From Desulfobacterales bacterium (GTDB taxonomy: Bacteria > Desulfobacterota > Desulfobacteria > Desulfobacterales > JALSRD01): 35,381 bases of DNA. This document shows, piece after piece, positions 1-35,381 of this stretch. The stretch spans positions 1-35,381 of the forward strand of contig JALSRD010000096.1 of the NCBI GenBank assembly GCA_026984935.1, written 5' to 3'. The translations under genes were made by a program, and so were the position numbers. Each line of letters begins with the position of its first letter. Position 1 is the stretch's first letter. Below the pieces are notes generated by a model. It was not told the DNA's origin and searched no databases. It saw nothing but the letters and a program-made list of their open reading frames with translations.

Positions 1-122
1 AGTATTTTGCGGCCTGCCGCGGTGACGATTCTTTCGATGGCCGGTACTTCGGGCCCATCAAACGAAAAGAGATCCGCGCGGTGGCGACCCCGCTGTGGGT
101 TTTTGGAGATCGGAAGCAAGCG

Positions 123-470
123 TCAGTCGGTCAACTGCTCGATGGAGAGGTTCATGGCCTGGGCGATCTTTCTCAACGTTGCGGTGCGCGGGTGGGCATC
201 CGGCCGTTCGAGCTTGGCATAGGCCGGCTGGCTCATGCCGGCGCGGCGGGCCACTTCGGCCTGGGTCAGTCCCAGGTGCTCGCGCCAGGCCCTCAGCAGG
301 CTTTCGCCGCGGACCACGTTGGCTTCCACCACCTCCTGGGGGAACCAGACATCCGCTTCGTCAGGGACATAGTTTTTTACCAGTTTCTGGTATGTCCGCC
401 AGGGGATGACGGCAAAAGCGGGCTTGTCTCCCATTTTGATGATCTGGGCTTCAATAGGTGTGGTCATCAC
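123..470 (-). CDS. XRE-family antitoxin of a RelE-type toxin-antitoxin pair
   Basis: A protein of about 115 residues. The C-terminal half (about residues 58-112) is a helix-turn-helix of the XRE/Cro type, with LGLTQAEVARRAGMSQ followed by AYAKLER. The N-terminal half is short and resembles the toxin-binding part of antitoxins. Antitoxins of this kind neutralise the partner toxin and repress their own promoter. The toxin reading frame lies directly upstream and overlaps this gene by about 20 bases, so the order is toxin then antitoxin, as in higBA-like loci. A GTG at 470 sits 9 bases after an AGGAGG; the ATG at 467 is an equally possible start. The antitoxin frame is intact although the toxin is not. 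Confidence 0.85.
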   Translation of the reverse strand: MMTTPIEAQIIKMGDKPAFAVIPWRTYQKLVKNYVPDEADVWFPQEVVEANVVRGESLLRAWREHLGLTQAEVARRAGMSQPAYAKLERPDAHPRTATLRKIAQAMNLSIEQLTD

Positions 471-703
471 GCTTTTTCACCTCCTGGATGGCGATGATCT
501 GGATATTTTTTTCATGATCGAACAAAACCCGGTAACGGCCGACCCGCAGGCGGTAGCCGTAAATATGGTTTTTCAGCGCCCGGATATGCGAACAGTCCGG
601 AAAATCGACAAGCGCGCGTGGCTTCGGTAATGGCTACTCGGTATTTTTCTGGGAGCATGGCCAGTTGTCGCTTGGCCCTTTTACTCCAAAGCACCTGGTT
701 CAT
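451..703 (-). pseudogene. RelE/ParE-superfamily toxin, frameshifted
   Basis: The first 27 or so residues (MNQVLWSKRAKRQLAMLPEK and on to ITEATRA) match the start of a RelE/HigB-type mRNA interferase. After the codons for ATRA the frame is lost. The rest of the family pattern continues in another frame: VDFPDCSHIRALKNHIYGYR, then LRVGRYRVLFDHEKN, then IQEVKKRDDHTY and a stop at 453-451 inside the antitoxin start. Restoring ALVDF needs two more bases, consistent with loss of one GC unit from the alternating CGCGCGC run near 612-618. In the frame as read, the protein runs on to a stop at 512 and lacks the catalytic C-terminal strands. It is a true inactivation, a phase-variable tract or a sequencing error. 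Confidence 0.75.
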
Positions 704-717
704 AACTAATTATAACC
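697..717. promoter_or_regulatory. palindrome over the -10 box and toxin start, probable antitoxin operator
   Basis: GGTT-ATAA and TTATAACC form complementary 8-base arms around a short centre, with one extra C in the left arm. The palindrome covers the -10 hexamer and the toxin start codon. This is where an autorepressing XRE antitoxin or toxin-antitoxin complex would be expected to bind. Binding itself is inference. Confidence 0.5.
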
Positions 718-737
718 AAATATAGCTTTATTGTCAA
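709..737 (-). promoter_or_regulatory. perfect-consensus sigma-70 promoter of the toxin-antitoxin locus
   Basis: Read on the minus strand: TTGACA (737-732), a 17-base spacer, then TATAAT (714-709). Both hexamers and the spacing match the sigma-70 consensus exactly. The predicted start of transcription, 6-8 bases after the -10 box, falls on or beside the toxin ATG at 703-701, so the toxin message would be leaderless. Confidence 0.85.
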
Positions 738-748
738 TCGGAGTCTTT

Positions 749-1162
749 ATGCAAAAGATATGCGTCATTCTGGCATCCATTTTTCTGCTGGCGGGCTGCG
801 CCGGACCCTACAACACCCAGAAAGGCGCCGCCATCGGCGCGGGATCGGGTGCCCTTTTGGGCCAGATCATCGGCCGCAACACCCAAAGCACTCTGATCGG
901 TGCGGGCATCGGCACCCTGATCGGGGCCATCGCCGGCAACGCCGTGGATCAGAGCCGCCAAGCCGCGCGCGAGGCCGCCCGCCGCAACCGGCGCGTGGTC
1001 TACCATGACAATCACGGTGGCAGGGTCGAGGCGATCCCGCACAAGGTAAACCCGCGCACCCGCTGCCGCAAGGTCACCACGCGCGTCTGGGAAAAGGGCA
1101 AACTGGTCAAGGAGACGGTAGAGGAGCACTGCGAGGGCAAAAAGACCACCCAGACCTACTGA
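749..1162 (+). CDS. glycine-zipper outer-membrane lipoprotein
   Basis: 137 residues. The start at 749 is chosen because GGAG lies 6 bases upstream and a lipoprotein signal peptide begins there. The lipobox LLAGC puts the lipidated cysteine at about residue 16. Residues 24-65 hold two Gly-rich hydrophobic stretches (GAAIGAGSGALLGQIIG and GAGIGTLIGAIAG), typical of glycine-zipper 2TM lipoproteins of the SlyB/Rick_17kDa type. The C-terminal half is basic and contains two Cys residues. The family is envelope-associated; its exact role is unknown. The gene stands alone and diverges from the toxin-antitoxin locus, with its start close behind the opposing -35 box. Confidence 0.8.
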   Translation: MQKICVILASIFLLAGCAGPYNTQKGAAIGAGSGALLGQIIGRNTQSTLIGAGIGTLIGAIAGNAVDQSRQAAREAARRNRRVVYHDNHGGRVEAIPHKVNPRTRCRKVTTRVWEKGKLVKETVEEHCEGKKTTQTY

Positions 1163-1530
1163 GCGCTGTGTATTGGAAGGTATGGGGGATCTTAGCAAAA
1201 GCCATAACAACGCGTGCTGTCATAAAACCAGCGAGCGTGAAGGGATGTTTGGGGCCCGAAACAACTCTGTGCGCCAAACCGCCCGGACACACGCGCGGGT
1301 TTTCTTCATACCGCTGTGGTTGTGCCCGATCGCCTGCGGCCCCGGTGACTTTTCACCGCTTCCGTGCGTACGCGTGTCCGGGTGTCCCGGTTGGCGGCAG
1401 AGGGAGCGCGCATGGTCCGGTCGTGCCCAAACAGGTTACGATTTTTGCCAGGGTGTGGCCATGAGGCGGGTTTACGGGATGACAGGCAAAGCGCCTGTAT
1501 CAGAACTGATGGCGTGATCCGGGGCATATT
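1163..1530. other. intergenic stretch, no gene recognised
   Basis: About 370 bases between the convergent lipoprotein gene and livF. Open frames here look like chance and have no family pattern or good ribosome site. A small hairpin (ACAGGC, 5-base loop, GCCTGT at 1482-1498) lies 33 bases beyond the livF stop, but has no T-run on either side. Confidence 0.4.
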
Positions 1531-2235
1531 TCAGCCGCCCAGGTAGGCTCTTTGGACTTCGACGTTGTCACGCAGTTCCCGGGCCGCGCCCTCCCACCGG
1601 AAACGGCCGGTTTCAAGGACATAGCCGCGATGGGCGATCGCAAGCGCCTTGCTTGCATTCTGTTCCACGACCAGAATCGTTTTCCCCTCTTCGTTGAGTT
1701 CTTTGATGATATCAAAAACCTCCTGAACAAACCGGGGCATCAAACCCAGGGAAACCTCGTCCATAAGAACGAGCGCCGGTCCTCCCATGAGAGTGCGGCC
1801 AATGGCCAGCATCTGCTGTTCTCCGCCCGAAAGAGTCTTTGCCCGTTGGTTGCGCAGCGGGTAGAGCACTGAAAAGCGCTCGTATATTTTTTTGAGCCGG
1901 CGATTGAGCGTGCCCCGATCATGGACGAGATAGGCCCCCATCTCGAGGTTTTCCTGAACGTCCATGTCCCCGAAAAGCCTTCGTCCCTCCGGAACGATTC
2001 CGAGGCCCAGCTTCGCCCGTTCGTGGGCTGAGAGCCTGGTAATGTCCCGGCCATTCATCTTAATGGTGCCCCGGTAGGCCGGCTGGAGTCCCATCAGGGT
2101 CCGCAGGATGCTCGTCTTGCCGGCGCCATTGGCTCCGATGATGGTGATGAGCTCCCCTTCCTGGACGGTGAACGAGACCCCGTGAACAGCCCGGAACTCC
2201 CCGTAGTGTACAATCAGATCCTGAACTTCAAGCAT
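1531..2235 (-). CDS. livF: branched-chain amino-acid ABC transporter ATPase LivF (Liv system 1)
   Basis: 234 residues, the usual LivF length. It hydrolyses ATP with LivG to drive uptake through LivH/LivM at the inner face of the cytoplasmic membrane. Walker A is GANGAGKT (34-41), the signature is LSGGEQ (135-140) and Walker B is VLMDE (156-160). The switch position reads VEQN, as usual in LivF. One oddity: the residue after the Walker B glutamate is Val161 where nearly all ABC ATPases have Pro. It overlaps livG by 8 bases and is the last gene of the operon. The true substrate could be a branched-chain amino acid, another amino acid, an amide or urea; the ATPase does not decide this. Confidence 0.93.
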   Translation of the reverse strand: MLEVQDLIVHYGEFRAVHGVSFTVQEGELITIIGANGAGKTSILRTLMGLQPAYRGTIKMNGRDITRLSAHERAKLGLGIVPEGRRLFGDMDVQENLEMGAYLVHDRGTLNRRLKKIYERFSVLYPLRNQRAKTLSGGEQQMLAIGRTLMGGPALVLMDEVSLGLMPRFVQEVFDIIKELNEEGKTILVVEQNASKALAIAHRGYVLETGRFRWEGAARELRDNVEVQRAYLGG

Positions 2236-2983
2236 CCCCGGTCCTCCCTAAATAGGCTTCGACAACCTGGCGATTGTTTCGGATGGCTTCCGGGGGGCCC
2301 TCGGCGATCTTGGTGCCGTGATCCAAAACAACGATGCGCTTACAGAGCTGCATCACCACCGGCATATTATGTTCAATGACCAGCACACTGGTACCCTCCC
2401 CGTTGATTTCTCGCACGAGACCGATCAGCCGATCCATCTCTTCCTTGCGGAGTCCCCCGGCCGGTTCGTCCAACAGAATCAAACTGGGCCGCAGAGCCAG
2501 GGCCCGGGCGATCTCCAGGTGTTTCTTCAGCCCGAGAGGGAGGTTTTCCGACTTCTGCTGCGCATACCCGGCAATGCCAACGCGTGCCAGGATCTTGCGG
2601 GCGGCTTTCAGGCTCGCCGGCGTGCGGTAGCGGGAAACCGAATTCCAAAAACCGGCGTAGTGGGAAACGCCCAGCGCAATCATGACATTGGTAATAACGG
2701 TCAGGCCCGCGAAAGGACGGACGATCTGGAAAGTGCGTCCGATCCCCATGGCAGCCACCTGCGAGGGCCCCATGCCCGAGAGGTCTTTACCGTTATAGCG
2801 AATCGTGCCGGAGGTAACAGGGTACCTTCCGGTGATGAGGTTGAACAAGGTGGTCTTGCCCGCCCCGTTGGGGCCGATGAGGCCGAGGATTTCCCCCCTG
2901 TCCATGGTAAATGAGACGTTTTCCAATGCCTTTAGTCCGCCGAAATGCTTGGAGATGGCATCGATTTCCAGCAAATGCTCCAT
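2228..2983 (-). CDS. livG: branched-chain amino-acid ABC transporter ATPase LivG (Liv system 1)
   Basis: 251 residues. Walker A is GPNGAGKT (37-44), Walker B is LILLDEPAGGL (starting at 168) and the switch histidine is His205 in IEHN. The ABC signature is degenerate: LPLGLKK (148-154) instead of LSGGQ or the LPYGQQR common in LivG. The C-terminal EAYLG tail is typical of the LivG/LivF family. The start overlaps the livM stop by one base (TGATG), so the two are translationally coupled. It pairs with LivF in the heterodimeric ATPase of this importer. Confidence 0.93.
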   Translation of the reverse strand: MEHLLEIDAISKHFGGLKALENVSFTMDRGEILGLIGPNGAGKTTLFNLITGRYPVTSGTIRYNGKDLSGMGPSQVAAMGIGRTFQIVRPFAGLTVITNVMIALGVSHYAGFWNSVSRYRTPASLKAARKILARVGIAGYAQQKSENLPLGLKKHLEIARALALRPSLILLDEPAGGLRKEEMDRLIGLVREINGEGTSVLVIEHNMPVVMQLCKRIVVLDHGTKIAEGPPEAIRNNRQVVEAYLGRTGDA

Positions 2984-3867
2984 CAGGCAGCCCTCCTGGT
3001 GAAGATGCGCTTGGCATTCCGGACGATAAAACTGTCAAGACCCAAAAGCCCTTGGGGCTGAAAGCGCATCAAGAGGACAAGCATGGTGCCGTACACAAAG
3101 GTCCGGTAATCGAGAACAGGGCGGAAGAGTTCCGGGGCAAGGCCGAGGATAATGGCGCCGATGATGGGTCCGCGCAGCGTTCCGATACCGCCGAACACAA
3201 CCATGGAGAGGATCACAATCGATTCGGTGAAACCGAAATCCGCGGCGCTGATAAACGACATGAAATGGGCATACAGGCTTCCGGCCAGCCCCGCCATGGC
3301 ACTGCCCAGGACAAAGGCAACGACCTTGAAACGCGTGATATTGACGCCGGACATCTCAGCGGCCGTCTCGTCTTCCCGGATGGATGCCAAAGCCAGTCCC
3401 GCCCAGCTGCGCGTCAACCAGCCGTCGACTAGAATGGCAAAAAGAACGAACAACAAAACCATGGCGAGATACGCGGATTTGGTCATCTCGGCCCCGTGGA
3501 TGGACGGCGCAGGAATATTGGCAATTCCCAGCGCGCCACCGAAGAACGGGATATAAAGGAAGATTGCCTGGACCACGAAATTGATCCCCATGGTGGTAAT
3601 GGCGAGAAAATCCTCTTTGACCCTGAGGCAGGGGATACCCAGGATGGCCCCCACGGCTCCCGTTACCACAACGGCAAAGGGAAGGCAGGCAAAAAAGGGT
3701 GCGCCCAGACGGGTCGCCAGCATTCCGGACGCATAGGCTCCGATACCGAAAAAAGCGGCATGTCCCAGAGAGATTTGCCCCGCATAACCCGTGATAATAT
3801 TCAGGCTAATGGCAAGGATAACATAGATTCCAATGGTTATGGAAACGGTCATGGCATAGGCGGACAT
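2983..3867 (-). CDS. livM: branched-chain amino-acid ABC transporter permease LivM (Liv system 1)
   Basis: 294 residues, very hydrophobic, with about eight membrane segments. The LivM-specific motif GYAGQISLGHAAFFGIGAY occupies 27-45. A cytoplasmic coupling loop, SIREDETAAEMSGVN, contacts the ATPase. It has the short N-terminus of the non-E. coli LivM type and lacks the extra N-terminal domain seen in the third system of this window. An AAGGAG ribosome site lies within the last codons of livH, four bases upstream of the start. It forms the channel with LivH. Confidence 0.92.
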   Translation of the reverse strand: MSAYAMTVSITIGIYVILAISLNIITGYAGQISLGHAAFFGIGAYASGMLATRLGAPFFACLPFAVVVTGAVGAILGIPCLRVKEDFLAITTMGINFVVQAIFLYIPFFGGALGIANIPAPSIHGAEMTKSAYLAMVLLFVLFAILVDGWLTRSWAGLALASIREDETAAEMSGVNITRFKVVAFVLGSAMAGLAGSLYAHFMSFISAADFGFTESIVILSMVVFGGIGTLRGPIIGAIILGLAPELFRPVLDYRTFVYGTMLVLLMRFQPQGLLGLDSFIVRNAKRIFTRRAA

Positions 3868-3871
3868 CGCA

Positions 3872-4738
3872 CTACTCCTTACCGAAAAGCCCGTAGGGGC
3901 GGAACATCAGCACCGCAATCATGACGATAAAGGCCAAGGCGTCGCGGGGCAATGGAATATTGACGAACCCAATCAGAAACGTTTCAGAAATCCCGACCAG
4001 AAAGGCCCCGAAAATGGTGCCGGGGATACTCCCCAAACCCCCGAGAACGATGATGGCAAGGGCCTTGTAGGCGGGGATGTCCCCCATGGTGGGGTAAACC
4101 GAGTTGTAGAAAATTCCCACGAGCACCCCCGCTGCTCCCGCAAGCGCGGAACTGATGAAGAAACTCAACGATATGATCCGGTCTGTGGCCACGCCCAGGG
4201 CTTCCGCCATTTCCCGGTCCATGGAAACGGCCCGCAGCGCCTTTCCCATTCGTGTTCTGGTGAGGACCCACCAGAGCAGTGCCAGAAGCGCAAGGGTAAC
4301 GCCAAAAACCAGCATCTGCGGAGCGCTGATGCGCACCGGGCCGAATATCCAGGGTTTCTGCCGGAAGTGTGCCGGAAAGGCCCTGACATAGGGGCCCGCA
4401 ATGAGGCGAAAAGCCTCTTCCATGGCGATAAATAACCCGATGCTTGCGATCAATGGTACAATTCGTGATTTGTCCAGCATGGACTTGTACAGGAGCCGTT
4501 CGATCAAGGTGCCCGCCACACCGCTCAAAGTCATGGCGACGATCATGGCCACGAACAGGTTCGGGACCATGCAATAGGCCCACAATCCGAGATAGGCCCC
4601 CATGGCGTAGACCCCTGCATGGGCGATATGCAGGATTTTCAGGACACCGTAAACCATTGTCAGGCCCAGGGCGATGAGCGCGTAGATGCTGCCTATCGTA
4701 ATGCCGTTTACAATCTGTTGTGCCAACATGGCCGCCAT
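3872..4738 (-). CDS. livH: branched-chain amino-acid ABC transporter permease LivH (Liv system 1)
   Basis: 288 residues, all membrane segments and short loops. It contains the LivH pattern GSIYALIALGLTMVYGVLKI near the N-terminus, the coupling loop RAVSMDREMAEALGV and the ending FRPYGLFGKE. The ATG at 4738 directly follows a GGGAAGG. An in-frame ATG three codons later (4729) is better spaced from that site and may be the true start. The gene begins 51 bases after the binding-protein gene, right behind a strong hairpin. Confidence 0.92.
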   Translation of the reverse strand: MAAMLAQQIVNGITIGSIYALIALGLTMVYGVLKILHIAHAGVYAMGAYLGLWAYCMVPNLFVAMIVAMTLSGVAGTLIERLLYKSMLDKSRIVPLIASIGLFIAMEEAFRLIAGPYVRAFPAHFRQKPWIFGPVRISAPQMLVFGVTLALLALLWWVLTRTRMGKALRAVSMDREMAEALGVATDRIISLSFFISSALAGAAGVLVGIFYNSVYPTMGDIPAYKALAIIVLGGLGSIPGTIFGAFLVGISETFLIGFVNIPLPRDALAFIVMIAVLMFRPYGLFGKE

Positions 4739-4742
4739 CCTT

Positions 4743-4772
4743 CCCTGAAGAGATGCAGGGATCTCTTCAGGG
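4743..4772 (-). promoter_or_regulatory. 12-bp perfect hairpin between the binding-protein gene and livH
   Basis: CCCTGAAGAGAT and its exact complement are separated by a 6-base loop. No T-run follows. The hairpin ends at the livH ribosome site, so part of the AGGG is paired. Hairpins at this position commonly protect the abundant binding-protein message or reduce permease synthesis; this role is inferred. Confidence 0.65.
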
Positions 4773-4789
4773 GGTTCGGTCTGTAATGA

Positions 4790-5941
4790 TTATTTGTCCG
4801 GAGGAGTGATAATTTCAGGGTCGGAAATGTGTGCGAAGTAGTGGAAGGCGCCCTTTTTCACGATCTGAACCTGGATGGGCTTCATTGCTTCGCCCAGCTT
4901 GTTGAAACGGGCGATGCTGCCGGTCAGGCCTTCAAAATCCCTGGTTGCGGCGATGGCGTCCCGGATGGCTTTGGAGTCGGGTCCTGCTGTCCGGATGGCG
5001 CCGGCCACCACCATGAAGGCGTCATAGCTTGAAGCACCCACCATGTCCGGCGCCATTTTGTATTTCGCTTTATAGGCCTTGAGGAAATCCTGCACAAGCG
5101 GACGCGGATCATCCCGGTTGAGGTTGGTGGTGATAATGACACCTTCTGCGGACTCGCCGGCCAGTTCCAGAAATTTCGGAGAGTCAAAACCCTCCTCGCC
5201 CAGGATCTTGCAGCGCAGCCCCAATTCGCCGGCCTGTTTCACGGCCAGGGCTGCCTCTTCGTAGTACCCGCTGATAAAGAGAAGATCCGGGGATAATTCC
5301 TTGACCTTTGTCAACATGGCGGAAAAGTCCTTTGTACCGATGGCGAAGGCATGCTCATAGACCACTTTTCCACCAAACTTTTTTACGCGGGCATGAAAAC
5401 CTTTGGAAAGGGCACGGCCGAAATCGTTGTCGATGGTAAACATGGCCAGTTTCTTTGCCTGCAGCAGGTTGACCGCCACTTCACCGGCCGCCTTTCCCTC
5501 GATTTGTCCCAGAAAACCGGTCCTGAAAATATACGGCCCCGCTTTGGTGATGCTCGGATCCACAGCATATGCCGCCACCATGGGAATGCCCGACTTGTTG
5601 AAGATGGGAGCGGTAACCCGGGTCGGCGTGCTGTAGGAGCCGCTTACGACCGCCACGACGTTGTCCCGCTCGATGAGTTTGTTGGCGATGGCCACCGACT
5701 CCTTGGGGTTTACCCGGTCATCATAGACAACGAGCTCGACTTTGTTTCCGTTGAGGCCGCCGGTCTTGTTGATCTTTTCGACGGCCAGCATGACGGCATT
5801 TTTCGCGGAAGCGCCATCTGCTGCGGCAAAACCCGTCAGCGGCGCGAAAAAGCCGATCTTGATGGTAGCTGCAAACAGGGTCCCTGCGCTAAAACAAATG
5901 ACCAGCAATCCAGCCAGACTGCCCGATAACCATTTTTTCAT
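4790..5941 (-). CDS. periplasmic branched-chain amino-acid-type binding protein (Liv system 1)
   Basis: 383 residues from the ATG at 5941, chosen because AGGAGGA lies 6 bases upstream and a clear signal peptide follows (MKKWLSGSLAGLLVICFSAG, cleaved after about TLFA). The mature part begins ATIKIGFFAPLTG, the type I periplasmic-binding-protein (LivJ/LivK) fold entry. It has GLNGNKVELVVYDDRVNP and the second-lobe pattern typical of the family. The disulfide pair found in E. coli LivJ/LivK is absent, so this belongs to a broader amino-acid or amide binding subgroup. It delivers substrate to LivHM. First gene of the Liv cluster, 46 bases after the EamA transporter. Confidence 0.92.
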   Translation of the reverse strand: MKKWLSGSLAGLLVICFSAGTLFAATIKIGFFAPLTGFAAADGASAKNAVMLAVEKINKTGGLNGNKVELVVYDDRVNPKESVAIANKLIERDNVVAVVSGSYSTPTRVTAPIFNKSGIPMVAAYAVDPSITKAGPYIFRTGFLGQIEGKAAGEVAVNLLQAKKLAMFTIDNDFGRALSKGFHARVKKFGGKVVYEHAFAIGTKDFSAMLTKVKELSPDLLFISGYYEEAALAVKQAGELGLRCKILGEEGFDSPKFLELAGESAEGVIITTNLNRDDPRPLVQDFLKAYKAKYKMAPDMVGASSYDAFMVVAGAIRTAGPDSKAIRDAIAATRDFEGLTGSIARFNKLGEAMKPIQVQIVKKGAFHYFAHISDPEIITPPDK

Positions 5942-5987
5942 CTCTTGTCCTCCTGATTTTTTTGTTTTCATGTACTTCTTTATACCG

Positions 5988-6914
5988 TTAGCGTCCGGAT
6001 GATACTTCACCTCCTTTCCGCCGGCGCGGTCTCATCTCTTCCCACTGTACACCCACGGCACCCGAGAGGACCAATGCGCCTCCCAGCACCTGGAATGCGG
6101 TCAGATGCTCGTTGAAAAAAATAAGGGCCCCCAGCACCGCTGCAGGGACTTCAACATTCGCCACGATGCCCGCCCGGGAGGCCTCCACGTATTTCAATCC
6201 CGCGGTGTAAAAAAAGTATCCCAGCATGCTGGGCCCCACACCCAGGACAAACAGCCAGAACCATGTCCGCGGGCTGAACCGGGTTTGCAGCCGGCCCACG
6301 GAGAGCCCCCAGCAAAGAAAGAAAAAGCTGCCAAAAAACAGGGCATAAAAAAGGACCGTTGCCGGCCGGTACCGCACCAGTGCTTTCTTTCCGAAAAGGC
6401 TGTACAGAGCGGAGAAAAATCCCGCGCCCAGGCCGTAAAGGATTCCGGTCCGGCTCACGCGGCTGAGCCACAGCCCGCCGTGCGCCACCAGCAGAATCAC
6501 CCCCGCAAGGCTCGCAAGCAGGGCCAAAACCTTGATCCCCGTGAGGGGCTCTTTCAAAAAAAAGACGGAGAGAATCATCAGAAAGACCGGGTAGGTATAG
6601 AGAAGTACCACGGCCGGGCCGATGCCTATCTGCTGGATGGCGGAAAAATAGCAAAAGGAGTTCAAACCAATGCTTAGTAAGCCATACAGGGCGAAAAAGA
6701 GAACGTCATGCCTGCGGATGACAAGCAGGGGCCGGTAAAAAATGAAGAGCGCTCCGAAAAGTACGGCTGTGCCGAAAAAGGCACGGTATTGGACGAGGGT
6801 GATGGGTGTATCGATTTGTGTGTAGAGGATACGCCCCACCACGCCCAGCATCCCCAGGCACACCGATCCGGCGATCACGAGGGCGTACCCTTTGCGAATT
6901 TCGCCTTTATGCAC
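5988..6914 (-). CDS. EamA/DMT-family transporter (probable metabolite exporter)
   Basis: About 308 residues from the GTG at 6914, which has AGGAGA a few bases upstream; there is no good site for a longer form. Roughly ten membrane segments form two EamA repeats. The first contains LVQYRAFFGTAVLF and VLLYTYPVFLMILSVFFLKEP; the second contains EVPAAVLGALIFFNEHLTAF. The family exports amino acids, nucleosides and other metabolites by proton antiport. The C-terminus is a short basic tail. The binding-protein gene follows after 46 bases with no terminator seen, so the two may be co-transcribed. Substrate cannot be read from the sequence. Confidence 0.88.
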   Translation of the reverse strand: MHKGEIRKGYALVIAGSVCLGMLGVVGRILYTQIDTPITLVQYRAFFGTAVLFGALFIFYRPLLVIRRHDVLFFALYGLLSIGLNSFCYFSAIQQIGIGPAVVLLYTYPVFLMILSVFFLKEPLTGIKVLALLASLAGVILLVAHGGLWLSRVSRTGILYGLGAGFFSALYSLFGKKALVRYRPATVLFYALFFGSFFFLCWGLSVGRLQTRFSPRTWFWLFVLGVGPSMLGYFFYTAGLKYVEASRAGIVANVEVPAAVLGALIFFNEHLTAFQVLGGALVLSGAVGVQWEEMRPRRRKGGEVSSGR

Positions 6915-7044
6915 CAAAGGTCTCCTGTATGGGATTTGCCGGCAGCGACAGGCATCAAAAGGAGCTGGACGCCATGGCAAGGCAAACAGCGGGGTTGTTT
7001 GCGAATCCCGCATGCTGGCACCGTTGCGTTGACGGTCTTGTCGG

Positions 7045-7080
7045 CTTTCAGGGTATCTGGCGTTACACGTGCCCTGAAAG
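7045..7080. repeat. 9-bp inverted repeat between lutC and the EamA gene
   Basis: CTTTCAGGG and its exact complement are separated by 18 bases. TTTT follows on the plus strand only, so it is not a clean terminator for the minus-strand lut operon. It could still end or stabilise the lut message. Confidence 0.4.
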
Positions 7081-7121
7081 TTTTACGGCAGTTTTTCTCT
7101 TATGCCTGGGCCGCGCTTGCG

Positions 7122-7799
7122 TCACTCGACGATGATGTAAACCAGTTCCAGCGGACCGTGCACCCCCTGGACCCGCACCAGCTCGATGTCGGCCGTGGAG
7201 CTGGGGCCCGAGACGAAGTTGACCGAAGCGGGCAGCGTCTTTTGCTGATGCAGCCAGTCCATGGCCTGGGTAAGACGCGGCAAAATGGTTTCCGCCCGGA
7301 TGACGATGACGGAATTTTCAGGCAAAAGGGTGATGGATCGGCCGTTGCCGCCGTGGCAAGACAGCAGCGTGGTGGCGCTTTCGGCCAGCGCCATCTCGGC
7401 CCGCGCAACACCGACTTTGGCTTTTTCCGCCAGGGCCATGTTTTCCTCACGGCCGGCGCCGGCATCCCAGATGTGACATTCCGTGAACGCCTCGACGAGG
7501 CATCGGGCGACATCCCCTGTCAGCAGCGGATCATCGGCCAGAACAACGGGGCCGCCGGTTTTGCGGACGATCTCCACCAGGGCGACGGCCAGGTCCCTTT
7601 CACTGCACTCCCGTACATCGATGCCCACGGCGCGAGCGTTGGCGATGAAAATGTCGCGCAGTTCGCGCTTGGCGGCATGCGCCTGATAGCGCCGCTGCAT
7701 TTGGTGGGGGTATACCAGCCGGGTCGGTGTGTCCGGCGGTGCCGCCCTCCCGAGGCCGTGGGATATTCTGGAGATGAACAGCTCTTTCCCGGTTATCAT
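7122..7799 (-). CDS. lutC: lactate utilization protein LutC (LUD domain)
   Basis: 225 residues. It starts at the ATG at 7799, which overlaps the lutB stop by four bases (ATGA). The frame is open far upstream, but that part is antisense-style noise within lutB. The C-terminal part holds the LUD pattern: VGVARAEMALAESATTLL, then SITLLPENSVIVI and FVSGPSSTADIELVRVQGVH. In the LutABC complex this subunit acts with two iron-sulfur proteins to oxidise L-lactate to pyruvate in the cytoplasm. Last gene of the lut operon. Confidence 0.92.
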   Translation of the reverse strand: MITGKELFISRISHGLGRAAPPDTPTRLVYPHQMQRRYQAHAAKRELRDIFIANARAVGIDVRECSERDLAVALVEIVRKTGGPVVLADDPLLTGDVARCLVEAFTECHIWDAGAGREENMALAEKAKVGVARAEMALAESATTLLSCHGGNGRSITLLPENSVIVIRAETILPRLTQAMDWLHQQKTLPASVNFVSGPSSTADIELVRVQGVHGPLELVYIIVE

Positions 7800-9199
7800 G
7801 GCAGGTTCCCCTTTTTCCCGCGCGCCGCGAACCAGTCCCGGAAGCGGGTTTTGGGAATGGCGGGCAGCTCCCGTGCCGCCGTCCACTGGGCCAGCGGGCC
7901 CGCTCGAGGGGCCAGCGCGCTGAAGCGCGCCAGCCGGGTGGCCATTCCGTACAGCTTCGAATTGCCGATCACAGCGCCGTAGAGGCCCATCAGGAAGTTT
8001 TCGCCGGCGCCGAGGCGCTGCTCTTCGGCGATGATGCGCCGGTGCTCGAAAATGAACTCGTAGAGCGGCACTTCGACGGGGCAGACCTGGCTGCAGGCGC
8101 CGCACAGCGAACAGATCTTGGTGATTTCCCCATAGTCTTCGTAGCCGGCCAGGACCGGCACCAGGGCCAGGCCCAGCGGGCCGGGATAGAGCGTGCCGTA
8201 GCCGTGGCCGCTGATGTGGCGGTAGGCCGGACATTCCAGCATGCAGGTGCCACATCGGATGCAGCGCAGCACCTCGCGGAATTCGGAAGCCAGCACCCGG
8301 GAACGGCCGTTGTCCACGATGATGATATGCAGCTCCTCGGGGCCGTCTGCATCCTGCGGCCCGCGGGGGCCGGTGATCAGGCTCATGTACGAAGTCAGCT
8401 TGGCACCCACGGCGCTGCGTGCCAGCACGGAGAAGATAATGTCCAGTTCGGCGAAGGTCGGCACAAGACGCTCCATGCCCATGAACACCAGCTGGATTTT
8501 GGGTGCCGTGGTCACAAAACGGCCGTTGCCCTCGTTGGTGACCAAAGTCACCGTACCGGTCTCGGCCACGGCGAAATTGCATCCCGTGATCCCCACGTCG
8601 GCCTCCAGGAAGTCCTTGCGGATCAGCTGGCGCACAAAGCGGGTCAGGTTTTCCGGGACACTGTCGCCGGTATACCCCTTTTTGGCGGCCAGCACCTCAC
8701 GGAAGCGCTCCCGGTCTTTGTGCAGGGCCGGAACCACGATGTGCGAGGGCTTGTCCAGGTCGTCGATCTGCAACAGGTATTCGCCCAGATCGGTTTCGAC
8801 CACCTCGAGACCGGCTTCTTCCAGCAGCCGGTTGAGCCCGATCTCTTCGGTGACCATGGATTTGGATTTCACCGCCTTGGCCGCCTTTTTGTCTCGCAGG
8901 ATCTGCAGACCGTATGCGGTGGCCGCGGCGGCGTCTCCGGCAAAGTACACATGCGCGCCGGCCGCGGCGGCCCGCTCGGCGAACCGGCTCAGGTAAAAGT
9001 CCAGGTTCTCCAGGACATGGCTGCGGATGGCGCCGGCGGTTTCGCGCCACTTGGCGAAATCCCCGAGTTCCGCGAAAGCCGCGTCACGCTTGGCGTTGAG
9101 CAGATCCTGGGCATTGGCGATGGCCGTGCGCATCACCGGGTTGGCGAGTTCTTTGCGCAAGCGTTCCTTCAGCGGCAGCGGGCTGGTTTTGATGCTCAT
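7796..9199 (-). CDS. lutB: lactate utilization iron-sulfur protein LutB
   Basis: 467 residues, the expected size. The N-terminal 300 residues form a LUD-like domain (GITGCNFAVAETGTVTLVTN at about 203-222). Two ferredoxin-type 4Fe-4S motifs follow: CIRCGTCMLEC (C313, C316, C319, C323) and CSLCGACSQVC (C363, C366, C369, C373). The C-terminal tail is LutB-specific. It transfers electrons from lactate within the LutABC complex. It follows lutA by 25 bases and overlaps lutC. Confidence 0.95.
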   Translation of the reverse strand: MSIKTSPLPLKERLRKELANPVMRTAIANAQDLLNAKRDAAFAELGDFAKWRETAGAIRSHVLENLDFYLSRFAERAAAAGAHVYFAGDAAAATAYGLQILRDKKAAKAVKSKSMVTEEIGLNRLLEEAGLEVVETDLGEYLLQIDDLDKPSHIVVPALHKDRERFREVLAAKKGYTGDSVPENLTRFVRQLIRKDFLEADVGITGCNFAVAETGTVTLVTNEGNGRFVTTAPKIQLVFMGMERLVPTFAELDIIFSVLARSAVGAKLTSYMSLITGPRGPQDADGPEELHIIIVDNGRSRVLASEFREVLRCIRCGTCMLECPAYRHISGHGYGTLYPGPLGLALVPVLAGYEDYGEITKICSLCGACSQVCPVEVPLYEFIFEHRRIIAEEQRLGAGENFLMGLYGAVIGNSKLYGMATRLARFSALAPRAGPLAQWTAARELPAIPKTRFRDWFAARGKKGNLP

Positions 9200-9224
9200 G
9201 AAAACTCCGGATGGAAATTACGAA

Positions 9225-9953
9225 TTAATCGGCCATCAGTACCTGGGCAATGTGGAGGACCGTTATCGGATAGCGCTTACGCCGGATGATGCCCTGCAGG
9301 TTCATCAGGCAGCCGGCGTCGGCACCGATGAGGTAGTGAGCTCCGGCAGCCCGGATGTTTTCCACCTTTTCGACGGCCATGGCGCTGCTCAAGGCCCCCA
9401 GCTTGACGGCGAAGGTGCCGCCGAAGCCGCAGCATTTGTCCTGGCCTTTAAAGTCGACGAGTTCCAGGCCGGCGACCTGCTCCAGCAGCGCCAGTGGCGG
9501 TTTAGTAACGCCCAGCAGGCGGGTCAGGTGGCAGGAAGGGTGATAAGCCGCCCTGCCGTCCAGCCGGGCACCCGGCACGGTTCTGCCCAGAACATTGACG
9601 ATAAAGTCGGTCAGTTCGTAGGTTTTGTCGCCAAGCTGCCGGGCCTTGTCCTGCAGGTCAGGCCGGTTTTTGAAAAACTTCGGATATTCCTTGATCTGAA
9701 GCACACAGGAGCCGCTGGGGCAGACCACGTAATCGGTAGGGTCCGTTAGCAGTACCTCCAGCTGCAGCCGTATGGCGGCAGCCGCTTCTGCATGAAAGCC
9801 GGCATTGGCCAGGGGCTGCCCGCAGCAGGTCTGCCGGGGGTTGAAGGTCACACGGCAGCCTAGTTTTTCAAGCAGCCGCACCGCGTCCGCGGCGATATGC
9901 GGAAAAACCGTATCCGCCAGGCAGGTGGCAAAAAAAGATACCCTGGGACTCAT
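9225..9953 (-). CDS. lutA: lactate utilization protein LutA (CCG domains)
   Basis: 242 residues from the ATG at 9953, which has AAGGA seven bases upstream; an upstream open extension has no family pattern. Two cysteine-rich CCG domains are present: CLADTVFP with QTCCGQP (C43-C44), and HPSCHLTRLLG with KCCGFGG (C174-C175). These domains bind an unusual iron-sulfur cofactor in heterodisulfide-reductase and LutA-like proteins. It is the first gene of lutABC, which converts L-lactate to pyruvate. Lactate use is a central energy pathway in many sulfate reducers. Confidence 0.95.
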   Translation of the reverse strand: MSPRVSFFATCLADTVFPHIAADAVRLLEKLGCRVTFNPRQTCCGQPLANAGFHAEAAAAIRLQLEVLLTDPTDYVVCPSGSCVLQIKEYPKFFKNRPDLQDKARQLGDKTYELTDFIVNVLGRTVPGARLDGRAAYHPSCHLTRLLGVTKPPLALLEQVAGLELVDFKGQDKCCGFGGTFAVKLGALSSAMAVEKVENIRAAGAHYLIGADAGCLMNLQGIIRRKRYPITVLHIAQVLMAD

Positions 9954-10267
9954 TTCAGCGTCCTTGTCTTTTGCATTGCACGGTTTCGGCTTGCCGATGG
10001 ATATCCGTGCCGAAAAATGGATGGCAAAGCACGCAATGCAAGCATGCAAACTCCCCGGGATGGCATCCTACCGCACAGAGGTTGGGTTCAATTTAGCGTT
10101 TATTGTGCGTTGGTTGCAACCCCTTTGTTCAGATTTCAGTCGGCCGGCAGATGCGTCATCGGAAAATTCCAGCTGCAACCAGAGAGCGGCTGCGGCCATC
10201 CGTCGGCCCGGCGGTCATTTCAGGGGGTAAAAGCCCGGGTGCAGCAGCTGTTTTGCGAACCGTGCTT
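9954..10267. other. intergenic stretch upstream of lutA
   Basis: About 310 bases. No gene is recognised. A perfect 10-base palindrome, GGTTGCAACC, lies near 10114-10123. It overlaps a weak minus-strand promoter candidate (TTGCAA, 17 bases, CTAAAT). This is the likely control region of the lut operon, but no regulator site can be named. Confidence 0.35.
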
Positions 10268-10804
10268 TCAGTCGGCATAAGATCCTGGTTTTGCGGGCGG
10301 ACCGGGCATCAGCGCCTCCAGAATCCAACCCTGGGCAAGGGCGCCGATGAGAATATAGAGTGATAAGACCAGGGTGAAAGGCCATCCGAAGTAGTCGATC
10401 ATCATCGGGAGCAGCGGAATTTTTATGGCCCTGGCAAAGAAAAAGACCACGATCAAGCCGTCGCGCAGACCATGCCCGCGCAGATCTTCCAGCAGGGGAT
10501 ACCATGCATACATCGGGCCGTGGCTGATCACCCCGGCGGCCAGAACCCACAGCCAGCCTCTAATCCCGCTTTTGCGGCCCAGATAAGCGGCAACCTGGCG
10601 GGGTTTTAAAAGGTAGTTGAGCAGGGCGGTAAACAGGATGACGACCACGATAATCGGCAGGATTCTGACCAGGACGGCGGCACTCTTCTGCAGGGCCAGC
10701 CAGGCCTTTTTTGGGCTGAAGAAGAAAAGCGCGCCGTAAGCGGCGCAAACAACCGGCAGGAGGTATTTGCCACGAAAAGCAAAAGGCGGGTCGGACCGTT
10801 TCAT
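10268..10804 (-). CDS. permease, second half (DUF318/ArsP_1-like family)
   Basis: 178 residues from the ATG at 10804, which overlaps the stop of the preceding gene (ATGA). It has about five membrane segments. Recognisable patterns are RILPIIVVVILFTALLNYLL, GVISHGPMYAWYPLLEDLRG and FFFARAIKIPLLPMMIDYFG. These fit the predicted permease family PF03773 (DUF318/ArsP_1), whose full-length members are about 300 residues or more. Here two short proteins encoded in tandem seem to replace one long protein. The substrate is unknown; arsenic or thiol-compound export occurs in some relatives. Confidence 0.7.
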   Translation of the reverse strand: MKRSDPPFAFRGKYLLPVVCAAYGALFFFSPKKAWLALQKSAAVLVRILPIIVVVILFTALLNYLLKPRQVAAYLGRKSGIRGWLWVLAAGVISHGPMYAWYPLLEDLRGHGLRDGLIVVFFFARAIKIPLLPMMIDYFGWPFTLVLSLYILIGALAQGWILEALMPGPPAKPGSYAD

Positions 10805-11253
10805 GACAGCACCTGCAGCGTCCAGGCCGTCAGCACCGCAATGAGCATGGTGAAAATAAACGCCAGGACGTTGCGCAACAGGGTAAAACGACTTCCGAAG
10901 ACTTCCACTTCTGCCGGCAGCTGAATAAATCCCAGGGTAACCCAGGCGAGGATAAACGCACACACTGCATAGCGGGAGATGCCCCGGGCCATAAGTTCCC
11001 CGCCGATCACGTAACTGACGATGGGGTTCCCGGCTGCCGCAGCACCGGTCAGCGTGCCGATGAGGGTGTCGGCTATCGGGTTGTCCCGGAACAGGGAGGT
11101 CAGCATTTTCGGGGTTACCAGAACCTCAAAGAGGCCGACCAGCCCGATAACCCCGAGCAGCAGGGGCGCCATGGCCCAGAAAGAAAGGCTGCATTTTTGC
11201 AAAGCCTGGCGGTAGGAGGGTCTGGCTGCTGCCGGTTGAGAATGTTTCCGCAT
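10801..11253 (-). CDS. permease, first half (DUF318/ArsP_1-like family)
   Basis: 150 residues with about four membrane segments. It contains FWAMAPLLLGVIGLVGLFEV, GTLTGAAAAGNPIVSYVIGG and FILAWVTLGFIQLPAE. The glycine- and proline-bearing helix around GAAAAGNPIVSYVIGGEL resembles the conserved core helix of the DUF318/ArsP_1 permeases. The downstream partner carries an equivalent one (GVISHGPMYAWYPLLEDL), so the two proteins look like the two pseudo-symmetric halves of one transporter. The four-base overlap implies coupled synthesis in equal amounts. Confidence 0.7.
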   Translation of the reverse strand: MRKHSQPAAARPSYRQALQKCSLSFWAMAPLLLGVIGLVGLFEVLVTPKMLTSLFRDNPIADTLIGTLTGAAAAGNPIVSYVIGGELMARGISRYAVCAFILAWVTLGFIQLPAEVEVFGSRFTLLRNVLAFIFTMLIAVLTAWTLQVLS

Positions 11254-11372
11254 GGATGGTCCGTCTTGACGGCTTAAAGCGCCGGTCGGGTGCCGTCCAG
11301 CCCGCGATCAAGCAGCCGGCCGGCGGAGCTTTTCAGGCCGGTATTTGGCCATACACTCGTTTATCCGCGCCA

Positions 11373-13025
11373 TCACACGTAGCTCAGATATTCGGGTGTG
11401 TACATCTTATCACGGATATCTTTCAGAATATCTTTGGGCTGCGGCCGCTGTGCCAACCCCTCGTCATAGGCCACGCGCGCCACGGCGGCGGCAATCTGCG
11501 CGGATACCGCGCGGATTTTATTCAGCGGCGGAAAGGGGTTTCCGGAGCGCAGGTCTCCGGACGAGGTCTGGGCGGACAGGGTTTTGGCGGCTTCGAAGAA
11601 CATGGTGTCACTGACGAAACGGGCTTGGCTGGCGATGACCCCCAGGCCCAGCCCGGGAAAGATATAGGCATTGTTGCTCTGGCCGGGGTGCCGCGTCTCG
11701 CCGTTGATCTCGACGGGTGCGAACGGGCTGCCGCTGGCGAAAATGGCCCGGCCGTCGGTGCCGCGGTAGGCCTGTTCGGCCGTGCATTCCGATTTGGAGG
11801 TGGGGTTGGACAAAGGAAAGATAATCGGACGTTCGTTGATGCGGCCCATGGTTTCGATCACTTCGGCGGTGAAGGACTGGGGGCTGGCGGAAACACCGAT
11901 CAGGGCGTTGGGCTTCAGCGCCGTGATGGCATCCAGCAGGTTGTCCGCCGGTGGATGTTCGTGGGCAAAGGGCCGCTTGTGTTCGGCCAGGTTCGGGCGG
12001 CTCTTTACCACCAGCCCTTTGGAATCCACGAACCATACGCGCCGGTAGGCCTCGTCGCGGCTCAGCCCTTCACTCTGCATGGCGGCAACGATCAGGCTGC
12101 CGATGCCGATGCCGGCCTCGCCGGCGCCCTGGAAGAGAATCGTCTGGTCGCGCAGCCGCTGGCCGGTGATGCGCAGCGAGGAGTACAGGCCCGCCAGCGT
12201 GACCGCCGCCGTGCCCTGAATGTCGTCATTAAAGCACGGGAGCTTGTCGCGGTAGCGGTGCAACAGGCGGAAGGCGTTGTGGTTGGCAAAATCCTCGAAC
12301 TGAACCAGCGCCCGCGGAAAGACCTCCCGCACGGCCGTGATGAATTCTTCGATAAATTCATCGTAGGCTGGGCCGGTGATGCGCGGATGCTGCCGGCCCA
12401 CGTAAAGCGGGTCGCCCAGCAGGGCCGTATTGTTGGTGCCCACATCCAGGGTGATGGGCAGGGTGTAGGCCGGCGGAATGCCGGCGCAGGCGGTGTACAG
12501 GGCCAGCTTGCCCACGGGGATGCCCATGCCGGCGGCGCCCAGGTCGCCCAGCCCCAGGATGCGCTCCCCGTCGGTGACCACGATGATGCGCACGTCTTCC
12601 TCGAGCCAGTTCCACAGGATGTCTTCGACATGCCCGCGGTCTTCAGCCGTTACATACAGGCCACGCGGTTTGCGGAAGATGTGGCCGTACTCCAGGCAGG
12701 CCTCGCCCACGGTGGGGGTATAGATGATGGGCATCATTTCGGTGATATGGTCCATGAGCACGCGGTAAAAGAGGGCTTCGTTGCGCGCCTGCAACGAAAT
12801 CAGGAAGATGTAGCGTTCTATGTCCGTCGGTTTCTTGCGGTAATTGCCCATCACCCGGGTGACCTGCTGATCCTGGGAAAACACCCGCGGCGGCAGCAGG
12901 CCGCGCAGCCCCAGGGCATCGCGCTCGGCTTCGGTAAACGCCGTTCCCTTGTTCAGGGAAGGGTCGTGCAGCAGTTCCGCACGGCTCGGGAATCCGGTGG
13001 CGTGGCTGTGTTTTTTTCTGAACAT
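11373..13025 (-). CDS. maeA: NAD-dependent malic enzyme
   Basis: 550 residues, the usual length for the large bacterial/eukaryotic-type malic enzyme. It decarboxylates L-malate to pyruvate with reduction of NAD (NADP is possible). Visible motifs are YTPTVGEAC (catalytic Tyr102), GLGDLGAAGMGIPVGKLALY (catalytic Lys173), the metal ligands in FEDF (244-245) and FNDDIQGTAAV (267-268), and the dinucleotide fold GAGEAGIGIG (300-309). It is a single-gene unit, with a good promoter about 140 bases upstream. The product pyruvate joins the pool fed by the neighbouring lutABC lactate pathway. Confidence 0.95.
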   Translation of the reverse strand: MFRKKHSHATGFPSRAELLHDPSLNKGTAFTEAERDALGLRGLLPPRVFSQDQQVTRVMGNYRKKPTDIERYIFLISLQARNEALFYRVLMDHITEMMPIIYTPTVGEACLEYGHIFRKPRGLYVTAEDRGHVEDILWNWLEEDVRIIVVTDGERILGLGDLGAAGMGIPVGKLALYTACAGIPPAYTLPITLDVGTNNTALLGDPLYVGRQHPRITGPAYDEFIEEFITAVREVFPRALVQFEDFANHNAFRLLHRYRDKLPCFNDDIQGTAAVTLAGLYSSLRITGQRLRDQTILFQGAGEAGIGIGSLIVAAMQSEGLSRDEAYRRVWFVDSKGLVVKSRPNLAEHKRPFAHEHPPADNLLDAITALKPNALIGVSASPQSFTAEVIETMGRINERPIIFPLSNPTSKSECTAEQAYRGTDGRAIFASGSPFAPVEINGETRHPGQSNNAYIFPGLGLGVIASQARFVSDTMFFEAAKTLSAQTSSGDLRSGNPFPPLNKIRAVSAQIAAAVARVAYDEGLAQRPQPKDILKDIRDKMYTPEYLSYV

Positions 13026-13165
13026 GAAGCGCCTTTTTTCTGGTTGTATTTTCCCGGTGACGGCCGACAGGTGTTGCCGATATCCGGCCGTTGCCCTAAT
13101 GGTGCGTAAATCGACGGTTTCGCATCAATTTTTAAGGGCCATCGAGTTCGATGTTTAAGTTTTTT

Positions 13166-13194
13166 AATATAATCCCGGGGAACGTATGTGTCAA
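13166..13194 (-). promoter_or_regulatory. sigma-70 promoter of the malic enzyme gene
   Basis: On the minus strand: TTGACA (13194-13189), 17 bases, TATATT (13171-13166). Eleven of twelve positions match the consensus. The predicted leader is about 135 bases. Confidence 0.75.
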
Positions 13195-13278
13195 TTTAAA
13201 ACCATGATAGGGAAAGGTATGGTACGGCCGGGGCGGCCCGCGGTCATGTGGCTCAACGGGACAATGACTTGTAATCCG

Positions 13279-13298
13279 GCCCAACGGGCTTATTTTTT
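13279..13298 (+). terminator. possible short terminator or attenuator before msrAB
   Basis: GCCC-AAC-GGGC is followed by TTATTTTTT. The stem is only four pairs, but the T-run is good. It lies 22 bases before the msrAB start, inside the probable leader. Confidence 0.35.
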
Positions 13299-13320
13299 GA
13301 TTTAAGTAGGAGGAATTGCC

Positions 13321-14439
13321 ATGAAACGAATCATCCTTACTATTTTGTTAATCACTGCTCTGGTTGCCGGTTGCCAGCAATCCGGGCAAGCGCCAGTGAA
13401 AGCAGAGGCTGCCATGAAAGCAAAAGCGAAGAACGTCCGCGAAGCCACCTTTGCCGGCGGGTGTTTCTGGTGCATGGAGTCGGACTTTGAAAAAGCGGAT
13501 GGCGTTATCGAAGTGATTTCCGGTTACACCGGTGGCCGGACGGACGCCCCGACCTACCGGGAAGTTTCGGCCGGAGGCACGGGCCACGCCGAAGCCGTGC
13601 AGGTGCGCTACGATGCCGACCGGATCTCCTATGCCCAGCTGCTCGATATTTTCTGGAGACATGTCGATCCCACCGACGATGGGGGCCAATTCGTCGATCG
13701 CGGCACACAGTACCGGACAGCCATTTTTTACATAGATGACGCTCAAAAGCGCCAGGCGGAAATCTCGCGGCAGGCGCTGGCCGCCTCCAGGCGGTTTGAG
13801 AAGCCGATTGTCACCGAGATTGTCAAACTGACCCGCTTTTATCCGGCAGAAGACTATCACCAGGATTATTATAAGAAAAACCCCATTCGCTACAAATTCT
13901 ACCGCCGCCATTCCGGCCGCGATCAGTTCCTGAAGAAAATCTGGACCGGAGATGACGCAGGCCCGGGGCCGACTGCGGAAAGCGGAAAATACAGCCGCCC
14001 GGATGACGGGACACTCAAGCAAAAACTGACGCCGCTGCAGTATAGCGTCACACAGGAGGCGGGCACCGAACCGCCCTTCGACAACGCCTACTGGAAAAAC
14101 AAGGCGCCCGGCATCTATGTGGATGTCGTCTCCGGTGAGCCGCTGTTCAGCTCTGTCGATAAGTTCGAATCCGGCACCGGCTGGCCCAGCTTTACGCAGC
14201 CGTTGGCACCCGAAAATATCGTGGAGAAAAAAGACAAAAGTTTTTTCATGGAGCGTACCGAGGTCCGCAGCCGGCATGCCGACTCGCACCTGGGGCATGT
14301 TTTCCGTGACGGACCGGCACCCACGGGCCTGCGCTACTGCATCAATTCGGCTGCCCTGCGGTTTGTCCCCAAAAAGGACCTGGTGAAGGAAGGTTACGGG
14401 AAATACATGCATTTATTTCAGGACAACGCCACGAAGTGA
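13321..14439 (+). CDS. msrAB: peptide methionine sulfoxide reductase MsrA-MsrB fusion, lipoprotein
   Basis: 372 residues, with AGGAGGA seven bases before the ATG. A lipoprotein signal peptide ends in LVAGC (Cys18), so the enzyme is exported and membrane-anchored. MsrA covers about 41-200, with GGCFWCME (catalytic Cys48) and the HAEAVQV and YHQDYY patterns. MsrB covers about 233-350, with GTGWPSF, HLGHVF and the catalytic Cys340 in [11 protein letters not shown]. The zinc CxxC pairs of many MsrB proteins are missing ([10 protein letters not shown] in their place). It repairs both S- and R-methionine sulfoxide in envelope proteins; an external thiol reductant is needed because few other cysteines exist. 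It stands upstream of the ECF sigma operon. Confidence 0.95.
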
Positions 14440-14482
14440 CGATACGCTCTGCATACCGCGACTCAAGCGCATATGCGTTGTA

Positions 14483-14510
14483 TGAACATTTTCCCCTAAC
14501 CGGTGTCTAA
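14483..14510 (+). promoter_or_regulatory. ECF-type (sigma-E-like) promoter of the sigma factor gene
   Basis: TGAACAT (14483-14489), 16 bases, TCTAA (14506-14510). This fits the RpoE-type pattern GGAACTT-N16-TCnAA. Its -10 context CGGTGTCTAA recurs exactly before the gene at 16103. The transcript would begin about 14516-14518, almost at the ATG at 14519. Confidence 0.7.
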
Positions 14511-14518
14511 CAATACAA

Positions 14519-15115
14519 ATGCATCGCAGTTTCAGCGAAAGGCAGTTGGTGGCATTGCTGCGCCAGGGCGACGAGGGGGCGTTCCGCTACCTGGTTCGAC
14601 GCTACCAGAAGAAACTTTACGCCGTCGCTTTCGGCATCACCCTGGATCGCGAGGAAAGTTTCGATATCGTCCAGGATGTTTTCTTAAATGTTTACCGCAA
14701 GATCGGCAGATTCCGGCAGCAATCCAGTCTGTCCACCTGGCTGCATCGCATCACCGTCAACCAGTGCCTGAACCGAAAACGGCGCTGGAAACGCCGGTTG
14801 CGGCGGCAGCACCGCTCCATCGACAGCCCGGAGCTGGATCCGGTGCCGTTGGCGGCGCCCGACGGCAGCGACCCGGAAACTTTGTACAACGGTAAACTGG
14901 CGGTGCAGGGCCTGTGGCGGGCGTTACGGCAGGTGCCGGAGCAGGCGCGGGCCGTGTTTGTGTTAAAAGAGATCCAGGGGATGTCCTATGACGAGATTGC
15001 CCGGGACCTGCACATCAAAAAAGGAACCGTGAGTTCGCGTCTGTTTTACGTCCGCCGAAGATTAAAAGCGGAACTGCAGGCTTTTCTGGAAGGAGAGACC
15101 GGCCATGAAGAATGA
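14519..15115 (+). CDS. ECF-family RNA polymerase sigma factor
   Basis: 198 residues. Region 2 spans about 21-90, with FRYLVRRYQKKLYAVAFGI, the polymerase-binding part DIVQDVFLNVYRKI, and STWLHRITVNQCLNRKRR. Region 4 spans about 136-185, with EQARAVFVLKEIQGMSYDEI followed by IKKGTVSSRLFYVRRRL. No region 3 is present, as in ECF sigmas of the RpoE/SigW type. No Shine-Dalgarno site is seen before the ATG, which fits a leaderless transcript from the ECF promoter just upstream and positive autoregulation. The stop overlaps the anti-sigma gene by 11 bases. Confidence 0.93.
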   Translation: MHRSFSERQLVALLRQGDEGAFRYLVRRYQKKLYAVAFGITLDREESFDIVQDVFLNVYRKIGRFRQQSSLSTWLHRITVNQCLNRKRRWKRRLRRQHRSIDSPELDPVPLAAPDGSDPETLYNGKLAVQGLWRALRQVPEQARAVFVLKEIQGMSYDEIARDLHIKKGTVSSRLFYVRRRLKAELQAFLEGETGHEE

Positions 15116-15605
15116 TCATCGACGCTGCGATGCCGAGGCGCTGAGCCGTTTCCTGGATAATGAAGGCGGAGCGCAGGAAACGGACCGGCTGCGGCGGCAC
15201 CTGGAAACCTGCGGGGCCTGCCGCAAGAGGCTGGCCAAACAGCGGTTGCTTTCCCGGCTGGCCCGAAAGGCTGTGGCAGGCGAAACTGCCCGGGCAGATT
15301 TCGAACGACTGGAAGCCGCCGTTGTCTCGGCCGTGCATCGTCAGCGGCCGTACGCCTGGCAGCATTTCACCGGCTGGATCCCCGTGAAAAAGGTCAGTAT
15401 CCCGCTTGCCACAGCCGTGCTGGCCGGGCTCGTGTACTTTTTTGTGGCCGTCCAGCGCCCCGGTTTCCGGGCGCCCAGCGCCATCATTAATTCTTTTACA
15501 GGACCGATTTCTTCTGTTATGATCATAGAGACACCGGAAACCCGGCAGACCATTTTGTGGTTCGATGAAAATTCGGCGGCGACGGACGATGACAAAGCGG
15601 TGTAA
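15105..15605 (+). CDS. membrane anti-sigma factor with N-terminal zinc finger
   Basis: 166 residues. The N-terminal 45 residues form a zf-HC2/ZAS domain: Cys8 and the H-x3-C-x2-C motif (His32, Cys36, Cys39 in RHLETCGACRK). A linker leads to one membrane segment (about 97-116). The roughly 50-residue C-terminal part, outside the cytoplasm, ends in acidic residues. The cytoplasmic domain would hold the upstream sigma factor until an envelope or redox signal releases it. Overlap with the sigma gene at the start and with the next gene at the end shows one operon. Confidence 0.88.
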   Translation: MKNDHRRCDAEALSRFLDNEGGAQETDRLRRHLETCGACRKRLAKQRLLSRLARKAVAGETARADFERLEAAVVSAVHRQRPYAWQHFTGWIPVKKVSIPLATAVLAGLVYFFVAVQRPGFRAPSAIINSFTGPISSVMIIETPETRQTILWFDENSAATDDDKAV

Positions 15606-16044
15606 AATTCCGGCGGTTGTTTCAACGGCGCTGCTGTGCTGCGCGCTGGCGGCCGCATCTGCATGGGCGGGGCCGCGCTTTACCATCGGGGTTACCACGG
15701 TGCTGGCCTCCCAGAAAGGCCGCGTTATCGATCCCAGCCTGGCGCCCATGACACGGGAACTGCGGTCGATTTTTCGCTATACCTCCTACCGCCTGCTGGG
15801 CCGCGACCGGGTCGTGCTGGGGCTGCACGAGAGTGGCAGCGTTGCGTTGCCCGGAAACCGCGTGCTTGCCATCACACCCCAGGGAGTCAGCGCCAACCGT
15901 GCCCTGCTGCGCCTGGTGATGCACAAAAACCGGCGCCGGATCTTTCAGACCCGCATCCAGCTTATCAACCACGGCAGCATCATTGTGGGCGGGCCCCGCT
16001 ACAGAAACGGGGTGCTGCTTTTCAAAATCTCCAGTGCTTTTTGA
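15589..16044 (+). CDS. exported protein of unknown function in the ECF operon
   Basis: 151 residues from the ATG at 15589, where a good signal peptide begins (MTKRCKIPAVVSTALLCCAL, cleavage near SAWA). An ATG at 15565 would add eight basic residues and is less likely. The mature part has no domain I recognise; it is rich in beta-type alternation (FTIGVTTVLAS, IIVGGPRYRNGVLLFKISS). The gene overlaps the anti-sigma gene by 17 bases, so it is likely co-translated and either a sensor/partner of the anti-sigma factor or an effector of the response. Confidence 0.7.
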   Translation: MTKRCKIPAVVSTALLCCALAAASAWAGPRFTIGVTTVLASQKGRVIDPSLAPMTRELRSIFRYTSYRLLGRDRVVLGLHESGSVALPGNRVLAITPQGVSANRALLRLVMHKNRRRIFQTRIQLINHGSIIVGGPRYRNGVLLFKISSAF

Positions 16045-16069
16045 ATTTTTTCCAAAAAGCGGTGTCTAA
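16042..16069 (+). promoter_or_regulatory. second ECF-type promoter, for the gene at 16103
   Basis: TGAATTT (16042-16048), 16 bases, TCTAA (16065-16069). Spacer length and the ten bases CGGTGTCTAA equal those of the promoter before the sigma gene. It overlaps the stop codon of the preceding gene. Transcription would start about 16076, leaving a leader with a proper AGGAG. Confidence 0.65.
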
Positions 16070-16102
16070 GGCTGTAAAAGACCCCGAAAAAGGAGATTGC
16101 CA

Positions 16103-16564
16103 ATGAAGACCAAACGACTGTTGCTGGTGTGTGTAGTGGGTATCTTTGCGATTTCTGCAGCGGCACCTTCCGCCTGGGCGGGAAGCGCCCAGCGCTATCG
16201 CTGGGAGGGTGTGGCCATCGGTGTGGGCGCCGCGATTGTCGGCAGCGCGCTGCTGGCGCAATACGCATCGCCGCGTTACGAAAGGACGACGGTTTACGAA
16301 AATGTTTACTACACACCTCCGCGCCGGCACCATCGGCACCACTGGCGCCGTTGGCACCACCGCCGCCACGGGTACTGGGAAAGCAGGCGGGTCTGGGTGC
16401 CGCCGGTCTACGAACGCACCTGGAATCCCGGCCATTACAACCATCGCCGCTGCTGGGTGCCGGGGCACTGGATCCGGATTTTGAAATCGGAGGGCTACTT
16501 TACCCACGAACGGGTCTGGGTGACGCGCCGCGACGGCGGAAACCGCTACCGGGATTATGACTGA
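16103..16564 (+). CDS. small exported basic His/Arg/Tyr/Trp-rich protein, ECF target
   Basis: 153 residues; AGGAG lies 7 bases before the ATG at 16103. The signal peptide ends near SAWA at about residue 26. A Gly/Ala hydrophobic stretch (GVAIGVGAAIVGSALL, 37-52) resembles a glycine zipper. A dense basic-aromatic part follows (HHRHHWRRWHHRRHGYW, then WVPPVYERTW and CWVPGHWIRI). No catalytic motif is visible. The pattern resembles small stress-induced envelope proteins with repeated W/Y-rich motifs. The match of its promoter to that of the sigma gene makes it a probable member of the sigma factor's own regulon. A terminator closes the operon. Confidence 0.72.
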   Translation: MKTKRLLLVCVVGIFAISAAAPSAWAGSAQRYRWEGVAIGVGAAIVGSALLAQYASPRYERTTVYENVYYTPPRRHHRHHWRRWHHRRHGYWESRRVWVPPVYERTWNPGHYNHRRCWVPGHWIRILKSEGYFTHERVWVTRRDGGNRYRDYD

Positions 16565-16590
16565 CGGGAAAAGATCCCGGCCAGCCATAT

Positions 16591-16624
16591 ACCGCCGGCT
16601 TGGTTCGCGCCGGCGGTGGTTTTC
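16591..16624 (+). terminator. intrinsic terminator of the ECF operon
   Basis: A perfect 9-base stem (ACCGCCGGC and complement) with a 9-base loop, followed by GGTTTTC. The T-run is short. It lies 27 bases after the stop of the 16103 gene and before arfB. Confidence 0.6.
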
Positions 16625-16650
16625 AACGGCAAGCCGGCCGGGATGGATCC

Positions 16651-17079
16651 GTGTTAAAGATAACCGCTGACATCGCCATTGCCGAACAAGAACTGAAGTT
16701 CGATTTCATGCGGGCTTCCGGGCCCGGCGGTCAGAATGTCAACAAGGTGGCCACGGCCGTGCAGTTGCGTTTTGATGCCCGGAACTGCGCCGCGCTTTCC
16801 GAAAAAGTCCGCGCGCGTTTACGGCGTCTGGCCGGTCGGCGGATGACGGCAAATGGCATTCTGGTGATTCGATCCCAGCGCTTCCGCAGCCAGGAACGCA
16901 ACCGCCAGGATGCCCTGGACCGGCTGGTAAACCTGATACGCCGTGCGGCCCGCCCACCCAAAACCCGTATCCGCACGCGGCCCGGGCGGGCGGCCAAAGA
17001 GCGCCTGCTGGCCGCCAAGCGGCATCGCAGCCGCATCAAGAAAACACGCCGAGCGGTGTCGGCAGCAGATGATTTCTAG
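16651..17079 (+). CDS. arfB: alternative ribosome-rescue factor ArfB (peptidyl-tRNA hydrolase)
   Basis: 142 residues from the GTG at 16651, which fits the 140-residue family. Upstream in-frame starts would lie within the terminator. It carries the GGQ motif in RASGPGGQNVNK (26-28), which hydrolyses peptidyl-tRNA on stalled ribosomes, and the RSQERNR segment of the ArfB/release-factor-like family. The Lys/Arg-rich tail enters the empty mRNA channel. It lacks the codon-recognition domains of normal release factors. It is convergent with the lipoprotein gene ending at 17107. Confidence 0.93.
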   Translation: MLKITADIAIAEQELKFDFMRASGPGGQNVNKVATAVQLRFDARNCAALSEKVRARLRRLAGRRMTANGILVIRSQRFRSQERNRQDALDRLVNLIRRAARPPKTRIRTRPGRAAKERLLAAKRHRSRIKKTRRAVSAADDF

Positions 17080-17106
17080 CGCCGCCAAATGGCAGGCAAA
17101 GCCGCT

Positions 17107-17472
17107 TTATTTTTCCTTCCGCTGAAGTGCTTTCAGCCGCGCATAGCCGTTGCGGACCAGTTTTTGCTGCGCCTCTCCGTGTGCGTATGACGCGGCCCTG
17201 TCCATGAAATCAAACCCGATTTGCAGCGCACCTTTCTGCCCGTTCGCCAGGCCCAGGCCCACGTAGGCCGGGGCGTACGTGCGGTCCAGATCCAGGGCGC
17301 GGTTGAACTCGCCGACCGCCGCTTCGACCTTGTGGTCGGCGAGCAGCACCATGCCGTTGGCCACATGACGCGTCGGCGTATCGATGCGAGGCGCGACATG
17401 GTTTGTTTTGGCCGCGCATCCTGCGACCGCCAGCATCACGACGGCGAGGACCGTCGACATACGCAGATTCAT
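17107..17472 (-). CDS. small TPR-type lipoprotein
   Basis: 121 residues from the ATG at 17472, with a GGGGGG tract five bases upstream. The signal peptide ends in the lipobox VAGC (Cys19). Residues about 50-95 form a TPR-like helical hairpin (EAAVGEFNRALDLDRTYAPA, then YVGLGLANGQKG) followed by another amphipathic helix. Such lipoproteins usually serve as scaffolds on the outer membrane. It begins two bases after the stop of the exported protein gene upstream, so the two are one transcription and translation unit with nadK. Confidence 0.8.
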   Translation of the reverse strand: MNLRMSTVLAVVMLAVAGCAAKTNHVAPRIDTPTRHVANGMVLLADHKVEAAVGEFNRALDLDRTYAPAYVGLGLANGQKGALQIGFDFMDRAASYAHGEAQQKLVRNGYARLKALQRKEK

Positions 17473-17474
17473 GA

Positions 17475-18461
17475 TTATCCCCCCTGGTTTCGTTTTGGCG
17501 CGGAAACGACGATTGCCACCCGGCACTTTCGCAGGAATGCCAGATGTTCGGCAACACTCAGGAGCCGCACGGCATCCGCTTGGCGGATCACCACATTCGA
17601 TTTTCCCGGTCCGCTGGCGCGGACCGCCTTGACGACCAGCGGGCGGTCCTTGACGCGCGGGCAGTCTACGGCCGTTTGAAAGTCGGTAAAATAGGCGCTG
17701 ATGCCGCGCTGAACAGCGAATTCGCGGCTGACAAACGCGGATCCGTAAACTTCGCGGCCCTTTTCGTCCATGATGCGCGGCAGCAGGGCCGGCTGCAGGC
17801 CGGTGCCGCGGGCATCAACCACCAGTCCGGTAAAGCATCCGGGTGACTGAGGCGGCGCTCCCCGGTTCCGGGCAGAGGGCTTGCCGGAAGGCATTTTCGC
17901 AAGTGTCTGGAGGGGCTTGATGGATTTGATTTCAGCTGGCAGCACCAGTTGTGAAAAGCCGCCCAGCAGGCTCATGTGCAGCGTGATCTGCGCCGTGCCG
18001 TCGGAGAGGTACTGCTGCCCGAACACCGGCAACTGGTTCACCATGTGTGCGATACCGGGGTCGATGGCGGCATTCAGGCTGCCCAGGTCCCGGACCCTGT
18101 GAAAAGCGTCCATCCGGATGGCACCTGCCAATTGGATCAGGTGCCGCCGTGCCTGCGCAAGGGCCGATGCAGCGGCATCCTGGGTTTTGGTGAGGGGATC
18201 CGGCGATTTGAGGCCCCGCGTTTCCATGTAGCCGCGCGACCAGTTCACGATTCCGTTCTGGAAGGTCACCACCAGTTCGGCCGGTGGTTTAGCGCACAGC
18301 GGTCCGTTGAGCAACAGCACCAGCACGCAACCGAAGACGGCAAAGCGGTGCCGGCGCCAAGACGCCCGAAGGCATTTAAGCTTCCGCAGCCGGATGGGAC
18401 AGCTGTCCTTGGCCCGGTGAGTTCGATGTGCTGGGGATGTTACAGTCGGCAGCCGCTCCAT
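17475..18461 (-). CDS. exported protein of unknown function, LPP20-like pattern
   Basis: 328 residues as read from the ATG at 18461; the true start is uncertain because the ribosome site is weak. A basic N-terminus precedes a signal segment (FAVFGCVLVLLLNGPLCAKP). The mature part has two regions. The first (about 90-190) has alternating hydrophobic strands, as in LPP20/FlgP-like proteins. The second (about 205-320) has TGLVVDARGTGLQPALLPRI, then DEKGREVYGS and a closing LSVAEHLAFLRKCRVAIVV. I recall the second pattern in uncharacterised secreted proteins of related bacteria, but no function is known to me. It overlaps the end of nadK by 22 bases. Confidence 0.72.
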   Translation of the reverse strand: MERLPTVTSPAHRTHRAKDSCPIRLRKLKCLRASWRRHRFAVFGCVLVLLLNGPLCAKPPAELVVTFQNGIVNWSRGYMETRGLKSPDPLTKTQDAAASALAQARRHLIQLAGAIRMDAFHRVRDLGSLNAAIDPGIAHMVNQLPVFGQQYLSDGTAQITLHMSLLGGFSQLVLPAEIKSIKPLQTLAKMPSGKPSARNRGAPPQSPGCFTGLVVDARGTGLQPALLPRIMDEKGREVYGSAFVSREFAVQRGISAYFTDFQTAVDCPRVKDRPLVVKAVRASGPGKSNVVIRQADAVRLLSVAEHLAFLRKCRVAIVVSAPKRNQGG

Positions 18462-19294
18462 CGCAACTTGTCTTTCAGAATGTCAAAGTAGTGCTGATCG
18501 GGAATGGCCACCATCTCGAGCGGGCGAGCGGCCCGGCGCACAATGATGGTGTCTTCGTGGTTGATTGCGATGCCCGCCTGCCCGTCGAATGTCAACATGA
18601 TATCCGACGATTTTTTGCCCAGCCGGATTTTGATCCGTACGGTTTCAGGGACCAGCAATGGCCGGTTGGTCAGCGTAAAGGGGCAGATGGGCGTCATCAG
18701 AATCCCCGGTACTTCCGGATGAATGACCGGCCCGCCGGCTGCCAACGAATAGGCGGTGGACCCGGTCGGCGTGGCCACGATCAGGCCGTCGGCCTTGTAG
18801 GTTGTCAGGTACTGGTCGTTGATGTAGGTTTCGATGTGCGCCAGGCGGGCCAGCGCCCCCTTGTTGATGACGACGTCGTTGAGCACGGTTTCGTGAACGA
18901 TGGTCTGTGCCTTGCGGATAACGGAGATGCTCAGGCGCATGCGCGGTTTGGTGGTGAATTTCCCGGCCAGCACATTCCCGGCAACCGTCAGGAGGGCATC
19001 CTCCCCGATTTCGGCCAGAAAACCGACATCGCCGAATTTGACACCCACAACGGGGATTTTCTGGTCTCCGATCCAGCGCACCGCGCTCAAAAAGGTGCCG
19101 TCCCCACCCAGAACAAAGACGCACAGCAGATCCGGCGGCGCCGGGGGACGGTTTTCACGGCTGCCGCCCGAACCGGGAGGAGAAGCTGTCTGGCGCACTA
19201 CCGCGATGTTCCGCTCCTCCAGCCACTGCACCAACCTGTCGCCCTGGGCACCGGCATTGGGATCATTTTTTTCGAACAGCCCCACGCGTCTCAC
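18440..19294 (-). CDS. nadK: NAD kinase
   Basis: 284 residues from the GTG at 19294. It phosphorylates NAD to NADP in the cytoplasm. The catalytic GGDGT motif is at 63-67, followed by FLSAVR; TPTGSTAYSLAAGGPVI and LTFDGQAG complete the family pattern. The position usually read NLG is KFG (GVKFGDVGFLAE). The ribosome site is poor (AAGGA about 13 bases upstream). The first gene of a three-gene overlapping operon with two exported proteins, an unusual partnership for this housekeeping enzyme. Confidence 0.93.
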   Translation of the reverse strand: MRRVGLFEKNDPNAGAQGDRLVQWLEERNIAVVRQTASPPGSGGSRENRPPAPPDLLCVFVLGGDGTFLSAVRWIGDQKIPVVGVKFGDVGFLAEIGEDALLTVAGNVLAGKFTTKPRMRLSISVIRKAQTIVHETVLNDVVINKGALARLAHIETYINDQYLTTYKADGLIVATPTGSTAYSLAAGGPVIHPEVPGILMTPICPFTLTNRPLLVPETVRIKIRLGKKSSDIMLTFDGQAGIAINHEDTIIVRRAARPLEMVAIPDQHYFDILKDKLRWSGCRL

Positions 19295-19535
19295 AAGTGT
19301 TCACATTCCTTTTTCGGATTTTCTGAAACCTGCAGACCAATATTACAAACAAACACGAAAACGGCAAGCTTTGTTTGCGCAAAAAACCCAGGTGCCGAAG
19401 GCACGCGGACAGGCTCCGGTGACGTGGCATCACACAGCGGCAAATGCGGCGCCGTTGGACGAAAACCGGTCCGAGGAAAAGCGCCGGGCAAGATTTTGTT
19501 TGACAGGGCCCGCCTTTTTCTGTTCTTTCTTTTCC

Positions 19536-20297
19536 ATGCTCAGGGTAGAGAGAGTCTATAAGCGTTTTGGGGGCGTTACGGCGGTGCGCAACTGTTCGCT
19601 GGACGTGGAAGCAGGCTCCATTACCGGGCTGATCGGCCCCAACGGCGCCGGCAAGACCACTTTGTTTAACGTCATTGCCGGCCGTTACAAGCCCGACTCC
19701 GGGCGGGTCTTTTTTAAAGACGAGGCCATTGACGGCCTCTCGCCGCACCAGATATTCCAGCGCCGGCTTTACCGAACCTTCCAGATCACGCGCGAGTTTT
19801 CCCAGATGACGGTGCTGGAAAACCTCATGATCATGCCGGCCGGGCAGCTGGGTGAAACCATATGGAACACATGGCTGCGGCCGGGCGCCGTCCGCAGCCA
19901 GGAGAACGAGATCAAACAAAGGGCCCTCGCAGTGCTTGACTTCGTCGAGCTGGCCGACCTCCAGGATACCTATGCCGGGTCGCTCTCCGGCGGGCAGAAA
20001 AAACTGCTGGAAATCGCCCGCAGCCTGATGGCCGAACCGGAGATGGTACTCTTGGATGAACCCGGTGCCGGCGTCAACCCGACGCTGATGAAAAAGCTTG
20101 TCGACAACATCCGCAGACTGCGGGACGAGCGCGGGATCACGTTTCTGTTGATCGAGCACAACATGGACCTGATCATGGAGCTGTGCAACCCGATTATCGT
20201 GATGAGCGAGGGCACAAAACTGGCGCAGGGGCCGCCGGAAGCCATCCGCGGCAATGAAAAAGTCCTGGAGGCCTACCTGGGGGGGCAGTATCGATGA
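19536..20297 (+). CDS. livG: branched-chain amino-acid ABC transporter ATPase LivG (Liv system 2)
   Basis: 253 residues from the ATG at 19536. The frame is open far upstream, but only antisense to nadK. Walker A is GPNGAGKT (34-41), the signature is LSGGQKK, Walker B is MVLLDEPGAGVNP, and the switch is IEHNM. There is no Shine-Dalgarno site before the ATG, only a pyrimidine tract (TTCTTTCTTTTCC). The gene order livG-livF-livH-livM is the reverse of the usual LivHMGF layout, and no binding protein precedes it. It overlaps livF by four bases. Confidence 0.93.
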   Translation: MLRVERVYKRFGGVTAVRNCSLDVEAGSITGLIGPNGAGKTTLFNVIAGRYKPDSGRVFFKDEAIDGLSPHQIFQRRLYRTFQITREFSQMTVLENLMIMPAGQLGETIWNTWLRPGAVRSQENEIKQRALAVLDFVELADLQDTYAGSLSGGQKKLLEIARSLMAEPEMVLLDEPGAGVNPTLMKKLVDNIRRLRDERGITFLLIEHNMDLIMELCNPIIVMSEGTKLAQGPPEAIRGNEKVLEAYLGGQYR

Positions 20298-20998
20298 GCG
20301 TCCTGAAAGTCCGCGGCCTGTGGGCCGGCTACACCGAGCTCGATATCCTCCAGGATGTCAGCATGCAGGTCAAAGCCGGCCAGATCGTTTCGATCATCGG
20401 CCCCAACGGTGCCGGAAAATCCACCTTGTTGAAGGCCGTTTTTGGTATGCTGAAACCCAAAAAAGGGCGGGTTGTCTTAAAAAACGAGGATATCACCGGC
20501 AGGCAGCCCAACAAGGTGGCCAGGAAAGGCATCAGCTATGTCCCCCAGGTGAACAACGTGTTCCCTTCGTTGACGATCCAGGAAAACCTGGAGATGGGCG
20601 CTTTTATCCGGACGGACGACTTCAGCGGCCGCATGGATGAAATCTACAGTCTTTTCCCGGTGTTGAAGGAAAAGCGCAAACAAAAGGCCGGGCAGCTCTC
20701 CGGCGGACAGCGGCAGATGGTCGCCATGGGCAGGGCCCTGATGCTAAACCCGGTACTGCTTTTGCTGGATGAGCCTTCAGCGGGGCTGGCCCCTTTGCTG
20801 GTGTCGATGATCTTTGAAAAAATCAGACAGATCAATCAGACGGGCGTTTCCATTGCCATTGTGGAGCAAAACGCCCGAGAGGCCCTTAAAATGTCCGATT
20901 ATGGGTACGTTCTGGCCATGGGCAGAAATGTGCTGGACGGCAGCGGGGAATCGCTTCTGAACAACGAAGAGGTTGCCAGGCTATACCTGGGAGGCTGA
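20294..20998 (+). CDS. livF: branched-chain amino-acid ABC transporter ATPase LivF (Liv system 2)
   Basis: 234 residues. Walker A is GPNGAGKS (36-43), the signature is LSGGQRQM, Walker B is LLLLDEPSAGLAP, and the switch is VEQN as normal for LivF. It starts in a four-base ATGA overlap with livG and ends five bases before livH. All catalytic motifs are canonical, unlike those of system 1. Confidence 0.93.
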   Translation: MSVLKVRGLWAGYTELDILQDVSMQVKAGQIVSIIGPNGAGKSTLLKAVFGMLKPKKGRVVLKNEDITGRQPNKVARKGISYVPQVNNVFPSLTIQENLEMGAFIRTDDFSGRMDEIYSLFPVLKEKRKQKAGQLSGGQRQMVAMGRALMLNPVLLLLDEPSAGLAPLLVSMIFEKIRQINQTGVSIAIVEQNAREALKMSDYGYVLAMGRNVLDGSGESLLNNEEVARLYLGG

Positions 20999-21003
20999 GG
21001 CGC

Positions 21004-21918
21004 ATGGTGGAGTTGGTCGTTTACGGTGTGGTTTTGGGAAGCGTGATTGCGCTGGGCGCCATCGGCATCACCCTGGTTTACGGCATCGTGCGGCTGGCCA
21101 ATTTCGCCCACGGGGAATTCATGACAGCGGGCGCCTACCTGGCGCTTCTGGTGGTCACCGTCGTGCTGCCCTGGCTGGGTGTACCGGACGGCACGTTCGG
21201 ACCCCTGTCCTTCGGGGTCAGGATGCTGGTCGCCTTTCCGCTCTGCATGGGCGTGGTCGCCGGCATGGCCGTTTTGATCGACAGGCTTTTGTACCGCAAA
21301 CTGCGCCTGAAAAACAGCGGACCGGTGATTTTGGCCATGGCCTCACTGGGCATATCGTTTATCATCCGCATGCTGATTCTCATCATCTGGGGCGCGGACT
21401 ACCGTTTTTACCGCCCCGGGGTCCTGCGGCCGGCCATGGACCTGCCGCTGGGCATCAAAATCCGTCCGGATCAGGTTTTTATCATCGCCACCGTGCTGGT
21501 GCTGGTGGTGCTTTTACACCTGTTTTTGCAAAAAACCAGGATGGGTAAAGCCATGCGCGCGACTGCCGACAACACCGAGCTGGCCTTGATATCCGGCATC
21601 GACACCGAGGCGATCGTGATGTGGACCTGGGGTATCGGCGGCGGGCTGGCGGCGGCCGCCGGCATCCTTTACGGCATCGATGTGCAGCTGCACCCCGGTA
21701 TGGGATGGAACTTTCTCATCCCGCTTTTTGCCGCCGCTATTCTGGGGGGCATCGGCAACATGTACGGGGCACTGGTCGGCGGGCTCGTTATCGGCATCGC
21801 CGAGCAGGTTTCCACCGCCTGGCTGACACCGACCTACAAACTGGCCGTGGCTTTTATGATCATGATTTTGATTCTGTTCGTCCGGCCGCAGGGCATATTC
21901 GGGGAGCGCAGCAGATAA
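21004..21918 (+). CDS. livH: branched-chain amino-acid ABC transporter permease LivH (Liv system 2)
   Basis: 304 residues, about eight membrane segments. The N-terminus has GSVIALGAIGITLVYGIVRL and ANFAHGEFMTAGAYLALL, the LivH hallmark. A coupling loop RATADNTELALISGI lies before the fifth segment pair. The ending VRPQGIFGERSR is typical. A GGAGG lies just upstream in the end of livF. It overlaps livM by one base. Confidence 0.92.
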   Translation: MVELVVYGVVLGSVIALGAIGITLVYGIVRLANFAHGEFMTAGAYLALLVVTVVLPWLGVPDGTFGPLSFGVRMLVAFPLCMGVVAGMAVLIDRLLYRKLRLKNSGPVILAMASLGISFIIRMLILIIWGADYRFYRPGVLRPAMDLPLGIKIRPDQVFIIATVLVLVVLLHLFLQKTRMGKAMRATADNTELALISGIDTEAIVMWTWGIGGGLAAAAGILYGIDVQLHPGMGWNFLIPLFAAAILGGIGNMYGALVGGLVIGIAEQVSTAWLTPTYKLAVAFMIMILILFVRPQGIFGERSR

Positions 21919-22889
21919 TGGAACTGGGTGGAGTCATTGCATACATCGTGTCGCTGGTGATCATGGCCAGCATCTACGCCGTGTTTTGTCTGGGGCTCAA
22001 CATCCAGTGGGGCTATACGGGGCTGTTCAATATCGGGATCGCCGGTTTTTTCTGTATCGGTGCCTACACGTCGGCCATGGTCACCATGCCCATGCCCGGC
22101 GGCGTGCTGGCAAAATACGTGCATCAGCTTTTCGGTCTGAACCTGCCCTTTGTCTTCGGGCTGCTCGGCGCAGCCCTGGTTTGCGGACTGGTGGCCCTTA
22201 TCATCGGCGTCCCCACGCTGCGTCTCAACGAAGACTATCTGGCCATCGCCACCCTCGGCATCGCCGAAACCTTCCGGCTGATCTTCAACAACGAGCGCTG
22301 GCTGGCCAACGGCCCCCAGGGGCTGATGGGCCTACCCCAGCCGCTGCATAAGCTGATCGGCGAGCGGCATTACGATTTCGTCTACCTGGGCATCGTGCTG
22401 GCCGTCATGCTGCTGATCTATCTGTTGATCGAAAGAGGCATCCGTTCCCCCTGGGGACGCGTCCTGCGCGCCATCCGCGAGGACGAAATCTCGGCGGCGG
22501 CTTCCGGCAAGAACGTGTTTCGCTTCAAGATGCAGTCCCTGGTTTTCGGGTCCATGGTGATGGGTGTGGGCGGTGCGCTGTACGCCCACTACACCAAGGC
22601 CATATCGCCCGATGTGTTCACGCCGCTCTACGGCACTTTCATTATCTGGGTGATGCTGATGGCCGGGGGCAGCGGCAACAACAAGGGCGCCATTCTGGGA
22701 GCCTATGCCATATGGGGCATCTGGATCGGCAGTGATTTTCTGATGGATATGCTGCCCGCCGTTATCCGCGACAAGGGTCCGTACCTGCGCTTTCTGGTGG
22801 TGGGCGTACTGCTGGAAGTGATCCTGGTGTACCGTCCCCAGGGGATCCTGGGGGAAGAGAAAAAAGTATCCAAGTTGATGGACTCGTAA
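21918..22889 (+). CDS. livM: branched-chain amino-acid ABC transporter permease LivM (Liv system 2)
   Basis: 323 residues from the ATG at 21918, which shares its A with the livH stop (TAATG). LivM hallmarks are NIQWGYTGLFNIGIAGFFCI near the N-terminus and the coupling loop AIREDEISAAASGKN. It keeps a long loop with NGPQGLMGLPQPL. The last codons and the stop lie within the left arm of an inverted-repeat element, so the C-terminal tail (after EKKVS) may have been changed by that insertion. It forms the channel with LivH. Confidence 0.92.
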   Translation: MELGGVIAYIVSLVIMASIYAVFCLGLNIQWGYTGLFNIGIAGFFCIGAYTSAMVTMPMPGGVLAKYVHQLFGLNLPFVFGLLGAALVCGLVALIIGVPTLRLNEDYLAIATLGIAETFRLIFNNERWLANGPQGLMGLPQPLHKLIGERHYDFVYLGIVLAVMLLIYLLIERGIRSPWGRVLRAIREDEISAAASGKNVFRFKMQSLVFGSMVMGVGGALYAHYTKAISPDVFTPLYGTFIIWVMLMAGGSGNNKGAILGAYAIWGIWIGSDFLMDMLPAVIRDKGPYLRFLVVGVLLEVILVYRPQGILGEEKKVSKLMDS

Positions 22890-23001
22890 AAAGTCCCGGA
22901 ATTTTTTGTGGTACACAAAATATAACGTGTTTCGTCATAGCATGTATGCCGCTATCTTGTGGTTGTGATGCGGATTTCCGACTTTTTACGGGATCGTCAA
23001 A
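22875..23001. repeat. inverted-repeat element (MITE-like) at the 3' end of Liv system 2
   Basis: CGTAAAAAGTC (22885-22895) and its exact complement (22980-22990) bracket about 84 bases. The arms extend inward by GGAA/TTCC and outward with weaker pairing (TTGA/TCAA). Inside is a perfect smaller palindrome, TTTTGTG-GTA-CACAAAA (22904-22920). The interior is AT-richer than its surroundings and has no gene. From memory, similar GTAAAAAGTC repeats occur between genes in Desulfobacteraceae; this is not checked here. It may act as a transcription end for livGFHM. Confidence 0.6.
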
Positions 23002-23067
23002 GTTGACTTTGGCGCATTCGTCCTAATGTTTCCGGGAACGATAAACGCAAATTTTAAGGAATTTCCA

Positions 23068-23577
23068 ATGGAAAAAGTTGAAAACGGGCTGTTCGTGAGC
23101 GTGGAGTACACGGGGATGCTGGACAACGACGAGGTGTTCGATTCCAGCAAGGGCCGTCAACCCCTGGAGGTCCAGATGGGCTCGGGCAGCGTGATTCCCG
23201 GGTTCGAAGCGGCTCTCATGGGCATGGCGCTCAACGAAAGCAAGACCTTTACGCTCTCACCGGAAGAGGCCTACGGCCATCGGGATGACAGCCGCAGGCA
23301 TGAATTCCCCAGGTCCGACATTCCCGCCGGGATGGAACCCGAAGTCGGCCAGGTCCTGATGCTGAACACCCCCCAGGGGCAGCAGATTCCGGCCCGGGTC
23401 GACAGCATCGATGAGGAAAAGGTGGTCTTCGACCTGAACCACCCGCTGGCCGGCAATTCCCTGACCTTCCACATCAAAGTGGTGGGCATCAGCGAGACCG
23501 CCACCCAGCAGCCGGCTGGATGTGACACCCACTGCGGCAGCGGCGGGTGTGACTGCGGCCCATCGGGTTGCTGCTGA
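23068..23577 (+). CDS. FKBP-type peptidyl-prolyl isomerase, SlyD-like
   Basis: 169 residues from the ATG at 23068, with AAGGA seven bases upstream. The FKBP domain shows VSVEYTGMLDNDEVFDSS, GSGSVIPGFEAALMGM and SPEEAYGHRDD. The inserted flap domain of SlyD-type chaperones follows (PRSDIPAGMEPEVGQ onwards). The final 18 residues are Cys/Gly-rich with one His (CDTHCGSGG, then CDCGPSGCC), matching the metal-binding tail of SlyD, which can bind nickel. It catalyses proline isomerisation in the cytoplasm and may help metal insertion. Single gene; no signal peptide. Confidence 0.92.
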   Translation: MEKVENGLFVSVEYTGMLDNDEVFDSSKGRQPLEVQMGSGSVIPGFEAALMGMALNESKTFTLSPEEAYGHRDDSRRHEFPRSDIPAGMEPEVGQVLMLNTPQGQQIPARVDSIDEEKVVFDLNHPLAGNSLTFHIKVVGISETATQQPAGCDTHCGSGGCDCGPSGCC

Positions 23578-23585
23578 TATTCGGG

Positions 23586-23605
23586 CCGGCCGCTTCGAAG
23601 GCCGG
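23586..23605. terminator. possible shared terminator between convergent genes
   Basis: CCGGCC, 8-base spacer, GGCCGG between the FKBP and flavoredoxin genes, which converge here. There is no T-run on either side. Confidence 0.35.
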
Positions 23606-23617
23606 GGTGATCGCCAG

Positions 23618-24187
23618 TCAACCCAGGTGTTTGCCGGTTTCGAAGGCCTTGCCGAGCATCTCGCCGATGGCGTAATAGGCCTGGACCTCCGGTGCGTAAA
23701 TAAAAGGCGCTACTTTGCGCATATCCGGCAGCCCGTGCGTGTCGAGGGCGGCCGTATCGACTTTGACGTCCAGGATCTCGCCGATAAACTGGGTGTGCAG
23801 ACCGATTTCATGTGTTTGCATCAGCCGGCACTCCAGCACCATGGGAAATTCCTTGACGTACGGCGCGTCTACCTGTTCAGCTTTTACGGCGGTGAGGCCC
23901 GCGGTCTTGAATTTTTCCTGGCTTTTGCCCGAGGCCATGCCGAAATAGTCGACCTCTTTAACGTACTGGCACGGAGGGATGTTGATGGTAAAGGCGCCTT
24001 TGTCCATGATGTTGTGGTAGGTGTACCTATTCTTGCGCAGTGACACGGTTGCCGCGGGTGGTTTGGAACAGCAGATGCCGCCCCAGGCGATGGTCATGAT
24101 GTTGGGGCGGCCCTGTTTGTCGTAAGATCCAACGCACCATACCGGTGTGGGGAAAGCCAGGGTTTTGGCGCCCAGAGATTTTTTCAT
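23618..24187 (-). CDS. flavoredoxin-like flavin reductase-domain protein
   Basis: 189 residues from the ATG at 24187, with AGGAG five bases upstream. It is a flavin-reductase-like (FMN-binding split barrel) protein: PTPVWCVGSYDKQGRPNIMT, WGGICCSKPPAATVSLRKNR and GAFTINIPP. Length and start closely resemble Desulfovibrio flavoredoxin, an FMN protein proposed to work in electron transfer to sulfur compounds such as thiosulfate. Partners cannot be read here. It is a single gene, followed by a hairpin and preceded by the terminator of the binding-protein gene. Confidence 0.85.
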   Translation of the reverse strand: MKKSLGAKTLAFPTPVWCVGSYDKQGRPNIMTIAWGGICCSKPPAATVSLRKNRYTYHNIMDKGAFTINIPPCQYVKEVDYFGMASGKSQEKFKTAGLTAVKAEQVDAPYVKEFPMVLECRLMQTHEIGLHTQFIGEILDVKVDTAALDTHGLPDMRKVAPFIYAPEVQAYYAIGEMLGKAFETGKHLG

Positions 24188-24330
24188 TTTTGCTCCTTTC
24201 GCGGGTCGATGCTGCAATCACCTTTCGTTTTCCCCGGGGGCGGGCTGACCACATCCGGCACACCGTGCCTGCCCCGCAATATGGCCAGCCGCGCCAAGCC
24301 AGTAACGCGGCTTAAGAGGTCGTTCGAGAA

Positions 24331-24357
24331 ACGCCGGCCCGAAAGGCGGGCCGGCGT
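24331..24357 (-). terminator. intrinsic terminator after the orphan binding-protein gene
   Basis: A perfect 11-base GC stem (ACGCCGGCCCG and complement) with a 5-base loop, followed on the minus strand by TTTCTC. It lies 12 bases beyond the stop of the binding-protein gene. Confidence 0.65.
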
Positions 24358-24369
24358 GCCCAGCAGCCT

Positions 24370-25593
24370 TTACTCTGCCGGGATGTCGTATTCCACCCGC
24401 ACGGTGACGATTTTCCCCTTATGGTATTTCCAGATCTCGATGGGCGTTTGCACGTCGCCGTTTTGGTCGAAATCGACCGATCCGCCGGCGCCCTCGTAGT
24501 TGATGGGCTTGCCCTTTTTCAACAAATCAAAGGCCTTTTTAAACTGTCCGGGTAAAATGGTTTCGCCGGGGGGATTGGCGACCACGCGCAGGTAGTCGCG
24601 AATGTTGTTGGAGGTCAAAGGAAGCCCCTTTGCCTTGGCGGCATAAGCGGCCAGCCCGATCACGGCCATGCCGTCGTAGGCATTGGTGATGTACGGCAGG
24701 GGCGGGAGTTTGCCATAGGCCGCCTTGTAGTCGGCGGAAAACAGCACCAGGGCCTTGCCGCCCGGAGAAGCGGCCACCGTCCCCATCATTCCTTCCAGGT
24801 TCTTGGCGCCCACGGCCTTGATGATGTCTTCGGATTTGGTGCCGTCACAAAAGAGAAATTTTTTATAGTGGAAAAACTCGATGGCTTCCTTGAGGTAGAT
24901 CTTGGCATGCTGCGGGTAGCTGAAGGCACAGAGGATGTCCGGGCTTTTCGCCAAAGCTTTTTTCAGCTCCGCCGTGTAGGTTTCGGCTGCCTTTTCGTCG
25001 TGCGGGATCATCGCCAGGACTTTGCCGCCGCGCTTTTCAAATGACTTCTTGAACTGCTGGGCAAGTCCCTGGCCATAGGGGTTGTTGACGTAGAGCACAG
25101 AAGCCGTCTTGTTGTAGCCGGCCGCCAGTTTGCCGGCGATGACACCCTGCAGCGCGTCGGACGGACAGGTACGGAAGAGGTAATCCTTGCCCTGATCGGC
25201 CGGCAGCACACTGATCAGCGGCGAGGTGGAGGAGGGCGACATCAGTACGATACCCCTGGGACAGGTGACGGACTCGGCCACCGGGACGGTGACCCCGCTG
25301 GCGATGGCCCCCACAATGGCGGGTACCTTTTCGATGTTGACCAGTTTCTTGGCGGCGTTGACGCCGGGAATGGCCGAGGTCTGGGTATCCTCGCTGATCA
25401 CCTTTACGGCAAAACCGGCGGCGTTCATCTGTTTGACCGCCAGTTTAACGCCATTGAAGATGTTGGGGCCGAATTCTTTCAGCGGTCCGGTCATGGCCAT
25501 CAGGCTGCCCACCTTCAATTCTGCGGCCTGCACACCGGGAAGCATGGCCACCGAAAGCACCAGTATGCATGCAAACACAATGAGCTTTTTCAT
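24370..25593 (-). CDS. periplasmic amino-acid-type ABC binding protein, probably for Liv system 2
   Basis: 407 residues from the ATG at 25593 (AAGGAGG five bases upstream; a GTG directly before it is too close to the site). The signal peptide is MKKLIVFACILVLSVAMLPG, cleaved after about VQAA. The mature start ELKVGSLMAMTGPLKEFGPN and the lobe pattern AKKLVNIEKVPAIVGAIASG mark the type I binding-protein fold. It lacks the E. coli LivJ/LivK disulfide. Liv system 2 has no binding protein of its own and this is the nearest free one, on the opposite strand about 1.5 kb away. The pairing is inference; it could also serve other permeases. Confidence 0.88.
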   Translation of the reverse strand: MKKLIVFACILVLSVAMLPGVQAAELKVGSLMAMTGPLKEFGPNIFNGVKLAVKQMNAAGFAVKVISEDTQTSAIPGVNAAKKLVNIEKVPAIVGAIASGVTVPVAESVTCPRGIVLMSPSSTSPLISVLPADQGKDYLFRTCPSDALQGVIAGKLAAGYNKTASVLYVNNPYGQGLAQQFKKSFEKRGGKVLAMIPHDEKAAETYTAELKKALAKSPDILCAFSYPQHAKIYLKEAIEFFHYKKFLFCDGTKSEDIIKAVGAKNLEGMMGTVAASPGGKALVLFSADYKAAYGKLPPLPYITNAYDGMAVIGLAAYAAKAKGLPLTSNNIRDYLRVVANPPGETILPGQFKKAFDLLKKGKPINYEGAGGSVDFDQNGDVQTPIEIWKYHKGKIVTVRVEYDIPAE

Positions 25594-26266
25594 CACTGCC
25601 TCCTTTCGTTTAAGCGTTAATCCCGATTGGCACTTGGCGTAACATCTTGCACATATAACCTTTCAGGTGGGGGATCCGCTTGGAGGCGCCATCCTTCTGG
25701 CGGCTGAAAAAAGACCGGCGGATGGTGAACCTAAAATGGCGGTGCGCCGGGAGTTCTTCCCGCAAGGCGGCGTGGGGTGCTGGTCGATGATTCAGAACTT
25801 GCGGGAGCCGTCGCACGTGCCCGAAAGAGCCGCGCGGAGCTTTCCCCGTCCCAATTTTCTAGCGAAATTTGGCAGCGATTGCAAGTTGAATTTCGCAGAT
25901 TTGTATTTTTCATCTGCAGTGGGGGTGCCCGCCGGCCCGTGGCGCCGGGGGCCGCATTGGAAGCTTTACCGGGGAGGCTGTACACACGGCGCAGACCTTC
26001 TGAAAGCGGTCTGCAGGGCGTTTATGCAGAGCAAATCCATACTTTTGTCTTGACGGCCGGCATCGAAACCTATACATAAACGTACTTTCTGTATCTGAGG
26101 AAATACAAAAAAACGGTGGCGTTTTTCGGTATTTCGATAAAAATTTGCAGCAATAATTAACGGTCGGGGACGTGGCGCAGGGACCAAGACTCTCCGACGG
26201 TCCGGTTTTGGCGACGGCTTTTAACCGGACAATCATAAAACCAATAGCATGATGAGGAGGCGGCAA
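25594..26266. other. divergent control region between two binding-protein genes
   Basis: About 670 bases without a convincing gene. CGAAATT and its complement form an inverted repeat near 25863-25894. A weak plus-strand promoter candidate, TTGACG-N15-TATACA, lies near 26051-26076; the spacer is short. It is followed by a strong hairpin (26100-26135). The rest holds nothing I recognise. Confidence 0.4.
26100..26135 (+). promoter_or_regulatory. leader hairpin before the livK gene of Liv system 3
   Basis: GAAATAC pairs with GTATTTC, then a two-base mismatch, then AAAAACG pairs with CGTTTTT around a GTGG loop. The whole is 36 bases long and 131 bases before livK. The T-run is within the stem, so it is more likely a leader structure or DNA site than a terminator. 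Confidence 0.5.
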
Positions 26267-27397
26267 ATGAAAAAAGGAATGCGCATGTTTCTGTTGACGG
26301 CCATTATCGGCCTGTTCGCGGTATTTACCCTGGCCGGAAGCGGTCTGGCGGCCGGCACCATTAAGATCGGCGTAGCCGGACCCCACAGCGGAGACCTGGC
26401 TTCTTACGGCCTGCCAACGGTCAATGCGGCCAAGCTGGTGGCCAAAGACATCAATGCCAAGGGCGGGGTGCTGGGAAAGAAAGTGGAGCTGATCGTGGAA
26501 GACGATGTCTGCAAGCCGGAAGTGGCCACCAACACGGCCACCAAGCTGGTGGGTGACCATGTCGCCGCGGTACTGGGCCACATCTGCAGCGGGGCCACCA
26601 AGGCGGCCCTGGGCATTTACAAGGAGGCCCACATTGTCGTGATGTCGCCTTCGGCCACCAACCCGGCCCTGACCCAGAGCGGCGATTACCCCAACTTTTT
26701 CCGCACCATTGCGTCCGATGATGCCCAAGCCAAGCTGGAGGTCGAGTTTGCTCTAAACAAGCTGAAAGTCAAAAAGATTGCCGTTTTGCATGACAAGGGC
26801 GATTACGGCAAAGGGCTGGCGGAATACGCCAGGAGTTTTCTGAAAAAAGACAAGCGCGCCCAGGTGGTGCTCTTCGAGGGCATTACGCCGGGTGCCGTCG
26901 ACTATTCGGCGATTGTGCAGAAAATCAAGCGCAAGGGTGCCGAGGCGGTGATTTTCGGCGGTTACCACCCCGAAGCCTCCAAAATCGTCACCCAGATGCG
27001 CAAAAAGGGCATGAAAACCTATTTCATTTCCGATGACGGGGTAAAAGACGATACCTTTATCAAGGTTGCCAAACAGTTTGCCGAAGGCGTTTACGCCACA
27101 GGGCCCAAGGATGTCAGCAAGAATCCCATGACGGTTAAAGCGCGGGCGGAGCACAAAAAAGTATACGGATCCGATCCGGGCGCCTTTTTTGAAAACGCCT
27201 ATGCGGCCATGCTGGCTTTGTGCAATGCCATTCAAAAGGCCGGCTCGACCAAATACGATGCCATGGTCAAGGCCCTGCGTACGGACTATGTGGACACGCC
27301 GCTGGGAAAGATCCGTTTCGACAAACGCGGAGATGCCACAGGCGTTGGATTTGCCATTTACCAGGTACAGCATGGGAAATATGTCGAACTGAAGTGA
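26267..27397 (+). CDS. livK: periplasmic branched-chain amino-acid binding protein LivK (Liv system 3)
   Basis: 376 residues from the ATG at 26267, with AGGAGG six bases upstream; ATGs at 26249 and 26252 precede that site and are rejected. The signal peptide ends near GLAA at about residue 29. The mature start GTIKIGVAGPHSGDLASYG closely follows E. coli LivJ/LivK. The conserved disulfide pair is present (Cys82 in EDDVCKPE and Cys107 in GHICSGAT), along with VVMSPSATNPALT. This makes a true branched-chain amino-acid binder more likely than for the other two binding proteins here. First gene of a livKHMGF operon. Confidence 0.94.
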   Translation: MKKGMRMFLLTAIIGLFAVFTLAGSGLAAGTIKIGVAGPHSGDLASYGLPTVNAAKLVAKDINAKGGVLGKKVELIVEDDVCKPEVATNTATKLVGDHVAAVLGHICSGATKAALGIYKEAHIVVMSPSATNPALTQSGDYPNFFRTIASDDAQAKLEVEFALNKLKVKKIAVLHDKGDYGKGLAEYARSFLKKDKRAQVVLFEGITPGAVDYSAIVQKIKRKGAEAVIFGGYHPEASKIVTQMRKKGMKTYFISDDGVKDDTFIKVAKQFAEGVYATGPKDVSKNPMTVKARAEHKKVYGSDPGAFFENAYAAMLALCNAIQKAGSTKYDAMVKALRTDYVDTPLGKIRFDKRGDATGVGFAIYQVQHGKYVELK

Positions 27398-27415
27398 GAC
27401 CGACGTGAGCCGGAC

Positions 27416-27440
27416 CGGGGCAGGCAGAGCGCCTGCCCCG
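27416..27440 (+). promoter_or_regulatory. 10-bp perfect hairpin between livK and livH (system 3)
   Basis: CGGGGCAGGC, loop AGAGC, then the exact complement, followed by ATTTGTGTGT. It lies 18 bases after livK. The tail is too poor in T for full termination, so partial termination or message stabilisation fits better. It occupies the same place as the system 1 hairpin. Confidence 0.65.
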
Positions 27441-27567
27441 ATTTGTGTGTGCGGGCGCCAGGCAGCCTGGATGCGGGCGCATGGGGCGGGGCTTCATATT
27501 TCCCGGCCGGCCCGAGAGCGGGTAAGCAACCCGGGCGGCAACACCTGAAAGGAGCAAATCGCAGCAC

Positions 27568-28470
27568 ATGGACTATTTCATGGAACTTTTCCTGGGCGGA
27601 CTTACCCGGGGAAGCATCTATGCCCTGATTGCATTGGGCTACACCATGGTTTACGGTATCATCGAGCTGATCAATTTCGCCCATGGTGAAATTTACATGA
27701 TCGGTGCCTTCACCGCGCTGATCACGATCAGCGTTTTGACGATGCTGGGCTTAAACAAGATCGCCATCCTGCTGATCGCCGCGGTAGCCGCGATCATTTA
27801 CTCCTCGGCCTACGGGTACACGGCTGAGAAAGTGGCCTACAAGCCACTGCGCTCGGCACCGCGCTTATCGCCGTTGATCAGCGCCATCGGGGTTTCCCTG
27901 TTTCTGCAGAACTACGTGCTTCTGGCCCAGACCTCTGATTTTCTGCCCTTCCCCAACCTGATCCCGCAATTCAAATTCTTAAAAGCATACGGCGGGATCG
28001 TGCAGTCGTCGGAAATCGTCATCTATGTCACCACGGCCATCGTGCTGGTGATCCTGACCTTTCTGATCAAATTCACCAAACTGGGCAAAGCCATGCGCGC
28101 CACCGCCCAGGACCGCGATATGGCCATGCTGGTGGGGGTCAACGTCGACCGCGTGATTTCCTTCACCTTTGTGGTGGGTTCCGCCACGGCGGCACTGGGC
28201 GGCGTGCTGATCGCTTCGCATATCGGGCAGATCAATTTCTACATCGGGTTTATCGCCGGCATCAAGGCCTTCGTGGCCGCCGTGCTGGGGGGCATCGGCA
28301 GCATGCCGGGGGCCGTTCTCGGCAGCCTGGTGTTGGGCTGGACCGAGAGCTTTTTCACCGGATACATCTCCAGCGACTACGAAGATGTTTTCGCCTTTTT
28401 ATTCCTGGTGCTGATCCTGATATTCCGCCCCTCCGGTATCCTGGGACGGACGGACACCGACAAGGTCTGA
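27568..28470 (+). CDS. livH: branched-chain amino-acid ABC transporter permease LivH (Liv system 3)
   Basis: 300 residues, close to the 308 of E. coli LivH. It contains GSIYALIALGYTMVYGIIEL, INFAHGEIYMIGAFTAL and the coupling loop RATAQDRDMAMLVGVN; it ends FRPSGILGRTDTDKV. About eight membrane segments. AAAGGAG is about 13 bases before the ATG, a long spacing. It follows livK by 170 bases, with a hairpin between. Confidence 0.93.
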   Translation: MDYFMELFLGGLTRGSIYALIALGYTMVYGIIELINFAHGEIYMIGAFTALITISVLTMLGLNKIAILLIAAVAAIIYSSAYGYTAEKVAYKPLRSAPRLSPLISAIGVSLFLQNYVLLAQTSDFLPFPNLIPQFKFLKAYGGIVQSSEIVIYVTTAIVLVILTFLIKFTKLGKAMRATAQDRDMAMLVGVNVDRVISFTFVVGSATAALGGVLIASHIGQINFYIGFIAGIKAFVAAVLGGIGSMPGAVLGSLVLGWTESFFTGYISSDYEDVFAFLFLVLILIFRPSGILGRTDTDKV

Positions 28471-28565
28471 CCCTTGTCGACAATTTCGGAGGGGCCCTGC
28501 AGGTTGTGGCTGTTTTGCGGCCGACAGAGAACACCCAAAAATCGTGGACATGGTAAGACATCGCA

Positions 28566-29789
28566 ATGACAGCACTCAATGAAATAAAAAAGTCGCTTCT
28601 GGTTTCGATCTGGTTCATGTTCCTGACCTTTCCCATCATGGTGATCAAGGTCAACACCGTGGAGCAGACCATTTCGTGGCGCTGGAACCGGCTGGCGGCG
28701 GTGGGCATCGGCAGTTTCTGCCTCTCCTTTGTCTGGCGCTACATGCTCAAGAGGAAGGAAACCGGCGCCAAGAAAACCGCTCTCGGAAACGGCGGTGAAC
28801 TTTCCGCGGTCCAGCGGCTGCTGCAGAATCCACGGTTTTTCAAACCGGCGCTGCTAGCCACCGCCGTGTTTGCGCTGATCTACCCCTTTTATTTTTCCAT
28901 GTACCAGGTCAACATCATGACCACGGCCCTGATCTATGTCATCCTGGGGCTCGGCCTGAATATCGTGGTCGGCCTGGCCGGTCTGCTGGACCTTGGTTAC
29001 GTGGCCTTTTACGCGGTGGGCGCCTACAGTTACGCCCTGCTGCATATCCATTTCGGATTGGGTTTCTGGGCGTGTCTGCCCATCGGGGCCGGGCTGGCCA
29101 TGATGTTCGGCATCGTGCTGGGATTTCCGGTACTGCGGCTGCGCGGCGACTACCTGGCCATCGTGACGCTGGGTTTCGGAGAAATCATCCGCCTGATCCT
29201 GGAAAACTGGAACGCATTCTCCTATGGCCCCAGCGGCATCGCCAATATCCCGCGGCCGGGGCTGTTCGGCATGCACCTGACGATCCACCAGTCGCTGATC
29301 TACATTTATTTCATCATGGTGGCCATCGTGGTCTTCACGATTTTCGTGGTGCGGCGCCTCCAGGACTCCAGGATCGGCAGGGCCTGGATCGCGCTGCGCG
29401 AAGACGAGGTGGCCTGCCAGGCCACGGGGATCGATAAAACCAAGACCAAGCTGAGCGCCTTTGCCCTGGGAGCCACCTGGGCCGGCATGGGGGGCGTCGT
29501 GTTTGCCGCCAAAACGACCTTTATCAATCCGGCCAGCTTTACCATCTGGGAGTCGGTCATGATCCTTTGCATTGTGGTCCTGGGCGGCATGGGGTCCATT
29601 CTGGGCGTGATTCTGGGGGCGCTGATCCTGATGCTGCTGCCCGAGTACATGCGTGCTTTTTCCGAATACCGCATGCTGCTTTTTGCCGCCGCCCTGGTGG
29701 TGATGATGGTCTTCCGCCCCAACGGCATCATCAGCGCCGTGCGCCGCAACTATGAATTCAAGGGAACCAACGAAAAAGAGACCGCCTGA
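28566..29789 (+). CDS. livM: branched-chain amino-acid ABC transporter permease LivM, long form (Liv system 3)
   Basis: 407 residues, about 100 longer than the LivM proteins of systems 1 and 2. The extra N-terminal part (about 1-100) has two membrane segments and a basic loop, matching the DUF3382 domain at the start of E. coli LivM. The core has GLGLNIVVGLAGLLDLGYVA, the coupling loop ALREDEVACQATGID and the ending FRPNGIISAVRR. Its ribosome site is weak (GGTAAG). It is 95 bases after livH and 13 bases before livG. Confidence 0.93.
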   Translation: MTALNEIKKSLLVSIWFMFLTFPIMVIKVNTVEQTISWRWNRLAAVGIGSFCLSFVWRYMLKRKETGAKKTALGNGGELSAVQRLLQNPRFFKPALLATAVFALIYPFYFSMYQVNIMTTALIYVILGLGLNIVVGLAGLLDLGYVAFYAVGAYSYALLHIHFGLGFWACLPIGAGLAMMFGIVLGFPVLRLRGDYLAIVTLGFGEIIRLILENWNAFSYGPSGIANIPRPGLFGMHLTIHQSLIYIYFIMVAIVVFTIFVVRRLQDSRIGRAWIALREDEVACQATGIDKTKTKLSAFALGATWAGMGGVVFAAKTTFINPASFTIWESVMILCIVVLGGMGSILGVILGALILMLLPEYMRAFSEYRMLLFAAALVVMMVFRPNGIISAVRRNYEFKGTNEKETA

Positions 29790-29802
29790 AACGAGACGTA
29801 CA

Positions 29803-30591
29803 ATGGACCCTGTACTCGATATCAAACAGCTAACAATGGATTTCGGCGGGCTGCGGGCGCTGGATCACATTGACCTGGATGTGAAAGCCGGTGAAATTGC
29901 CGCCCTGATCGGTCCCAACGGAGCCGGCAAGACCACGTTTTTTAACTGCATCACCGGGATTTACAAACCGACGCAGGGAGATATGTTTATCTCCCCCGGC
30001 GGGAAAAACCGCATTCGTATCAATGGTCTGAAACCCAACCAGGTTACCGAGAGAGGCATGGCGCGGACCTTTCAGAACATCCGCCTTTTCCAGAACATGA
30101 CCGTGCTGGAAAACGTGATGATGGGCCGGCACTGCCGCATGCGTGCCGGTATCCCGGGCGCCGTTTTCAGAAACAAAGCCACCCGCGAGGAAGAAAAGCG
30201 GGTGGTCCAGGAGAGCTACGAGATCCTTGAAAAAATCGGTCTGGAACAGTTCGTCAACGAATTCGCCAAGAACCTTCCATACGGTGCCCAGCGGCGCCTG
30301 GAAATCGCGCGCGCCATGGCCACGGAACCTTTCATCCTGCTGCTGGATGAACCGGCCGCCGGCATGAACAATCAGGAAACCAGCGAACTGGACCAGCTGG
30401 TCTTAAAAATCCGGGAAGAAGAGCATATCTCGATTCTGCTGATCGAACATGACATGAAATTCGTCATGAGCCTTTCGGACCGTATTTTCGTCATGGATTA
30501 CGGTAAGAAAATCGCGCAGGGTACTCCGCAGGAAATCAAGAGCAATCCGGCAGTTATCCGGGCCTACCTGGGAGAGGACGTCGATGCTTAA
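29803..30591 (+). CDS. livG: branched-chain amino-acid ABC transporter ATPase LivG (Liv system 3)
   Basis: 262 residues from the ATG at 29803. An open extension upstream overlaps livM and lacks family sequence. Walker A is GPNGAGKT (37-44), the signature is LPYGAQRRLEIARAM, Walker B is ILLLDEPAAGMN, and the switch is IEHDM. An extra loop, SPGGKNRIRINGLKPNQ, lies before the Q-loop, as in E. coli-type LivG. It overlaps livF by eight bases. Confidence 0.94.
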   Translation: MDPVLDIKQLTMDFGGLRALDHIDLDVKAGEIAALIGPNGAGKTTFFNCITGIYKPTQGDMFISPGGKNRIRINGLKPNQVTERGMARTFQNIRLFQNMTVLENVMMGRHCRMRAGIPGAVFRNKATREEEKRVVQESYEILEKIGLEQFVNEFAKNLPYGAQRRLEIARAMATEPFILLLDEPAAGMNNQETSELDQLVLKIREEEHISILLIEHDMKFVMSLSDRIFVMDYGKKIAQGTPQEIKSNPAVIRAYLGEDVDA

Positions 30592-31291
30592 GATCGATAA
30601 CATCAAGACCTATTACGGCAACATCATGGCCTTAAAGGGTGTCAGCATCGAGATATCCGAGGGCGAAATCATCACCCTGATCGGTGCCAACGGGGCCGGC
30701 AAGTCGACGACGCTGATGTCCATCTGCGGCATCGTGCCGCCGCGTTCCGGGGAGATTCGCTTCATGGGCAAGGCCATCCATACCATGAAACCGGACCGCA
30801 TCGTATCGCTGGGCATTTCCCAGGTGCCCGAGGGGCGGCGGATTTTCCCCTATCTCACGGTGACGGAAAACCTCGACATGGGCGCCTTTTTGCGCAACGA
30901 CAGGGAAAACATCAAGCGCGACATGGACTACATTTTCGAACTGTTCCCCATTCTGGCGGAGCGGCGCCACCAGTCCGGCGGCACCTTGAGCGGTGGTGAA
31001 CAGCAGATGCTGGCCATCTCCCGGGCGCTGATGGCCAAACCGAGGCTGCTTTTGCTCGACGAGCCCTCCCTGGGGCTGGCACCGCTGATCGTCAAACAGA
31101 TTTTCGAGATCATCCGCAAGGTCAATGAGGAGCAACGCACCACCATCTTTCTGGTCGAGCAGAACGCCAACCTGGCGCTGAAGGTCGCCCATCGCGGCTA
31201 TGTCATGGAAAACGGGCGGATTACCATTGCCGACAAGGCGCAAAGCCTGCTGGCCAATGAAGACGTCAAAAAAGCCTACCTCGGACTCTGA
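30584..31291 (+). CDS. livF: branched-chain amino-acid ABC transporter ATPase LivF (Liv system 3)
   Basis: 235 residues. Walker A is GANGAGKS (34-41), the signature is LSGGEQQM, Walker B is LLLLDEPSLGLAP, and the switch is VEQNA. All key residues are canonical. A GGGAGAGGA lies before the ATG inside livG, so translation is coupled. It closes the livKHMGF operon; no clear terminator follows, and the phaR promoter begins 48 bases later. Confidence 0.94.
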   Translation: MLKIDNIKTYYGNIMALKGVSIEISEGEIITLIGANGAGKSTTLMSICGIVPPRSGEIRFMGKAIHTMKPDRIVSLGISQVPEGRRIFPYLTVTENLDMGAFLRNDRENIKRDMDYIFELFPILAERRHQSGGTLSGGEQQMLAISRALMAKPRLLLLDEPSLGLAPLIVKQIFEIIRKVNEEQRTTIFLVEQNANLALKVAHRGYVMENGRITIADKAQSLLANEDVKKAYLGL

Positions 31292-31339
31292 CCGCATTTT
31301 CTTCCCAGCTGTGCACGCCAATATATTTCCCGAGCCGCC

Positions 31340-31385
31340 TTGACATTTATGACGCGCTGCATCATATTCGATGATGACGCGTTGC
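31340..31385 (+). promoter_or_regulatory. phaR promoter with a 12-base direct repeat
   Basis: TTGACA (31340-31345), 17 bases, CATATT (31363-31368). The motif ATGACGCGnTGC occurs at 31349-31360 and again at 31374-31385, 25 bases apart. One copy lies in the promoter spacer and the other just after the start of transcription. This is a fitting place for an autorepressor; PhaR homologues are known to repress their own genes. The link of these repeats to PhaR is inference. Confidence 0.55.
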
Positions 31386-31418
31386 GTTATTTCATCATCT
31401 CGGCAGGAGGAGGGAATC

Positions 31419-31994
31419 ATGCGCACCATTAAAAAGTATGCCAACCGCAAACTCTACGACGGCGAGGAAAAAAAATACATCTCCATGGATCGCCTGGCCG
31501 AACTGATCCGTTCCGGCGAAGAAGTCCGGGTGATCGACAACAGCACGGGTGAAGACATCACGGTCACCGTTCTCTCCCAGCTGCTGGGACGGCAGAACGC
31601 CGCCAAGGGCAGTACGCTGCCGGCCGCGACCCTGCTGGAGATGCTGCAACGGGGCAGCGGGACACTGGTGGAATACGCGCGCAAGTCGCTGACCATCGGG
31701 CACAGCGCGCTCAACCTGGCCGAGGACGAGCTGGATCATCTGTTCAAGCTGGTAACCGGCGACCGGCAGCTGTCGGAATCAGAGGGACGCAGGATCAAGG
31801 ATGATATTCTGGCCTATGCCGGGCAGTTCAAACAGTGGGCTGCCGAGCATATCGAACAGAGCGTCAACGAGGTGATGGCCAAAATGCACCTGGCCACCCG
31901 AGACCAGATCGACGCCCTGGAATCCCGGGTGGCGGCCCTGGAGGGCGCACCCCAGGACAGGCCCAAAGACCAGGCGGAAAAGGAACGCGCGTAA
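31419..31994 (+). CDS. phaR: polyhydroxyalkanoate synthesis regulator PhaR
   Basis: 191 residues from the ATG at 31419, preceded by AGGAGGAGGG. The N-terminal 60 residues are the PHB/PHA accumulation regulator DNA-binding domain: IKKYANRKLYDGEEKKYISM, then LIRSGEEVRVIDNSTGEDIT. A middle region and a C-terminal coiled coil (about 150-176, QIDALESRVAALEG) follow. In known bacteria PhaR senses polyester granules by binding them and represses phasin genes. No phaC or phasin gene lies in this window. Confidence 0.9.
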   Translation: MRTIKKYANRKLYDGEEKKYISMDRLAELIRSGEEVRVIDNSTGEDITVTVLSQLLGRQNAAKGSTLPAATLLEMLQRGSGTLVEYARKSLTIGHSALNLAEDELDHLFKLVTGDRQLSESEGRRIKDDILAYAGQFKQWAAEHIEQSVNEVMAKMHLATRDQIDALESRVAALEGAPQDRPKDQAEKERA

Positions 31995-32049
31995 GGCTGC
32001 GAAGCGCCGTTCCGGAAAATACTGGTCGGCACTCACCCGGCGGAAGCGT

Positions 32050-32829
32050 TCAGACGCAAAGCTGCGGATCGGCATCGGCAAGGGCGCCGAAGGCCTGCCG
32101 CCAGGCCTGCAGTTTGGCGTAGGATAAGGTGGCCGTATGCAGCGCCGGGAAGTCACGCTTCTGGAACAGCACGTTGCCCAGCGGATCGATCACCATGGAG
32201 TCGCCGCAGTGGCCGTTGCCGTTGCCGTCAACGCCGATGCGGTTGACGCCGACCACGTAGCACTGGTTTTCAATGGCCCGCGCCGCCAGCAGGGCCTTCC
32301 AGTGCAGCGCGCGCCGGCGCGGCCAGTTGGCGATAAACAGCGCCAGGTCGTAGGGCGGCGTGTCGGCGTTGCGCGTCCAGGCCGGAAAACGCAGATCGTA
32401 ACAGATAAACGGCCGGATGCGCCAGCCTTTCAGCGTGACGGTGAGCCGCCGGGTGCCCGGTGTGTAAACCTTGTCTTCGCCGGCGACCCCCAGCAGATGG
32501 CGCTTGTCGTACCACAATACCCGGCCGTCCGGCTTCACCCACAAAAGGCGGTTGACGTAGCCGTCGTCGCAGTGCATCATCGCACCGCCAACCAGGTCGG
32601 CGCCCCTGCGGGCGGACTTTTCCCGCAGCCAGGCCAGGGTTGGACCTTCCATATCTTCGGCCAGCGCGGCAGCCTGCATACTGAAGCCGGTGGTGAACAT
32701 CTCCGGCAGCACGATGAGATCCGTCTCATCGGCCAGGGAATCGATGAGACGGCCGAAAGCCGCCAGGTTGGCGTCGACATCTTCCCAGACCAGGTGGGCC
32801 TGAACCAGGGTCACCCTTAAATCCTGCAT
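32050..32829 (-). CDS. omega-amidase / nitrilase-superfamily hydrolase (YafV-like)
   Basis: 259 residues. The catalytic triad of the carbon-nitrogen hydrolase superfamily is visible: Glu43 (LPEMFTTGFS), Lys109 (WYDKRHLLG) and Cys143 (FICYDLRFP). GDSMVIDPLG completes the pattern. Omega-amidases hydrolyse alpha-ketoglutaramate or alpha-ketosuccinamate, the products left when glutamine or asparagine donates its amino group. It overlaps the aminotransferase gene upstream by 13 bases, which supports a coupled transamination-deamidation pathway, as proposed for methionine salvage. Confidence 0.9.
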   Translation of the reverse strand: MQDLRVTLVQAHLVWEDVDANLAAFGRLIDSLADETDLIVLPEMFTTGFSMQAAALAEDMEGPTLAWLREKSARRGADLVGGAMMHCDDGYVNRLLWVKPDGRVLWYDKRHLLGVAGEDKVYTPGTRRLTVTLKGWRIRPFICYDLRFPAWTRNADTPPYDLALFIANWPRRRALHWKALLAARAIENQCYVVGVNRIGVDGNGNGHCGDSMVIDPLGNVLFQKRDFPALHTATLSYAKLQAWRQAFGALADADPQLCV

Positions 32830-33959
32830 AGCCTCTCCGCAGCCTGCTCCAGGGTTTGATCTTTCTTGGCAAAACAGAAGCGCAGCACGCGGTGGTCATC
32901 GCGGCGGTGGTAGAAAACCGAAGGGGGTATGGCCGCCACCTTGTGTTCGATGGTCAGGCGCCGGGCAAAATCGACGTCGTTTTCATCGGAGATGGCGCTG
33001 AAATCGAGCATGATGAAATAGGTGCCGCAGCACGCCAGCGGTTTGAAGCGCGAACCGGCGAGCATGGCAAGGAAACGGTCGCGTTTCCGCTGGTAGAAGC
33101 CGGCCAGCTCCAGATAGGTTGAGCTGTCGGCCAGGTAGTCGGCATAGGCGTACTGGATGGGCGTGTTGGCGGCGTACACCAGAAACTGGTGTACGCGGCG
33201 CAGTTCGGCCGTCAGTTCCCTCGGCGCCAGGCAGTAGCCCGTTTTCCAGCCGGTGGCGTGGTACATCTTGCCAAAAGATCCGACCACGAAGCTGCGCTGA
33301 GCCAGCGGCGGATACTTGGCCATGCTCTCGTGGGGCCGGCCGTCGAAGATGATGTGCTCATACACTTCGTCGCTCAGGATCAGCACGTCGCTGCCGTGCG
33401 TGATGCGCTGCAGGGCGGCCATGTCGCGGTCATCGAAAACGGCGCCGCTGGGGTTGTGCGGCGAGTTGAGGACGACCAGGCGCGTGCGGTTGGACAGCGC
33501 TTCCGCCAGCCGGTCCCAGTCGATGCGGTAATCCGGATAGCGCATGGCGACGTACACCGGGATGCCGCCGTTCAATTGCACCGCCGGGGCGTAGGAGTCG
33601 TAGGCCGGCTCGACGATGATCACCTCGTCGCCCGGCCGCACCACGGCGCAGATGGCGGCAAAAATGGCTTCGGTGGCACCGGCCGTAATCGTGATCTCGC
33701 TTTCGGGGTCATATTGCCGGCCGTGGCAGGCCGCAACCATTTCGGCAATGCGTTCGCGCAGCGGCAGTACGCCCTGCATGGGGGCGTACTGGTTGTGGCC
33801 GCGGCGCATGTAATGGCCGACACGGGAAACCAGCTCCGGATCCACATCGAAATCGGGAAATCCCTGGGAGAGGTTAATGGCGCCCTGGGCGTTGGCCAGC
33901 GCCGTCATGGTGGCAAAGATGGTGGTGCCCACCCGAGGCAGTTTGGAGGTGATTTCCAT
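32817..33959 (-). CDS. PLP-dependent aminotransferase, methionine/glutamine transaminase K type (YbdL-like)
   Basis: 380 residues from the ATG at 33959; the nearest good ribosome-like site (AAAGGCGG) is about 13 bases away. It is a class I/II aminotransferase: LSQGFPDFDVDPEL, ITAGATEAIFAAI, NSPHNPSGAVF (Asn169), SDEVYEHIIF (Asp197, Tyr200) and the PLP lysine Lys231 in GSFGKMYHATGWKTGYC. It resembles YbdL/kynurenine-glutamine transaminases, which aminate keto acids such as 4-methylthio-2-oxobutanoate using glutamine. The adjacent omega-amidase would remove the co-product and pull the reaction forward. The exact substrate is inferred. Confidence 0.9.
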   Translation of the reverse strand: MEITSKLPRVGTTIFATMTALANAQGAINLSQGFPDFDVDPELVSRVGHYMRRGHNQYAPMQGVLPLRERIAEMVAACHGRQYDPESEITITAGATEAIFAAICAVVRPGDEVIIVEPAYDSYAPAVQLNGGIPVYVAMRYPDYRIDWDRLAEALSNRTRLVVLNSPHNPSGAVFDDRDMAALQRITHGSDVLILSDEVYEHIIFDGRPHESMAKYPPLAQRSFVVGSFGKMYHATGWKTGYCLAPRELTAELRRVHQFLVYAANTPIQYAYADYLADSSTYLELAGFYQRKRDRFLAMLAGSRFKPLACCGTYFIMLDFSAISDENDVDFARRLTIEHKVAAIPPSVFYHRRDDHRVLRFCFAKKDQTLEQAAERLCRI

Positions 33960-34022
33960 GGGGTTGTTTTTACCGCCTTTCCGAGCGTTGCCGGCGGCAA
34001 ATGCCGCCAATATGCCTGTTGG

Positions 34023-34051
34023 TTAATAAAAAACCTGCGCGCATCTGTCAA
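34023..34051 (-). promoter_or_regulatory. promoter of the aminotransferase/omega-amidase operon
   Basis: On the minus strand: TTGACA (34051-34046), 17 bases, TATTAA (34028-34023). An inverted repeat, ATCTGT-N6-ACAGAT (34043-34060), overlaps the -35 box and may be an operator. A hairpin (GGCGGC, 4-base loop, GCCGCC at 33993-34008) lies in the leader. Confidence 0.55.
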
Positions 34052-34077
34052 CACACAGATTTTTGGAGATCGGCGCC

Positions 34078-34710
34078 ATGGGCTTGAAGCGCTTACGACG
34101 CGGCCGGTGCGCATTGGTATTTTCCCTTTCCAGTCGAGTGGGTCCCGAAACCTGCCGCAAAGGGTGTGAAAACCTGGCGCGTGCGGTGATCGAAAATCGT
34201 GCCCGCAGCAGAATAGAAAATCTACCGGTGGTGTTCTTTCTGAACGGGAAAAAGATCGGCGCCAATTCCGCCCGCACAACGACTTTCCGATATGTGCCGA
34301 GGCAGACCGGAAAGCATGTGTTTTCCGTCAGAGCCGGACCGGCCGAAAGAATCGGTCAACGCCGGGAACGAAGCAATACCGCCAAAGCCCGCCTTACAGT
34401 CAATGAGACGCAGTTTACTCCCTCGTCCGCGACAAGCCAGGCCTTGATGCCGGGGCACGCTGAGCCCACACCTGGAAAGGCGGCAGCAAGAAACAAGGTC
34501 GCTGTGCCCACGGTAAAAGACGGCCACCGGATCGCACCTGTCACCGGCGAGGGAAAGAGGGGCCGCAGCGGAGCGCAGGTCGCACGCACGCACAGCATAG
34601 ATGCTATAGCCAACCAGGGGCATTCGCTTGAACGTATAGCGCAGGGTGAGGATTGGCCCATAATCCGGGCGACGTACATTAGGCTACAAATCAGACCCCG
34701 TCAATGGTAG
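34078..34710 (+). CDS. hypothetical protein or gene remnant with an Ig-like segment
   Basis: The open frame runs 210 residues from the ATG at 34078, with no good ribosome site. Residues about 50-110 look like part of an Ig-like beta-sandwich: VVFFLNGKKIG, TTTFRYVPRQTGKHVFSVRA and SNTAKARLTV. The pattern of LNG, YxPxxxGxHxxSVRA and SNTxxxxLTV is typical of such domains in surface proteins. The parts before and after show no family pattern, and codon use looks less regular than in the neighbours. It has no signal peptide. I consider a decayed or truncated surface-protein gene more likely than an intact gene. Confidence 0.3.
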   Translation: MGLKRLRRGRCALVFSLSSRVGPETCRKGCENLARAVIENRARSRIENLPVVFFLNGKKIGANSARTTTFRYVPRQTGKHVFSVRAGPAERIGQRRERSNTAKARLTVNETQFTPSSATSQALMPGHAEPTPGKAAARNKVAVPTVKDGHRIAPVTGEGKRGRSGAQVARTHSIDAIANQGHSLERIAQGEDWPIIRATYIRLQIRPRQW

Positions 34711-35145
34711 AGACGCCCTAATCTATCACCAGAATTGCCGCATCCTCGTCCACATCTTTTCGCCGGAAACGCGCCGCTATGAAAGGCGCATCAGCTGCGC
34801 CCCCGGCGGCGTTACCCCGGTTCATGTTCATCCCGGGGCCTGACAGACGATGGATATCCTTTGCCGCGTCAGGCGGGAAGGCATCACCGCATCGATATAA
34901 CTTCCGGAAAAATTACGGCCGCGCCGTCTATAGCAGGGTGCCCGGGATGAGAACTTACAAACCGGATCCATTCAGTCCCCCTCCCGGACCGCCTCCGGCG
35001 GCCCTGCCCGCAGCTTGACCCGGCCGCCGCCGGCCATTTCGGTTTTAAACTTTTTTTTGAACCTTTTTGACTGGCCGGGGTACTATACATCAGAAACTTG
35101 CTTATCGAGGGAAACCCGCAGCACGTTGAGACAGGGAGGAAAACC
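34711..35145. other. gene-poor stretch
   Basis: About 430 bases with no convincing gene. It holds several small GC palindromes (for example GGCC-N6-GGCC near 35022-35035) and AT-rich T-tracts (35040-35070) that may end transcription. The AT-rich part leads into the small exported peptide gene. Confidence 0.35.
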
Positions 35146-35310
35146 ATGAAGAAGACGGCCATGCTTGTGATCTCTTGGGTTATCATGTCACTGCTGACCG
35201 CCGGCCTCGGCATTTCTGCAAGCACCAAGCCTTCGCGTGTGAGAAAGGGCAAACAGGCGCCCGGCTGGTGCTTTAACCCTACAACGAAACCTATAAATAA
35301 TAAAACTTGA
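35146..35310 (+). CDS. small exported peptide, possibly truncated
   Basis: 54 residues; GGGAGGA lies six bases before the ATG at 35146. A signal peptide covers about 1-25 (MKKTAMLVISWVIMSLLTAG, cleavage near ISA). The remaining 29 residues are basic and contain one Cys. No family is recognised. The last codons are AT-rich, unlike the start, and the stop lies inside the -35 box of the next promoter. This suggests that the original gene was longer and was cut by an inserted element whose edge lies near 35285-35305. Confidence 0.5.
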   Translation: MKKTAMLVISWVIMSLLTAGLGISASTKPSRVRKGKQAPGWCFNPTTKPINNKT

Positions 35311-35335
35311 CTTGTAACACATGATCTGCTAGATT
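35307..35335 (+). promoter_or_regulatory. promoter of the gene at the right edge
   Basis: TTGACT (35307-35312), 17 bases, TAGATT (35330-35335). Transcription would begin about 35342, giving a leader of about 23 bases that contains AAAGGAGG. Confidence 0.55.
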
Positions 35336-35371
35336 ACGAAACTAAAACCGAAAGGAGGCAGATCATGTTAC
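35314..35371. repeat. long imperfect inverted repeat over promoter, ribosome site and start codon
   Basis: The left arm GTAACACATGATCTGC (35314-35329) and the right arm GCAGATCATGTTAC (35358-35371) are exact complements over all 14 right-arm bases, except for an extra AC in the left arm. The left arm lies in the promoter spacer. The right arm contains the start codon and begins at the last base of the AAAGGAGG. Only read-through RNA would contain both arms. Confidence 0.75.
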
Positions 35372-35381
35372 CGGAGATTCG
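35365..35381 (+). CDS. start of a gene cut by the window edge, possibly a transposase
   Basis: AAAGGAGG, six bases, then ATG and five further codon starts (MLPEI and a partial codon). Too short to identify. The surrounding inverted repeat resembles that of insertion sequences, where it blocks transposase synthesis from outside transcripts. A transposase is therefore suggested, not shown. Confidence 0.45.

Follow-up and report, generated by a model that had tools for sequence, protein, structure and literature searches.

The 35,381-nucleotide stretch of DNA analysed here (the window) ends inside an insertion sequence (IS) of the IS701 type, and we propose, with a probability of roughly 0.85, that the transposase gene of this element is guarded against read-through transcription in the manner of IS10; all of the evidence is computational. 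An mRNA made from the element's own promoter would start near position 35342 and lack the left arm of an inverted repeat, so that its Shine-Dalgarno (SD) site and ATG would be open and the message translatable. A polymerase arriving from outside, in this case from the small gene whose 3' end the IS entered, would copy both arms, and the resulting read-through RNA would fold into a hairpin of 11-12 bp, the 3' strand of which would hold the end of the SD site and the AUG. With the hairpin lying over these signals, ribosomes would be unable to start, and landing in a transcribed gene would not by itself switch the element on. We infer that the hairpin would also lower translation in the cell.

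The Window Ends in the Left End of an IS701-Type Element

The window is the complete contig C96 of a 3.9-Mb genome in 112 contigs. Its terminal part (35273-35371) has a 99% match at the extreme end of C87, another contig of this genome; within the IS portion, the C87 copy is 100% identical across the first 95 bp, which is all that is available there. The element is thus repeated in the genome. Both contigs end within the repeat and their flanks are unrelated, a pattern typical of an IS with several copies that the assembler could not cross. The two copies are located at TTAA and TTAT. All features of the window described here lie on the forward (+) strand. As delimited by the repeated copy and by alignment with relatives, the left end of the IS spans 35277-35381, where it is truncated by the end of the contig. 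Hence, the earlier note was right to suspect an element edge, but the edge lies at 35277 and not near 35285. The outermost terminal inverted repeat, CCCTACAACG (35277-35286), agrees with the left ends of complete relatives, in which CGTTGTAGGG forms the right-end counterpart; a complete element aligned in a related genome (G035) possesses the left end CCCTACAACG, a 429-aa transposase starting with MLPE, and the right end CGTTGTAGGG.

Judged by homology to the relatives' N-terminus (MLPE..) and by its SD/ATG context, the transposase gene begins with the open reading frame at 35365 (35365-35381) and runs past the contig after MLPEI R. Complete relatives encode IS701-family transposases of ~429 aa, two of which score 350 and 339 bits on the NCBIfam IS701 model NF033540 (cut-off 150 bits), and a PF13546 match is also present in relatives. 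On IS4 models, the relatives' transposases reach 16-43 bits against cut-offs of 115-250. By homology, then, the window element, of whose own protein 5-6 residues are visible, most probably belongs with the IS701 family and not with IS4. The 4-bp target duplication expected of the IS701 family is YTAR-like; among the relative copies with both ends visible, 37 of 65 are bordered by identical 4-bp flanks, mostly NTAN. The checks proposed in the earlier note, namely the identity of the protein, terminal repeats and a target duplication, could be answered from complete relatives (IS701, often with 4-bp duplications), while the rest of the window's own element is unassembled: a transposase search of its genome gave nothing, and the genome's contig ends yielded no right end. 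That the downstream gene is an ordinary host gene, with the repeat missing in relatives, is excluded for this element. A search for an empty insertion site in a same-genus genome gave no match, and viral contigs contained no close relative. Desulfofustis sp. PB-SRB1 (L040-L049, L090) carries, within one genome, many near-identical full copies of one such IS with clean 4-bp duplications; that element has been active recently and would serve well as a model.

The Inverted Repeat Spans the Predicted Promoter Spacer and the Start Codon

A repeat search of the window revealed a perfect inverted repeat with arms 28 nt apart. The left arm, ACATGATCTGC (35319-35329), lies wholly within the spacer of a predicted sigma-70-type promoter (promoter scan; 35307-35335), which consists of a -35 box TTGACT (35307-35312), a 17-nt spacer and a -10 box TAGATT (35330-35335) extended by a TG at 35327-35328; the position of the predicted -10 is kept among relatives. 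Since the arm occupies the 3' part of this spacer, RNA from the element's own promoter, with a +1 predicted near 35342, would not contain it. The right arm, GCAGATCATGT (35358-35368), begins at the final G of the SD site GGAGG (35354-35358, read from the sequence) and extends through the start codon, the ATG at 35365-35367. The arrangement described in the earlier note was confirmed: the left arm precedes the predicted +1, the right one overlaps the end of the SD site and the start codon, and 11/11 positions are complementary. Both window arms contain GATC, a Dam site, which recalls the Dam control in IS10 and IS50; the GATC is not retained in most relatives.

Upstream of the IS, a small host open reading frame (35146-35310) runs in the same direction and has been disrupted by the insertion, which follows 35276. 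The stop that it acquired, TGA at 35308-35310, falls within the -35 box, as had been noticed previously, and the frame has no homologue among 57 related genomes. A genome motif search places a putative ECF-sigma-type promoter, TTTGAACCTTTT-N11-GGTACT, at 35056-35084. This motif has only two copies in the genome, and since the other (C110:4316-4344, L003) stands directly before an ECF sigma-factor gene, the small frame may be ECF-driven and be the member gene of a tiny ECF regulon that the IS has struck. Its putative promoter may thus be a candidate source of RNA running straight into the IS; the terminator scan found no terminator-like site between this promoter or the small frame and the element.

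Predicted Folds Distinguish Read-Through From Native RNA

The predicted fold of RNA beginning at the IS edge (35277) has an energy of -19.5 kcal/mol, and none of 200 shuffled sequences was equally stable (z -3.2), as compared with just -3.7 kcal/mol (z +0.75) for RNA beginning at 35342. When the RNA begins at 35146 and includes the upstream frame, the hairpin is still predicted to form. Hence, for the two start points that the earlier note had singled out, 35146 and 35342, the hairpin is present in the longer RNA and the shorter one contains a weak fold only. Opening the window's SD site and AUG is predicted to cost 14.8 kcal/mol in the read-through RNA versus 3.4 kcal/mol in the native one. 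An Rfam search with this region gave no match. A hairpin confined to read-through RNA could also act as an attenuator or terminator, or as an RNase target, such that the RNA would be removed rather than its start codon hidden. Terminators at the 5' end that act against incoming transcription do exist in some IS, according to PMC2965389, but here the hairpin is not followed by a U-run, nothing was detected at this place by the terminator scan, and the right arm lies on the SD/AUG in most elements instead of anywhere in the leader; we therefore consider removal of the RNA very improbable.

Arm Complementarity Is Maintained Across 51 Elements

Concealment of the start codon in read-through RNA makes predictions for related elements. 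We examined these predictions by comparing 5' ends in a non-redundant set of 51 elements, one of them the window's, which searches at the order, phylum and whole-collection level had drawn from Desulfobacterota and further phyla. As a group, the 51 elements show the three predicted features, i.e., complementarity of the arms despite sequence changes, a left arm upstream of +1 and a right arm on the SD/ATG, and together with the two fold energies this supports the earlier suggestion that the structure would arise in read-through RNA only. In a swap test, in which each promoter-region arm was paired with its own SD-ATG region or with permuted partners, own pairs had a mean duplex energy of -12.7 kcal/mol versus -10.2 kcal/mol for swapped pairs (sd 0.33), and none of 20,000 permutations was as low. 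The fixed zones of this test clipped shifted arms, which makes it conservative for the elements concerned, e.g., L005 (GCAACATAA/TTATGTTGC), L081 (AATCTGTTC/GAACAGATT) and L120 (CTGTCACC/GGTGACAG), all of which keep the rule with other arm sequences in slightly shifted places. Counted from the predicted +1, the element-specific fit appears in segments between roughly -25 and -5 (z about -4 to -5); it is stronger in ATG-anchored segments (z -6 to -7), and the native leader lacks it (z near 0 or positive). Such confinement upstream of +1 is needed if the protection is to act on read-through RNA only.

Covariation pointed the same way: both sides were changed in 55 cells versus 27.5 in shuffles, and the covariation score was 0.315 versus 0.250 (0/500 shuffles in each case). 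These shuffles ignore the relatedness of the elements, hence the weight is carried by the swap test and by a slide control, in which shifting the arms by any 1-3 nt lowered pairing from 70% to 34-41%. These data also bear on the suggestion that the repeat arose by chance, or as a by-product of two conserved motifs that happen to be complementary, the extended -10 (TCTGC) and the SD (GGCAGA). The complementarity is indeed partly common to all elements, as swapped arms still average -10.2 kcal/mol, but own arms beat swapped ones throughout the permutations and do so with double changes; moreover, the effect is local, lies upstream of +1 and is absent from ordinary genes, so that we find a chance or by-product origin scarcely credible.

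The predicted concealment of the start region was likewise seen in most of the set. The mean cost of opening the SD and AUG in the 51 elements was 12.7 kcal/mol in read-through RNA, 6.5 kcal/mol in native RNA and 8.2 kcal/mol with a shuffled upstream part; a trivial share of the gap between native and read-through RNA comes from the fact that a shorter RNA folds less, which the shuffled-upstream control handles. Occlusion by the upstream part reached p<=0.05 in 38 of the 51 elements, with 13 falling short of 0.05, as compared with 3 of 41 ordinary genes of E. coli K-12, which is about chance. In 25 of the 51 elements, versus 8.3 expected from shuffles, each of the three incoming reading frames meets a stop ahead of the left arm; the idea that these stops would prevent ribosomes from opening the hairpin is only suggestive. 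An additional small hairpin stands beside the SD site in the native leaders of some relatives (CTCTCG/CGAGAG in L076 and CTTGTT/AACAAG in L079; also L124), and these hairpins might also modulate how well the native mRNA is translated.

The strongest of the alternatives weighed here, although still an unlikely one, is that the arms work as DNA: they would be half-sites of an operator for the transposase or a host repressor, which would shut the promoter and the ends of the element. A protein bound to the left arm, within the promoter spacer, would obstruct polymerase, and the mismatch pattern is not decisive, since both kinds of mismatch, GU and AC, are rarer in own than in swapped arms, as fits an RNA hairpin and a DNA palindrome alike. 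However, the arm sequences vary freely among elements while their complementarity is maintained, and the right arm is pinned to the SD/ATG, a constraint unnecessary for a DNA operator. Moreover, the spacing between the -10 and the ATG assumes most lengths between 33 and 41 bp, i.e., most of a helical turn, so that half-sites would come to lie on different faces of the helix and their phasing would be broken.

Comparison With Known Systems

To our knowledge, read-through protection is established mainly for IS10 and IS50, the block in IS50 (Tn5) being the second classical case. For IS10 (Tn10), the fold-back mechanism that shields the element against external promoters goes back to Davis, Simons and Kleckner (1985), as cited in PMC2965389. 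The parallel with IS10 and IS50 drawn in the earlier note held only for the former in our occlusion test: IS10, used as a positive control with its known arms CACATCTTGT / ACAAGATGTG around the AUG, gave p 0.015, whereas IS50 was not detected (p 0.34), and as IS50 is a known case, the test is imperfect. As predicted for the window element, the left arm of IS10 lies upstream of the transposase transcript start and the right arm on the start codon, and the read-through RNA folds while the native RNA does not. Unlike the window element, IS10 belongs to the IS4 family, and its arm sequence is unrelated; IS50 likewise differs in its IS4 membership and its arms. IS10 also possesses an antisense RNA, RNA-OUT.

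A literature search of partial coverage, with most subscription papers outside it, found no report of translation or read-through control in IS701 elements. We lean, with limited assurance, towards the view that an IS701 group spread across several bacterial phyla evolved read-through protection independently of IS10 and IS50. In this group, one stretch would serve both as a promoter part (the extended -10 region) and as an anti-start-codon arm, upstream stops would keep invading ribosomes off the hairpin, and the covarying arms would be findable by sequence alone. Plasmid IS701 elements from Streptomyces, Rhizobium and Rhodococcus, with TAGTACT.. ends, share the IS701 transposase family with the window's group (31-36% identity), but none of the seven distant elements sampled reaches p 0.05 when tested for occlusion by the upstream part; hence, the protection may be confined to the window's group.

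In IS200 and ISPpu9, the structures lie within the transposase mRNA leader itself, unlike in the window element, the left arm of which would sit outside the native RNA. Transposase translation is limited by a leader hairpin in IS200 (Beuzon et al., 1999, cited in PMC2965389), as is transposase synthesis by a leader structure in ISPpu9 (PMC8450116), and both resemble the window element in that RNA structure over the initiation region limits, or in our case would limit, transposase translation. Some 50 elements of another transposase family conserve the arms through changes that compensate one another, which suggests that read-through protection is a common, selected strategy by which insertion sequences avoid activation by their insertion site. 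The elements compared here provide a test set and a simple signature, an arm in the promoter spacer with its partner on the SD/AUG, for scanning other IS families.
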